A DNA stretch of 64,000 nt, taken from Alphaproteobacteria bacterium. Its GTDB lineage: Bacteria; Pseudomonadota; Alphaproteobacteria; Geminicoccales; Geminicoccaceae. The stretch is from the NCBI GenBank assembly GCA_027045875.1, contig JALUAG010000072.1:62001-126000 (forward strand), given 5' to 3'. The notes below the pieces were generated by a model. The model had not been told where the DNA came from, ran no database searches, and saw nothing but the letters and a program-made list of their open reading frames with translations. This document shows positions 1-64,000 of the stretch, piece by piece. Made by a program: the position numbers and the translations under genes. The first letter of the stretch is position 1. Each line of letters starts with the position of its first letter.

Positions 1-724
1 TGCCCACCGCGACGAAGGAGACCAGGAGATAGATGGCGATGGTGATCAGGATCGAGCCCACGATCCCCGGTGCCAGATCGCGTTCGGGCGCCTCCATGTC
101 GCCGATGGCGTTGGGCACGAGCTCGAACCCCTCGTAGGCCACGAAGATGAGCGCGGCGCCCAGGATCACGCCGCCGTAGCCGTGGTCGAACAGGGGCAGC
201 AGATGGTCGGCCTTCACGTAGAAGAGGCCGATCACGGCGAACAGCAGCAGGACGATCACCTTGACGATGACGATGAGGAGCTCGCTCTCGCCGCTCGCGG
301 CGATGCCGTAGAGATTGACGCCGAGGAAGGTGAGCAGGACGAGGCTTGCGAGCAGGTGGTGCACGGCCGGGGTGCCGCCGCCCAGCATGGCACTGCCGTA
401 GACCCCGAAGGTGTATGCGTAGAGCGCCATCGTACCGACATAGCCCACGAGCAGAAGCCAGCCGCCGATGGCGGCGATGTTGGGATGGCGGAAGGCGTGC
501 TCGAGGAAGGTGAAGCTGCCGCCGCTCGAATGGAAGAGGAGGCCCAGCCGCACGTAGGAGAACCCGGTCAGGAGCGCCACCGCGCCTCCCACCAGGAAGG
601 CGAGCGGCGCGGCGTGGCCGGCCTCGGCGATGGCGAGACCGAGCACCGAGAAGATGCCGCCGCCGACCATGCCGCCCACCCCCATGGCGATGATCTCCCC
701 CCGGGTGAGCCTGCGGTCCCTCAT
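1..724 (-). CDS. APC-family amino acid permease (C-terminus beyond the window)
   Basis: An open frame runs from an ATG at 724 off the left edge, giving 241 residues without a stop. The N-terminus has a Gly-rich stretch, GVGGMVGGGIFSV, at about residues 15-27, typical of the first helix of amino acid/polyamine/organocation transporters. Several hydrophobic segments follow, as expected for a 12-helix inner-membrane carrier. The substrate cannot be told from this fragment. It lies about 150 bases upstream of the gatB end on the same strand, with no obvious functional link. The family call is fairly secure and the substrate is unknown. Confidence 0.8.
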   Translation of the reverse strand, partial: MRDRRLTRGEIIAMGVGGMVGGGIFSVLGLAIAEAGHAAPLAFLVGGAVALLTGFSYVRLGLLFHSSGGSFTFLEHAFRHPNIAAIGGWLLLVGYVGTMALYAYTFGVYGSAMLGGGTPAVHHLLASLVLLTFLGVNLYGIAASGESELLIVIVKVIVLLLFAVIGLFYVKADHLLPLFDHGYGGVILGAALIFVAYEGFELVPNAIGDMEAPERDLAPGIVGSILITIAIYLLVSFVAVG

Positions 725-875
725 CCGGCGGCCGGCACGATTCCCGTCGTCGCCCGCGATCACGCCTTTTCCCTCCGCTGGTCCGCGATCCGCCGGTCGT
801 CCGCCCCCCGCACCGCCGACGGTCAGCCCCTCCTGCCCTAGGCCCGCAAGGAGGCCGTGGTCGCGGTGCGCCGCC

Positions 876-2330
876 TCAGCCCTCGAGCCGCTTCTTCAGG
901 AGTTCCTGGACCATCTGCGGGTTGGCCTTGCCGCGGGTGGCCTTCATCACCTGGCCCACGAACCAGCCGATCACCTTGGGGTTCTTGCGGTACGTCTCGA
1001 CCTGGCCGGGATTGTCGGCGATCACCTTTTCGACGATGGGCTCGATGGCCGAGGTATCGGTGACCTGGCGGAGGCCCCGTTCCTCGACGATGCGCTCGGG
1101 GTCCTCGCCGGTCTCGAACATGATGGCGAACACATCCTTGGCGAGACGCCCCGAGAGCACCTTCTCGTTCAGGAGATCGATCAGCCGGCCGAGCTGGTGG
1201 GGGCGGATCGGGCACTCCTCGATGCCCTTGCCGGCCCTGTTGAGGGCGCCGAACAGCTCGGTGATCACCCAGTTCGCGGCCTGCTTGGCATCGCGGCCCG
1301 CCGCCACCTCTTCGAAATAGTCGGCGGTGGCGCGCTCGGCCACCAGCACCCCGGCATCATAGGGGGTGAGGCCGAATTCGCGGATGAAGCGCTCCTTCTT
1401 CTCGTCCGGGAGCTCCGGCAGGCTTTCCCGGATGCGCGCGACGAAGGCTTCCTCGAGCTCCAGCGGCAGCAGGTCGGGATCCGGGAAGTAGCGGTAGTCG
1501 TGGGCTTCCTCCTTGCTGCGCATGGAGCGGGTGACGCCGCGCCCCGAATCGAACAGGCGGGTCTCCTGTTCGATCACGCCGCCGGCCTCCAGGATCTCCA
1601 CCTGGCGGCGCGCCTCGTACTCGATGGCCTTCGCCACGAAGCGCATGGAATTGACGTTCTTGATCTCGCAGCGGGTGCCGAACTCGCGGCTGCCGACCCG
1701 GCGCACCGAGACGTTGGCGTCGCAGCGGAGCGAGCCCTCCTCCATGTTGCCGTCGCAGGTGCCGAGATAGCGCAGGATGGAGCGCAGCTTGCGCATGTAG
1801 GCGACGGCCTCCTCGGGCGAGCGGATGTCGGGCTCGGAGACGATCTCCATGAGCGCCACGCCGGAGCGGTTGAGGTCGATCAGGGTGCGGTCCGGCAGCT
1901 GGTCGTGCAGCGACTTGCCGGCATCCATCTCGAGATGGAGGCGGGTGATGCCGATCGCCTTGGTGCGGCCGTCGGGAAGGTCGATCAGGAGCTCCCCCCG
2001 GCCGACGAGGGGATGCTGGTACTGGCTGATCTGGTAGCCGTTCGGCAGATCGGGATAGAAGTAGTTCTTGCGCTCGAACACCGAGAAGCGGTTGATCTCC
2101 GCCCGCAGGCCGAGGCCGGTGCGGACGGCCTGCTCGATGCAGAAGGCGTTGATCACCGGCAGCATGCCCGGCATGCCGGCGTCCACCGGGCTCACCTGGC
2201 TGTTCGGTTCGGCGCCGAATGCGGTGGAGGCGCCGGAGAACAGCTTGGCCCGCGAGATCACCTGGGCGTGCACCTCGAGCCCGCAGACGATCTCCCAGTC
2301 GCCGGTATCGCCCTTGATGACGAAGCTCAT
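876..2330 (-). CDS. gatB: Asp-tRNA(Asn)/Glu-tRNA(Gln) amidotransferase subunit B
   Basis: GatB is the kinase and tRNA-binding subunit of GatCAB. It activates misacylated Glu-tRNA(Gln) or Asp-tRNA(Asn) in the cytoplasm for amidation. The 484-residue product begins [13 protein letters not shown] and has the family motifs GLEVHAQ near residue 17 and [14 protein letters not shown] near residue 80. A helical tail domain from about residue 330 ends in the QMVQELLKK segment. The length is normal for the family. Its ATG overlaps the gatA stop by four bases (ATGA), so translation is probably coupled. The frame stays open further upstream, but the start is fixed by the family N-terminus and this overlap. 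Confidence 0.97.
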
Positions 2331-3811
2331 CCTGCCACCTCCGCGAGCCCGTAAGGCAGGGCCGTGAAGGCCGCCGCCTCCTCGAGCGCCCGCCCCACCC
2401 GGAGCACCGTCGCCTCGTCCCACGCCCGGCCGATCACCTGCAGCCCCAGGGGAAGCCCCTCGGCCGAGAGCCCGGCGGGCACCGAGATCCCGGGCAGGCC
2501 GGCGAGGCTCGCCGGCACCGTGAAGACATCGTTCAGGTACATGGCCACCGGATCGTCGCTCTTCTCGCCGAGGCGGAAGGCGGCGGAAGGGGCGGTGGGG
2601 GTGAGGATCGCGTCCACCTCCCGGAAGGCGGCGGTGAAATCCTCGGCGATCCGCCGCCGCACCTTCTGCGCCTTCAGATAATATGCGTCGTAGTAGCCGG
2701 CGGAGAGGGCGTAGGTGCCGATGAGCACGCGCCGCTTGACCTCGGCGCCGAAGCCCCGGCCGCGGGTCTTCATGTAGGTCTCGGTGAGATCCGCCCCCTC
2801 GACCCGGAGCCCGAAGCGCATGCCGTCGTAGCGGGCGAGGTTGGAGGAGGCCTCGGCGGGGGCGATGATGTAGTAGGCGGGAAGGGCGTAGCGGGTGTGC
2901 GGCAGCGAGATCTCGCGGATCTCGGCGCCCGCCGCCCGCAGCCATTCCGCACCCTGCCGCCACAGCCGCTCGATCTCCTCCGGCATGCCCTCCACCCGGT
3001 ACTCGGCCGGGACGCCGATCCGCAGGCCGCGCACCTCGCCCGAAAGCCCGCCGCTCCAGTCCGGCACCTCGCGCGCGGCGCTGGTGCTGTCCTGCGGGTC
3101 GTAGCCCGCCATCGCCTGCAGCAGCAGCGCGCAGTCGGCGACGGTGCGGGTGAGGGGTCCGGCCTGGTCGAGGGAGCTCGCGAAGGCGACGATGCCGAAG
3201 CGCGAGCAGCGCCCGTAGGTGGGCTTCATGCCGACGACGCCGCAGAAGCTCGCCGGCTGGCGGATCGAGCCGCCGGTGTCGGTGCCGGTGGCGCCGAGGC
3301 AGAGGCGGGCGGCGACGGCGGCGGCCGACCCACCCGAGCTGCCGCCGGGCACCAGCGGCACCTCCTCCCCGGGCCGCGTCCAGGGGTTGCGCACCGGCCC
3401 GTAGTAGGAGGTGACGTTGGCCGAGCCCATGGCGAACTCGTCGAGATTGGCCTTGCCGAGGCAGACCGCGCCGGCCTCCCACAGCCGGCGGGTGACCGTC
3501 GATTCGTAGGGCGGCACGAACCCCTCCAGGATGTGCGAGCCGGCGGTGGTGAGGATCCCCTCGGTGCAGAACAGGTCCTTGATCGCCAGCGGCAGCCCCT
3601 CGAGGAGCCCGCTCTCGCCGCGCGCGAGGCGGGCGTCGGCGGCATCCGCCATCGCCAGCGCCCGCTCGGGAGTCTCGGTGATGTAGGCGTTGAGATCGCG
3701 CGCCGCCTCCATCGCCCGGAGATGGGCCTCGGTGAGTTCGCGGGCGGAGATCTCGCGGCGCCGCAGCGCCTCCCGGGCCGCCGTCAGGGTGAGAGCGGTG
3801 AGCTCGCTCAC
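2327..3811 (-). CDS. gatA: Asp-tRNA(Asn)/Glu-tRNA(Gln) amidotransferase subunit A
   Basis: GatA is the glutaminase subunit of GatCAB and releases ammonia from glutamine for transamidation. The 494-residue product shows the amidase-signature triad: Lys78 in AIKD, the cis-serine Ser158 in PGGSSGGS and the nucleophile Ser182 in DTGGSIR. The 24-residue Ser-Ser spacing is that of known GatA proteins. I chose the GTG at 3811 because it lies five bases after the gatC stop and gives the normal N-terminus. The frame is open further upstream, but that part reads through gatC in another frame. The order gatC-gatA-gatB on one transcript is typical. Confidence 0.96.
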
Positions 3812-3816
3812 GGCGG

Positions 3817-4104
3817 CTACTCCACCACCTTGGGCACGACGAAATAGCCGTCGTGCGTCTCGGGTGCGTTCGCGAGGATGTCCTCGCGGCGGCCGCCGTC
3901 GGTGACCTCGTCCGGGCGCCAGTGGGCCGGGATGTCCATCACCTTGCGCATCGGCTCGACCCGTTCGGTATCCACCTCCCCGAGCTGATCGATCCATTCG
4001 AGAATCTTGGCCAGCTCGCCGGTGAGCGCGTCGAGCTCGCTTTCGGGTATCTCGATGCGCGCGAGATGGGCGATCCGCGCGACGGTCGTCTTGTCGAGCG
4101 CCAT
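3817..4104 (-). CDS. gatC: Asp-tRNA(Asn)/Glu-tRNA(Gln) amidotransferase subunit C
   Basis: GatC is the small subunit that wraps around GatA and GatB and stabilises the amidotransferase. The 95-residue product begins [17 protein letters not shown], the usual GatC start, and contains [12 protein letters not shown] and the C-terminal [16 protein letters not shown] segment ending in the conserved [19 protein letters not shown] ribosome-binding site precedes the ATG. It is the first gene of gatCAB. About 130 bases separate it from the upstream zinc-ribbon gene on the same strand, so it may have its own promoter. Confidence 0.95.
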
Positions 4105-4234
4105 GGTCTGCCGCCTTTCGAGCGAAGGAGCGGGAATCCGGTGGGAACCGGGGCCGAGGTTAGCCCTCCGCGGGGCGGAGGACAACCGGCACCGGGGCGG
4201 TGCCGGTGGCCGCGTCCCGCCCTCCGTGCGAGGT

Positions 4235-4528
4235 TCAGTCGAACAGATCCTCGAAGAGGTCGAACACCGACTTGCGCTTCTTCTTCTTGCGATAGTAGTG
4301 GCCGTGCGGATCGGGAGGCGGCGGCGGGACGGCCGTCGGCCCCGGCGCCGGGCGGGGCGGTTCCCCGCCGTAGGAGGCCTCGAGCTCGCGGACCGCGCTC
4401 ATCAGCTTCTCGAGCTCGCCGCGATCGAGCCACACTCCCCGGCATTTCGGGCAGATGTCGATCATCACCCCGTTGCGCGAGATCTCGCGCATGCCTTCCT
4501 GGCAGTTGGGACACATCAAAAGCGGCAT
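4235..4528 (-). CDS. Small TFIIB-type zinc-ribbon protein
   Basis: This 97-residue protein has one zinc ribbon, with Cys6-x2-Cys9 and Cys26-x2-Cys29, followed by GVWLDRGELEKL. That pattern matches the bacterial zf-TFIIB family of unknown function. A Pro-rich linker at residues 57-74 leads to a short basic run (KKKKRK) and an acidic, aromatic tail, VFDLFEDLFD. The ATG at 4528 was chosen because it starts right at the domain and has a GGGAGA element upstream. It is divergent from atpH and upstream of gatC. The family is clear but the function is not known. Confidence 0.8.
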   Translation of the reverse strand: MPLLMCPNCQEGMREISRNGVMIDICPKCRGVWLDRGELEKLMSAVRELEASYGGEPPRPAPGPTAVPPPPPDPHGHYYRKKKKRKSVFDLFEDLFD

Positions 4529-4641
4529 CTTCGCATTCTCCCTGTGGCGACCGGAGAACAAGATGGGACGCGGCGGGCCACCGGCCAGACGGCTGCGGCC
4601 GGCGTGCGGCAAAGCGTCGTCGAGGGCCCGCCGCAGGCCGG

Positions 4642-4669
4642 TTGCGGGGGGAATCGAGCTGTGTTAAGA
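4642..4669 (+). promoter_or_regulatory. Candidate sigma70-type promoter for atpHAGDC
   Basis: TTGCGG (4642-4647) and TTAAGA (4664-4669) are separated by 16 bases and lie about 90 bases upstream of the atpH start, in the gap between divergent genes. The match is partial and was found by eye only. Confidence 0.3.
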
Positions 4670-4758
4670 GCCCGCCTGCCTTTGAGGGAAGGCACGCACA
4701 CCGCGCGCCTGCCATCGCGTGCGCGCATCGTCGAAAGGCTCTTCTGGGGAAGCGAGGT

Positions 4759-5319
4759 TTGGCTGCGATCAAGGGCACAGCGTCGGGCTTGGCCAAACGC
4801 TATGCGACGGCGCTTTTCGAGCTGGCCCGGGAAAGCGAGGCGCTCGACCAGGTGGCCGAGGATCTCGCCACGGTCCGTGAGGCGCTGGTCTCCAGCCCCG
4901 AGCTGCAGCGGCTGATCCGCAGCCCCGTGGTGCCGCGGGAGGAACTCCAGGGGGCGCTGCTGGCGCTGGCCGAACGCCTCGGGGTCCATCGCATCGTCCG
5001 CAATCTCCTGGGGCTGCTCGCGCAGCGGCGGCGGCTATTCGCCCTGCCGCACATCATCACGGCCTACGGCGAGATGCTGGCCGCCCATCGCGGCGAGGTG
5101 ACCGCCGAGGTGACCGCCGCCATGCCCCTCGACGAGGGGCAGCTCGCGCATCTCAGGAAGGCGCTGGAGAAACAGGCGGGGCGGACCGTCAAGCTGGTGG
5201 CCAAGGTCGATCCCGATCTCATCGGCGGGCTCGTGGTGCGGATCGGGTCGCGCATGATCGACGCTTCGCTGAGGACCAAACTGCAACATCTCGAGTTGTC
5301 GATGAAAGGGGTTCGGTGA
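4759..5319 (+). CDS. atpH: F1 ATP synthase delta subunit
   Basis: The delta subunit (OSCP) links the F1 catalytic head to the peripheral stalk of the F-type ATP synthase. The 186-residue product starts at TTG 4759, preceded by AAGCGAGG, and reads [23 protein letters not shown], matching alphaproteobacterial AtpH starts. The C-terminus has the conserved [18 protein letters not shown]. An upstream in-frame extension is open but has no family resemblance. Its TGA shares one base with the atpA ATG (TGATG), so translation is probably coupled. It is the first gene of an F1-only operon, as is usual in this class. Confidence 0.95.
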
Positions 5320-6854
5320 TGGACATCCGCGCCGCCGAGATTTCCGCCATCCTCAAGGACCAGATCGCGCGTTTCGGTACCGAGGCGGAGATGGCCGAGG
5401 TCGGCCGCGTGCTGTCGGTCGGTGACGGCATCGCCCGCGTCTACGGTCTCGACGAGGTCGAGGCCGGCGAGATGGTGGAGTTCGAGGACGGCACCCGCGG
5501 CATGGCGCTGAACCTCGAGAACGACAATGTCGGCATCGTCATCTTCGGCGACGACCGCAACATCCACGAGGGCTCGCTGGTCAAGCGCACCAAGGCCATC
5601 GTCGACGTGCCGGTGGGCAAGGAGTTGCTGGGCCGCGTCGTCGACGCCCTCGGCAACCCCATCGACGGCAAGGGGCCGATCGAGGCCAAGGAGCGGCGGC
5701 TGGTCGACGTCAAGGCGCCGGGTATCGTACCGCGGCGTTCGGTGCACGAACCGATGGCCACCGGGCTCAAGGCCATCGACGCCCTCATTCCCATCGGCCG
5801 CGGCCAGCGCGAGCTCATCATCGGCGACCGCCAGACCGGCAAGACGGCGATCGCCGTCGACACCTTCATCAACCAGAAGCGCCTCAACGAGGCCGCCGGC
5901 GACGACGAGAGCAAGAAGCTCTACTGCGTCTACGTGGCCATCGGCCAGAAGCGCTCCTCGGTGGCCAAGCTCGTCAAGACGCTGCAGGACGCGGGGGCGA
6001 TGGACTACTCCATCGTGATCGCGGCCACCGCCAGCGATCCGGCGCCGTTGCAGTACCTCGCCCCCTATTCGGGCTGTGCCATGGGCGAGTACTTCCGCGA
6101 CAACGGCATGCACGCGGTGATCGTCTACGACGATCTCTCCAAGCAGGCGGTGGCCTATCGCCAGGTGTCGCTGCTGCTGCGCCGGCCGCCCGGCCGCGAG
6201 GCCTATCCCGGCGACGTCTTCTACCTCCATTCGCGACTCCTCGAACGGGCCGCCAAGATGAACGACGACTACGGTGCGGGCTCGCTGACCGCCCTGCCGA
6301 TCGTCGAGACCCAGGCCAACGACGTCTCGGCCTACATCCCGACCAACGTCATCTCCATCACCGACGGCCAGATCTTCCTCGAGACCGACCTCTTCTACCA
6401 GGGCATCCGGCCGGCCCTCAACGTCGGCCTGTCGGTGTCGCGGGTGGGCTCGGCGGCGCAGATCAAGGCCATGAAGAAGGTGGCCGGCCGCATCAAGCTG
6501 GAGCTCGCCCAGTACCGCGAGATGGCGGCCTTCGCCCAGTTCGCCTCCGATCTCGACGCCGCCACCCAGCGGCTCCTCAACCGCGGAGCGCGGCTCACCG
6601 AGCTCCTCAAGCAGCCGCAGTTCCAGCCCATGCCCCTCGAGGAGCAGGTCTGCGTCATCTACGCCGGCGTGCACGGCTATCTCGATCCCATCCCGGTGAG
6701 CGAGGTGGTGCGTTTCGAGCGCGAATTCCTCGACGAGCTCCGCGCGCAGGGAGGTGACATCCTCGAATCGATCCGCAGCAGCGGCGATCTCGACGAGGCG
6801 ACGGAGAAGAAGCTCAAGGAGCTGCTCGACAAGTTCGCGAAGACCTTCGCCTGA
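5319..6854 (+). CDS. atpA: F1 ATP synthase alpha subunit
   Basis: The alpha subunit is the non-catalytic nucleotide-binding subunit of the F1 hexamer. The 511-residue protein has the P-loop GDRQTGKTA at about residues 170-178, the signature [17 protein letters not shown]-like segment (here [17 protein letters not shown]) and the N-terminal beta-barrel. The length is standard. The ATG at 5319 overlaps the atpH stop by one base; the GTG one codon earlier is less likely to be used. Confidence 0.98.
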
Positions 6855-6863
6855 GGTCGGCCG

Positions 6864-9222
<2,359 letters not shown>

Positions 9223-9240
9223 GGCAGGGGAGCGCGCGGG

Positions 9241-9657
9241 GTGGCCGACAAGCTGGCGTTCGAGCTCGTGGCTCCCGAGCGCCTGCTCGCGAGCCTCGAA
9301 GTGGACATGGTGGTGGCGCCGGGAGCGGAAGGCGATTTCGGCGTGCTGCCGCTCCACGCCCCGCTGGTATCGCTGCTGCGCCCGGGGGTGATCCGCGTCT
9401 ACGAGGGCGACAAGGTCACGAAACGGGTGTTCGTGGCCGGCGGCTTCGCCGAGGTGAACGTCCGCGGTCTCAGCATCCTTGCCGAGGAGGCGGAACCCGT
9501 CGAGGAGATCGACCTCGAGGAGGCACGGGAGCGGCTGCGGAATGCCGAGGAGGATCTCGCCGACGCCAGGGAGCCGAGCGAGGCCGAACGCGCCCGGCTC
9601 GAGCGGGCGGTGGCGGTCGCCCGGGCGCGCGTGGAGGCGGTCGAGAACCCCGTCTGA
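9241..9657 (+). CDS. atpC: F1 ATP synthase epsilon subunit
   Basis: Epsilon sits at the foot of the central stalk and regulates ATP hydrolysis. The 138-residue product starts at GTG 9241 after a GGGGAGCG element. It has the N-terminal beta-sandwich motifs FELVAPERLL and GAEGDFGVLPLHAPL and a C-terminal helical hairpin. It is the last gene of the operon. The next gene is convergent and only 18 bases away, with no clear terminator between them. Confidence 0.95.
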   Translation: MADKLAFELVAPERLLASLEVDMVVAPGAEGDFGVLPLHAPLVSLLRPGVIRVYEGDKVTKRVFVAGGFAEVNVRGLSILAEEAEPVEEIDLEEARERLRNAEEDLADAREPSEAERARLERAVAVARARVEAVENPV

Positions 9658-9675
9658 AAGAGGAACCGTTCGAGG

Positions 9676-10806
9676 TCAGAGATAGACGATGCGGGGGAAG
9701 CGCCGGGCCTCGCCGCCGAGCAGCGCCTCGATCTTGTCGCGCACGGTCATGGCGAACCCGAGGTAGGCGCGGGCCTGGGGGCTCTCGGGCTCGGAGATGA
9801 CGATCGGACGGCCGGCATCCGAGGTCACCCGAATCTCAGGATCGAGCGGGATCTCGGCCAGGAAGTCGACACCGTACTTCTCCGCACACGCCCTCGCCCC
9901 GCCGTGGGCGAAGATCTCGCTGCGATGGCCGCAGGCGGGGCAGCAGAAATAGCTCATGTTCTCCACCACCCCGAGGATCGGCACATCGACCTTGCGGAAC
10001 ATGTTGATCGCCTTGCGGGCGTCGAGGAGGGCGATGTCCTGCGGGGTGGACACGATCACCGCACCGGTCAGGGGCACCCGCTGGGCCATGGTGAGCTGCG
10101 CGTCGCCGGTACCGGGCGGCAGATCGACGACGAGGGTGTCGAGCTCGCCCCAGTCGACGTCGCCGAGCATCTGCTGGAGCGCGCTCTGCACCATCGGTCC
10201 GCGCCAGATCATGGGCGCGTCCTCGTCGACCAGGAAACCCATCGACATGCATTTCACGCCGAAGCTTTCCATCGGCTTGAGCTTGCCGCCCCGGGGCGCG
10301 CTCGGACGGCCGCTCGCCCCCGCCATGCGGGGGATCGACGGCCCGTAGATGTCGGCGTCCAGAATGCCCACCCGCCAGCCCAGGCCGGCCAACCCGAAGG
10401 CGAGATTGATGGCGGTGGTGGACTTGCCGACCCCGCCCTTGCCCGAGGCCACGGCCACGATCGAGCGCACCCCCGGCACCAGCGGCTTGGCCGGCTGGGC
10501 CTGCTGCGGGGCGCCGAAGGCGGGCGGCGGGGTCCGGGCGGGACGCCCGCCCGGTGCCCGTTCGGCGGTCATCACCACCGTGCAGGAGGTCACGCCGGGC
10601 ATCGCCCGTACGGCATCCTCGCAGGCCCTGCGCAGGGGCTCGAGCTCGGCCGCCTGCTCGGGTTCCACCTCGAGGGCGAAGCCGACGTTGCTGCCACGGA
10701 CGACGATGCCCGACACCATGCCGAGCTCGACCACGGATCTGCCGCTCGCGGGGTGGCGGACGGTCTCGAGACGACGGAGGATTTCCTGCTGGCTGGGAGC
10801 GGTCAT
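9676..10806 (-). CDS. mrp: Mrp/ApbC-type iron-sulfur cluster carrier ATPase
   Basis: The 376-residue protein has an N-terminal DUF59/MIP18-like domain (residues 1-85), a linker rich in Pro and Ala, and a ParA/MinD-like ATPase domain. The deviant Walker A is GKGGVGKSTTAIN. A Cys pair in FCCPACGHRSEIF matches the cluster-binding CxxC of Mrp/Ind1 carriers. It probably delivers Fe-S clusters to target proteins in the cytoplasm. The ATG at 10806 follows an AGGGG element, and the open frame further upstream lacks family resemblance. It is divergent from hflK and convergent with atpC. Confidence 0.92.
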   Translation of the reverse strand: MTAPSQQEILRRLETVRHPASGRSVVELGMVSGIVVRGSNVGFALEVEPEQAAELEPLRRACEDAVRAMPGVTSCTVVMTAERAPGGRPARTPPPAFGAPQQAQPAKPLVPGVRSIVAVASGKGGVGKSTTAINLAFGLAGLGWRVGILDADIYGPSIPRMAGASGRPSAPRGGKLKPMESFGVKCMSMGFLVDEDAPMIWRGPMVQSALQQMLGDVDWGELDTLVVDLPPGTGDAQLTMAQRVPLTGAVIVSTPQDIALLDARKAINMFRKVDVPILGVVENMSYFCCPACGHRSEIFAHGGARACAEKYGVDFLAEIPLDPEIRVTSDAGRPIVISEPESPQARAYLGFAMTVRDKIEALLGGEARRFPRIVYL

Positions 10807-10919
10807 GGTTGAACCCCTGTTGACAGTGACCGATATAGTCGCCCAACACCTTTTCGGCGAGAGCTCCGCTCGGAGCGCAGCCGGGATTCGCACATCCATC
10901 CACAGCAGGTGAGAGCGTC

Positions 10920-12038
10920 ATGCCCTGGAACACGCAAGGGGGCCCGTGGCAGAGCGGGGGTGGCGGCAGAGGGCCTTGGGGCGGCGGACCGCCCGGAGGC
11001 GGCCAGCAACCCGATCTGGAGGAGGTCCTTCGTCGCACACAGGAGAAGCTCAAGGGGGTCTTCGGCGGTGGCGGCAGGGGCGGACGTACCAACCGTCGGG
11101 TGGTACTGCTGGTCGGCCTCGCCGTCGTCGCCCTGTGGCTGGCGAGCGGCTTCTACCGCGTGCTGCCGGAAGAACAGGGTGTGGTGCTGCGCTTCGGCAG
11201 GCTGGATCGCGTCACCGGGCCGGGCCTGCACTACCGCCTGCCGACGCCGATCGAGGAGGTGATGAAGCCGCAGGTGGCACGCGTCAACCGGATCGAGATC
11301 GGCTACCGCAGTACCGCCACCGGCAGGCGCGAAATCAGCGAAGAGGCGCTGATGCTGACCGGTGACGAGAACATCATCGACATCAATTTCGTGGTCCTCT
11401 GGCGGATCTCCAACGCCGCCGATTTCCTCTTCAACATCCGCGATCCCGAGCGGACCCTGAAGGCCGCCGCCGAGAGCGTGATGCGCGAGATCATCGGGCG
11501 CACGCCCATCCTCGAGGCCACCACCGAGGGGCGGCGGGCGATCGAGCAGAAGGCCCAGGAGCAGCTCCAGAACCTCATGAACGAGTACGGTGCCGGCATC
11601 CTGCTCAGCGCGGTGCAACTCCAGAAGGCCGATCCGCCGGCATCGGTGATCGACGCCTTCAAGGACGTGCAGGCGGCCCAGGCCGATCGCGAGCGCCTGC
11701 AGAACGAGGCGGAAGCCTACGCCAACGACGTCATTCCGCGGGCGCGCGGCGAGGCCGAGCGCATCATCCAGGAGGCGGAGGCGTACAAGCAGGAGGTTGT
11801 GGCCCGCGCCACCGGTGAGGCCTCCCGCTTCAAGGCCGTACTGGCCGCCTACCAGGAATCCAAGGACGTCACCCTGCAGCGCATCTATCTCGAAACCATG
11901 CAGGAGATCCTGAGGGGCAGTGACAAGGTGATCATCGACAGCGCCAATGGCGCCCAGGAGGTGATCCCCTATCTGCCGCTGCCGGCGCTCGACGAACGAG
12001 CGCGGCGCGGTAGCGACCAGCCGGGAGGCGCACGATGA
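10920..12038 (+). CDS. hflK: FtsH protease modulator HflK
   Basis: HflK is a membrane SPFH/band-7 protein that forms a large periplasmic complex with HflC around FtsH and limits its proteolysis. The 372-residue product has the Gly/Pro-rich N-terminus typical of HflK (residues 1-30). One membrane segment, VVLLVGLAVVALWLASGFY, is followed by the SPFH domain starting VLPEEQGVVLRFG. A long Glu/Ala-rich helical region comes next. It overlaps hflC by four bases. Confidence 0.95.
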   Translation: MPWNTQGGPWQSGGGGRGPWGGGPPGGGQQPDLEEVLRRTQEKLKGVFGGGGRGGRTNRRVVLLVGLAVVALWLASGFYRVLPEEQGVVLRFGRLDRVTGPGLHYRLPTPIEEVMKPQVARVNRIEIGYRSTATGRREISEEALMLTGDENIIDINFVVLWRISNAADFLFNIRDPERTLKAAAESVMREIIGRTPILEATTEGRRAIEQKAQEQLQNLMNEYGAGILLSAVQLQKADPPASVIDAFKDVQAAQADRERLQNEAEAYANDVIPRARGEAERIIQEAEAYKQEVVARATGEASRFKAVLAAYQESKDVTLQRIYLETMQEILRGSDKVIIDSANGAQEVIPYLPLPALDERARRGSDQPGGAR

Positions 12039-13012
12039 GCAGGCAGATCACGATCGGTCTCGGCGTCGCCGCGGTCGCATTGCTGTTCCTCGCCGCCAGC
12101 GCGCTGTTCACCGTCCATCAGACCAAGCAGGCACTGGTCCTGCAGTTCGGCAATCCCGTCCGGGTGATCCAGGAGCCCGGTCTCAAGTTCAAGCTGCCGG
12201 TCATCCAGCAGGTGGAGTTCTTCGAGCGCCGCGTGCTCGGGCTCGACGTGCCGCCGGTCGAGGTGATCCTGGGCGACCAGCGGCGTCTGGTGGTCGATTC
12301 CTTCGCCCGCTACCGGATCGCCGATCCGCTCCGCTTCCGCCAGAGCGTCGGCAGCGAATCGGCCTTCACCGCCCGCCTCGAGCCCATTCTCTACTCCTCC
12401 CTACGTTCGGTACTGGGCGAGGTGTCGCTGTTCGAGCTGCTCTCCGAGGACAGGGCGCAACTGATGGCCCGGATTCGCGACGGCACCAACACCGAGCTTC
12501 AGCGCTTCGGCGTCGAGGTGGTCGATGTCCGCATCAAGCGAGCGGACCTGCCCCAGGAGAACAGCGAGGCCATCTTCCGCCGGATGCGGGCGGAACGCCT
12601 GCGCGAGGCCAACGAACTGCGCGCCCAAGGCGCCGAGGTGGCCCAGCGCATCCGCGCCCGGGCCGATCGCGAGCGCACGGTACTGGTGGCGCAGGCCAAG
12701 CGCGACGCCGAAGTGCTGCGCGGCGAGGGCGATTCCGAGGCGATCCGCATCTTCGCCGAGGCCTTCGGCCAGGACAAGGAGTTCTTCGCCTTCTACCGGT
12801 CGATGCAGGCCTATCGGGAAGCCCTCGGGGACGAGCAGACCAACTTCGTCCTGTCGCCTCAGAGCGAGTTCTTCCGTTTCTTCGACCGGCTGGGTCTGGA
12901 TGCGGGCACCACCGGCCGCGTGGGGGGACGGCAGACCCCGCCACCGGCACCGGGCGCCTCGAGCGGCGCGCCGGCGCTGGCTAGTCCCTCGCCTGTGACG
13001 GCGACCGACTGA
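12035..13012 (+). CDS. hflC: FtsH protease modulator HflC
   Basis: HflC is the partner of HflK in the FtsH-regulating membrane complex. The 325-residue product has one N-terminal membrane segment, an SPFH domain starting HQTKQALVLQFGNP, and the helical region with FRRMRAERLREANELRAQG characteristic of HflC. The last 35 residues are a low-complexity Pro/Ala/Ser tail. The ATG overlaps the hflK stop, which implies coupled production of the pair. Confidence 0.95.
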   Translation: MSRQITIGLGVAAVALLFLAASALFTVHQTKQALVLQFGNPVRVIQEPGLKFKLPVIQQVEFFERRVLGLDVPPVEVILGDQRRLVVDSFARYRIADPLRFRQSVGSESAFTARLEPILYSSLRSVLGEVSLFELLSEDRAQLMARIRDGTNTELQRFGVEVVDVRIKRADLPQENSEAIFRRMRAERLREANELRAQGAEVAQRIRARADRERTVLVAQAKRDAEVLRGEGDSEAIRIFAEAFGQDKEFFAFYRSMQAYREALGDEQTNFVLSPQSEFFRFFDRLGLDAGTTGRVGGRQTPPPAPGASSGAPALASPSPVTATD

Positions 13013-13061
13013 GCGCGGGGGCGATGCGGCGGCCGGCGGTCTGCCGGAGCGGTCGGGGATC

Positions 13062-13247
13062 GTGCGCGATCTGCTGACCGCCCTCGCCCTCGTGCTGGTG
13101 ATCGAGGGCATGCTCTGGGCGCTGTTTCCGGACGCCATGAAGCGTGCGGCGGAGCGGGCGCTGCTCATGGACAGCGCCCAGCTCCGCTATGCCGGCCTGG
13201 TCGCCGCGGCGCTCGGCGTGGTGTTCGTATGGCTGGTTCGGGGCTGA
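13062..13247 (+). CDS. DUF2065 (YjeT-like) small membrane protein
   Basis: This 61-residue protein has two hydrophobic helices (LLTALALVLVIEGMLWALF and GLVAAALGVVFVWLVRG) separated by a short polar link with PDAMKR. That is the layout of the DUF2065/YjeT family often found beside hflK-hflC. The start is a GTG at 13062. The function is unknown. It lies 49 bases after hflC and is probably cotranscribed with it. Confidence 0.8.
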   Translation: MRDLLTALALVLVIEGMLWALFPDAMKRAAERALLMDSAQLRYAGLVAAALGVVFVWLVRG

Positions 13248-13271
13248 CCGTTCGACGGCCCGGATCGCCCT

Positions 13272-13299
13272 TTGGCATGACCCCGCGGCGCGCTATAGA
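13272..13299 (+). promoter_or_regulatory. Candidate sigma70-type promoter for the DegP-like protease
   Basis: TTGGCA (13272-13277) and TATAGA (13294-13299) are 16 bases apart, and the -10 box ends 38 bases before the protease ATG. This is one of the better sigma70-like matches in the window, found by eye. Confidence 0.5.
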
Positions 13300-13337
13300 T
13301 GCGCCACGGGTGTCGGATGGCTGGCGGAGTGGAGACG

Positions 13338-14807
13338 ATGCGGCAAGATTTGCGGCGAACGGATCGAGGGGAAGGATTTTCCGGCTGGCTCGCGGCCCTC
13401 GTGGCCGTCTTGCTGCTGTTTTCCGGCACATCGGCGGACGCCCAGCGTCTGCCGGCCAGTTTCGCCGATCTCGTCGACCGGGTGGCGCCGGCGGTGGTCA
13501 ACATCTCGACCACCAAGGAGATCCGGGGCGGGGAAGCCTTCCCCATGCCGCAGTTCCCGCCCGGCTCGCCCTTCGAGGAGTTCTTCAAGGAATTCTTCGA
13601 CCGCGACCGGCCGCAGCGGCCGCGCCGCACCTTCTCCCTGGGATCGGGTTTCATCATCGATCCCGAGGGCTACGTGGTGACCAACAACCACGTGATCGCC
13701 GATGCCGACGAGATCACCGTCATCATGTACGACGAGACCGAGTACAAGGCGGAGGTGGTCGGCCGCGACACCAAGACCGACCTCGCGCTGCTGCGCATCC
13801 GGCGGGACGAGCCCTTCCCCTTCGTCGAATGGGCGGACAGCGACGAGGTCCGTGTCGGCGACTGGATGATTGCCATCGGCAATCCGTTCGGCCTCGGTTC
13901 CTCGGTCACCGCCGGCATCGTCTCCGCCCGCGGCCGGGACATCCGGGCAGGGCCCTACGATGATTTCTTCCAGGTGGACGCAGCCATCAACCGGGGCAAT
14001 TCCGGAGGTCCGAGCTTCACCCTCGAGGGCAAGGTGTTCGCCATCAACACGGCGATCTTCTCGCCTTCCGGCGGCAACGTCGGCATCGGCTTCGCCATTC
14101 CCTCCAATCTCGCCCGGCCGGTGATCGAGAGCCTGCGCCAGAAGGGCAGGGTGGCCCGGGCCTGGCTCGGGGTGCGCATCCAGACCGTGACCGACGAGAT
14201 CGCCGAGAGCCTGGGGCTCGAAGAGGCACGGGGGGCGCTGGTGGCCAGCGTCACCCCCGGCGGGCCGGCGGAGCAGGCGGGGATCGAGGCGGGCGACGTG
14301 ATCCTCGAATTCGACGGCAAGCCGATCGAGAAGATGCGCGAACTGCCGCGGATCGTCGCCAGCACCGAGATCGGCAAGGAGGTGACGGTGGTCGTCTGGC
14401 GCCGCGGCGAGAAGGTGAAGCTGACCGCCGTGCTCGGGGAACTGCCCTCGGACGAGGAGCTCGCCCAGGCGGACCAGGGCGGCGGCCAGGGGCCGACGGC
14501 GATCGCCGAGATCCCCGAGCTGGGCATCAAGATCGCGAGCCTCCACGAGGAGCTGCGGACGCGCTTCGATCTCGCCGAGGACGCCAAGGGGGTGGTCATC
14601 GTCGATGTCGACGCCGGCAGCTCGGCGGCCGAGGAGGGGCTGCAGCCGGGCGATCTGATCGTCGAGGTCAACCAGGAGGAGGTGAATTCGCCGCCGGAGG
14701 TGCTGGCGCGGGTCAACGAGGCCAAGCAGGAAGGCAAGAAATCGGTGCTGCTGCTGGTCGATCGCAGGGGCGACCTGCGCTTCGTGGCCCTGCGGTTCGC
14801 GGAATAG
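13338..14807 (+). CDS. degP: DegP/HtrA-family periplasmic serine protease
   Basis: This 489-residue Do-type protease and chaperone probably handles misfolded envelope proteins. An N-terminal hydrophobic signal (residues 16-35, ending SADAQ) directs export. The trypsin-like domain shows His118 in TNNHVIAD, Asp148 in KTDLALL and Ser222 in RGNSGGPSF. Two PDZ domains follow, at about residues 275-370 and 395-485. The ATG at 13338 was preferred over one 13 codons earlier because GGAGTGGAGACG lies directly upstream. It is paralog-prone: degP versus degQ or mucD cannot be decided from sequence alone. Confidence 0.92.
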   Translation: MRQDLRRTDRGEGFSGWLAALVAVLLLFSGTSADAQRLPASFADLVDRVAPAVVNISTTKEIRGGEAFPMPQFPPGSPFEEFFKEFFDRDRPQRPRRTFSLGSGFIIDPEGYVVTNNHVIADADEITVIMYDETEYKAEVVGRDTKTDLALLRIRRDEPFPFVEWADSDEVRVGDWMIAIGNPFGLGSSVTAGIVSARGRDIRAGPYDDFFQVDAAINRGNSGGPSFTLEGKVFAINTAIFSPSGGNVGIGFAIPSNLARPVIESLRQKGRVARAWLGVRIQTVTDEIAESLGLEEARGALVASVTPGGPAEQAGIEAGDVILEFDGKPIEKMRELPRIVASTEIGKEVTVVVWRRGEKVKLTAVLGELPSDEELAQADQGGGQGPTAIAEIPELGIKIASLHEELRTRFDLAEDAKGVVIVDVDAGSSAAEEGLQPGDLIVEVNQEEVNSPPEVLARVNEAKQEGKKSVLLLVDRRGDLRFVALRFAE

Positions 14808-14813
14808 GCGTCG

Positions 14814-14838
14814 CGGGCGGGCCGGAAAGGCCCGCCCG
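14814..14838. terminator. Bidirectional terminator-like hairpin
   Basis: A perfect 10-base-pair GC stem with a 5-base loop (CGGGCGGGCC, GGAAA, GGCCCGCCCG) lies between the convergent degP-like and serB genes. No U-run follows on either strand, so it may need Rho or may only stabilise the 3' ends. Confidence 0.55.
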
Positions 14839-14849
14839 GCTCCGGTTCC

Positions 14850-15737
14850 TCACCCGACCTCGTGGAAGGCCTCGCGCGGGTAGCCCTGGAAGAACAGCAC
14901 GCTCCTGAGATCGGTGTGGAGGATGCAGGCGTCGGCGTGGCGCCTGACCTCCCGATGTCCGCGGTAGGCGATGCCGAGGCCCGCTTCCCGCAGCATCGGG
15001 ATATCGTTGGCACCATCGCCCACCGCCACCGCCTCGGCGGGGCCGCAGCCGCGTGCGGCCGCGAGCCTCAGCAGCGTGCGGTGCTTGCTCTCGGGCCCGA
15101 GGATCGGGGGCAGGAGGCGGCCGGTCAGGACCCCGTCGCGGATCTCGAGGGTGTTGGCCTGGTCCATGTCGAACCCGACGAGCGTGCGGACATAGCGCGT
15201 GAACTCGGTGAAGCCGCTCGAAAGAAGAGCGCAGAAGGCGCCGTTCGCCTGCATGGTGCGCACCAGCGTGCGGGCTCCCGGATTGAGCCGCATGCGCTCG
15301 CGGCAGATCTCGTCGATGACGCGCACGGGCACGCCTTCCAGCATCCGCACCCGGGTTTCCAGCGCCTCGTGGAAGGCGATCTCGCCGGCCATCGCGCGGC
15401 GGGTCAGTGCCGCCACCTCGCCACCGACGCCCGCATGTTTCGCGAGCTCGTCGATGCACTCGATATCGACGATGGTGCTGTCCATGTCGCAGACGAGAAG
15501 GCGCCGCGGACCGCGAGCCTCGGGCAGCAGCGCCTGGTCGACCGGCTGCCCGGCCAGCAGCTCGTCGAGGTTCGCGCGCAGGCACGCGTCGGCCGGCCGT
15601 GCGAGCGGCAGCGCACAGGCGGAGCCCGGATCGAGCCAGCGGGGTTCGGCGCCGGTGAGCCGCCGCGCCTCCGCCAGCATGCGGGGATCGAGCGGCCCTT
15701 GCTCGGCCGGCGCGACGAGGTAGAGGATTTCGGGCAT
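14850..15737 (-). CDS. serB: Phosphoserine phosphatase
   Basis: SerB hydrolyses O-phosphoserine to serine, the last step of serine synthesis. The 295-residue product has an N-terminal ACT-like region of about 80 residues and a HAD hydrolase core. That core has CDMDSTIVD (nucleophile and acid Asp), the LLSSGFTEF motif II and VGDGANDIPML motif IV. The ATG at 15737 starts the conserved N-terminus, and the longer open frame upstream is in the region divergent to miaA. The length and all HAD motifs are normal. Confidence 0.94.
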   Translation of the reverse strand: MPEILYLVAPAEQGPLDPRMLAEARRLTGAEPRWLDPGSACALPLARPADACLRANLDELLAGQPVDQALLPEARGPRRLLVCDMDSTIVDIECIDELAKHAGVGGEVAALTRRAMAGEIAFHEALETRVRMLEGVPVRVIDEICRERMRLNPGARTLVRTMQANGAFCALLSSGFTEFTRYVRTLVGFDMDQANTLEIRDGVLTGRLLPPILGPESKHRTLLRLAAARGCGPAEAVAVGDGANDIPMLREAGLGIAYRGHREVRRHADACILHTDLRSVLFFQGYPREAFHEVG

Positions 15738-15765
15738 CGCCGTTCGAAGGGAAGAGGCGCAGGGT

Positions 15766-16710
15766 GTGATTTCTCGCATCCTCTTCATAGGTGGCACCAC
15801 CGCCAGCGGCAAGTCGGAGCTGGCGGTCGGGATCGCCGAACGCACGGGTGCCCTGGTCGTCAACGCCGACGCCCAGCAGCTCTACCGCGACCTGCCGATC
15901 CTGACCGCCCGACCCGACGCCGCGGCACAGGCGCGGGCGGAGCACCGCCTCTACGGTCTGCTGCCGCCCGAGGCGGCGACCTCGGCCGGCCGCTGGCTGG
16001 AGCTGGTGCTGCCGGTGCTCCGGGAAGCCGAGCGAGAGGCGCGGCCGGTGGTGATCGTGGGCGGCACCGGCCTCTACATGAAATGCCTGCTCGAGGGGCT
16101 GGCACCGGTGCCACCCATCCCGCCGGAGATCCGCGATCGCCTGCGCGCCCTGCCGGTGCCGGCGCCGGAGCTCCACCGCATGCTGGCGGCGCGGGATCCG
16201 GTGACGGCCGCCCGGCTGCGGCCCGGCGACCGGCAGCGGATCCTGCGTGCGCTCGAGGTGCTGGAGACCACGGGACGGCCTCTCGCCGAGCTCCAGCGCG
16301 CCACCGTTCCACCCCTCGACCTGGGCGGCCGAGTCCGCGGCATCGCCCTTCTGCCCCCGCGCGAACGGCTCGTCGAGCGGATCGTCCGCCGCCTCGACGC
16401 GATGCTCGCGGCCGGTGCCCTCGAGGAGCTCGCGGCACTCCGCGCCCGCCGGCCGGAGCTCGAGGAGCTTCCGATCGCCCGGGTTCACGGCTGCCGCGAG
16501 TTCCTGGCCTTTCTCGCCGGCCATGCGACGCGGGAGTGGGCGCGGCAGCGCACGATCGAGGTGACCCGTCGCTACGCCAAGCGTCAGCGCACCTTCTTCC
16601 GGCACCAGCTGCCGGCGTTCGCGCTGCGCGAGGCAACGGGTGCGAGCCTGCCCGATCTCGCCCGCGAGCTCGGCGACTGGCTCCTCGGACGCGACGGCGC
16701 ATCTTGTTGA
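15766..16710 (+). CDS. miaA: tRNA dimethylallyltransferase
   Basis: MiaA adds a dimethylallyl group to A37 of tRNAs reading codons that start with U. The 314-residue product has the P-loop GTTASGKSE, the NADAQQLYRDLPILTARP substrate-loop region and the VVIVGGTGLYMKCLLEG motif. The usual GPTASGKT P-loop is slightly changed (Pro to Thr). The start is a GTG preceded by AGGG. It is divergent from serB, with 28 bases between the starts. Confidence 0.95.
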   Translation: MISRILFIGGTTASGKSELAVGIAERTGALVVNADAQQLYRDLPILTARPDAAAQARAEHRLYGLLPPEAATSAGRWLELVLPVLREAEREARPVVIVGGTGLYMKCLLEGLAPVPPIPPEIRDRLRALPVPAPELHRMLAARDPVTAARLRPGDRQRILRALEVLETTGRPLAELQRATVPPLDLGGRVRGIALLPPRERLVERIVRRLDAMLAAGALEELAALRARRPELEELPIARVHGCREFLAFLAGHATREWARQRTIEVTRRYAKRQRTFFRHQLPAFALREATGASLPDLARELGDWLLGRDGASC

Positions 16711-16735
16711 CCGTCGCCCGGTGCAGGGCTAGCCT
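16707..16735 (+). promoter_or_regulatory. Candidate sigma70-type promoter for ilvBNC
   Basis: TTGACC (16707-16712) and TAGCCT (16730-16735) have the ideal 17-base spacing. The -35 box overlaps the miaA stop codon. About 107 bases of leader remain before the ilvB ATG. I did not find a convincing leader peptide or attenuator in that leader. Confidence 0.45.
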
Positions 16736-16842
16736 CGCGTTCCCGTAAGCGGGCGGAATCCGATCCGCCGCCCGCGAGGGAGCGCCACGGCCCGATCACG
16801 GGTCGCAACAACGCAAGCAGACGGGATTTCGGAGTTCACGCC

Positions 16843-18639
16843 ATGACCGCGCAGCAGACCATCGCGCAGCCACCCGCCGACACTCGGTCGATGACGGGTG
16901 CGCAGGTCGTACTCCAGGCGCTGCTCGATCAGGGCGTAGAGGTGATCTTCGGCTATCCCGGCGGTGCGGTCCTGCCGCTCTACGACGCGCTGTTCCAGCA
17001 GAAGACCATCCATCACGTGCTGGTGCGCCACGAGCAGGCGGCGGTACACGCGGCCGAGGGCTACGCCCGCTCCACCGGCAAGGTGGGCGTCGTGCTGGTG
17101 ACGTCCGGACCCGGTGCCACCAACACCGTCACCGGTCTCACCGACGCCCTCATGGACAGTGTGCCGGTCGTCTGCCTCACCGGCCAGGTGCCGACCCACA
17201 TGATCGGCAACGACGCCTTCCAGGAAGCGGATACGGTCGGCATCACGCGGCCCTGCACCAAGCACAACTATCTCGTGAAGAAGCCCGAGGATCTGGCGAG
17301 GATCGTCCACGAGGCCTTCCACGTGGCGAGCTCCGGGCGTCCCGGGCCGGTGGTCGTCGATCTGCCCAAGAACATCCTCATGGGCGAGGCGCCCTACGCG
17401 GAGAAGGAGGCGGGGCGGCGGCGCACCTACAACCCGCGGCGGGAGCCCGATCCCGCCCGTATCGAGGAGGCGGTGCGGCTGCTGGCCCGGGCCGAGCGCC
17501 CCATCTTCTACGTCGGCGGCGGAGTGATCAATTCCGGTCCCCTGGCCTGCGCCCTGCTCACCGAACTCGTGCGGGCCACCGGCTATCCGATCACCCTGAC
17601 GCTGATGGGACTCGGCGCCTTTCCCGCCGGCGATCCCCAGTATCTCGGCATGCTGGGCATGCACGGCACCTACGAGGCCAACATGGCGATGCACGACTGC
17701 GACGTGATGGTCTGCATCGGCGCCCGCTTCGACGACCGCGTGACCGGCCGGCTGGACGGATTCTCGCCCGGAAGCCGCAAGATCCACGTGGACATCGATC
17801 CCTCTTCCATCAACAAGAACGTGCCGGTGGACATCGCCATCGTCGGCGATGCGGAGCGCAGCCTCGAGGCCATGCTGGAGGCCTGGAAGCGGGTGGCGCC
17901 CACCGTCGACCGGGCGAGGATCGCCCCCTGGTGGGATCAGATCGAGCGCTGGCGGGCGGTGGACAGCCTGCGGTTCCGGCAATCCGGCACCGCGATCAAG
18001 CCGCAGTACGCCATCAAGCGGCTCTACGAGCTCACCCGGGATCGCGAGCCCTTCATCACCACCGATGTCGGTCAGCATCAGATGTGGGCGGCGCAGCATT
18101 TCCGTTTCGAAAAGCCCCGCCGCTGGCTTACCTCGGGCGGTCTCGGCACCATGGGCTACGGCTTTCCCGCCGCTCTCGGGGTGCAGATGGCGCATCCCGA
18201 CGCGCTCGTCATCAACATCTCGGGCGATGCCTCCTGGGTCATGAACATGCAGGAGATGTCGACCGCGATGCAGCACCGGCTGCCGGTCAAGGTCTTCCTC
18301 GTCAACAACGGCTACATGGGCATGGTCCGCCAGTGGCAGGATTTCTTCCACGGCAGCCGCCGGGCCGAGAGCTACATGGACAGCATGCCCGACTTCGTGA
18401 AGCTGGCCGAAGCCTTCGGCGCCGTGGGGCTGCGCGCTACCACCCCTGCCGAGCTCGACGAGGTGATCGAACGGATGCTCGCCACCGACGGGCTGGTCCT
18501 CGCCGACATCGTGGTCGAGGAGGTGGAGAACGTCTATCCGATGATCCCGGGGGGCGCCGCCCACAACGAGATCAAGCTGTCGCCCGAGGACGACGGCGGC
18601 CACGAGCCCATTTCCGAAGACGGGATGGTGCTGGTCTAG
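16843..18639 (+). CDS. ilvB: Acetolactate synthase large subunit
   Basis: This enzyme condenses pyruvate with pyruvate or 2-oxobutyrate, the first common step of branched-chain amino acid synthesis. The 598-residue protein has the three thiamine-diphosphate-enzyme domains. These include the catalytic Glu in VRHEQAAVHAAEGYAR, the TSGPGATN motif and the cofactor motif ISGDASW with its NNGYMGMV partner. The length is normal. It is the first gene of ilvB-ilvN-ilvC. ilvB and ilvI naming is interchangeable here. Confidence 0.96.
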   Translation: MTAQQTIAQPPADTRSMTGAQVVLQALLDQGVEVIFGYPGGAVLPLYDALFQQKTIHHVLVRHEQAAVHAAEGYARSTGKVGVVLVTSGPGATNTVTGLTDALMDSVPVVCLTGQVPTHMIGNDAFQEADTVGITRPCTKHNYLVKKPEDLARIVHEAFHVASSGRPGPVVVDLPKNILMGEAPYAEKEAGRRRTYNPRREPDPARIEEAVRLLARAERPIFYVGGGVINSGPLACALLTELVRATGYPITLTLMGLGAFPAGDPQYLGMLGMHGTYEANMAMHDCDVMVCIGARFDDRVTGRLDGFSPGSRKIHVDIDPSSINKNVPVDIAIVGDAERSLEAMLEAWKRVAPTVDRARIAPWWDQIERWRAVDSLRFRQSGTAIKPQYAIKRLYELTRDREPFITTDVGQHQMWAAQHFRFEKPRRWLTSGGLGTMGYGFPAALGVQMAHPDALVINISGDASWVMNMQEMSTAMQHRLPVKVFLVNNGYMGMVRQWQDFFHGSRRAESYMDSMPDFVKLAEAFGAVGLRATTPAELDEVIERMLATDGLVLADIVVEEVENVYPMIPGGAAHNEIKLSPEDDGGHEPISEDGMVLV

Positions 18640-18727
18640 AGCGAACAAGCCGGAAGCGAACGAAGGAAGCGGTGCCGGGAGCGACCCCGGGAAGCCCCTG
18701 CGCCGTACGACGAGGCGACGAAACGAC

Positions 18728-19255
18728 ATGAACATCGAAGACGAGGAAAAACGTCATACCATCGTGGTTCTGGTGGACAACGAGGCGGGGGTGCTGGCGC
18801 GCGTGATCGGTCTGTTTTCCGGGCGCGGCTACAACATCGACAGCCTCACTGTGGCCGAGGTGGATCCCGTCCGTCGGCTTTCCCGGATCAACATCGTCAC
18901 CACCGGCACCGAACTCGTGATCGAGCAGATCAAGGCGCTGCTCTCCAAGCTGGTGCCGGTGCACCGCGTCCAGGATCTGACCATCGAGGGGCCGCACGTC
19001 GAACGCGAGCTGGCGCTGGTCAAGGTCAACGGCGATCGCGAGCGGCTGATCCAGGCGCTGCGGATCGCCGATTTCATGCACGCCCGGCTGGTGGACAGCA
19101 CGCCCGGCAGTCTGGTGTTCGAGGTGACCGGCAGCAGCGACGAGCTCGATGCCTTCATCTCCCTCGTCGAGCCGGTGGAGGTGAGCCGCGCCGGCGTGGT
19201 CGCCATCGGACGCGGCGAGATGATCCTCGACGGAACGGCCCAGGACGACGGATAG
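18728..19255 (+). CDS. ilvN: Acetolactate synthase small (regulatory) subunit
   Basis: This subunit binds valine and activates and feedback-regulates the large subunit. The 175-residue product has the N-terminal ACT domain VVLVDNEAGVLARVIGLFS followed by GRGYNIDSLTV, and a C-terminal ACT-like domain. It is the longer form typical of IlvH/IlvN in proteobacteria. It lies 88 bases after ilvB and 18 bases before ilvC, consistent with one operon. Confidence 0.96.
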   Translation: MNIEDEEKRHTIVVLVDNEAGVLARVIGLFSGRGYNIDSLTVAEVDPVRRLSRINIVTTGTELVIEQIKALLSKLVPVHRVQDLTIEGPHVERELALVKVNGDRERLIQALRIADFMHARLVDSTPGSLVFEVTGSSDELDAFISLVEPVEVSRAGVVAIGRGEMILDGTAQDDG

Positions 19256-20293
<1,038 letters not shown>

Positions 20294-20302
20294 AGTCTCG
20301 AC

Positions 20303-20320
20303 GGTCGGTCGTCGCCGACC
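20303..20320 (+). terminator. Weak terminator-like hairpin after ilvC
   Basis: A six-base-pair stem (GGTCGG with CCGACC) lies 10 bases past the ilvC stop, with no U-run. It may mark the end of ilvBNC before the separate dehydrogenase operon. Support is weak. Confidence 0.3.
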
Positions 20321-20479
20321 CGACGCAATTGCCGCGCCGCGGGCGTTCCGCGCGTCCGGGGCGTCTCCCCCTCGCGCCGGTGTCTCCTCCGGCGAGACGG
20401 GGACGGGCTTCGCAGCGCCGCCCCTTTGCCGCTATGCTGCCGTCCGGCAGAGGCGATCGAGGCCAGGGGGAGGAAGGCG

Positions 20480-21577
20480 ATGCTGATTGCCGTGGAGCCG
20501 CTCGACCGGCTCGTCCGCGCGATCTTCCGCGAGAAGGGCTGCCCGGAGGACGAGGCGGCGCGGATCGCCCGCTATCTGATCAAGGCCAATCTCACCGGCC
20601 ACGACAGCCACGGCGTGATCCGGGTGCCGCTCTACGTGACCTGGATCGAGGCGGGCCGGATGCGGCCGGGGCAGCATGTGCGCGTGCTCGTCGACACGCC
20701 GGTGCTCGCGGTGCTCGACGGGCAGTTCGGCATGGGTCAGACGGTGGGACCGGAGGCCACCCGGATCGGCATCGCCAAGGCGCGTGAGCAGGGGGTGGGT
20801 ATCATCGCGCTGCGCGACGCCGGTCATCTCGGCCGCATCGGCGATTTCGCCGAAATGGCGATCGAGGCGGGGCTCGTCTCGATCCATTTCGTCAACGTCT
20901 TCGGATCCCTTCTGGTAGCGCCCTTCGGTGCCGCGAGCCGGCGTCTTTCCACCAATCCCGTCGCCATCGGCGTGCCCACCGGCGACGACGCGCCCTTCGT
21001 GCTCGATTTCGCCACCTCCTATGTGGCCGAGGGCAAGGTGGCGGTGGCCCATCAGGGCGGCAAGCCCATCCCCGACACCGCGCTCGTGGACGAGGCCGGC
21101 AACCTCAGCGGTGATCCCCGGACCCTCTACGGCGAGGATGCGGGGCAGGCCTATCCCGATCCCACCCGGGGCAAGGGGGCCTTGCGGCCGTTCGGTGAGC
21201 ACAAGGGCTCGGGGCTGGCGCTCGCCTGCGAACTGCTGGCGGGCGCGCTCACCGGATCCGGCGTCAACGCCGGCCGGCCGGGACCCTTCCACAACGGCAT
21301 GCTGTCCATCTTTCTGGATCCGGCCCGCTTCGATACCGGGGACCGCTTCCTGGCCGACGTGCGGGCGTTCATCGCATGGGTGAAGTCGGCCAAACCCGTC
21401 GATCCCGTGGAAGGCGTGCTGATCCCCGGCGACAAGGAGCGTCGCACCGAAGCCGAACGCCGGGCCGGCGGCATTCCCCTCGCCGCCGACAGCTGGCGGC
21501 TCATTCTCGACACCGCCCGCAAGGTCGGGCTGTCCGACGGGGAGATCGCGGAACTCCTGGAGGAGGAGGGGCCATGA
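20480..21577 (+). CDS. Ldh2 family (malate/L-lactate/ureidoglycolate-type) oxidoreductase
   Basis: The 365-residue protein belongs to the Ldh2/MDH2 family of NAD(P)-dependent 2-hydroxyacid dehydrogenases, distinct from classic Rossmann LDHs. Family motifs are GHDSHGVIRVPLYV near residue 40, the substrate histidine region RDAGHLGRIGDFAE near 115, STNPVAIGVPT, and GEHKGSGLALACELL near 235. A strong GGGGGAGGAAGG site precedes the ATG at 20480. Its end overlaps the next gene (ATGA), which encodes an RraA-like protein, so the pair may form a short catabolic pathway. The substrate is unknown; sulfolactate, malate or a related acid are possible. Confidence 0.85.
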   Translation: MLIAVEPLDRLVRAIFREKGCPEDEAARIARYLIKANLTGHDSHGVIRVPLYVTWIEAGRMRPGQHVRVLVDTPVLAVLDGQFGMGQTVGPEATRIGIAKAREQGVGIIALRDAGHLGRIGDFAEMAIEAGLVSIHFVNVFGSLLVAPFGAASRRLSTNPVAIGVPTGDDAPFVLDFATSYVAEGKVAVAHQGGKPIPDTALVDEAGNLSGDPRTLYGEDAGQAYPDPTRGKGALRPFGEHKGSGLALACELLAGALTGSGVNAGRPGPFHNGMLSIFLDPARFDTGDRFLADVRAFIAWVKSAKPVDPVEGVLIPGDKERRTEAERRAGGIPLAADSWRLILDTARKVGLSDGEIAELLEEEGP

Positions 21578-22272
21578 ACGTCGACGCCGAACTGATCGAG
21601 CATCTGCGGGCCTTCGACACGCCCACCATCTGCAACGCCCTCGAGATCCTCGTTCCCCAAAGGCGCGGCCACGGTTTCACCACGAGGCCCTTCGTCGCCG
21701 CCGACCCCGAGCTGCCGCCCATCTGCGGACACGCCCGTACCGCCACCATCCGCGCGCGCAAGCCGAGCCATCTGCCACCGGAGGAGGCGAAGGCGATGCG
21801 CCTCGCCTACTACGAGTACGTGGCCAGGGCGCCGCACCCCACCGTGGCGGTGATCCAGGACCTCGATCCCGAGCCCGGCTTCGGCGCCTTCTGGGGCGAG
21901 GTCAACAGCGCCATCCACAAGGGCCTCGGCTGTCTCGGCTGCGTGACCGACGGTTCGATCCGCGATCTCGACGCCATCGCGCCCGAGTTCCAGCTGCTCG
22001 CGGGCTCGGTGGGACCGAGCCACGCCTTCGTCCATGTCGAGGCCTTCGATCTGCCGGTCGAGGTCCACGGCATGCCGGTGCGGCCCGGCGATCTCGTCCA
22101 CGCCGACCGCCACGGCGCGGTGGTGATCCCGGAGGCGGCGCTGCCCGGCCTCGCGGAGGCCATCGATCTCCTGGTGCGGCGCGAGCGCCACATCCTGAAC
22201 GCCGCCCGGGCCGAGGATTTCTCCATCGAACGGCTGCGCCGGGTCCTCGCCGAGGCCGAGGAGATCCACTGA
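21574..22272 (+). CDS. RraA-like protein (possible HMG/CHA-type aldolase or decarboxylase)
   Basis: This 232-residue protein has the RraA/HMG-aldolase fold signature. FDTPTICNALE lies at the N-terminus, a GLGCLGCVTDGSIRDLDAI region carries the Gly-rich turn with the metal-binding Asp and catalytic Arg, and VRPGDLVHADRHGAVVIPE follows. Relatives include the 4-hydroxy-4-methyl-2-oxoglutarate aldolase family, which also decarboxylates oxaloacetate, and the RNase E regulator RraA. The catalytic DG-x-RD pattern favours an enzyme. It is translationally coupled to the Ldh2-type dehydrogenase, which fits a 2-oxoacid or 2-hydroxyacid pathway. The exact substrate is unknown. Confidence 0.75.
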   Translation: MNVDAELIEHLRAFDTPTICNALEILVPQRRGHGFTTRPFVAADPELPPICGHARTATIRARKPSHLPPEEAKAMRLAYYEYVARAPHPTVAVIQDLDPEPGFGAFWGEVNSAIHKGLGCLGCVTDGSIRDLDAIAPEFQLLAGSVGPSHAFVHVEAFDLPVEVHGMPVRPGDLVHADRHGAVVIPEAALPGLAEAIDLLVRRERHILNAARAEDFSIERLRRVLAEAEEIH

Positions 22273-22288
22273 GGGAGCGAAAGGAAGA

Positions 22289-22311
22289 GGCCCGTCGGCG
22301 AACGACGGGCC
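22289..22311. terminator. Bidirectional terminator-like hairpin
   Basis: A perfect nine-base-pair stem with a five-base loop (GGCCCGTCG, GCGAA, CGACGGGCC) lies between the convergent RraA-like and lon genes. There is no U-run. Confidence 0.5.
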
Positions 22312-22349
22312 CCGCTTCGCGAAACGGCGCTTCGGAGCGCCGCCGGCCG

Positions 22350-24761
<2,412 letters not shown>

Positions 24762-24827
24762 TGTACCTCGCGTTGAGAGCGCGGAAGCCGCCCGACCGGT
24801 GGGGGGTGCGGCGAACTTCCGCGTCAG

Positions 24828-24856
24828 ATGTGGCGCCGACGCGGCGGGGTTTCAAG
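24828..24856 (-). promoter_or_regulatory. Candidate heat-shock (sigma32-like) promoter for lon
   Basis: On the minus strand, CTTGAA (24851-24856) is followed after 17 bases by CCACAT (24828-24833), about 65 bases upstream of the lon ATG. The -35 box is a perfect sigma32 match, but the -10 differs from CCCCAT and the spacing is long. Found by eye. Confidence 0.35.
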
Positions 24857-24858
24857 CA

Positions 24859-24875
24859 GCCGGCACGGAGCCGGC
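24859..24875 (-). terminator. Terminator-like hairpin after clpX
   Basis: A six-base-pair stem (GCCGGC, five-base loop, GCCGGC) lies 14 bases after the clpX stop and upstream of the lon promoter candidate. No U-run follows, so termination is uncertain. Confidence 0.3.
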
Positions 24876-24888
24876 GGCCGGCGCGGGA

Positions 24889-26151
24889 TCAGGAGGCGGA
24901 ACCGACGTCGCTCTTGCGCTCGGCGTAGATCATGAGGGGCTTGACGCGGCCCTCGACCACCTCCCGGTTGACGACGACCTCCTCGACGTCGGACAGGGAG
25001 GGCAGCTCGAACATGGTCTCGAGCAGCACGCCTTCCATGATCGAACGCAGACCGCGGGCCCCGGTGCGGCGCTGGAAGGCCTTGTCGGCGATGGCCTGCA
25101 GCGCGTCCTCGGTGAAGGTCAGCCGCACGTTCTCCATGTCGAACAGCTTCTGGTACTGCTTCACGAGCGCGTTCTTGGGCTCCTTGAGGATCTTGACCAG
25201 CGCATCGATGTCGAGATCCTCGAGGGTGGCGATCACCGGCAGCCGGCCCACGAACTCGGGGATCAGGCCGAAACGGAGCAGATCGTCCGGCTCCACCCCG
25301 CGCAGCAGCTCGCCCGTCGGGCGCTCGTCGGGGCTGCGCACCTCGGCGCCGAAGCCCATCGAATGCTGGCGCGAGCGCTGGGCGATGATCTTCTCGAGCC
25401 CGGCGAAGGCGCCACCGCAGATGAACAGGATGTTGGTGGTGTCGACCTGCAGGAACTCCTGCTGCGGGTGCTTGCGCCCGCCCTGGGGCGGCACCGAGGC
25501 GATGGTCCCCTCGATGATCTTGAGGAGCGCCTGCTGCACCCCTTCGCCGGAGACGTCGCGGGTGATCGAGGGATTCTCGGCCTTGCGGCTGATCTTGTCC
25601 ACCTCGTCGATGTAGACGATGCCCCGCTGCGCCCGCTCGACGTTGTAGTCGGCGGCCTGCAGCAGCTTGAGGATGATGTTCTCGACGTCCTCGCCCACAT
25701 AGCCGGCCTCGGTCAGCGCGGTGGCGTCGGCCATGGTGAAGGGCACGTCGAGGATGCGGGCCAGGGTCTGGGCGAGCAGCGTCTTGCCCGAGCCCGTGGG
25801 GCCGATGAGCAGGATGTTGGACTTGGCGAGCTCGACGTCGGAGCTCTTGGAGCCGTGGGCCAGTCTCTTGTAATGGTTGTGCACGGCCACCGACAGCACG
25901 CGCTTCGCGTGCTCCTGGCCGATCACGTAATCGTCGAGGATGCTCTTGATCTCGGCGGGTGCCGGCACCCCGGCCTTGTTCTTGGCGACGGCGCTCTTGT
26001 TCTCCTCACGGATGATATCCATGCAGAGCTCGACGCATTCGTCGCAGATGAACACGGTCGGGCCGGCGATGAGCTTGCGCACCTCATGCTGGCTCTTGCC
26101 GCAGAAGGAACAGTATAGGGTGTTCTTGCTGTCGCCGCTCGGTTTGCTCAT
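24889..26151 (-). CDS. clpX: ATP-dependent Clp protease ATP-binding subunit ClpX
   Basis: ClpX unfolds substrates and feeds them to ClpP. The 420-residue protein has the N-terminal zinc-binding domain (CSFCG...[10 protein letters not shown]), the Walker [14 protein letters not shown] and Walker [11 protein letters not shown]. It also carries the [12 protein letters not shown] region of ClpX. I chose the ATG at 26151; a GTG two codons earlier is also possible. It lies downstream of tig-clpP on the same strand, with about 190 bases between it and clpP. Confidence 0.97.
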
Positions 26152-26183
26152 CGCCACTCAGATCCGATGCCGAAAACTAGGGT

Positions 26184-26212
26184 ATGGTAACGGCGTGACC
26201 CTTACGAGACAA
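26184..26212 (-). promoter_or_regulatory. Candidate promoter for clpX
   Basis: On the minus strand, TTGTCT (26207-26212) and TACCAT (26184-26189) are 17 bases apart and lie about 33 bases upstream of the clpX ATG. Each box matches the sigma70 consensus at four of six positions. Confidence 0.35.
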
Positions 26213-26346
26213 CTGGTTATCGAACCGTTACGCGCAAAGGCTCCGCCGCGTTCTCCCGGCGAATGATAAGGTAGGACGCCCGGGCGGGGCTGCAACCGCC
26301 ACTGTTGCCGGGCGGCCACGGTGCGCTGCGGCGGTCGCGGACGGTC

Positions 26347-26976
26347 TCAGCCCTGGTCCTGCGGCTTGGTCGGACGTTTGGCGATGACCTCGTCGATGAG
26401 GCCGAATTCCCTGGCCTCGCCGGCGGTCATGAAGGTGTCGCGCTCCATCTTGGCCTCCACCTCCTCGAGTGGCCGGCCGGTATGCTCGGCGTAGATCTCG
26501 TTCAACCTCCGCTTGAGATTGAGGATCTCGCGGGCATGGATCTCGATGTCGGTGGCCTGCCCCTGGAAGCCGCCCGAAGGCTGATGGGTCATGATGCGGG
26601 CGTGGGGGAGGGCGAAACGCTTGCCCTTGGTGCCGGCGGCCAGCAGCAGCGAGCCCATGCTCGCCGCCTGGCCGATGCAGATGGTGGCGATATCGGGGCG
26701 GATGTACTGCATGGTGTCGTAGATGGCGAGGCCGGAGGTGACGATGCCGCCCGGCGAATTGATGTAGAGGCTGATGTCCTTGTCCGGATTCTCCGCCTCC
26801 AGGAACAGGAGCTGGGCCGTCACCAGGCTCGCCGTGTGGTCGTCGACGGGGCCCATCAGAAAGATGATGCGCTCCTTGAGCATCCGCGAGAAGATGTCGT
26901 AGGCGCGCTCGCCCCGCGGGGTCTGCTCGACCACCATCGGTACCAGCTGGGCCATGATCGGGGTCTCGCTCGTCAT
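26347..26976 (-). CDS. clpP: ATP-dependent Clp protease proteolytic subunit ClpP
   Basis: ClpP is the serine protease chamber of ClpXP. The 209-residue product shows the triad Ser106 in GQAASMGS, His131 in [10 protein letters not shown] and Asp180 in MERDTFM. The length is normal. It lies 27 bases downstream of tig, consistent with a tig-clpP transcript that may extend to clpX. Confidence 0.97.
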
Positions 26977-27003
26977 CCGTCCTCCATCGGCGCGGACGGG
27001 GCC

Positions 27004-28410
27004 TCAGCCCTCGCCCTTGGCACTCTCGGCTGCTTCCACTTCGGCCGCGGCCTTGGCGGCGGCCTTGGCACCCGCGACGGCGTCCTCCTCGTCCTCCGGC
27101 TCCTCGAACAGCTCCTCGACGCTCACCTTCTCGTCGCGGATCCTGGCGAGTTCGAAGATGAAATCCACCACCTTGTCCTCGAACAGGGGGGCGCGGAGCT
27201 GTTCGAGCGCTCCCGGATTGTTGCGGAAGAAATCGAACACCTCGCGCTCGCGGCCCGGATAGCGCTGCGCCTCGCGGATCATCGCCTGCTGCAGCTCGTC
27301 GGCCTCGACCTTGATCTGGTTCCGGTTGCCGATCTCGGAAAGGATCAGGCCGAGACGGACCCGCCGTTCGGCGATGTCGCGATATTCCTTTCGCAGCTCC
27401 TCCTCGGTCTTGCCGGTGTCCTCGAAGCTCGTGCCGGAGCGCTCCATCTCCTCGGTGAGCTGCTTCCAGATGGTGTCGAACTCGAGATCGACCATCCCCT
27501 GCGGCACCTCGAAGGCGTAGGTTTCGGCCAGATGGTCGAGGAGCTGGCGCTTCATCTTCTCGCGCGCCCGCTGCCTGTACTCCTGCTCGAGGCGCTCGCG
27601 GATCGCCTTCTCCAGCTCTTCCAGCTTCTCGAAGCCGTAGGCCTTGGCGAGCTCGTCGTCGATCGCCAGCGGCTTCGGGGCCCGGACCTCCTTCACCGTT
27701 CCCTCGAAGACGAGCTGCCTGCCGGCGAGATCCTTGTTCGGATGGTCCTCGGGAACCGTGAGCTCGAGGCGGAAGCCGTCGCCCGGCCTCTTGCCCACGA
27801 GCCCCTCCTCGAAACCCGGCAGCATGCTTCCCGAACCGATCACCACCGGCAGGTTCTCGGCGGAGCCGCCCTCGAAGGCCTCGCCGTCGCGATAGCCCGT
27901 GAAGTCGATCACCACCTGATCGCCCTCCTGGACGGGGCGGGGCTCCTCCGGCGCCTCGTACTGCCGCTGCGCCTTGGCGAGGTTCTCGAGCGAGCGGCGC
28001 ACCCGCTCCTCGTCGACCTCGGCCGTGTAGCGCACGAGTTCGATGGCCGAGAGATCGACCTCGGGTACCTCCGGCAGGATCTCGAGATCGATGCTGAATT
28101 CGAGATCCTTGCCCTCGTCGAAGGAAGTCACCTCCACCTTGGGACGCAGCGCCGGCTTGAGCTCGTGCTCGTTGATGACCTTGCGCGAGCCCTCCTCCAC
28201 CACCTGCTCCAGGATCTCGCCCAGCACCGACGGGCCGTAGCGCTTGCGCAGGAGCCCGAGCGGCACCTTGCCGGGGCGGAACCCGGGCAGGCGCACCGTC
28301 TTCGCGAGTTCGGCCAGACGCTTTTCGATGCGTTCCTCGATCTCGGCGGCGTCGTAGGTGACCTTGTAGCCCCGCTTGAGGCCCTCCTGGGCGACTTCCT
28401 TGATCTGCAT
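27004..28410 (-). CDS. tig: Trigger factor
   Basis: Trigger factor is the ribosome-bound chaperone and peptidyl-prolyl isomerase. The 468-residue protein has the ribosome-binding loop with the signature LPGFRPGKVPLGLLRKRYG at about residues 39-57. An FKBP-like PPIase domain (GDQVVIDFTGYRDGEAFEGG) and a long helical C-terminal domain follow. The last 30 residues are an acidic, Ala-rich tail. The ATG at 28410 begins the conserved MQIKEV start; the open frame above it reads through the tRNA-Leu gene. Confidence 0.95.
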   Translation of the reverse strand: MQIKEVAQEGLKRGYKVTYDAAEIEERIEKRLAELAKTVRLPGFRPGKVPLGLLRKRYGPSVLGEILEQVVEEGSRKVINEHELKPALRPKVEVTSFDEGKDLEFSIDLEILPEVPEVDLSAIELVRYTAEVDEERVRRSLENLAKAQRQYEAPEEPRPVQEGDQVVIDFTGYRDGEAFEGGSAENLPVVIGSGSMLPGFEEGLVGKRPGDGFRLELTVPEDHPNKDLAGRQLVFEGTVKEVRAPKPLAIDDELAKAYGFEKLEELEKAIRERLEQEYRQRAREKMKRQLLDHLAETYAFEVPQGMVDLEFDTIWKQLTEEMERSGTSFEDTGKTEEELRKEYRDIAERRVRLGLILSEIGNRNQIKVEADELQQAMIREAQRYPGREREVFDFFRNNPGALEQLRAPLFEDKVVDFIFELARIRDEKVSVEELFEEPEDEEDAVAGAKAAAKAAAEVEAAESAKGEG

Positions 28411-28465
28411 GTCCCTGCTCTCGATCGCTCTGGGGGTCCCGCCGCCTGTCCGGCCCGCGGCCCGC

Positions 28466-28550
28466 TGGTGCGGGCGGCGAGACTCGAACTCGCACGGCTC
28501 TCGCCACGGGAACCTAAATCCCGCGTGTCTACCGATTCCACCACGCCCGC
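28466..28550 (-). tRNA. tRNA-Leu (anticodon UAG)
   Basis: An 85-base tRNA lies on the minus strand with a perfect seven-base-pair acceptor stem (GCGGGCG with CGCCCGC) and an encoded CCA end. The anticodon loop TTTAGGT is closed by CGGGA/TCCCG. The long variable arm of class II tRNAs (GTGGCGAGAGCCGT region) and the TTCGAGT T-loop are present. The UAG anticodon reads CUA and other CUN codons. It lies between folC and tig. Confidence 0.95.
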
Positions 28551-28646
28551 GCCGACTGGCGACCACACGGCCGGCGAACCGGGCCTGCTATAGCGCATCG
28601 GGACGAACCGCGCCAACGGTCTTGGCATGGCGTCGGAACGCGCGGT

Positions 28647-29939
28647 TCAGCCGTTGGCACGGAGAACCGTGGCGGCCAGATAGAGCGACCCCGTGATGAG
28701 GACAAGGGCGGGGCCGGCGAGTTCTCGGGCGACGCCCGCGAGGGCCTCTTCGACCCCCGGCGCCGGGCGGGCGGCGAAGCCGAGAGCCGCGAGTTCGCGG
28801 GCCATTTCCGCCGGCTCCTGGCTCAGCGGCTCGTCCGGCACCGGGACGGTGACCACGGTGGCCGCGAGTGGTGCCAGCGGCCGGGCGAAGGCCCGCAGAT
28901 CCTTGGTCCGCAGCATGCCCAGCACGAGATGGATCGGCCGGCCGCGGGCGAGCTCGGGGAGACTGCGGGCGAGCACCTCGCCGGCGGCCGGGTTGTGGCC
29001 GCCATCCAGCCACAGTTCGCTGCCTCCGGGCAGCAGCCGGGCGAGCCGTCCCTCGGTGAGACGCTGCAGCCGCGCCGGCCAGCGGGCGCGGCGGAGACCG
29101 ACGGCGATGGCCGCCGGGGAGGGGGCGAGGTCGCCGAGCGCCCGGGCGGCCGCGATGGCGAGCCCGGCGTTGTCGAGCTGGTGGGGACCGACGAGTGCCG
29201 GCCGCGGCAGGCGCAGGTGGATCCCCTCCTCCCGGTAAAGGATGCCTCCTTCCTCCGCGTCCACCGTCCAGTCGCGGCCGGCGATCCCGAGCGGTGCCAG
29301 AAGATCCCGGCAACGGGCACGGATGACCGCCAGCACCTCCTCCGGTTGCGGGCCGGAGAGCAGCGGCACGCCCGGCTTGACGATACCCGCCTTCTCGCCG
29401 GCGATGGCGGCGAGGGTGCGGCCGAGATGGGCCTCGTGATCGAAGGAGATGGGGCTCATGAGCGTGAGGCGCGGCGCCGGCACCACATTGGTGGCGTCGA
29501 GCCGGCCGCCGAGCCCCGTTTCCAGCAGCAGGACATCGGCCGGCACCCGGGAGAAGGCCAGGAAGGCGGCGGCCGTGGTGATCTCGAAGAAGGTGATCGG
29601 TCCGCCCGCGTTGGCCCGTTCGCATTCGTCCAGCACATCGGCCAGCAGCGGCTCGTCGATGGGTCTGCCGGCGAGCAGGATGCGCTCGTTGAAGCGCACG
29701 AGATGGGGTGAGATGTAGCGATGGACCCGCCGGCCGGCGGCGGTCAGCATCGCATCCAGCATGGCGAGCGTGCTGCCCTTGCCGTTGGTGCCGGCGATGT
29801 GCACCACCGGCGGCAGATGGAGCTCCGGATGGCCGAGACGCGCGAGCAGGCGGCGGATGCGGCCGAGGGAGAGATCGATGCTCTTGGGGTGGAGCGCCTG
29901 CAGCCGAGCGAGGATGAGCTCGCTCGTGAAGCTAGTCAT
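28647..29939 (-). CDS. folC: Folylpolyglutamate synthase / dihydrofolate synthase
   Basis: FolC joins glutamate to dihydropteroate and extends the folate polyglutamate tail. The 430-residue protein has the Mur-ligase type ATP site [15 protein letters not shown], the [13 protein letters not shown] motif, [15 protein letters not shown] and the DGGHNPAA motif in the C-terminal domain. It overlaps accD by eight bases, so it is the last gene of the trpFBA-accD-folC run. Confidence 0.95.
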
Positions 29940-30882
29940 CCGCCGCCTCGCGCAGCTCCGCCACGGGTTCGGCGGCCTCCTCGGCGAGCTCGCGGGCGGG
30001 CTCGGGCTGCGGCTCCTCGTAGGCCACCCGCGGCCGCATGAGGAGACCGATCACCCGTTCGAGGGTGGCGCGCAGCTCGAAACGGTGCACCACCATGTCG
30101 ACCATGCCGTGCTCGAGCAGGTACTCCGCCCGCTGGAAGCCTTCCGGCAGCTTCTCGCGGATGGTCTGCTCGATCACCCGGCTGCCGGCGAAGCCGATCA
30201 CCGCGCCCGGTTCGGCGATGTGGATATCGCCGAGCATGGCGAAGGAGGCGGTGACGCCGCCGGTGGTGGGGTCGGTGAGCACCACGATGTAGGGCAGGCC
30301 CGCTTCCTTGAGCTCCTGGATGGCGACGGTGGTGCGTGCCATCTGCATGAGCGACACCGCGCCCTCCTGCATGCGGGCGCCCCCGGAGGCGGTGAAGGCG
30401 ACGAAGGCCGCGCGCCTGCGGATGGCCTCGCGGGCGGCGCTGACGAACCCCTCCCCCACGGCCGCCCCCATCGAGCCGCCCATGAAGGCGAAGTTCATCA
30501 CCGCGCACACCACCGGCACATCGCCCAGCATGCCGGCCGCGGCCTCGAGGGCGTCCTGGGCCTTGGTCCGCGCCTGGGCCTCCTTGAGACGGTCGGTGTA
30601 GCGCTTGAGATCGCGGAACTTGAGGGGATCCACCGGCGCCTTGGGCATCGCCAGCGGCTCGTAGCCGTCCTCCCCGAACAGGCTGCGGAAGCGGTACTCG
30701 GGTCCCACCCGCATGTGATGGTTGCAGTGGGGGCAGACCCGCTGGTTGGCCTCGAGATCGCGATGGAAGATCATCCGCTCGCAGGCCGGGCACTGGTTCC
30801 AGAGGTTCTCCGGCACCTCGACCCGGTTGCGCTCGACGAGGGCCCGGATACGCGGACGGACGTAGTTGGTGAGCCAGTTCAC
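29932..30882 (-). CDS. accD: Acetyl-CoA carboxylase carboxyltransferase subunit beta
   Basis: AccD with AccA transfers the carboxyl group from biotin to acetyl-CoA, the first step of fatty-acid synthesis. The 316-residue product has the N-terminal zinc ribbon (CPACERMIF...VCPHCNHHM) and the crotonase-like carboxyltransferase core with [19 protein letters not shown] and [11 protein letters not shown]. The C-terminal 35 residues are a Glu/Ala-rich extension. Its ATG overlaps the trpA stop by four bases. Confidence 0.96.
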
Positions 30883-31709
30883 GAGCGGTTCACTCCGGCT
30901 ATGGCCTCGGCCAGGGCGCGCACCCGCGCGAGCACGGCGGGGACGAGCTCCGGGGTGGCACGACCTTCGGAATCGAGATGGCGGGCGACGAGATCGACCA
31001 GTGCCGAACCCACGACGGCGGCATCGGCATGGCGGGCGATCTCCGCCGCCTGCGCCGGCTCGCGGATGCCGAAGCCCACGGCGATGGGGAGATCGGTATG
31101 GCGGCGGATGCGGGCCACCGCCTCGCCCACCTGCGTCGCGACCGGCGCGGCGCCGCCGGTGATGCCGGTGATCGAGACATAGTAGAGAAAGCCCGAGCCG
31201 TTCGCGAGCACCCGCGGCAGGCGGGCGTCGTCGGTGGTGGGCGTCGCGAGACGGATGAAGGCGAGGCCGCGCTCGCGGGCGGGCAGGCAGAGCTCGGCGT
31301 CTTCCTCGGGCGGCAGATCGACGATGATCAGCCCGTCCACCCCCGCGGCACGGGCGTCGTCGAGGAACCGCAGGGGGCCGTAGTTCCAGATCGGGTTGTA
31401 GTAGCCCATGAGCACGATCGGCGTGTCCGGGTCGCGCTCGCGGAAACGGCGCACCAGCGGCAGGATGTGGCGCAGCTTGGCGCCGGCTTCGAGGGCGCGC
31501 AGATTGCCCGCCTGGATGGACGGCCCGTCGGCCATCGGATCCGAAAACGGCATGCCGATCTCGATGATGTCCGCGCCCGCCTCCGGCAGGCCGGCCAGCA
31601 GCGTCTCGAAGGTCGCCATGTCGGGATCGCCGGCCACCAAGAAGGTGACGAGGCCGGCCCGTCCCTGCGCCCGCAGCGCCGCGAAGCGCGCCTCGATGCG
31701 TCCGCTCAC
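30879..31709 (-). CDS. trpA: Tryptophan synthase alpha chain
   Basis: TrpA cleaves indole-3-glycerol phosphate and channels indole to TrpB. The 276-residue TIM barrel has the catalytic Glu in [17 protein letters not shown], the catalytic Asp in [11 protein letters not shown], and the phosphate-binding [10 protein letters not shown]. The start is a GTG that overlaps the trpB stop by four bases; the longer open frame upstream is spurious. Confidence 0.96.
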
Positions 31710-32920
31710 AGCCGCACCCCCATGGCCTCGGCGACGGTGTAGATGTCCTTGTCGCCGCGCCCGCAGAGGTTCATGACGACGATCTCGTCCCGCGACAGGC
31801 CGGGCGCCAGGCGGATCACCTCGGCCAGGGCATGGGCGGGCTCCAGTGCCGGCAGGATGCCCTCGAGCCGCGAGCAGAGGGCGAAGGCGTCGAGCGCCTC
31901 GCGATCGGTGACCGCGGTCACCTCGATCCGTCCCATGTCCCTGAGCCAGGCGTGTTCGGGGCCGACGCCCGGATAGTCGAGTCCGGCGGAGATGGAATGC
32001 GGCTCGACGATCTGCCCGTCGTCGTCCTGCATGAGATAGGAACGCGAGCCGTGCAGGACACCGGGGCGACCGGCGGTCATGGCGGCGGCGTGCTTTCCCG
32101 TCTCGATGCCGAGGCCGGCGGCCTCGACGGCGATGATGCGCACCCCCTCGTCGTCGAGGAAGGGATGAAAGAGGCCCATGGCGTTGGAGCCACCACCCAC
32201 CGCCGCCACCAGCACGTCCGGCAGACGCCCCTCCTTCTCCAGGATCTGGCGCCGCGTCTCCTCGCCGATCACCGACTGGAAATCGCGCACCATCGCCGGG
32301 TAGGGGTGCGGGCCGGCCACCGAGCCGATGAGATAGAAGGTGTTCTCGACGTTGGTGACCCAGTCGCGCAGGGCCTCGTTCATGGCGTCCTTGAGGGTCC
32401 TCGAGCCCGAGCTCACGGGCCGCACCTCGGCACCCAGAAGACGCATGCGGAAGACGTTCGGCTGCTGGCGTTCGATGTCCCGCTCGCCCATGTAGACGAC
32501 GCATTCCATCCCGAAGCGGGCGGCCACGGTGGCGGTCGCCACGCCGTGCTGTCCGGCTCCGGTCTCGGCAATGATGCGGGTCTTGCCCATGCGGCGGGCG
32601 AGCAGGATCTGGCCGATGCAGTTGTTGATCTTGTGGGCGCCGGTGTGGTTGAGCTCGTCGCGTTTGAAGTAGATCCGCGCACCGCCCAGGTGTTCGGTCA
32701 GCCGCTCGGCGAAGTAGAGCGGTGAGGGGCGCCCCACATAGTCCCGGAACCAGCCCTCCAGCTCGGCCCGGAAGGCCGGATCGGCTCTCGCCTCCTGCCA
32801 GGCGCGTTCGAGATCGAGGATGAGCGGCATCAGGGTCTCGGCGACGAAGCGGCCGCCGTAGATGCCGAAATGGCCGTTCTCGTCCGGCCCGGCTCGCAAA
32901 CTGTTGGGTCTCGCGGTCAC
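31706..32920 (-). CDS. trpB: Tryptophan synthase beta chain
   Basis: TrpB condenses indole and serine with pyridoxal phosphate. The 404-residue protein has the PLP lysine in [15 protein letters not shown], the phosphate-binding [13 protein letters not shown] loop and [12 protein letters not shown]. The GTG start at 32920 overlaps the trpF stop by four bases and gives the normal N-terminus with [13 protein letters not shown]. Confidence 0.97.
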
Positions 32921-33597
32921 GTCGTTCGCTCCGGGGTCGGCACCCCTGGTTGCCGATCGAGGCTGCGGGCACGCCGGAGAAAGGCCCGGATCCTGGCCGG
33001 ATCCTTGACCCCGGGCGCCTTCTCGACGCCCGAGGAGACATCGACGATCCGGGCGCCCGTCCGCCGCAGCGCCTCGCCAAGATTGTTCACATCGAGTCCC
33101 CCTGCAAGGATCCAGGGCCGGTTCGGGGCGGCACCCGCCAGCAGGTCCCAGTCGAACCGCTCGGCATTGCCGCCGGGCAGCGCCCCCGCCCGCCGCGGCG
33201 GCGGCGCGTCGAACAGGAACATGTCGGCCACCGTCCCGAAAGCGGCGCATGCGTCGAGATCTTCCGCCCGCGCGACCCGGAGCGCCTTGATCAGCGCGAG
33301 GCCGAAACGCGCCTTCAGGGCCGCCAGACGCTCCGGCGTCTCGCGGCCGTGGAGCTGCAGACAGTCGAGGGCGCCGGCGGCGAGCACCCGTGCGATCTCC
33401 TCCTCCGCCGGATCGACGAACACGCCGACGCATTTGGGGCCGGCGGGGACCGCCGCCCGCAGCTCGGCGAACTTTGCCGGGGTGAGGGCGCGCGGCGAGG
33501 GCGGATAGAAGACGAAACCGAGATAGGCCGCGCCCTCGGCGGCGGCGACCGCGATCGCCTCGGAGTCGGTGAGACCGCAGATCTTGACGGCGACCAT
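32917..33597 (-). CDS. trpF: Phosphoribosylanthranilate isomerase
   Basis: TrpF catalyses the Amadori rearrangement of phosphoribosylanthranilate. The 226-residue barrel has [12 protein letters not shown] with the catalytic Cys, [12 protein letters not shown], the Asp in FLFDAPPP, and [16 protein letters not shown]. It is coupled to trpB by a four-base overlap and follows pyrF by a single base. Confidence 0.95.
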
Positions 33598-33598
33598 C

Positions 33599-34315
33599 TC
33601 AGGCGGCCTCCCCGAGCTCGCGGAGGAGCGCCGCGGCCGCCGCGGCGGGATCGGGCGCGGCGGTGATCGGCCGTCCGACGACGAGGTAGTCGGCGCCCGC
33701 GGCGAGGGCCGCCGCCGCCGTCGTGGTGCGCTTCTGGTCGTCGGCGCCCGCCGGACCGCTCCGGATACCCGGCACCACGAGCAGCGGATCGGGGCCGAAG
33801 CGGGCGCGAAGCGGCGCCACCTCGAGGGGCGAGCAGACGAGCCCGTCGATGCCCGCGGCGAGCGCCGTCTCGGCGAGCCTCGTCACCTGGTCGGTCACCG
33901 AACCGGTCATCCCCATCCGCTCGAGGTCCCGGCGTTCGAGACTGGTCAGCACCGTCACCGCGAGCAGGCGCAGCCGGCTTCCGCACCCGTCGCGGGCCTC
34001 GCGGGCGGCCCGCAGCATGGCCTCGCCGCCGCTGGCGTGGAGGGTGGTCATGGTCACCGGCAGGCGCGCGATCGCCCCTACCGCGCCGGCGACGGTGTTC
34101 GGGATGTCGTGGAGCTTGAGATCGAGGAAGAGCGGCATCCCCTCGCCCGCGACCGCCCGCACCCCCTCGGGGCCGTTGGCGACGAAGAACTCGAGCCCCA
34201 GCTTGAGCCCGCCCACCCGCTCGCGCAGCCGGCGGGCGAGGGAAAGCGTCTCTGCCCGGGCGGCACGGTCGAGCGCGCAGAAGATCGGGTTGACGGGTGG
34301 TCGTTCGAGGGCCAA
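33599..34315 (-). CDS. pyrF: Orotidine 5'-phosphate decarboxylase
   Basis: PyrF makes UMP from OMP, the last step of pyrimidine synthesis. The 238-residue product has the catalytic Lys/Asp array FLDLKLHDIPNTV and ends with the phosphate site YLVVGRPITAAPDP. I chose the TTG at 34315 (preceded by GGAACG), which gives the usual short lead-in to NPIFCALD. The open frame further up overlaps the next gene's end. It lies in the same run as the trp genes. Confidence 0.93.
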   Translation of the reverse strand: MALERPPVNPIFCALDRAARAETLSLARRLRERVGGLKLGLEFFVANGPEGVRAVAGEGMPLFLDLKLHDIPNTVAGAVGAIARLPVTMTTLHASGGEAMLRAAREARDGCGSRLRLLAVTVLTSLERRDLERMGMTGSVTDQVTRLAETALAAGIDGLVCSPLEVAPLRARFGPDPLLVVPGIRSGPAGADDQKRTTTAAAALAAGADYLVVGRPITAAPDPAAAAAALLRELGEAA

Positions 34316-34391
34316 GGGATCGGGCGTTCCGGCTGTTTGCCGCTGGCAGCGGCTTATAGCAGATGCGGCAGGCGAGGCAAAATCGGCACCG

Positions 34392-35336
34392 CTATCCGAG
34401 CCGGGCGGCGACCAGGGCCGCCGCCGCCAGATCCTCGATGGCGGAGCCCACGGATTTGAAGACGGTGATCTCCCGAGCATCGCGCCGCCCCGGAACCCGC
34501 CCCTGGCACAGGCCGTAGAGGTCGCCGCGGATGCGCTCGCGGGAAAGCGCGCCGCTCGCAATGGCGAGGAGAATGTCCCCCGCCTCGGCGAGCGCCCCGG
34601 CCATGGTGTCCAGGTAGACGGCGGCGCGGCGCAGGAGCGCGTCGTCGCTCTCCCGCATGTCCGGCCGGAAGGCGCCGACGAGATCGACGTGGGTGCCGGG
34701 GCGTACCCGCTCGCCGGGCACGAGGGGCGTGCGGCTCATGGTGGCGCAGGATACGATGTCGGCTTCCTCGATGGCGGCCAGCCGGTCCTCGACGGCACGG
34801 GCCTCGAACCCCTCCCCGGCGAGGGTGGCGGCGAGCTCGCGGGCGCGCTCGGCGGTGCGGTTCCACACCGTGATCCGGCGCAGCGGGCGTACGGCGGCGT
34901 GCGCCCGCACGAGATGGGGCGCCAAGGCCCCGGCCCCGATCACGAGCAGGCTGCTCGCGTCCTCGCGGGCGAGGAACCGCGCCGCCAGCGCCGATGCGGC
35001 GGCGGTACGCCGCAGGGTGAGGGCGGTGCCGTCCATGAGCGCGCGCGGTTCGCCGCTGCGGCCGTCGAACAGCAGATAGACCGCCTGCACGCTGGGCCGA
35101 CCGGTCACCCGTTCGTTGTCCGGGAAGACGGTCACCAGCTTGACGCCGATCTCGCGATCCGGCCGCCAGGCCGGCATCAGCAGGAGGGTCGCGGGTTCGG
35201 CCCCGCCCCGCGGGATCTCGTGATGGTGTCGGACGGGCGCCTCGATGCCGGCGGCGAACACCTCCCGCAGCGCCTCGATCAGCGACGGGTAGGGCAGGGC
35301 ACGATCGACCGCGTCGCGATCGAAGAAGGCGGGCAT
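34392..35336 (-). CDS. Ornithine cyclodeaminase / mu-crystallin family protein
   Basis: This 314-residue protein has the OCD/mu-crystallin NAD-binding domain with the dinucleotide motif LLVIGAGALAPHLVRAH and downstream VWNRTAERARELA. The N-terminal dimerisation region carries GVKLVTVFPDNERVTGRPSVQA and LMDGTALTLRRTAAASALA. Members reduce cyclic imines, deaminate ornithine or act as alanine dehydrogenases, and the sequence does not say which. It sits between pyrF and the LapA-like gene on one strand, probably cotranscribed. Confidence 0.85.
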   Translation of the reverse strand: MPAFFDRDAVDRALPYPSLIEALREVFAAGIEAPVRHHHEIPRGGAEPATLLLMPAWRPDREIGVKLVTVFPDNERVTGRPSVQAVYLLFDGRSGEPRALMDGTALTLRRTAAASALAARFLAREDASSLLVIGAGALAPHLVRAHAAVRPLRRITVWNRTAERARELAATLAGEGFEARAVEDRLAAIEEADIVSCATMSRTPLVPGERVRPGTHVDLVGAFRPDMRESDDALLRRAAVYLDTMAGALAEAGDILLAIASGALSRERIRGDLYGLCQGRVPGRRDAREITVFKSVGSAIEDLAAAALVAARLG

Positions 35337-35345
35337 CGGCCGCCC

Positions 35346-35696
35346 TCAGCCTCCCGGTGCCGAGAGGGCGAGTTCGCGGCCGCGCGCCCGGGTGCGGGCG
35401 ACCTCCGCTTCCTCCTCCCGTTCCGCCGCCATGCGGGCCTGGTATTCGAAGCCCCGCAGCCGCCGCTCGAGACGCCGGCAGCGCATGCGCAGCCGCAGGA
35501 TCTCGACCGAGGCGACGAGGGCGGTCAGCCCCACGCCGAGCACGAGACCCGCCAGCAGCACGCCGTAGAGCGGCAGATCGACGGTCACCGGCAGGGGCCA
35601 GAAGCCGACGTCCACCGGCTTCCGGTTGGCGATGGCGAACAGGACCACGACCACGAGGCCGGTGAGACCCACGAGCACACGCAACAGACGAAGCAT
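35346..35696 (-). CDS. LapA-domain membrane protein (DUF1049)
   Basis: The 116-residue protein has two hydrophobic helices, at about residues 3-21 and 41-61. The family hallmark ANRKPVDVGFWPLPVTVDLPLYG lies between them. A charged coiled-coil tail follows. This matches the LapA/DUF1049 family, linked in E. coli to lipopolysaccharide assembly (LapAB). In alphaproteobacteria it commonly follows ihfB, as here. No lapB partner is present in the window. Confidence 0.82.
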   Translation of the reverse strand: MLRLLRVLVGLTGLVVVVLFAIANRKPVDVGFWPLPVTVDLPLYGVLLAGLVLGVGLTALVASVEILRLRMRCRRLERRLRGFEYQARMAAEREEEAEVARTRARGRELALSAPGG

Positions 35697-35725
35697 GGTT
35701 CCCTATCCGAGAGGCGGTGACGCCC

Positions 35726-36010
35726 TCAGGCGTCCTGGTTCAGTCGCTCGCGCAGCTCCTTGCCCGACTTGAAGTAGGGCACGCGCTTGTCGGGAACATG
35801 GACCTCCTGGCCGGTGCGGGGATTGCGACCCGTGCGCGCAGCCCGCTGGCGCACCGAAAAGGCGCCGAAGCCGCGCAACTCGACGCGATCCCCCCGCTCC
35901 AGGGCGGCACTGATGGTGTCGAAAACGGTGGCGACGATACGCTCCACGTCGCGCTGATAGAGATGCGGATTGGCCTCGGCGAGACGTCTAATGAGCTCCG
36001 AGCGGGTCAT
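35726..36010 (-). CDS. ihfB: Integration host factor beta subunit
   Basis: IHF is a heterodimeric DNA-bending protein. The 94-residue product starts [17 protein letters not shown] and has the DNA-binding arm with [19 protein letters not shown], including the minor-groove Pro after RN. It lies downstream of rpsA, the usual location of ihfB (himD). The ATG at 36010 was chosen by family length. IHF often assists sigma54 activation, relevant to the cluster at 40931-51964, but no specific link is shown. Confidence 0.93.
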
Positions 36011-36127
36011 ATCGGTTCCGTCGTTCACGCGGTCAGGGCTAATTCTTCCTCGCAGAGGAAAGCTGACAGAGGGGGGGAGGGGCGTCAAGGCGAAGCTCCG
36101 TTCCGTGTCTTGCCCTCGGGTTGAAAT

Positions 36128-36156
36128 GGAAAAGGCGGGCCACGGCCCGCCTTTCC
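36128..36156 (-). terminator. Rho-independent terminator of rpsA
   Basis: On the minus strand a strong hairpin (GGAAAGGCGGGC, CGTG loop, GCCCGCCTTTTCC) lies about 30 bases past the rpsA stop and ends in a T-rich run. It is the clearest intrinsic terminator in the window. Confidence 0.8.
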
Positions 36157-36184
36157 CGTCGGGGATCGCCGGGTGTCGCCCGGC

Positions 36185-38056
36185 TCATTCCTTCGTTCCG
36201 GCCTCGCCTTCGGCCGCCGGCGCGTCGGCCTCGGCGGCCTCCGCCTTCGCCTTCGCTCCGGCCTCCTTCTCCGGCTCGGCCTCCTTCGCCTCGGCGGGTT
36301 CCCCCGCGACCTCGCCGCTCTCCTCGGCCGGCTGCGCCTGCTGGCGCAGCTCCTCCTGTTTCTGGCGCAGCGCCGCACCGAGGATGTCGCCCAGGCTGGC
36401 GCCGCTGTCGGCGGAGCCGTATTCGGCGATCGCCTGCTTCTCCTCTTCCACCTCGAGCGCCTTGATGGACAGCGACAGGCGCCGGTTGGCGTGGTCGATG
36501 TTCGTCACCTTGGCGTCGATCTTCTCGCCCACGGCGAAGCGGTCCGGTCGCTGCTCGGCCCGGTCGCGGGCGAGGTCCGCCTTGCGCACGAAGCCCGGCG
36601 CGCCGGACACGGTCTCCACCTCGAGGCCCTGCGGGGTCACCGCCTTGACGACACAGGTCACGCGCTCGCCGCGCTTGAGGCCCGCCACCGCCTTGCGGAA
36701 GGGGTCCTCCTCGAGCTGCTTGATGCCGAGGGAGATGCGCTCCTTCTCGACATCGACGTCGAGCACGACCGCCTTCACCACATCGCCCTTCTTGTAGGTC
36801 TTGATGGCTTCCTCGCCGGGCTCGGTCCAGGAGATGTCGGAGAGATGGACCATGCCGTCGATGTCGCCCTCGAGGCCGATGAAGAGGCCGAACTCGGTGA
36901 CGTTCTTGACCTCGCCCTCGACCACCGAGCCCACGGGATGCTTCTCGAGGAACTCCTCCCAGGGGTTGGGCAGCGCCTGCTTGAGGCCGAGGGAGATGCG
37001 GCGCTTCTCCTCGTCCACCTCGAGCACCACCACCTCGACCTCCTGGCTGGTCGAGACGATCTTGCCGGGATGGACGTTCTTCTTGGTCCAGCTCATCTCG
37101 GAGATGTGGACGAGGCCCTCCACGCCGGGCTCGAGCTCGACGAAGGCGCCGTAGTCGGTGATGTTGGTGACGCGGCCCTTGAACTTGGCCCCCACCGGAT
37201 ACTTGAGGGCCACCCCCTCCCAGGGATCCGCCTCGAGCTGCTTCATGCCGAGGGAGATGCGCTGGGTCTCGCGGTTGAAGCGAATGACCTGCACCTTGAC
37301 GGTCTGGCCCACCTGCAGCACCTCGGTGGGATGGCCGACCCGCCGCCAGGCGATGTCGGTCACGTGCAGCAGCCCGTCGACACCGCCGAGATCGACGAAG
37401 GCGCCGTAGTCGGTGATGTTCTTGACGACCCCCTCCAGCACCTGGCCCTCGTGCAGGGTCTGAAGCAGCTCCTTGCGCTGTTCGGCCCGGCTCTCCTCGA
37501 GCACCGCCCGCCGCGAGACGACGATGTTGCCGCGCCGGCGGTCCATCTTGAGGATCAGAAACGGCTCGGGCTTGTTGAGGAGCGGCCCGATGTCGCGGAT
37601 CGGCCGGATGTCCACCTGGCTGCCGGGCAGGAAGGCCACCGCCCCGCCGAGATCGACGGCGAAGCCGCCCTTGACCTTGCCGAAGATGACGCCCTCGACC
37701 TTCTCGCCCTTCTTGAAGGCCTCCTCGAGCCGGTTCCAGCATTCCTCGCGGCGCGCCTTCTCGCGCGAGAGGACCACTTCGCCGCTGCGGTTCTCGTAGC
37801 GCTCGACGTAGACCTCGACCGTGTCGCCCACCTCGATCTCGGGCGGCTGGCCGGGAGCGGCGAACTCCTTGAGGGGCACCCGGCCCTCGGACTTGAGGCC
37901 GACGTCGATCACCGCGTGATCGCCCTCGATGGCGACCACCGTGCCCTTGACCACGCTGCCTTCGATCTTGCTCTTGCGGCCGAGTGTTTCGTCGAGAAGG
38001 GTGGCGAATTCTTCGAGACTTGGGCGTTGTTCCGCTACCGCGGTGGAATCCGTCAT
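36185..38056 (-). CDS. rpsA: 30S ribosomal protein S1
   Basis: S1 brings mRNA to the ribosome. The 623-residue protein has six S1 RNA-binding repeats, visible as repeated GxVxxITDYGAFVxL-type segments (for example KNITDYGAFVDLGG and TNITDYGAFVELEP). A C-terminal extension of about 80 residues is rich in Ala and Glu. The extension makes it longer than the roughly 557-residue E. coli protein, though long tails are common in this class. It has its own terminator and lies between cmk and ihfB, a standard order. Confidence 0.97.
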   Translation of the reverse strand: MTDSTAVAEQRPSLEEFATLLDETLGRKSKIEGSVVKGTVVAIEGDHAVIDVGLKSEGRVPLKEFAAPGQPPEIEVGDTVEVYVERYENRSGEVVLSREKARREECWNRLEEAFKKGEKVEGVIFGKVKGGFAVDLGGAVAFLPGSQVDIRPIRDIGPLLNKPEPFLILKMDRRRGNIVVSRRAVLEESRAEQRKELLQTLHEGQVLEGVVKNITDYGAFVDLGGVDGLLHVTDIAWRRVGHPTEVLQVGQTVKVQVIRFNRETQRISLGMKQLEADPWEGVALKYPVGAKFKGRVTNITDYGAFVELEPGVEGLVHISEMSWTKKNVHPGKIVSTSQEVEVVVLEVDEEKRRISLGLKQALPNPWEEFLEKHPVGSVVEGEVKNVTEFGLFIGLEGDIDGMVHLSDISWTEPGEEAIKTYKKGDVVKAVVLDVDVEKERISLGIKQLEEDPFRKAVAGLKRGERVTCVVKAVTPQGLEVETVSGAPGFVRKADLARDRAEQRPDRFAVGEKIDAKVTNIDHANRRLSLSIKALEVEEEKQAIAEYGSADSGASLGDILGAALRQKQEELRQQAQPAEESGEVAGEPAEAKEAEPEKEAGAKAKAEAAEADAPAAEGEAGTKE

Positions 38057-38110
38057 TCGTGCTCCAGGAACATCACGACCGCGGGATGTGCCCGGCGGCC
38101 GGGCTGGGGG

Positions 38111-38794
38111 TTACACCTGTGTCGCCGGCGAGGCGCCGTCCGGGCCCGCGCAGGCACGCCGCCGTTCCGAAACCCACGCGATCGCCGCCGCCACGCTTCC
38201 CGCGGGGTCGAGCTCGGTGGTGTCCAGAACGTAGGCGTCCGGCGCAGCACGCAACGGCGCGACCGCCCTTTCCGCATCGCGGCGGTCACGCTCACGCATC
38301 TCCTCCAGGACGCGCGCGTATATAGGCCTTTCGCCGCGCCGCCGCAACTGTTCGCAACGGCGGCGCGCCCGTTCCTCCACCGAAGCGGTGACGAAGAGCT
38401 TGGCCTTGGCCTCGGGGCAGACCACCGTGCCGGTGTCGCGGCCGGCCAGCACCGCCCCTTCCGGTCGCTCCGCGAAGCGCTTCTGGAAGGGGAGCAGCTC
38501 GGCCCGCAGGCGGGGATTGGCGGCGATCCGCGAGGCCAGGGCGCCGAGCGCCTCGTCGGCCAGATCGGGGGCCTCGAGATCGGCCTCCGCGAGATCGTGC
38601 GCGCAGCGCAGCAACACCTCCTCGTCCGCCGGATCGCCCCCCGCCTCGCGCAGCCGGCGGGCCACCGCCCGGTAGATGAGGCCGGTATCCAGGAAGGGCA
38701 GACCGAAATGCGCGGCCAGCGCCCGCGCGATGGTGCTCTTGCCGGAGGCCGCCGGGCCGTCCACCGTGATCACCAGACGGCAGTCGCCGCTCAC
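38111..38794 (-). CDS. cmk: Cytidylate kinase
   Basis: Cmk phosphorylates CMP and dCMP. The 227-residue product has the P-loop VDGPAASGKSTIARALA, LDTGLIYRAVA and the conserved AGRDTGTVVCPEAKAKLFVTAS. The start is a GTG overlapping the aroA stop by four bases. The run aroA-cmk-rpsA is conserved in proteobacteria. The frame is open far upstream inside aroA, but that is not coding. Confidence 0.95.
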   Translation of the reverse strand: MSGDCRLVITVDGPAASGKSTIARALAAHFGLPFLDTGLIYRAVARRLREAGGDPADEEVLLRCAHDLAEADLEAPDLADEALGALASRIAANPRLRAELLPFQKRFAERPEGAVLAGRDTGTVVCPEAKAKLFVTASVEERARRRCEQLRRRGERPIYARVLEEMRERDRRDAERAVAPLRAAPDAYVLDTTELDPAGSVAAAIAWVSERRRACAGPDGASPATQV

Positions 38795-40116
38795 GATCCC
38801 GCCTCCTCGATGCGCGCGCCGAGGGCGTTCATCAGGGCGACGAAGCCCGGAAAGCTGGTGGCGATGGTCTCCGCGCCCTCGACGGTGACGGGCGCGCGGG
38901 CGATGCCGCCGAGGACGAGGAAGCTCATGGCGATTCTGTGGTCGAGCCGGGCCGCCACGCGGCCACCACCCGGCGGCGGGCCGGCCGCGCCCTCGACGAA
39001 GAGATCGTCCCCCTCGCTCCAGCAGCGCACCCCGCAGGCGGCGAGCCCCTCGAGAATGGCCGCGAAACGGTCGCTTTCCTTGACCCGGAGCTCGCCGAGC
39101 CCGCGCATGGCCGTCACCCCGCGGGCCCGCGCCGCCGCCACCGCCAGGATCGGGTATTCGTCGATCATCCTGGGCGCCCGCTCGGCCGGCACCTCGACAG
39201 CCTCCAGGTCCGAGCTCTCCACCACGAGATCCGCGACCGGCTCGCCGCCCTGCTCGCGCGGGCGCGTCTCCGTGATGCGGGCGCCCATCTCGCGGAGCGT
39301 ACGGTAGAGGCCGGCGCGCAGGGGATTGACGCCCACGCCGGGGATCTCGATCCGCGAGCCTTCGGCGAGGACGGCGGCGACCACCGGAAAGGCGGCGGAG
39401 GAGGGATCGCCGGGCACGACGAAGTCCCGGGGCCGCAGCTCGGGCTGGCCGGTGATCGTCACCCGGTGGCCGTCTTCCGTCTCCTCCTCGGCGATCTCGG
39501 CTCCCATGGCCCGCAGCATGCGCTCGGTATGGTCGCGGGAGGCCAGGGGTTCGGTCACGCTGGTACGCCCCGCGGCGTGGAGGCCGGCCAGCAGGATCGC
39601 CGATTTCACCTGGGCCGAGGCGACCTCGGAACGCCAGTCGAGGGGCAGGAGATCCGCCCGGCCGCGGACGGCGAGGGGCAGGCGGTCGCCCTCGCGGGCG
39701 AGCACCGTGGCCCCCATCTCGCGCAGCGGTGCCGCCACCCGACCCATCGGACGCCGCCGCAGGGAGGAATCGCCGGTGACGACGGCGGTGAAGGGATGAC
39801 CGGCGAGCAGGCCCATGACCAGTCTGGCGCCGGTTCCCGCGTTGCCGAGATCGAGCACCGTATCGGGCTCCGCGAGGCCGCTCACGCCGACACCCGCCAC
39901 CGTCCAGCTCCCGCCGTTGTGGCGTGCGACCGGGACGCCCAGCCGCCGCAGGGTGGCGGCGGTGGCCATCACGTCCTCGCCCTCGAGGAGGCCCTCGATC
40001 CGGCTCTCGCCGACGGCCAGGGCCGCGAGCAGCAGGGCGCGGTGGGAGATCGACTTGTCGCCCGGCACCGAGGCCCTTCCCGAGAGGGCCCCGTGCGGGC
40101 TCGCGCGCAGCTTCAT
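38791..40116 (-). CDS. aroA: 3-phosphoshikimate 1-carboxyvinyltransferase (EPSP synthase), class II-like
   Basis: AroA joins phosphoenolpyruvate to shikimate 3-phosphate. The 441-residue protein has VPGDKSISHRALLLAALA, LLEGEDVMATA, RRPMGRVAAPLREMG, ASAQVKSAILLAGL and EYPILAVAAA. These track the class II enzymes (the Agrobacterium CP4 type) closely. In the PEP-binding loop it reads LDLGNAGTGARL, with Gly where CP4 EPSPS has Ala. It is the first gene of aroA-cmk-rpsA and is divergent from the FYDLN-acid gene. Confidence 0.95.
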   Translation of the reverse strand: MKLRASPHGALSGRASVPGDKSISHRALLLAALAVGESRIEGLLEGEDVMATAATLRRLGVPVARHNGGSWTVAGVGVSGLAEPDTVLDLGNAGTGARLVMGLLAGHPFTAVVTGDSSLRRRPMGRVAAPLREMGATVLAREGDRLPLAVRGRADLLPLDWRSEVASAQVKSAILLAGLHAAGRTSVTEPLASRDHTERMLRAMGAEIAEEETEDGHRVTITGQPELRPRDFVVPGDPSSAAFPVVAAVLAEGSRIEIPGVGVNPLRAGLYRTLREMGARITETRPREQGGEPVADLVVESSDLEAVEVPAERAPRMIDEYPILAVAAARARGVTAMRGLGELRVKESDRFAAILEGLAACGVRCWSEGDDLFVEGAAGPPPGGGRVAARLDHRIAMSFLVLGGIARAPVTVEGAETIATSFPGFVALMNALGARIEEAGS

Positions 40117-40275
40117 CGCCGTTCGCTCCGCTCCGGAAAAGGACCGAAATGGGGGCGAAATTCCCGCTCGCCGCGGCCTCGCGCCGCGGACCGAAAATGC
40201 TTTTGACAGCTCGATTGGGACATGGCAATTGCGATGCCCGCTCCCAAGGCAGTGCCGACCTCGAGGAGACTCCCC

Positions 40276-40704
40276 TTGCCGAAGCCCGAATGGGGTACCA
40301 AGCGCCTCTGTGCGAACTGCGGTGCCCGCTACTACGACATGAACCGTCCCGAGATCGTGTGCCCGGCCTGCGGCACGCCGTTCGATGCCGAGGGGGCGAA
40401 GAAGCCGCGCCGTGCCGTGGCGGCGGCCGCCACGCCGGCGGCGGCGATCGCCGAAGCGGTGGATCTGCCGGAGGTCGAGGAGGAAGAGGAGGTGGTCGCC
40501 GAGGAGGAGGCCGCCGTGGTGGTGCCGCCCGAAGAGGACGAGGAGGAAGAGGAGGCGCTGCCGCTCGTCGAGGGGGTGGTGCTCGACAGCGAGGAGGAGG
40601 ACGAGGAAGGCGCGCTGATCGAGGACGCCGCGGAACTCGGCGAGGAGGAGGACGTGGCCGACGTCATCGAGGGGGACATCGAGGACGAGGAGGAGACCTC
40701 CTGA
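40276..40704 (+). CDS. FYDLN-acid (TIGR02300-like) zinc-ribbon protein
   Basis: The 142-residue product starts with PKPEWGTKRLC and has a zinc ribbon at Cys12-x2-Cys15 and Cys29-x2-Cys32 around YYDMN. This is a variant of the FYDLN motif that names this alphaproteobacterial family. The remaining 95 residues are a very acidic, low-complexity tail. I chose the TTG at 40276 because GAGGAGACT precedes it and it matches the family start; an ATG 18 codons earlier is an alternative. The function is unknown. Its place between aroA and tRNA-Ala is typical. Confidence 0.82.
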   Translation: MPKPEWGTKRLCANCGARYYDMNRPEIVCPACGTPFDAEGAKKPRRAVAAAATPAAAIAEAVDLPEVEEEEEVVAEEEAAVVVPPEEDEEEEEALPLVEGVVLDSEEEDEEGALIEDAAELGEEEDVADVIEGDIEDEEETS

Positions 40705-40759
40705 GCCCGCGCGAGGGGGTTGCGCGGCAGGCCGACATTGCCTATTTGAGCCGTCGCGA

Positions 40760-40835
40760 GGGGCCGTAGCTCAGTTGGGAGAGCGCCTGAATGGCATTCA
40801 GGAGGTCGGCGGTTCGACTCCGCTCGGCTCCACCA
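40760..40835 (+). tRNA. tRNA-Ala (anticodon GGC)
   Basis: A 76-base tRNA with encoded CCA has acceptor stem GGGGCCG with CGGCTCC, including the G3-U70 wobble pair that marks alanine tRNAs. The anticodon loop ATGGCAT is closed by CCTGA/TCAGG, and the T-loop TTCGACT is present. It lies downstream of the FYDLN-acid gene and convergent with the response regulator gene. Confidence 0.97.
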
Positions 40836-42342
40836 GCAGAAACCGATACCCACCGACCCCGTTTCCGAGATCGCCGTTTTCGCCGCGAGCACGAGCGCGC
40901 CGGCGGCGCGGCGACGGAACTCGTGCGCGTTCAGCGAGAGGTGGACGCGGAGGTGTCGGCGGCGGCCGGGGCGGCCTCCTCTGCGGTCTCGCGATCGGGC
41001 GCGTCGGCTTCCACCTCCGGGCCGCGGCGCTGCTGCAGGAACCGGTAGAGGGTGCGCTCGCTGATACCGAGGACCCGGGCCACGGTGGCGCGGTGGCCGC
41101 CGTGGCGCCGCAGCAGCTCGGCGATGTAGGTATCGCGGATCTCGTCCAGCGTCGGCTCGTGGTCGAAAGCGAGCCGGAAGGCCCCGCCCGCTCGCTCCGC
41201 CGCCGCGGCAGACGTCCGAAGTGCGAGATGGCCGGGCTCGATGAGCGGGGATTCGCCCGAAAGAATGGCCGCCCGTTCGACGATGTTCCGGAGCTCGCGC
41301 ACGTTGCCCGGCCAGCCGTACCGCTGCAGCGCTTCGAGGGCGGCCGGGGTGAAGCGCTTGGGCACGTGCCGGCAGGCGCTGCGGCGCGAGAGAAAGAACT
41401 CCGCCAGCAGGGGCACGTCCTCCGGTCGCTCGCGCAGCGGGGGCAGGGTGAGGACGAGCCCTTCGAGCCGGTAGTAGAGGTCTTCCCGGAATCTTCCCTC
41501 GCGCACCATGCGTGCGAGCGTGCGGTTGGTGGCCGCGATGAAGCGGACGTCACAGCGGCAGTCGCGCGTGCTGCCGAGACGGCGGAAGGTGCGCGTCTCC
41601 AGCGTGCGCAGGAACTTGGCCTGCGCCGCCGGCGACAGATCGCCGATCTCGTCGAGGAACACGGTGCCTCCCTCCGCCGCCTCGATGAGACCCTCCTTGC
41701 GGCGGTCGGCGTCGGTGAACGCGCCCTTCTCGTGGCCGAACAACTCGCTCTCGAACAGGGTGTCCTGGAGTGTCGTGCAGTCCACGACCACGAACGGCCG
41801 CTCGCGCCGCGGGCTCGCCGCGTGGATGGCCCGTGCCGCGAGTTCCTTGCCGGTGCCGCTCTCACCGAGCAGGAGCACCGTGGCATCGGTCGGGGCCACG
41901 AGCCGGATCGCCCGCCGCACCCTGCGGATGGCCTCGCTGTTGCCCAGGAGCTCGGTGTGCACGGCGGAGGCCGCCTCGCGCCGCAGCAGCGCGTAGGTGC
42001 GCTGGAACTCCACCTTCTCGAGGGCCCGCTCGATGGCCAGCAGCAGCGCCTCCGGCGCCACCGGCTTGACCAGATAGTCGTCCGCGCCTCGTTTGATCGC
42101 GGTCACCGCCTGGTCGATGGAGCCGAAGGCCGTGAGCACGATCACCGGCGCGAGCTCCCGCAGGAGCGCGACCAGCTCGATGCCGTCGCGGTCGGGAAGG
42201 CGTACATCGAGGACGATCGCCGCGGGGTCCTTCTCCTCGGCGAGCACGAGCCCCTGTGCGCCGGTGGCCGCCGGCACCACCGGATAGCCGGCCGCTTCGA
42301 GCTGCATGGCCAGCAGCCGGCCGAGGGTGCGGTCGTCCTCGA

Positions 42343-44258
<1,916 letters not shown>

Positions 44259-44262
<4 letters not shown>

Positions 44263-44717
44263 CGCATGGAGGCGAGGCGCAGCAGGAAGCCGGCGGGCGG
44301 GATCGCCGCCGGATCGAGCCGCACCACCCGCCGGCCATCGGCGGCAACCTCGTCCCCGAACAGTACCACCGGGATCAGCACCGCATGCTCCCGGTGGCGG
44401 GCGAGGAACTGCGTGAACCAGCCCACCCGCTTCTCCCTGCGGCGGGTCGCGAGAAGGGCTTCGACGTTGTGGACCAGCGCCGGGCCACACCGCCCCGCCT
44501 CGGCGAGGAAGGCGTCGAGATCGGCGAGCCCGAGCCGCGTGGCCTGCCAGCCCAGAGGCGCCATGCGTTCGCGGCGGAAGTCCCGGAACGCGAGGCCGAA
44601 ATGCTCGGCGATCGCCTCCAGCAGCTCCGGACGGTACTCCGGCAGCCACACGATGGCCCCGCCCCGCCACGCCACGGCCTCGAGCACACGCTCGACCGGC
44701 GCCATCCAGTCGCTCAT
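44259..44717 (-). CDS. Unrecognised 152-residue protein in the molybdoenzyme cluster
   Basis: I do not recognise this protein. It has no signal peptide, membrane helix or Cys motif. It alternates helices and hydrophobic strands: GGAIVWLPEY, then a helical LLEAIAEHFGLAFRDFRRERM. CGPALVHNVEALLA comes next, followed by RREKRVGWFTQFLARHREHAVLIPVVLFGDEV. That layout resembles a small Rossmann-like or degenerate ATPase domain, but no P-loop is visible. It overlaps the sensor kinase start by four bases and follows the ferredoxin-like gene by 26. Its tight coupling to the kinase suggests a signalling or maturation role. Confidence 0.7.
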
Positions 44718-44743
44718 GTCCCCTGCTCCACGCTACCGGCCCA

Positions 44744-45769
44744 TTATGCCGTCGGGCCCGCCGCCGTCGAGGGCGGGAACGGTCCGCCGGCGTGCCCGGA
44801 GGTGCGACAGATGCGACAGCGGTCCATCACGGGCCGTACCACCGGCTCGCGAAAGGGCGCCCGGCAGTGCGTGCAGCGCCGCTCGCGGAGCGGAACCGGG
44901 GGCGGGGTCGGACGGTCGCGCAGGAGGGTGACGGCCCCGACCTCGCAGAGATCGACACACAGCCCGCAGCCGCTGCATCGCGCCGGGCGCACCTCGTAGG
45001 CCGTTTCGCCTTCTTCCCCGCGCACGAGACGGATGGCGTCGCGCGGGCAGCCGCGCGCACAGGCGTCGCAGCCCTGGCAGCGAAACGGATCGAGGACAGC
45101 AACAACCGGAAACGGTGCCGCCCCGTCGGCCGTGGGGAGTGGCACCGGCGCGCCATCGTCGGTGGCAGCATGATGGATACCGCGCGCGAACCGGCGCAGC
45201 AGCGCGCGCCGTCCGACGTCGAGGGACCGGGCGTGCCGGAGCGCACGGTACCAGTCCCCGAGAGGGAGGCGCTCGAGCGCCAGGGGGGCGACGCCGCGTG
45301 CCCGCAGGAGATGGGCCAACCGAACAAGAGCCGTTTCCAGCCCTTCACCGTCCATTGCCCGCGGGCAGTCCCGACAAGGGGGATCGGCCACCAGAAGACG
45401 GCGCGCACCGCGGGCCCGGAGCCGGGCGAGTTCCCGCAGGCCGAGGGCATGCAGACAGGGGATGCGACCGCGCAAGTCGCTCCCCGGGGTCGCCCCGCAG
45501 CGGGCCAAGGCGACGGTGTCGCCGTGCCAGTCGGCGAGCAGCGGCGTGCCGGGTACGTCGATGGCCCCTTCGGGACAGGCCGCCACGCACCGTCCGCAGC
45601 CGTCACAGCGGCCCGGGTCGATTCCGAGAAGGGCGTTCTCCAGCACCCAGGCGTGCCGGGGACAGACGTCGATGCAGGCGGTGCAGCTAGCGGCCGGCCC
45701 ACGGGCGTGTACGCAGCGCCCGCTGTCCAGCGTCGGCGGGGGGTCCCGAGGGTGCGCCGGACTTCGCAT
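44744..45769 (-). CDS. Multi-cluster 4Fe-4S ferredoxin-like protein with C-terminal zinc-ribbon-like Cys pairs
   Basis: The 341-residue soluble protein has two N-terminal cluster motifs, the first irregular (Cys19-x12-CTACIDVCP) and the second CDGCGRCVAACP. A central domain of about 140 residues with Cys pairs (CRDCP) follows. Two more clusters come next (CQGCDACARGCP and CSGCGLCVDLCE), then a final CTHC...CRIC pair like a zinc ribbon. No signal peptide or membrane helix is seen, so it is probably cytoplasmic. It follows the TorD-like chaperone gene. It may pass electrons or assist cofactor insertion for the molybdoenzyme. I cannot assign a named family. Confidence 0.8.
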   Translation of the reverse strand: MRSPAHPRDPPPTLDSGRCVHARGPAASCTACIDVCPRHAWVLENALLGIDPGRCDGCGRCVAACPEGAIDVPGTPLLADWHGDTVALARCGATPGSDLRGRIPCLHALGLRELARLRARGARRLLVADPPCRDCPRAMDGEGLETALVRLAHLLRARGVAPLALERLPLGDWYRALRHARSLDVGRRALLRRFARGIHHAATDDGAPVPLPTADGAAPFPVVAVLDPFRCQGCDACARGCPRDAIRLVRGEEGETAYEVRPARCSGCGLCVDLCEVGAVTLLRDRPTPPPVPLRERRCTHCRAPFREPVVRPVMDRCRICRTSGHAGGPFPPSTAAGPTA

Positions 45770-45781
45770 CGACAGGACCGC

Positions 45782-46540
45782 TCACCAGCCGGGACCAACG
45801 CCGGGCAGATAACGTTCGGCCGTGCAGCGGGGCAGCGGCCGGGCCCTCGGCTCGGCCGGCTGCCAGCGCGGTTCGCCGGTCGCATGCTCGAGCAGATCGC
45901 GCAGCTCTTCGAGATAGGCGGCGGTGAGACGGGCGAGGCCGACGAAATAGGGTGTGCGGCACCGCTTTCCCACCGCTGCCGCGAAGTCGCCGATCCAACG
46001 CAGAATGTGCCGGTCGGCGAAGCGCGCGGCGTCGCGGGTCGCCTCGGGGGTCGCCCGATCGAGCAGAAACGCGAGAAACTGCAGTTCGTGCACCAGATGA
46101 TCATCGGGACGGAGACGCCAGTTCTCCACCCGAAGACCATAACGCCGGTACCATCTCCGCACTTCGAACATCGGCTCCTGACGTTCGAGACGGTCGTCGT
46201 CGAGCCACGTCGATTCGCTCGTGCCGGCGCGGATGGCGTGGGTGAGATAGATGTCCGCGAAGTCGGCGGCCAGGCCGTCCAGTACCGAGGTGTCGATCCG
46301 GGCGGGAAGCATCCCGAGCCCCCGGTCCAGCTCGGCGAGCGCCGCCAGGCTTTCCGGACGGCGCAGATCGAGTGCGAGATGATCGCGGAAGGGAACCGAT
46401 CGCAGGAGCTCGAGCAGCCTTCGATCGGGTTCGCGGTCATGGAGACGGGCAAGGAGGTGCAGGTCCTCCGCCGCCGCCCGGATCAGCACGTCCGCCGGTC
46501 CGCCGTCGGTGGCGGCCTTCGCAGGCCCTTCCATGCTCAT
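45782..46540 (-). CDS. TorD/DmsD-family molybdoenzyme chaperone
   Basis: The 252-residue all-helical protein has the family pattern RRWYRRYGLRVENWRLRPDDHL followed by HELQFLAFLLDRA, which corresponds to the Y-x-x-x-G-L ... P-D-H-L-x-x-E-L motif of TorD/DmsD. These chaperones bind the Tat signal of a molybdoenzyme and hold it until its cofactor is inserted. It sits just downstream of the FeS subunit gene (ATGA overlap), so its client is most likely the DmsA-like enzyme here. Confidence 0.85.
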   Translation of the reverse strand: MSMEGPAKAATDGGPADVLIRAAAEDLHLLARLHDREPDRRLLELLRSVPFRDHLALDLRRPESLAALAELDRGLGMLPARIDTSVLDGLAADFADIYLTHAIRAGTSESTWLDDDRLERQEPMFEVRRWYRRYGLRVENWRLRPDDHLVHELQFLAFLLDRATPEATRDAARFADRHILRWIGDFAAAVGKRCRTPYFVGLARLTAAYLEELRDLLEHATGEPRWQPAEPRARPLPRCTAERYLPGVGPGW

Positions 46541-47202
46541 TCCACCACGCCCTTGCTGTGCGGTACGAAGACGATGGAGGGGTTGGTGAGCTCGGGATCC
46601 GCCATTCCTTTCACCTGGCGTACCACCCGATCATGGGGGCCTCGGGCCTTGGTCTCGTAGGTGCCTTCCCGCAGCTGGTCGATGGGACCGATATCGAGAA
46701 CGCGCATCATGCAGGCCATGACGCAGTAGGGCTTGCGGCCGGCGTCGATTTCGTCGACGCACATGTTGCACTTCTTGACCGTTTCCGTTTCGGGATCGTA
46801 CTGCGGCGCTCCGAACGGGCAGGCCGCCTCACAGCGGCGGCAGCCGATGCAGAGGGTGGAATCGATGTCGACGATGCCGTCCTTCCTGCGCTTGAAGATC
46901 GCCCCGGTCGGGCAGGCTGGCAGGCAGGCCGGTTCGGCGCAGTGATTGCACGACATGTTGACCTTGTAGGCGTACACCTCGGGAAAGGTCCCTCCCTCGA
47001 TGTACTGGACCCGGCGGAAACGGGGGCCCGGCGGTAGACCGTTCTTGTCCTTGCAGGCGATCTCGCAGGCGCGGCAGCCGATGCAGTCGACGTTGTTGTG
47101 AATGAAGCCGAGCTGCATTTCCGGCACCACCGGCTTGTAGCCCTCCCGCTTGACCCGCAGGATGGCCTCCTTGAGCTTCGCCTTGTCGCGTACCACGGCC
47201 AT
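46537..47202 (-). CDS. DmsB-like 4Fe-4S electron-transfer subunit
   Basis: The 221-residue protein has the four-cluster Cys arrangement of DmsB/PhsB/NrfC-type subunits: CIGCRACEIACKDKNG, CNHCAEPACLPACPTGAI, CIGCRRCEAACPFGAP and CNMCVDEIDAGRKPYCVMAC. It has no signal peptide, so it probably leaves through Tat together with the catalytic subunit. A strong GGAGGGAGTGAGG region precedes the ATG. It would take electrons to the molybdopterin subunit encoded just upstream. No DmsC or NrfD membrane anchor gene is in the cluster. Confidence 0.92.
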   Translation of the reverse strand: MAVVRDKAKLKEAILRVKREGYKPVVPEMQLGFIHNNVDCIGCRACEIACKDKNGLPPGPRFRRVQYIEGGTFPEVYAYKVNMSCNHCAEPACLPACPTGAIFKRRKDGIVDIDSTLCIGCRRCEAACPFGAPQYDPETETVKKCNMCVDEIDAGRKPYCVMACMMRVLDIGPIDQLREGTYETKARGPHDRVVRQVKGMADPELTNPSIVFVPHSKGVVE

Positions 47203-47225
47203 GTCGCCTCACTCCCTCCGTGTGC

Positions 47226-49763
47226 CTACAGGTCCCGGCGGAACAGATAGCTGCGGGCGGTGGCGAGCTTGTCCCACACCGGCCGGTGGTCGAGCTGTGT
47301 CTTGCGGATGTTGGCGAGCACCGTGTTGTAGGCGAAGGCGCCGGCGGGGCTCGGCTCGTCCAGGGTGAGGAAATCGGGATTGCCGGCCCGATCGACCCCG
47401 TTCTCGTCGAGATCCATCCAGGCTCCCTCGAACAGCACCAGCACGCCGGGCATGCAGCGTTCGGTGACGTAGGCGGGCACCACCACCCTGCCGCGGTCGT
47501 TCCACACCTCGACGATGTCGCCCGTCCTGATCCCGAGGCGCGCGGCATCGGAGGCGTTGATGGTCACCTCCTGCTCGTAGGTTTCCCGCAGCCAGGGAAT
47601 GTTGTTGAAAATGGAATGGGTGCGCCAGCGGGGGTGCGGGCTGATGAGGTGGAACGGATACTTGCGGGTTTTCTCCCGATCCCCGAGCCACTCGAAGGGC
47701 TCGATCCACTTGGGGATGGCGGGAATCGGGTAGCCGTACTGGGTTCGGGTCCAGTCCCGCGTCTGCGCCAGCACGGTCGAGAAGATCTCGATCTTGCCGG
47801 AGGGGGTGGGGAACGGGACGCCTTTTTCGATCTGGTCCCGGAACGCCACGTGGATGCGCGGCAGCTTGAACTTGTAGACCCCGCGGCGCTTGAACTCCTC
47901 CCACGAGATGTCGACACCCTGGTGGGGGACGACCCGGGTTTCCCACCAGCTCCGCAGATAGGCCTCGTCCACCGCATCGTTGAAACGGAAATAGTCGCGG
48001 CTCGCCCTGGGATTGTAGGCCGGGCCGAAACCGAGGCGCCAGGCCAGCTCGGTCAGGATCTGGAAGTCGGTCTTGGATTCGCCGAGCGGCTCGATGACCT
48101 TCGGCCGGTGGATGTAGTAGTGCCCCTTGTACCAGGGGAGTGCCACGTCGTGGCGTTCGAAATGGGTGGCGACCGGCAGCAGGTAGTCGGCCCACAGCCC
48201 CGACGGGGTGATCGTCGAATCCATGCAGACCACGAGATCGAGCTTCCGGACCGCCCGGATCTCCTTGTTGATGTTGGTGAGCTGGTTGAACCAGTCCGAG
48301 CCCTGCCAGACGATGCCGCGAATGTTCGGGATCAGCCCGTCGAACTGGTCCTGGCGGGGCCACAGACCGATTTCCTCGCGCCGGACGTTCGGATAGTTGA
48401 GGACACAGTGGGCCCAGCGGTCGGATTTGATGGAGGCGAACCAGATGTTCGCGAACTGGTCGTAGGGATAGGCGATCGCCTCGGCGTGCCAGGCCTTTCC
48501 CACGCCCTCGGCGCAGCCGCCGAGCTTGCCGATGTTGCCGGTCATCGCCTGCAGGGTGGCGGCCATCCGGTTGTACTGCTCACCGTAGGCGTTGCGTCCC
48601 GGTGCCCAGCTCGCCTTCAGGGCCGCGGGCTTGGTGGTGGCATAGAGATGGGCGAGCTTGCGGATGTCTTCGGCGGAAACACCGCAGATTCCGGAGGCCC
48701 ATTCGGGCGTCTTGGGCTGCCCGTCGTACTTGCCGAGAATGTAGTCCTTGAAATTCTCCTGCCCCTGTGCCCACGCCGGCATCGTCCCGGCGTCCATGCC
48801 CTGGCAGAAACGGTCGATGAACTCCTGATCCTGAAGATCGTTGACGAAGATGTAATGCGCCATGGCCGCGAGCATGGCGGCATCGGTGTTCGGCCGGATG
48901 GGGATCCACCAGGCGTCGTAGGCGGCCGCGCTGTCGGTGTATTGCGGATCCACGAGGACGAACCTGCATCCCCGCTGGCGGGCGAGGCGCATGTAGTAGA
49001 AGGTGTTGCCCCCGTGGAAGGTGTAGGCGGGGTTCCACCCCCACATGATGATCAGCTTGGAATGGGCGAAGGCATCGTCCTCGTTGCCGTCCTCGATGGT
49101 TCCGAAGGTGATCCGCGAGCTGAAGGTGGTTCCCTGATAGGAGGGAACCGACCAGGAGCTGGTGCGGCAGCCGAACATGCCGAGAAAGCGTCCGAGCAGT
49201 CCCGCGATCTGGTCGGATTTGTGCAGAACACCGAAGGATGCACCGGCGTAGGACTGGTCGAGAAGTGCCGTGGGTCCATAGGTGTTGCGCAGGTAGACCA
49301 TCTTCTCGGCGATCTGGGACAGGACCTCGTCCCAGGAGGCGCGCTTGAACCTTCCCTCACCCCGCTCCCCCACCCGGATCATCGGATAGAGCAGCCGTTC
49401 CGGCGAATAGAGCCGGGCGCGATAGGAGCGTCCCCGCAGGCAGGCCCGCAGCTGCGGCAGTTCCTCGGTGTCGGTGCCCCAGGGATTGCCGTCGTAGCCG
49501 CCATGGTCGGTGGAAAGACGAACGATCACGTCGCCCTTCTTGTGGGCCACCAGCATGTGCCGTGAACCGCAGTTGTGGGCACAGCTGGTGACCACGGTCT
49601 CCAGCTCGTCGTCGGTGGGATAGGGTTCGTAGGCGAACGCGGCAGCCGGCTTCGACCGCGCGACGGGGACGAGGCCCGCCATGCCCGCGGCCCCCGCCGT
49701 CTTGAGCAGCGTCCGGCGGCTGACGTTCAGTCCAGGCAACACGGGATCGGCGACTCTGGTCAT
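47226..49763 (-). CDS. Tat-exported DmsA-like molybdopterin oxidoreductase
   Basis: The 845-residue protein has a twin-arginine signal (SRRTLLKT, Arg16-Arg17) and a DMSO-reductase-family core. Similarity to DmsA is visible in ACLRGRSYRARLYSPERLLYPM-type segments, DPQYTDSAAAYDAWWIPIRPNTDAA, KTPEWASGICGV, FPTPSGKIEIFS and MPGVLVLFEGAW. The FS0-type motif reads Cys61-x3-Cys65-x3-His69-x38-Cys108, with His at the third ligand place. The Mo ligand is probably a Ser in the SVPSYQG region (inferred by alignment from memory). I preferred the ATG at 49763, preceded by GGGGAG, to one at 49778. The substrate is unknown: DMSO, methionine sulfoxide or another S- or N-oxide. Confidence 0.92.
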   Translation of the reverse strand: MTRVADPVLPGLNVSRRTLLKTAGAAGMAGLVPVARSKPAAAFAYEPYPTDDELETVVTSCAHNCGSRHMLVAHKKGDVIVRLSTDHGGYDGNPWGTDTEELPQLRACLRGRSYRARLYSPERLLYPMIRVGERGEGRFKRASWDEVLSQIAEKMVYLRNTYGPTALLDQSYAGASFGVLHKSDQIAGLLGRFLGMFGCRTSSWSVPSYQGTTFSSRITFGTIEDGNEDDAFAHSKLIIMWGWNPAYTFHGGNTFYYMRLARQRGCRFVLVDPQYTDSAAAYDAWWIPIRPNTDAAMLAAMAHYIFVNDLQDQEFIDRFCQGMDAGTMPAWAQGQENFKDYILGKYDGQPKTPEWASGICGVSAEDIRKLAHLYATTKPAALKASWAPGRNAYGEQYNRMAATLQAMTGNIGKLGGCAEGVGKAWHAEAIAYPYDQFANIWFASIKSDRWAHCVLNYPNVRREEIGLWPRQDQFDGLIPNIRGIVWQGSDWFNQLTNINKEIRAVRKLDLVVCMDSTITPSGLWADYLLPVATHFERHDVALPWYKGHYYIHRPKVIEPLGESKTDFQILTELAWRLGFGPAYNPRASRDYFRFNDAVDEAYLRSWWETRVVPHQGVDISWEEFKRRGVYKFKLPRIHVAFRDQIEKGVPFPTPSGKIEIFSTVLAQTRDWTRTQYGYPIPAIPKWIEPFEWLGDREKTRKYPFHLISPHPRWRTHSIFNNIPWLRETYEQEVTINASDAARLGIRTGDIVEVWNDRGRVVVPAYVTERCMPGVLVLFEGAWMDLDENGVDRAGNPDFLTLDEPSPAGAFAYNTVLANIRKTQLDHRPVWDKLATARSYLFRRDL

Positions 49764-49784
49764 GCTCGGGCTCCCCATCGGTGG

Positions 49785-50639
49785 TCACTCGCTGCCGATC
49801 CGCCACTGCGGATCGGATTCGGTGGGCCGGCCGACGGCCCATTCGGGCGTCTCCTCGCCCATGCCGGGCCAGGGATGACGTGGATAGGGGTAGGAAATGC
49901 GGTACCAGGCACGGCCGCCGTGACAACCGTAGCAGCCGTCGGAGGTGGCCTTGGCGGCTTCCTCGATGGCCGCCGCGTGCAGATAGCGGACCCGATGGCG
50001 GACGGTACGGATGGTCTCGTGGCAGACGAGGCAGCCATTGCGCGTCTCCTCGTCCTCGAAGTCCCGGCGAACGCGCCGCCAGTCGCCTTCCAGCCCCATG
50101 TTCTCGGAGGGAAAGCGACCGTGGCAGCGAAGACAGGTCTCGCTGGGATTGACCATCTTCCGCAGGGTGAAACGCGGCATGCCGTTCACGTCGGCCGGAA
50201 TGAACAGCCCCTCCTCGCGCGGGTCGTTGCCGCGATGGCAGAAATTGCAGCTCAGGTTCATGAGCTTGCGGGCCAGCGGTCCGACGAGATGGCGCTGGTG
50301 GAAGGTCATCTGGGGACCCTCGTACACATCGAGGGTCTGGTACCAGCCCAGGACGTCCTCCGACTTGAGGCCGGCGGGACTGGCAGGAAGCACGTCGCGC
50401 TCGAGGATCTCCCGATGGCAGACGAGGCACTCCTCGTCCGTGGCCCGGTCGATCTGCGGCGGAAAGTGGATCGGGTCCCACTGCGAACGGTAGTAGTCCT
50501 GACGCGCCGCGCGTGTCTTCACGGCTTGCGGATCGCCACCGCGAGACGAGTGTGGAGCGATCATCGCCACGCAGAATGCGGCCAATAACATCGCCCCCGC
50601 CCGTAATCCCGGGCCCGACTGGCGCCTCTTCCCGACCAT
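49785..50639 (-). CDS. Exported pentaheme cytochrome c
   Basis: The 284-residue protein has an N-terminal hydrophobic signal segment (about residues 12-32). Five CxxCH heme c motifs follow: 71-75 (CLVCH), 131-135 (CNFCH), 169-173 (CLRCH), 203-207 (CLVCH) and 236-240 (CYGCH). Many extra histidines can serve as distal ligands. It precedes the molybdoenzyme gene by only a few bases (plus the short leader) and follows the Met-rich protein. It probably gives electrons to the DmsAB-like pair in the periplasm, in place of a quinol-oxidising membrane anchor. I do not recognise a named subfamily. Confidence 0.88.
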   Translation of the reverse strand: MVGKRRQSGPGLRAGAMLLAAFCVAMIAPHSSRGGDPQAVKTRAARQDYYRSQWDPIHFPPQIDRATDEECLVCHREILERDVLPASPAGLKSEDVLGWYQTLDVYEGPQMTFHQRHLVGPLARKLMNLSCNFCHRGNDPREEGLFIPADVNGMPRFTLRKMVNPSETCLRCHGRFPSENMGLEGDWRRVRRDFEDEETRNGCLVCHETIRTVRHRVRYLHAAAIEEAAKATSDGCYGCHGGRAWYRISYPYPRHPWPGMGEETPEWAVGRPTESDPQWRIGSE

Positions 50640-50701
50640 CGCCCTCTACTCCGGTCGGCGGGAGGCCGGCGATCGCCGACTTCCCGCGCTCCAGACAGCA
50701 C

Positions 50702-50720
50702 GGGCCGCACGAAGCGGCCC
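50702..50720 (-). terminator. Hairpin after the Met-rich gene (attenuator or mRNA stabiliser)
   Basis: A perfect seven-base-pair GC stem (GGGCCGC, five-base loop, GCGGCCC) starts about five bases after the Met-rich protein stop and lies before the cytochrome gene. There is no U-run, so partial termination or 3'-end protection is more likely than a full stop. Confidence 0.45.
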
Positions 50721-50725
50721 CACCA

Positions 50726-51289
50726 TCACTCGGTCTTGCCGGCCATTCCCGACATACCCGACATGCCGGACATGCCCGACATGCCGCCCTGGCCGGCGAA
50801 GGTCCACTGGGTGCACACCCAGCCCGGGCCGCCCATGCCGGACATGCCGGACATGCCGCTCATGCCGGACATGCCGCTCATGCCGGACATGCCGCCCATA
50901 CCGGACATGCCGCCCATGCCGGACATGCCGCCCATACCGGACATGCCGCCCATACCGGACATGCCACCCATACCGGACATGCCGCCCATGCCGGACATGC
51001 CGCTCATGCCGGACATGCCGCCCATACCGGACATGCCGCCCATACCGGACATGCCGCCCATGCCGGCGATACCGGCGAAGGTCCACTGGGTGCAGACCCA
51101 GCCACCGCCCCCGCCGGCCATTCCCGACATGCCGGACATGCCGCTCATACCGGACATGCCGCCCATGCCGGACATGCCGCCCATGCCCGACATGCCACCC
51201 ATGCCGGACATGCCCTTCTGGCCGGCCTGCGCGGTCGCCGCCAGGCCAACCGCACATACCGACGCCAGGAGCAGGTTGCGAAGCTTCAT
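50726..51289 (-). CDS. Secreted Met/Gly/Ser repeat protein with two WVCTQWTFAG motifs
   Basis: The 187-residue protein has a clear signal peptide (MKLRNLLLASVCAVGL..., cleavage after AQA at residue 22). The mature part is almost all MSGM and GG units, in three blocks at about residues 27-57, 77-154 and 170-182. It has about 42 methionines in 165 residues. Between the blocks, the decapeptide WVCTQWTFAG occurs twice (64-73 and 157-166) and holds the only two mature cysteines. A textbook TAGGAGGAACC site precedes the ATG, suggesting high expression. I know no named family for it. Possible roles are a sacrificial methionine oxidant sink, a metal binder or a scaffold. It lies in the cluster just upstream of the cytochrome and molybdoenzyme genes. 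Confidence 0.85.
   Translation of the reverse strand: MKLRNLLLASVCAVGLAATAQAGQKGMSGMGGMSGMGGMSGMGGMSGMSGMSGMSGMAGGGGGWVCTQWTFAGIAGMGGMSGMGGMSGMGGMSGMSGMSGMGGMSGMGGMSGMGGMSGMGGMSGMGGMSGMGGMSGMSGMSGMSGMSGMSGMGGPGWVCTQWTFAGQGGMSGMSGMSGMSGMAGKTE
50744..51211. repeat. In-frame 9- and 18-base tandem repeats coding for MSG/MSGMGG
   Basis: The DNA repeats an 18-base unit coding Met-Ser-Gly-Met-Gly-Gly and a 9-base unit coding Met-Ser-Gly, interrupted by the two Trp/Cys decapeptide segments (51071-51100 and 50792-50821). Copies differ by GGC/GGT choices. Such an array can change in length by slippage or recombination. Confidence 0.9.
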
Positions 51290-51371
51290 CGAACGGTTCC
51301 TCCTATGCGAAGCGCCGCTCGCCGACGGGAGACGCGAGCGACGACATGCGGGGCCTCCCTCCCGTTCTTTC

Positions 51372-51390
51372 GCGCGTTCGGCGAACGCGC
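51372..51390 (-). other. GC-rich hairpin upstream of the Met-rich gene
   Basis: An eight-base-pair stem (GCGCGTTC with GAACGCGC, three-base loop) lies in the 128-base gap between the 111-residue secreted protein and the Met-rich gene. It may process or stabilise the mRNA; no function is shown. Confidence 0.35.
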
Positions 51391-51417
51391 CGCCTGCCGA
51401 GTGCTCCCTCGCACGGT

Positions 51418-51753
51418 TCACTCGGGCAGCCTCCGCGGCCGCAGATCGTCGCGGTCGTGCCAGCCGCGCAGATCGTACCGGCCCATCATTCCGGGGTGAT
51501 CGAAGGGGAAATGCCAGGCACCCTGATCGTCGAGGAATCCGAGGCTTCGAGGGTACGGCGGTGCGATGCCGTGAAGAGCCCGCCGGTACCAGGCCGGATC
51601 CTTGTCGAACGCGGTGACCCGCGGTGCTCCCGGTGGGCGTCGGTCCGGCGTCGCGCCACCGATCACCGCGGGTGCCGCGACCACCGGTGCCGCGAGCAGC
51701 AGAACCGTCGAGAGTGCTCCGGCGCGGATCCTCCAGCTCATCGCCGCCCTCAT
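51418..51753 (-). CDS. Small secreted protein, first gene of the molybdoenzyme cluster
   Basis: The 111-residue product has an N-terminal signal (SWRIRAGALSTVLLLAAPVVAA, about residues 6-27). The mature part is about 85 residues, rich in Pro, Arg, His and aromatic residues, with AWYRRALHGIAPPYP and WHFPFDHPGMMGRYDLRGWHDRDDL. There are no cysteines. I do not recognise the family. The His/Asp/Met-rich C-terminus could bind a metal. The ATG at 51753 may be replaced by one four codons later with a better GAGGGCG site. It begins about 25 bases after the predicted sigma54 start point. Confidence 0.65.
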   Translation of the reverse strand: MRAAMSWRIRAGALSTVLLLAAPVVAAPAVIGGATPDRRPPGAPRVTAFDKDPAWYRRALHGIAPPYPRSLGFLDDQGAWHFPFDHPGMMGRYDLRGWHDRDDLRPRRLPE

Positions 51754-51788
51754 TTTCCACGACCGTTCCGGTTCCCCCACGAGAGGGT

Positions 51789-51804
51789 TACAAGTCCCGT
51801 GCCA
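51789..51804 (-). promoter_or_regulatory. Sigma54 (-24/-12) promoter of the molybdoenzyme cluster
   Basis: The minus strand reads TTGGCACGGGACTTGTA. The -24 element TGGCACG is perfect, the 10-base GG-to-GT spacing is correct, and only one base of the -12 element differs (TTGT for TTGC). The predicted start is near 51778, leaving a 25-base leader. A sigma54 activator is encoded in the same cluster. Confidence 0.75.
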
Positions 51805-51882
51805 ACCACCGATCTTCCCGGCCAAGACGCTGAGTTGGCTGGTTTTTGCTTCTGCCGTCGGACCGAGATGGCGTGGAGGGTT

Positions 51883-51897
51883 CTGACATTCTGTCAG
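51883..51897. promoter_or_regulatory. Proximal activator-site candidate (perfect inverted repeat)
   Basis: CTGACA-TTC-TGTCAG is a perfect palindrome with three-base spacer, centred about 112 bases upstream of the predicted sigma54 start. This is a usual enhancer position for NtrC-type activators. Confidence 0.6.
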
Positions 51898-51949
51898 GTG
51901 AAGTCGACCCCGGAACCCCAAGGATCTGATTCGAAACGCCTTTTTTCCC

Positions 51950-51964
51950 CTGCCAGGATGTCAG
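51950..51964. promoter_or_regulatory. Distal activator-site candidate (related inverted repeat)
   Basis: CTGCCA-GGA-TGTCAG matches the proximal site in five of six left-arm bases and all right-arm bases. It is centred about 179 bases upstream of the predicted start, 67 bases from the first site. The rest of the 331-base gap (51754-52084) holds a T-run and no gene that I can see. Confidence 0.55.
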
Positions 51965-52084
51965 GCCGGGGAAAAGTTGTCATAACGCAAGGGTTGTTTC
52001 CGTCGCCTCGGATGACGACCAGAGAGGAATCGCGACCCCCACCCGCCGTTCCCGAAATGCAGGGCTTCCGGGCGGCAGCGCCCG

Positions 52085-53080
52085 TTACGCGCGTTCGGTC
52101 TCGGCCGGGGCCGGTTCCTGACAGGGATGGAAGCAGCGCACCTGGCGGCCGTCCTCGCGGGACAGCACCGGCGGCGGTTCCTTGCACCGCTCACTGGCGC
52201 GGGCGCAGCGGGGGCGGAAGCGGCAGCCCTCGGGCAGCGCCAGGGGAGAGGGGGCCATGCCCGGGATCTGGCGCAGCGGCTGGCCGCGGCGGTTGTGGCT
52301 GGGCACGCTCTCCAGAAGGGCCAGGGTGTAGGGGTGGAGCGGCCGCGCGATGACCTCGGCGGTCGGCCCCTGCTCGACGATCTGGCCGGCGTACATGACG
52401 GCGATGCGGTCGGCGATGCCGGCCACCACCGCCAGATCGTGGGTGATCCACAGCAGCGAGGTCCCGGTCTCGGCGCAGAGCTTCTGCACCTCGTAGAGGA
52501 TCTGGGCCTGGATGGTGACGTCGAGGGCGGTGGTCGGCTCGTCGGCGATGATGAGCGCCGGGTCGTGGAGCAGGGCGATGGCGATCGCCACCCGCTGCCG
52601 CATACCGCCGGAGAGCTGGTGGGGATAGGCCTTGAGGCGTTCCTCCGGGGCGGGGATGCCGACCCGGCGCAGCGCCTCGGCGCACCGTGCGCGGGCCTCC
52701 TCGCGCGGCATCCGGCGATGGGCCAGCACCGCCTCGATCATCTGGGTGTCGATCCGCAGCACCGGGTTGAGGGTCATCATCGGGTCCTGGAAGATCATCG
52801 CCACATGGGCGCCGCGCAGGCGCCGCAGGCGCTCCTCCGGCGCCCCGACGAGCTCCTCGCCGCGGAAGCGGATCGAGCCCTCGGTGATGCGGCCCGGGGG
52901 ATCGATGAGCCCGAGCACGGAAAAGCCGGTGATCGACTTGCCCGAGCCGCTCTCGCCGACGAGCCCCAGCACCTCGCCGGCGCCGATCGCGAGATCGACC
53001 CCGTCCACCGCCCGCACGACCCCGGCGCGGGTGAAGAACCAGGTCCGGAGACCGCGGATCTCGAGCACCGGCCCGGTCAT
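52085..53080 (-). CDS. Peptide/nickel-type ABC transporter ATPase (DppD/OppD-like)
   Basis: The 331-residue ATPase has Walker A GESGSGKS, the Q-loop [11 protein letters not shown] and the ABC signature LSGGMRQRV. Walker B is [13 protein letters not shown] and the H-loop is WITHDLAVV. The C-terminal oligopeptide-transporter extension has Cys residues ([14 protein letters not shown]), where DppD proteins bind a 4Fe-4S cluster. It overlaps the permease gene by four bases. A second ATPase (DppF) does not follow; the next feature is the sigma54-controlled region. Confidence 0.92.
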
Positions 53081-53982
53081 CGTTGCAGCCTCGGATTGAG
53101 GACGTCGCGGAGCTGATCGCCGACGAGATTGATGAAGACGATGATCAGCAGCAGCGCCACGCCCGGGAAGAAGCTGATCCAGTACTGGCCGGAGAGCAGG
53201 TACTCGTAGCCGTTGGCGATCAAGAGCCCGAGGGAGGGCTCGGTGATGGGCACGCCGACCCCGAGGAAGGAGAGCGTGGCCTCGAGGGCGATGGCGTTGC
53301 CCACCTGCACGGTGGCGACCACGATCACCGGCGGCAGGCAGTTGGGCAGCAGATGGCGGAAGAGGATGCGGCGATGGGAGAGGGCGAGGCAGCGCACCGC
53401 TTCGATGTACTCCTTGCGCCGCTCCACCAGCGCCGCGCCGCGCACGGTGCGGGCGTAGTAGGCCCACTGGACGATGATCAGCGCCACCAGCACCTTGTCG
53501 ACCCCGCGGCCGAGCACGGCGAGCAGGATGAGGGCCACGAGGATGGCCGGAAAGCTGAGCTGGAGATCGACCACGCGCATCACGAAGTTCTCGAGGCGGC
53601 CGCCGTAGAAGGCGGCGATCAGCCCCACCGAGCAGCCGATCAGCAGGGCCGCCAGGGTGCTGCCCGCGCCCACCGCGAGGGAGATGCGGATGCCGTAGAC
53701 GATGGCGCTCAGCATGTCGCGCCCCTGATCGTCGGTGCCGAGCCAGTAGGTGGTGCCGGAGAAGCTCTCGCTCATGGGCGGCAGGTTGCCGTCCATGATG
53801 TCGAGCTGGGCGAGATCGTAGGGATCCTGGGGGGTGATCCAGGGCGCGAACAGGGCGGCCGCCACCACGAGGGCGAGGCCGAAGAGGGAGAGGACGGCCA
53901 CCCGGCTCTCGGCGAACTGCCGGGCGAAGCGCATGAACGGGGTTTCGACCACCGGCGCGGCGAGGGTGCGGCTCTCGCTCAT
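53077..53982 (-). CDS. Peptide/nickel-type ABC transporter permease (DppC-like)
   Basis: The 301-residue membrane protein has an N-terminal helix (VAVLSLFGLALVVAAALF) and the OppC-type GTDDQGRDMLSAIVYGIRISL. The EAA loop is EAVRCLALSHRRILFRHLLPN. Six membrane segments are expected. It overlaps both neighbours by four bases, so the transporter genes are translationally coupled. Confidence 0.92.
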   Translation of the reverse strand: MSESRTLAAPVVETPFMRFARQFAESRVAVLSLFGLALVVAAALFAPWITPQDPYDLAQLDIMDGNLPPMSESFSGTTYWLGTDDQGRDMLSAIVYGIRISLAVGAGSTLAALLIGCSVGLIAAFYGGRLENFVMRVVDLQLSFPAILVALILLAVLGRGVDKVLVALIIVQWAYYARTVRGAALVERRKEYIEAVRCLALSHRRILFRHLLPNCLPPVIVVATVQVGNAIALEATLSFLGVGVPITEPSLGLLIANGYEYLLSGQYWISFFPGVALLLIIVFINLVGDQLRDVLNPRLQR

Positions 53983-54956
53983 TCCGCCCGTCCCGACAGG
54001 CGCACCCGCGGATCGAGCAGGGAATAGACGATGTCGACCACGAGGTTGATGAGGATGAAGACGAAGACGATCAGCATCAGGTAGGCGACCACCACCGGAC
54101 GATCGAGATTGAGGATGCTGTCGATCAGGAGCTTGCCCATGCCCGGCCAGGCGAACACCGTCTCGGTCACCACCGCGAAGGCGATGACGCTGCCGAACTC
54201 GAGGCCGAGCACGGTAACGACGGGGATGAGGATGTTCTTGAGCATGTGCACGAGCACCACCCGCCGCTCGCTCAACCCCTTGGCGCGGGCGAACTTGACG
54301 TAGTCCTGCAGCATCACCTCGCGGGTGCCGGCCCGCGACAGGCGGATGACCAGCGCCGTCTTGAACAGGGCGAGATTGATCGCCGGCAGCACCAGATGCT
54401 GGAGGCCGTTCAGGGTGAGGAAGCTCACCGGCACGCCGAACAGCGGCACGGTATCGCCGCGGCCGCCCGAGGGCAGCCAGCCGGCCCAGACCGCGAACAG
54501 CATGATCAGCATCATGCCCTGCCAGAAGTTGGGCAGGCTGAAGCCGAGGATGGAGGCAGCCATGATCCCCCGCCCGCTCGGCCGGTCGTGACGCAGGCCG
54601 GCGATCATGCCGAGCGGGATGCCCAGGAAGATGGAGATCAGCATCGCCGCCACCGCCAGCTCGAGGGTCGCCGGCATGCGCTCGATGATGAGCCGCAGCG
54701 CCGGCTCGTTGTGCACGAAGCTGGTGCCGAGATCGCCCCGGAGGGCGTTGCCGACGAACAGCAGGAACTGGCGCCACAGCGGCTGATCGAGCCCCAGCCG
54801 CCGGATCGCCGCCTCGATCTCCGCCGGATCGGCCTCGGGGCTGATCAGCACGTCGATGGGATTGCCGATGGCGTAGATGCCGACGAACACCAGGACGGCC
54901 ATCACCACGATGGTGATGGCCGCCTGGAAGAGCCTGCGGATCAGATAGGCGAGCAT
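53979..54956 (-). CDS. Peptide/nickel-type ABC transporter permease (DppB-like)
   Basis: The 325-residue protein opens with MLAYLIRRLFQAAITIVVM, the usual DppB start. It has the periplasmic loop with LGLDQPLWRQFLLFVGNALRGDLGTS and the EAA loop DYVKFARAKGLSERRVVLVHM. It forms the inner-membrane channel with the DppC-like partner. It lies 43 bases after the binding-protein gene. Confidence 0.92.
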   Translation of the reverse strand: MLAYLIRRLFQAAITIVVMAVLVFVGIYAIGNPIDVLISPEADPAEIEAAIRRLGLDQPLWRQFLLFVGNALRGDLGTSFVHNEPALRLIIERMPATLELAVAAMLISIFLGIPLGMIAGLRHDRPSGRGIMAASILGFSLPNFWQGMMLIMLFAVWAGWLPSGGRGDTVPLFGVPVSFLTLNGLQHLVLPAINLALFKTALVIRLSRAGTREVMLQDYVKFARAKGLSERRVVLVHMLKNILIPVVTVLGLEFGSVIAFAVVTETVFAWPGMGKLLIDSILNLDRPVVVAYLMLIVFVFILINLVVDIVYSLLDPRVRLSGRAE

Positions 54957-54999
54957 GCCCTTCTCTGTGCCGCCGACGACCGGGGCTGTCGCCGGACGC

Positions 55000-56604
55000 T
55001 CACTCGGTGGGCGTCACGCCCATCGCCAGCGTGTACTGGTCGGTCCGCGGCGCGTAGGTGATGCCCTTGCGGAACGCCCAGGAGGTGACCTCGTAGTGCA
55101 GCGGCAGGATGGCGTAGTCCTTCATGGCGATCGCCATCGCCTCCTGGAGCAGCTTCTCCCGCTTGGCGTCGTCCACCGTGGCCAGCGCCTGGTCGAGGAG
55201 GGCATCCAGCTCGGGGTTGGAGTAACGGCCGCGGTTGGTGCCGCCGTAGCCCTTCTCCTTGTCGCGGGTGGCGACCAGTGCCCGCAGCGGCGAGCTCGCC
55301 TCGCCGGTGCCCGATCCCCAGCCGGCCATGTAGAAGCTGAACTCGTACTTGTTGCGGCGCTTGAAGAAGACGCTCTTGGTGGAGGCGTCGACCGTGGTCT
55401 TGATCCCCACCCGGGTGAGCATCTGGGCCACCGCCTGGGCGATCTTCTCGTCGTTGATGTAGCGGTCGTTGGGCGTGCCCAGCACGAGCTCGAAACCGTT
55501 CGGATAGCCCGCCTCGGCGAGCAGCGCCTTGGAGCGGTCGGGATCGTAGGGCTCGACCTCGAGTGCGGGGTTGTAGCCGAACATGCCGGGCGGGATGAGC
55601 TGCGAGGCGGGCACCGCGAGGCCGCCCATGATGCGGTCGACGATGGCCTGCCGGTTGATCGCCTTGGAGACCGCCTCGCGCACCCGCCGGTCCTTGAACG
55701 GGTTCTTGCCGCCGGTGCCCTTCACGCCCGGGGTGGGCTCCTGGAAGTGGTCGAAGTGGAGATAGATCACCCGGTTGGAGAGCCCCGAGGCGACGTCGAT
55801 GTTGGGATTCTCCTTGAGCCGCGGGATGTCCTGGACGGGCGGGTTGTCGATCAGATCGACGTCACCGGCGAGCAGCGCCGCCACCCGGGGCGCGGCGCTG
55901 GTGATGGGACGGAAGACCACCTTCTCCCAGGGCGACTTCTCGCCCCAGTAGTCGTCGTTGCGGGCGAGCACGATACGGTCGCCCTTGACGTATTCGACGA
56001 ACTTGAAGGGGCCGGTGCCGATGGCGAGTTCGCCGCTGTTGAAGTCGGCGGTCTTGGGCCAGTCGGCGTAGTCGCAGCCCTCCTTGTCGAAGCTCAGGTT
56101 CTCGGCGTCCGCCGGCGCCGAAATGACCGCCCAGCTCGAGAACTCGACCGGCAGCAGGGGATAGGGGCGGGCGGTCTTGACGATCACCGTGTAGGGATCG
56201 GGGGTTTCCACCGCCTCCACCGCCTTGGTGTAGATGGTGAAGGAGGAGGGGCTGTCCTTGACGTTGGGGATGCGGCACAGGGAGTAGACCACGTCGGCGG
56301 CGGTGAAGTCGCTGCCATCGTGGAACTTCACCCCCTTGCGGAGCTTGAACTCCCAGGTGGTGTCGTCGAGGGTGCGCCAGCTCTCGGCCAGCTGCGGCAC
56401 CAGCCGCTGGTTCTCGTCCTGCCCCACGAGGCTCTCGAAGATGTGCCGGCGCATGGCGTTGTTGGGGCCGAGATTGTGATAGTGGGGATCGAGCGCGCTG
56501 GGCTCGCTGGAAATGCCGATGGTCAGCGTCTGCGCCTGAGCGAGTCCGATCCCCATCCCGGCCACCACGGCCAGGACGGAAACGCAGCGAAGCGAGGTAC
56601 GCAT
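55000..56604 (-). CDS. Peptide-type ABC transporter substrate-binding protein (SBP_bac_5)
   Basis: The 534-residue protein has a Sec signal (residues 1-22, ending LAQAQ) and the family 5 binding-protein fold. It shows TIGISSEPSALDPHYHNLG, the LAESWRTLDDTTWEFKLRKGVKFHDG segment and DRRVREAVSKAINRQAI. It delivers a peptide-like ligand in the periplasm to the DppBC-like permease. The ligand cannot be inferred. The ATG at 56604 starts the signal peptide; the upstream open frame is Arg-rich and not signal-like. It is the first gene of the transporter operon. Confidence 0.92.
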   Translation of the reverse strand: MRTSLRCVSVLAVVAGMGIGLAQAQTLTIGISSEPSALDPHYHNLGPNNAMRRHIFESLVGQDENQRLVPQLAESWRTLDDTTWEFKLRKGVKFHDGSDFTAADVVYSLCRIPNVKDSPSSFTIYTKAVEAVETPDPYTVIVKTARPYPLLPVEFSSWAVISAPADAENLSFDKEGCDYADWPKTADFNSGELAIGTGPFKFVEYVKGDRIVLARNDDYWGEKSPWEKVVFRPITSAAPRVAALLAGDVDLIDNPPVQDIPRLKENPNIDVASGLSNRVIYLHFDHFQEPTPGVKGTGGKNPFKDRRVREAVSKAINRQAIVDRIMGGLAVPASQLIPPGMFGYNPALEVEPYDPDRSKALLAEAGYPNGFELVLGTPNDRYINDEKIAQAVAQMLTRVGIKTTVDASTKSVFFKRRNKYEFSFYMAGWGSGTGEASSPLRALVATRDKEKGYGGTNRGRYSNPELDALLDQALATVDDAKREKLLQEAMAIAMKDYAILPLHYEVTSWAFRKGITYAPRTDQYTLAMGVTPTE

Positions 56605-56784
56605 GGCGGTGCCTCCGCGATCGTGTTGCTTGTTCGCCGGCCGCGCGCGGCCACGCGCGTGCCGGCTCCCTTCCCTCGCGCGCACAGTAACAAGCCGCGG
56701 GGTACGGTCAAGCGCGTCGCAAGAGGCGGCCCGCGCCGGGTTCGGGCGCCCCCGGCCGACCGCTCGCGCGCAGGGGGCGGAGGT

Positions 56785-56949
56785 TCAGCCGAACAGGAGG
56801 CTCAGCCCGTAGAGGATGGGCGCCCAGAGGAGGGCCGACAGACCGAGGATCGCGGCGGTCGCGATCGGGATCGGCAGCCGCTCGTCGTTCCGGCCCCTCT
56901 CGGCGGCCGGAGCGGCGGGGGCTGCGGGGATGGGGGCTGCCTTGGCCAT
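56785..56949 (-). CDS. 54-residue single-pass membrane peptide
   Basis: A short ORF with ATG at 56949 is preceded by a strong GGAGGACG site. It encodes an Ala/Pro-rich N-terminus (AKAAPIPAAPAAPAAERG), a charged turn (RNDERLPI) and one hydrophobic helix (ATAAILGLSALLWAPILYGLSLLFG). No family is recognised. It lies between the peptide binding-protein gene and the divergent sugar-binding protein gene. The strong ribosome site and clean membrane helix support it. Confidence 0.6.
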   Translation of the reverse strand: MAKAAPIPAAPAAPAAERGRNDERLPIPIATAAILGLSALLWAPILYGLSLLFG

Positions 56950-57173
56950 GACGCGTCCTCCGCCTCGTTGCCGTCGTCGGGCCGAGGCTAGGGCAAAGGT
57001 GTTAAGGCGAGGTTAAAGGGGGCGCGGACGGGCGGGAGGCGGCGGCCGACGATGCGGCCGAGCGGCGCGGCCGCCGACGGAAACGCTGGGACGCCGCCGC
57101 CGGATGATGTAGAAAGGGACGCCGGCGGGCCGTCGCTTCGTCGGTCCGACAACGAAAACGGGAGGCGCAACAC

Positions 57174-58508
57174 ATGCCAGGTTTGACTCGTCGCGATACC
57201 GTGAAGCTCGGGCTCGGTGCCCTGGCCGCGGGCAGCATGCTGTCCACCGGGACCCTGCGGGCGGCCGTTCCCGTCAAGGACGTGCCGATCCCCGACTGGC
57301 CCATCGAGGAGGGGGCGACGCTGCGCGTGCTGCGTCCCTCCAAGTTCGTCTCCGCGGACGAGATCTGGTTCCGCAAGAACACCGAGAAGTTCACCGAGGT
57401 GACCGGCATTCCGGTCAAGCTCGAGTTCGAGAGCTGGGAGGACCTGCGCCCGAGGACCGCCGTCGCCGCCAACGTCGGCAGCGGTCCGGACGTCATCGTC
57501 GGCTGGAGCGACGATCCCTTCCAGTATGTCGACAAGCTGCGGGACATGTCCGATCTCGCCGCCTATCTGGGCGAGAAATACGGCGGCTGGTGGCCGCTGG
57601 CCGAGCGCTACGGCACCAAGGACGGCCGCTGGATCTCGATCCCCTACGGCGCCGCCGGGGGGCGCGTCGTCTATCGCAAGTCCTGGGTGAACGACGTCGG
57701 CTACGAGGACGTGCCCTCGGATCTGGACGGCTTCCTCGATCTCTGTCGCAAGCTCAAGAAGGCCGGGCATCCGCCGGGACTGGCGCTGGGCAATGCGGTG
57801 GGTGATGCCAACGCCTGGACCCATTGGCTGGTGTGGGCGCACGGCGGCGCCATGGTGGACGAGAACGACAGGGTGATCATCAACAGCAAGGAGACGATCG
57901 AGGCGCTCAAATACGGCAAGGCGCTCTACGAGACCTTCATCCCCGGCACCGAGTCCTGGCTCGATGCCAACAACAACAAGGCCTTCCTTTCGGAGCAGAT
58001 CGGTCTCACGCAGAACGGCATCTCGATCTATTTCGCGGCCAAGAATTCGGACGATCCCAAGCTGCGGGAGCTGGCCGAGGACATCTACCACGCGCGCATG
58101 CCGATCGGCCCGGTGGGCTTTCCGACCGAGCGCTCGCTGGTGGTCAACGCCATGATCTTCGACTATGCGCCCTATCCGAACGCCGCCAAGCACTACATCC
58201 GTTTCATGATGGAGAAGGAGCAGTACGATCCCTTCCTGATCAACTGCATCGGCTACTGGAATCATCCGCTCAAGGCCTACGACGAAAGCGAGGTCTGGAA
58301 GACCGATCCCAAGGTGACCGTCTATCAGCACATCATGAAGGACTCGCTCTGGGACAGCTACAAGGGCTCCCTCGGCCCGGCCTCCCAGGCGGTGCTCGCC
58401 GACTTCGTGATGGTGCAGATGGTGGCCGCCGCCTGTACCGGCCAGGTGACGCCGGAGGAGGCCGCCGCGGAGGCGGCGCGGCGCGCCAGCCGCTACTACA
58501 AGTCCTGA
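57174..58508 (+). CDS. Sugar-type ABC transporter substrate-binding protein
   Basis: The 444-residue protein has a twin-arginine-like signal (LTRRDTVKLGLGALAAGS), suggesting Tat export. The family 1 solute-binding fold follows, with VTGIPVKLEFESWEDLRPR, SGPDVIVGWSDD and GKALYETFIPG. A GGGAGGCG site precedes the ATG. Two sugar-type permease genes follow on the same strand. The ligand is unknown; carbohydrates or glycerol phosphates are typical for the family. Confidence 0.88.
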   Translation: MPGLTRRDTVKLGLGALAAGSMLSTGTLRAAVPVKDVPIPDWPIEEGATLRVLRPSKFVSADEIWFRKNTEKFTEVTGIPVKLEFESWEDLRPRTAVAANVGSGPDVIVGWSDDPFQYVDKLRDMSDLAAYLGEKYGGWWPLAERYGTKDGRWISIPYGAAGGRVVYRKSWVNDVGYEDVPSDLDGFLDLCRKLKKAGHPPGLALGNAVGDANAWTHWLVWAHGGAMVDENDRVIINSKETIEALKYGKALYETFIPGTESWLDANNNKAFLSEQIGLTQNGISIYFAAKNSDDPKLRELAEDIYHARMPIGPVGFPTERSLVVNAMIFDYAPYPNAAKHYIRFMMEKEQYDPFLINCIGYWNHPLKAYDESEVWKTDPKVTVYQHIMKDSLWDSYKGSLGPASQAVLADFVMVQMVAAACTGQVTPEEAAAEAARRASRYYKS

Positions 58509-58570
58509 CGTCTCGATGAACGGGCCGGTCCCGCCGGGGCCGGCCCGCAGCGGCCGGGGGAGGGTCGAGC

Positions 58571-59524
58571 TTGGCGGCGCGAAGCGAGCGACTGGAATGG
58601 GGCGGCGGCGGCCTCCACTGGCTGGCACGTCTGTTCGACTACAAGCCCTTCCTCATCTTCATGTGCCTGCTGCCGGCGGTCGGCCTGCTGGTGGTCTTCC
58701 TCACCTACCCCCTGGGCCTCGGCGTCTGGCTCGCCTTCACGGACGCGCGCATCGGACGCGAAGGCGAATTCATCGGTCTCCTGAACTACGAGCTCCTCTT
58801 CGGCGACCGCATCTTCTGGATGTCGGTGGGCAACACCATCCTCTACACGGTGGTGGCGACGGCGGGAAAGTTCATCCTCGGTCTGTGGCTGGCGCTGCTG
58901 CTCAACCGCCATCTGCCCTTCAAGTCCTTCCTGCGGGCCATCATCCTGGTGCCCTGGATCGTGCCCACGGTACTGTCGGCGATCGCCTTCTGGTGGATCT
59001 ACGACGCCCAGTTCTCGGTGCTCTCCTATCTCCTGGTCGATGTGCTGGGCTGGCGCGACACCTACATCAATTTCCTGGGCGATGCCTGGAACGCCCGCTG
59101 GTCGCTGATCGCCGCCAACATCTGGCGGGGCATTCCCTTCGTCGCCATCAGCCTGCTGGCCGGACTGCAGACCATCTCCCCCTCCCTCTACGAGGCGGCG
59201 CTCCTCGACGGGGCCACCCCCTGGCAGCGCTTCCGCTACATCACCTTCCCGATGATCCTGCCCATCCTGGCGGTGGTGCTGACCTTCTCGGTGCTGTTCA
59301 CCTTCACCGACTTCCAGCTCGTCTACGCCATCACCCGCGGCGGCCCGGTCAACGCCACCCATCTGATGGCGACGCTGGCCTTCCAGCGGGCGATCCCGGG
59401 CGGGCAGCTCGGCGAGGGCTCGGCCATCGCCGTGGCGATGATCCCCTTCCTCGTCTTCGCCACCGTGTTCAGCTACTTCGCCCTCGCCCGGCGCAAGTGG
59501 CAGCAGGGGGAAAGCAATGAGTGA
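58571..59524 (+). CDS. Sugar-type ABC transporter permease (MalF/UgpA-like)
   Basis: The 317-residue protein has six predicted membrane helices, the first being LIFMCLLPAVGLLVVFLTYPL. The EAA loop is YEAALLDGATPWQRFRYITFP. The start is a TTG at 58571 after a GGGGGAGGG site. It overlaps the second permease gene by eight bases. It forms a membrane channel with that partner and receives substrate from the upstream binding protein. Confidence 0.9.
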   Translation: MAARSERLEWGGGGLHWLARLFDYKPFLIFMCLLPAVGLLVVFLTYPLGLGVWLAFTDARIGREGEFIGLLNYELLFGDRIFWMSVGNTILYTVVATAGKFILGLWLALLLNRHLPFKSFLRAIILVPWIVPTVLSAIAFWWIYDAQFSVLSYLLVDVLGWRDTYINFLGDAWNARWSLIAANIWRGIPFVAISLLAGLQTISPSLYEAALLDGATPWQRFRYITFPMILPILAVVLTFSVLFTFTDFQLVYAITRGGPVNATHLMATLAFQRAIPGGQLGEGSAIAVAMIPFLVFATVFSYFALARRKWQQGESNE

Positions 59525-60413
59525 CGCCGCCAGACCCCCGGTCACCACCGTCGCCGAACGGTCGGACGTCATCGCCTGGGAGAGCATCCCGCGCCGGGTG
59601 GTGACGGTCTACGTCCCGCTGATCTGCTTCGTGATCATCCTGCTGTTCCCGTTCTACTGGATGACGATCACGATGCTGAAATCGAACGAGGAGCTGCTCA
59701 ACTACAAGGATTACAATCCCCTGCTCGTCTATTCGCCCACCCTGGCGAACATCTACAAGCTTCTGTTCGAGACCGACTACCCGCGCTGGCTGACCACCAC
59801 CATGACGGTCTCGGTGGTCTCCACCTTCATCTCCCTGTTCGCCAGCGTGCTCGCCGCCTACGCCATCCAGCGGCTGCGCTTCAAGGGCTCGCAGTGGGTG
59901 GGTCTCGCGATCTACCTCGCCTATCTGGTGCCGCCCTCGATCCTGTTCATTCCCCTCTCCACCATGGTCTTCAAGCTCGGACTGTTCGACAGTCCGATGG
60001 CGCTGATCCTCACCTATCCGACCTTCCTCATTCCCTTCTGCACCTGGCTCCTGATCGGCTACTTCAAGTCGATCCCCTACGAGCTCGAGGAATGCGCCCT
60101 GATCGACGGCGCGAGCCGCCTGCAGATCCTGTGGAAGATCACCCTGCCGCTCGCGGTCCCGGGACTGATCTCGGCCGGCATCTTCGCCTTCACCCTGAGC
60201 TGGAACGAGTTCATCTACGCCCTCACCTTCATCCAGTCCTCGGAGAAGAAGACGGTGCCGGTGGCGGTCCTGACCCAGCTCGTCGAGGGGGACATCTATC
60301 ACTGGGGATCGCTGATGGCCGGCGCGCTCCTGGGCTCGGTGCCGGTGGCCATCGTCTATTCCTTCTTCGTCGAATACTACGTCTCGAGCCTGACCGGGGC
60401 CATCAAGGAATAG
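59517..60413 (+). CDS. Sugar-type ABC transporter permease (MalG/UgpE-like)
   Basis: The 298-residue protein has a first helix VYVPLICFVIILLFPFYWM and the MalG-type EAA loop ELEECALIDGASRLQILWKI. About six membrane segments are expected. No ATPase gene follows. The gene runs into convergent xth with an 11-base overlap, so the transporter must use an ATPase encoded elsewhere. Confidence 0.9.
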   Translation: MSDAARPPVTTVAERSDVIAWESIPRRVVTVYVPLICFVIILLFPFYWMTITMLKSNEELLNYKDYNPLLVYSPTLANIYKLLFETDYPRWLTTTMTVSVVSTFISLFASVLAAYAIQRLRFKGSQWVGLAIYLAYLVPPSILFIPLSTMVFKLGLFDSPMALILTYPTFLIPFCTWLLIGYFKSIPYELEECALIDGASRLQILWKITLPLAVPGLISAGIFAFTLSWNEFIYALTFIQSSEKKTVPVAVLTQLVEGDIYHWGSLMAGALLGSVPVAIVYSFFVEYYVSSLTGAIKE

Positions 60414-61203
60414 CGGCGACCGGGGCCTCCAGGGTCACCACCAGCGGCGTATGATCGGAGGCCTTCGGGCGGCCGCGCGGCTTCCTGTCGATCACCGCCT
60501 CGGCGAGCCGGTCGACGGCCGGCGGCGAGAGCAGGATGTGATCGATGCGGATGCCGCGGTCGAGCTGGAAGGCACCGCCCTGGTAGTCCCAGTAGGTGTA
60601 GGCGTTCTTCTCCCCGGGATGGAGGGCCCTGAAGGCATCGTAGTAGCCGAGATAGAGGAGGGCGCGAAAGCCCCGCCGGCTCTCCGGTCGGAACAGCGCA
60701 TCGTCGGCCCAGGCGGCGGGATCGTAGCAGTCCCGCTCCTCGGGAATGACGTTGTAGTCGCCGCCGAGGGCCACCGGATCGTCTGCCTCCAGCAGCCGGG
60801 CCGCACGGGCCCGCAGGCGCTCGAGCCAGCGGATCTTGTAGGCGAATTTCTCGCTGCCGACGGGGTTGCCGTTGGGCAGGTAGATCGAGGCCACCCGGAG
60901 CCCGGCGGTCGTGGCCTCGATGTAGCGGGCCTGCTCGTCCTCCTCCTCGCCGGGCAGACCGCGTCGCACATCCTCGAGCGGATGACGGCTGAGGATGGCC
61001 ACGCCGTTGTAGCTTTTCTGGCCGAACACGGCGCAGTTGTAGCCGAGTTCGGCGATCGGCTCCTGCGGAAAGGCTTCATCGACGCATTTGAGCTCCTGCA
61101 GGAGGGCGATGTCGGGTCGGGCCTCGCGCAGCCATTCCAGCAGGTTGCCGAGCCGCGCCTTGATCGAATTCACGTTCCAGGTGGCGATCGACAGGCTGCT
61201 CAC
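60403..61203 (-). CDS. xth: Exodeoxyribonuclease III
   Basis: This DNA-repair nuclease acts at abasic sites and on 3' ends. The 266-residue product has the family motifs IATWNVNSIKARL, LLQELKC (metal Glu), SYNGVAILSR, GGDYNVIPEERD, RIDHILLSPP and ASDHTPLVV (catalytic His). The start is a GTG after GGAGGAC. It is convergent with the sugar permease, and the two 3' ends overlap by 11 bases. Confidence 0.95.
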   Translation of the reverse strand: MSSLSIATWNVNSIKARLGNLLEWLREARPDIALLQELKCVDEAFPQEPIAELGYNCAVFGQKSYNGVAILSRHPLEDVRRGLPGEEEDEQARYIEATTAGLRVASIYLPNGNPVGSEKFAYKIRWLERLRARAARLLEADDPVALGGDYNVIPEERDCYDPAAWADDALFRPESRRGFRALLYLGYYDAFRALHPGEKNAYTYWDYQGGAFQLDRGIRIDHILLSPPAVDRLAEAVIDRKPRGRPKASDHTPLVVTLEAPVAAIP

Positions 61204-61227
61204 GTCCTCCTCCCGCCGCCGGCGCCG

Positions 61228-62577
61228 CTAGGCGTCCGGCTCGCTTCCGGGACAGGGCGCGTCGAGGAACGCGAGTCCCGCCTCCGCGAAACGGAGGGCG
61301 TCGAAGACATAGCCCACATCCTTCTCGCCGACGGCGTTGACGAACTCCCACACCTTTCGCGGCGGCTTTTCGCGCGTCAACTCGAAAACCCGGCCTTCCT
61401 GCGGCGAGACGACGAGCAGGTTGCCGTTGTCGAGCCGCTGCACCTTGCCGCCGATCTTGGTGTAGAAGGGATCGGCGTCGCTGCCCTCGTAGCTCCAGAC
61501 GATCTCGCGGGTCCGCGGGTCGATCTCCAGGATGCGCGAGTAGCCGTACTGCGGCCTGCTGCCCTTCGGGCGGTTGTCGAACAGCACGATGTTGCCGTTG
61601 GGCAGGAAGTCGGGATCGTGCTGCCCGAAGAACGGGCCGGTCTGCGCCCACTTCACCTCGAGCGTCCGTCCGTCCAGCACGACCACCGTGTTGATGTTGC
61701 GCATGGACACGAGGAAGTCGCCGGCGGCGAAATCGGGAAAGGCCGGCGCCAGCTCCTCGCTCAATACCTCGATGTTGTTGACATGGAGCGGATCGTCGGT
61801 CTCGATCGTCCAGCCGGCGCGGGGCGTGGCGGTGAGCAGATCGTGGCGACCGCTCCCGGCCAGCACCTTCAGCAACGAGATTTCCTCGAGCAGGTTGCCC
61901 TCGCTGTCCAGCAGCACGAGGGTGTCGTCCTTGAGAGTCCCTCCGCGGCTGGGCCGGATGTAGGGCAGTTCCGGGTAGGGTGCGTCCGGATAGATGTCGC
62001 CCGGTACCACGATCCTTCCGTCGGCGAGGTAGGAAATGTCGTGGTGCGCCTTGAAGGAGGTGGCCCAGACGATACGCGAGCAGCGATCGAGGCGGGCGAC
62101 GCCTGCGCCCGAGAGATTGAGCAGCACGTCGCCGTCGGGCGCCAGATCGGCGCCATGGATGGCGAAATCGACATCCGGCATGGGCGGGCTCTCGTAGCCG
62201 GCCGCCTTCCACACCTCGGCGAGGTCGAGGGTCCAGCGATGGCGGATCTCGCCCTCCATGTCGATCAGATAGGCGCCGAACTGCCCGTCACGGTAGGCGG
62301 TGATGAAGGTGAGGCCGGGCTGGGCACGGGTCTCGTCGTAGACCGTCACGCCGGCGCCTCGGCCGTTGGGCTCCAGCCATTTCGAGCGGATGCCGAAGTA
62401 GTGCCGCCAGTTGTCCCGCCAGTCGCGGGCGGCATCCACGGCGGCGTTGAGGAGCGGCGCCGGAAAGAGGTTGTAGCGACCGGCGGCCAGTCCGGCGAGG
62501 AACACCAGCACCGCGACCCCGGCAACGAAGAAGAAGCGCTCGATGCGATCGCCGCGGCGCTGCGGGGATTCGGACAT
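61228..62577 (-). CDS. Arylsulfotransferase (ASST)-like membrane-anchored protein
   Basis: The 449-residue protein has an N-terminal membrane anchor (FFFVAGVAVLVFLAGLAAG, about 15-33) and a beta-propeller-like body. It contains AHHDISYLADGRIVVPG, DDPLHVNNIEVL, SMRNINTVVVLDG and FGQHDPDFLPNGNIVLFDN. These His- and Asn-rich segments recur in the arylsulfotransferase/ArsF-like family. Whether it transfers sulfate is not known. It is located between xth and the HD-GYP-like gene on one strand, possibly in one operon. Confidence 0.78.
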   Translation of the reverse strand: MSESPQRRGDRIERFFFVAGVAVLVFLAGLAAGRYNLFPAPLLNAAVDAARDWRDNWRHYFGIRSKWLEPNGRGAGVTVYDETRAQPGLTFITAYRDGQFGAYLIDMEGEIRHRWTLDLAEVWKAAGYESPPMPDVDFAIHGADLAPDGDVLLNLSGAGVARLDRCSRIVWATSFKAHHDISYLADGRIVVPGDIYPDAPYPELPYIRPSRGGTLKDDTLVLLDSEGNLLEEISLLKVLAGSGRHDLLTATPRAGWTIETDDPLHVNNIEVLSEELAPAFPDFAAGDFLVSMRNINTVVVLDGRTLEVKWAQTGPFFGQHDPDFLPNGNIVLFDNRPKGSRPQYGYSRILEIDPRTREIVWSYEGSDADPFYTKIGGKVQRLDNGNLLVVSPQEGRVFELTREKPPRKVWEFVNAVGEKDVGYVFDALRFAEAGLAFLDAPCPGSEPDA

Positions 62578-62642
62578 GAGGCGGTTTCCCTGCGTGGCGT
62601 TCCACCGGCTTCGCGGGCGGCCGGCACGCGGGTTCTGCTAGC

Positions 62643-64000
62643 CTATGCCGGCGTCGAGGCCAAGCCCGGGTCGGTGGCACCCTTGGCGGCGGACCGTCCG
62701 GCACGCTCCGCCGCGAACAGCCCGCGCTCGAGCAAGGCCGCGAGGGCGCCCACGACTTCGGGATCGTACCGCTCGGGATGGTCCCAGAGATGGCCGAGCA
62801 CGGTCCGCGGCGGCAGGGCCTCGCGGTAGCTGCGAGGGCTCGTGCGGGCGCTGAACACGTCGGCCACGGCGAGGATCCGCGCTTCGAGACAGATGGCGCT
62901 CCCCTCGAGCCCCTCGGGATAGCCGCTGCCGTCGAGGCGCTCGTACATCTGATACAGGGCCGAACGCACCGGGGGCGGCAGCTCGAGCCCCTCGAGCACG
63001 TCCCGGAGATGCTCCGCGTGCCTGCGCATGCGCGCCTGTTCCTCCGGCGTGTGCCGGCCTTCCTTGCGCAGCAGGGAGCGGGGGACGAACAGCTTGCCGA
63101 TCTGGGAGAGCTCGGCGCAGACCCCGAGCATGTCGAGGCGCGAATCCTCGAGGCCCAGTTCGCGGCCGATCGCCCGGGCCACCGCACCCATCCGCTGGCT
63201 GTGACCGAGCAGATAGGGATCCGTCTTCTCGACCGCGCGCACGAGGGCCGCCACCGTCTGGCCGATGAGGCGCTCCCGCTCCTGCTGGCGCAGCACCCGT
63301 TCGGTGACGTCCCGGAGGGCCACGACCACCGCCTCCAGTTCCTCCTCACGCGGTGCCACCGCCAGCAGATCGAAGATGCGTCGGCGCCGCTGCAGCTCGA
63401 TCTCCACCGCCTGCCGACGCGCCACGCCACTGCGGCCGGCCTCGCGGGCGAGGCGGTCGAGGGCCGCCCGCAGACCGGCCGGCAGGTGCTCCTGCAGGGT
63501 CGAGGCGGAGACCCCGGCCGGCATTCCGGCCAGTTCTCGGAAGGCGGGATTGCCGTAGAGGCAGAGCCCGTCGCGGCCGTAGAGGGCGAGCGGATCGGGG
63601 AGATTCTCGGTGATCGCCGACAGCAGCCGGCGATGGCGGGCGATGTCGCGGCTGTAGCCGCGGTACTGGCGGGCGAGGGCATGCTGGTGGCGGCTCTGCA
63701 CCGACCACCACCAGCTCGAGGCGCCGAGCACCAGCACGAGCCCGGCGAGCGCTCCGAAGAAGAGGAGATTGCGCCGGTACTCGGCGAGCGGGGCATCGGC
63801 CAGGGCCGCGTTCATCCACTGCGCCAGCTGCCAGCCGGTACCGGGCACGGCGGCGGCGAGACCGTAGGCCGGCTCGCTGTCGCCGATCCGGCCCAGCACC
63901 ATGTCCGGCCCCGGCGGCGGCAGGTCGCCCGCCTCCATCAGGCTCGCGGTCTCGGCGCCGACGGCGAGCAGCCGCGCGCCGGCAGCGCTCTCGAACCGCA
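62643..64000 (-). CDS. PAS/HD-GYP-like signalling protein with degenerate HD motif (N-terminus beyond the window)
   Basis: The open frame runs from the right edge to 62643. It has a sensor remnant, a membrane helix (LLFFGALAGLVLVLGASSWWW), a PAS domain (NLPDPLALYGRDGLCLYGNP) and an HD-GYP-like domain. The first His is kept in GHSQRM and the GYP part in DGSGYPEG. The metal-binding HD pair is replaced in CAELSQIGKLFVP (Ser-Gln for His-Asp), and the usual HH before ERxDG is Met-Tyr. It is therefore probably not an active cyclic-di-GMP phosphodiesterase and may instead bind nucleotide or signal allosterically. Confidence 0.85.
   Translation of the reverse strand, partial: RFESAAGARLLAVGAETASLMEAGDLPPPGPDMVLGRIGDSEPAYGLAAAVPGTGWQLAQWMNAALADAPLAEYRRNLLFFGALAGLVLVLGASSWWWSVQSRHQHALARQYRGYSRDIARHRRLLSAITENLPDPLALYGRDGLCLYGNPAFRELAGMPAGVSASTLQEHLPAGLRAALDRLAREAGRSGVARRQAVEIELQRRRRIFDLLAVAPREEELEAVVVALRDVTERVLRQQERERLIGQTVAALVRAVEKTDPYLLGHSQRMGAVARAIGRELGLEDSRLDMLGVCAELSQIGKLFVPRSLLRKEGRHTPEEQARMRRHAEHLRDVLEGLELPPPVRSALYQMYERLDGSGYPEGLEGSAICLEARILAVADVFSARTSPRSYREALPPRTVLGHLWDHPERYDPEVVGALAALLERGLFAAERAGRSAAKGATDPGLASTPA

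Follow-up and report, generated by a model that had tools for sequence, protein, structure and literature searches.

A secreted methionine-glycine repeat protein encoded with a DmsA-like molybdoenzyme: a candidate periplasmic methionine sulfoxide cycle

In the 64-kb window (the whole stretch of DNA that was analysed), a gene for a secreted protein built of M-x-G repeats, here called the array, is found in one operon with a DmsA-like molybdoenzyme, a multihaem cytochrome c and a sigma-54-type set of regulators. This gene set is conserved among proteobacteria, the Met and Gly of the repeat are under constraint, and the operon is preceded by a -24/-12 promoter. The best explanation, which we consider a little likelier true than false, would be a self-contained periplasmic cycle of methionine and methionine sulfoxide (Met/MetO), with the enzyme re-reducing the array. 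This is favoured because a Met polymer is tightly paired with a sulfoxide-type reductase and because its Met residues are constrained.

The array gene and its operon

The operon spans the genes from a small secreted protein (51741) to a response regulator (40931), all on the minus strand, an extent that the first-pass annotation had not recognised. The features are as follows.

51789..51804, minus strand: sigma-54-type -24/-12 promoter, TGGCACGGGACTTGTA, upstream of the small gene
51418..51741, minus strand: small secreted protein, ~107 aa, start codon inferred (a homologue precedes the array in 40 sequences)
50726..51289, minus strand: secreted M-x-G repeat ("methionine ladder") protein, 187 aa (ORF call, composition, repeat constraint)
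51083..51100, minus strand: codons of the first WVCTQW insert, inside the array gene (pattern match)
50804..50821, minus strand: codons of the second WVCTQW insert, inside the array gene (pattern match)
49785..50639, minus strand: secreted multihaem cytochrome c with five CxxCH (Pfam Cytochrome_C7; homologue in nearly every locus)
47226..49778, minus strand: DmsA-like molybdoenzyme with Tat signal, Ser213, Tyr177 and FS0 Cys66/Cys70/His74/Cys113 (profile searches, alignments)
46537..47202, minus strand: DmsB-like 4x[4Fe-4S] subunit (TIGR02951, 196.7 bits, just under the 214.1 cut-off; 71-94% identical across loci)
45782..46540, minus strand: TorD/DmsD-like maturation chaperone (Pfam Nitrate_red_del)
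44744..45769, minus strand: Fe-S (ferredoxin-like) protein (Pfam Fer4 families; homologue in most loci)
44259..44717, minus strand: conserved ORF, in a subset of loci (tblastn, 11 sequences)
42343..44262, minus strand: sensor histidine kinase, start codon inferred, with c-haem motif(s) CRECH/CSGCH on the periplasmic side (Pfam HAMP/HisKA/PAS/HATPase)
40931..42379, minus strand: NtrC-type sigma-54 activator, the response regulator (sequence and homologues; the Rhodobacter xanthinilyticus copy is annotated as a sigma-54 dependent regulator)

The array protein carries a Sec-type signal peptide, MKLRNLLLASVCAVGLAATAQA, followed by the M-x-G repeat body, which is interrupted twice by WVCTQWTFAG. 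The first-pass annotation had described about a quarter of the mature residues as Met, nearly all in repeats, and this is borne out: the ORF is exactly 50726-51289, and 42 of the 161 residues counted from the array start are Met (26%). The same 161 residues include one acidic and one basic residue and no His. The gene had also been placed directly upstream of a cytochrome-linked enzyme. It is indeed upstream and on the same strand, but the gene immediately next to it is that of the cytochrome, and the enzyme follows after.

Searches of Pfam, NCBIfam and PDB with the array gave collagen-like matches only, because the repeat has a three-residue period; the NCBIfam model for the MxKDx repeat was not among the NCBIfam matches. 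Like collagen-like proteins, the array has Gly at every third residue, but its repeats are without proline, and it scores 20.4 bits against a Pfam cut-off of 27.2 and also misses the NCBIfam cut-off. AlphaFold gives the array a pLDDT of 43 and no usable structure. A literature search for the M-x-G repeat found no published description.

The small secreted protein, which has no family match in Pfam or NCBIfam, is recognised by the motif RP..AP...WY..AL.G...PYP.SL.FL..QG.W.TPF..PGM.G.YD.R.WH. It nearly always heads the operon where the locus extends far enough.

Conservation, pairing and constraint

The DmsA-like protein was used to scan ~85,000 species genomes; this yielded 325 candidate loci, of which the best 80 were analysed. 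These 80 are ~76-83% identical to the query and belong to Alpha-, Beta- and Gammaproteobacteria, with a few records otherwise named; many of the carriers are sulfur oxidisers, and other marine and soil bacteria are also found. An M-x-G array ORF precedes the enzyme in 72 of these best 80 of 325 loci, with the cytochrome nearly always between. The system is not confined to one genome. The same count takes the ORF beyond chance, as do the Met and Gly residues, which are held while synonymous sites and the x position vary.

In seven of the eight array-less loci the sequence runs out at a contig end, and a pattern search of the eight genomes found arrays elsewhere or on another contig in seven. 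The untruncated locus, L078, was considered as an enzyme without an array and rejected; it is a solitary second copy of the enzyme, and contig ends of the same genome carry the small gene, two array genes and the genes for cytochrome, DmsA and DmsB. Contigs break inside the array in 33 of the 80 loci (e.g. L009, L010, L011, L014). A copy of the operon is carried by the conjugative plasmid pEJ01 of R. xanthinilyticus, where the small and array genes are both annotated "hypothetical protein". Array genes are therefore easily missed in annotation and lost from draft assemblies.

The recurring order is small gene, array, cytochrome, DmsA, DmsB, TorD, (Fe-S protein), (ORF), kinase and regulator. 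In several gammaproteobacteria the kinase and regulator genes lie upstream of the others in reverse orientation; in L017 they are downstream, likewise reversed.

The reciprocal test was an M-x-G pattern search of samples of 385 genomes from the class and 398 from the phylum. Real arrays were found in G000, G218, G498, G563, G511 and G213, each with an enzyme of 77-83% identity within ~1 to 5 kb, and the tested genomes without arrays were also without the enzyme. Most pattern matches were rejected as relatives, since, judged from the matched sequence, they look like GroEL-type GGM tails; a few others are short, e.g. MTGM in G191 and G288. A search of the order of G511 yielded no additional array genomes. 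Other DmsA proteins in the sampled genomes are ~35% identical to the array-linked enzyme, and in a search of plasmids the DmsA identity falls from 79.6% to 35.6% at the next match. Thus, the enzyme clade looks sharply bounded.

Among 74 array ORFs, Met is kept at 3002 of 3043 in-phase positions (98.7%) and Gly at 3002 of 3005 (99.9%), counted in a frame that needs intact neighbours, so that double changes escape it. The Met replacements are almost all Gln, in QKG-type spacers of a few members, with Leu, Ile or Val at just 2 of the 3043 positions. The x position drifts (Ser 56%, Gly 34%, then Asn, Ala, Asp, Lys, Tyr and others), and all four Gly codons and all six Ser codons are in use. His makes up 0.13% of array residues, and acidic residues are nearly absent. 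From these replacement counts, purifying selection acts on the Met and Gly of the array.

The inserts differ by group: WVCTQW(T/S) is mainly alphaproteobacterial, YFKITPQGQIFFYPASG is gammaproteobacterial, and W(T/K)PP is found near many C-termini. Array length ranges from 27 mature residues (G017) to more than 300. In G213 (L181:7151-11615) there are two different M-x-G genes in tandem, with an extra ORF ahead of the cytochrome gene; x there is frequently Tyr, Pro, Arg, Trp or Gln, yet M and G mostly stay. Tandem array genes are also found behind the small gene at L179:6704-8349 (G776:C89), with M-Y-P-M-S-G variants and a contig end inside the second. In G017 (L002/L008, G017:C38), of the same genus, dmsA, most of dmsB and the TorD, Fe-S and kinase genes are gone. 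Its array is reduced to a 49-residue protein and its cytochrome runs into the DmsB fragment, although misassembly is possible.

The only other setting in which an array was seen is a PQQ methanol-dehydrogenase-like protein of G563 (L198:4580-6817, G563:C18), which has a long C-terminal MSGM tail. The enzyme is not adjacent to it, and the same genome has an array-DmsA operon. Arrays can therefore occur without the enzyme alongside.

The regularity of the repeat suggests a rather unlikely alternative, in which bundles with Gly at every third residue (polyproline-II/polyglycine-II or collagen-like) form a scaffold that holds cytochrome and reductase to the cell surface or binds a hydrophobic substrate, Met being a flexible hydrophobic surface and not a redox group. 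So strict a Gly period exceeds the needs of a floppy sink and is suggestive of a structural role, as are the near-complete retention of Gly and the collagen chains reached through the three-residue period. The C-terminal (GGM)n tails of GroEL, which share the M-G-G tripeptide repeat and a polyproline-II tendency, form polyproline-II helices that expose Met on their surface (PMC12571646), although they are short, cytosolic and borne by a chaperonin, whereas the arrays are secreted. The aromatic inserts spaced along the arrays and the tail on the methanol-dehydrogenase-like enzyme also fit a scaffold. However, Leu, Ile and Val are hydrophobic and one base away from Met, and a merely hydrophobic surface does not account for their rarity among the replacements; AlphaFold gives the array no structure; and the arrays accompany a sulfoxide-type reductase.

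Enzyme, promoter and expression

The best profile for the enzyme is dmsA_ynfE (TIGR02166, 594.6 bits, below the 777.7 cut-off), and by profile it is nearest to the DmsA/YnfE group and S/N-oxide reductases. It has features of the DMSO reductase family: molybdopterin domains, a Ser Mo ligand, a Tat signal and FS0 ligands with one Cys-to-His change. In DorA the Mo ligand is Ser147. Alignment with DorA puts Ser213 at the Mo ligand position, and Ser181, a candidate for this role, was rejected on that basis. Tyr177 matches DorA Tyr114, and the position of Trp116 is Gly179 in 86 of 86 enzyme sequences; E. coli DmsA likewise lacks the DorA Trp. The FS0 ligands are Cys66, Cys70, His74 and Cys113, also in 86 of 86. 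The AlphaFold mean score of the enzyme is 54.8, from a shallow alignment.

The window enzyme thus shares its family, the Ser Mo ligand and the Tyr114 equivalent with DorA, MtsZ and DmsA/YnfE. It is ~35% identical to these S/N-oxide reductases, and it differs from DorA in having an Fe-S subunit B and FS0, and from E. coli DmsA and YnfE in that they have Cys as the third FS0 ligand where the window clade has His. Its operon has no DmsC membrane anchor gene; the multihaem cytochrome c is probably the electron carrier to the reductase instead. DorA of R. sphaeroides reduces protein-bound MetO, and does so better in the context GAGM(O)Q than in PGYM(O)E (PMC7402097). By analogy, the Gly-flanked Met of the array may be a favourable context for DorA-like reduction.

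Upstream of the operon, the element at 51804..51789 alone matches TGGCAY-N5-TTGYW when both strands of the window are considered. It scores 13 of 15. Among 40 loci scored, 25 (two from one genome) have an element of 14 or 15 of 15 ahead of the small gene, where shuffling gives a mean of 10.8. The promoter is absent from rhodobacteral loci. The sigma-54 promoter of G017 is perfect despite its decayed operon. The periplasmic CxxCH of the kinase is kept in 47 of 51 matches, and the other four are weak and probably unrelated. With a -24/-12 promoter and a gene for an NtrC-type activator, the operon has the marks of NtrC/sigma-54 control.

Published transcripts may bear on this operon. In one account (PMC12172469), Thiodiazotropha transcripts of genes of the operon's downstream type peak in the upwelling season, a time of lower oxygen, at ~three- to five-fold over the other season. 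Another lists a gene similar to DMSO reductases among the most expressed in the Loripes symbiont, calls this intriguing, and suggests DMSO respiration for the enzyme (PMC6872982). In both Ca. T. endoloripes and Ca. T. endolucinida the DmsA of this operon is the sole homologue at E <= 1e-40, so that, by exclusion and locus tags aside, the published lucinid-symbiont transcripts are probably from this system.

The proposal of the lucinid-symbiont authors corresponds to a doubtful second alternative, in which the enzyme simply respires DMSO or some other S-/N-oxide or an oxyanion, and the array is an accessory that, for example, protects the enzyme locally or binds substrate or product. The best profile of the enzyme and the cytochrome route without a DmsC anchor are in keeping with it. 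Respiration alone, however, leaves both the near-universal pairing of enzyme and array and the purifying selection on Met unexplained.

A candidate Met/MetO cycle

In the favoured Met/MetO cycle, the operon would secrete a low-complexity M-x-G protein that offers dozens of solvent-exposed Met residues to oxidants. Its chains are probably extended and polyproline-II-like, with three residues per turn, which would align the Met side chains. A co-secreted DmsAB-type molybdoenzyme would reduce the Met sulfoxides of the array back to Met, with electrons reaching it via the multihaem cytochrome c. The haem-c sensor kinase and NtrC-type activator would turn on the operon through its sigma-54 promoter, probably at a redox or low-oxygen signal. 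Here we infer the oxidation of the array, the action of the enzyme upon it, the electron route and the signal. Loss of the enzyme together with shrinkage of the array in G017 counts in favour of the cycle. Against it counts MsrP, the known periplasmic MetO reductase, which is present in seven of the eight array-bearing genomes examined; that of G000 is on another contig (G000:C46), not beside the array.

MrpX-YedY1/YedZ of Azospira suillum and BcrXQP of Brucella are similar in that a secreted Met-rich repeat protein and a MetO-reducing molybdoenzyme are encoded together with their own regulator. Both are hypochlorite-scavenging systems. The MrpX repeat is MXKDX (PMC8315932), whereas here it is M-x-G, with Lys and Asp rare; their enzyme belongs to the YedY/MsrP type and has a haem partner in the membrane, against a DmsAB type with a multihaem cytochrome c; and they are controlled by an ECF sigma/anti-sigma pair, against sigma-54, NtrC and a haem-c kinase. 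The M-x-G/DmsA set would work like MrpX-YedY and yet is not a member, as repeat unit, enzyme family and regulation all differ.

The first-pass annotation had proposed that a different molybdoenzyme takes the part of YedY1. This stands as the leading reading of the sequences, with a very strong gene link and suitable active-site features. Its further suggestion, that the array is an oxidant sink, is less secure in the sense of stress defence: control is by sigma-54 and haem c and not ECF, MsrP is present anyway, and the expression peak in the low-oxygen season is at least as compatible with a respiratory or micro-oxic role as with oxidant defence. A more specific form, which we regard as unlikely, is that M-x-G is an ordered, rechargeable redox buffer, in which MetO stores oxidising equivalents and a dedicated respiratory-type reductase discharges them at low oxygen. 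If so, the protein would be a reusable electron acceptor, and the abundant "DMSO reductase" of lucinid symbionts would be accounted for.

Soft-metal Cu(I)/Ag(I) binding through MxxM motifs, also raised in the first-pass annotation, is the least likely of the alternatives: the M-x-x-M spacing all along the array resembles the Met-rich copper sites of Ctr1, PcoC and CueO, but His and acidic residues are scarce, a crude motif scan of ~0.95 Mb of flanks found no CPC-type ATPases, multicopper oxidases or CopZ/HMA sites, and the regulator is of the sigma-54/haem-c kind and not a metal sensor.

For the highly conserved DmsA-like clade, annotated only as "DMSO reductase" or "molybdopterin-dependent oxidoreductase", the array is a likely protein partner and brings a testable function. 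If the Met/MetO cycle is correct, methionine cycling in the envelope would have arisen at least twice, from unrelated parts.

Extra genes for secreted proteins are found between dmsA and dmsB in two gammaproteobacterial operons (L069:5314-7560 and L065:4722-7417); those of L069 are four near-identical tandem genes, each for a protein of ~188 residues.
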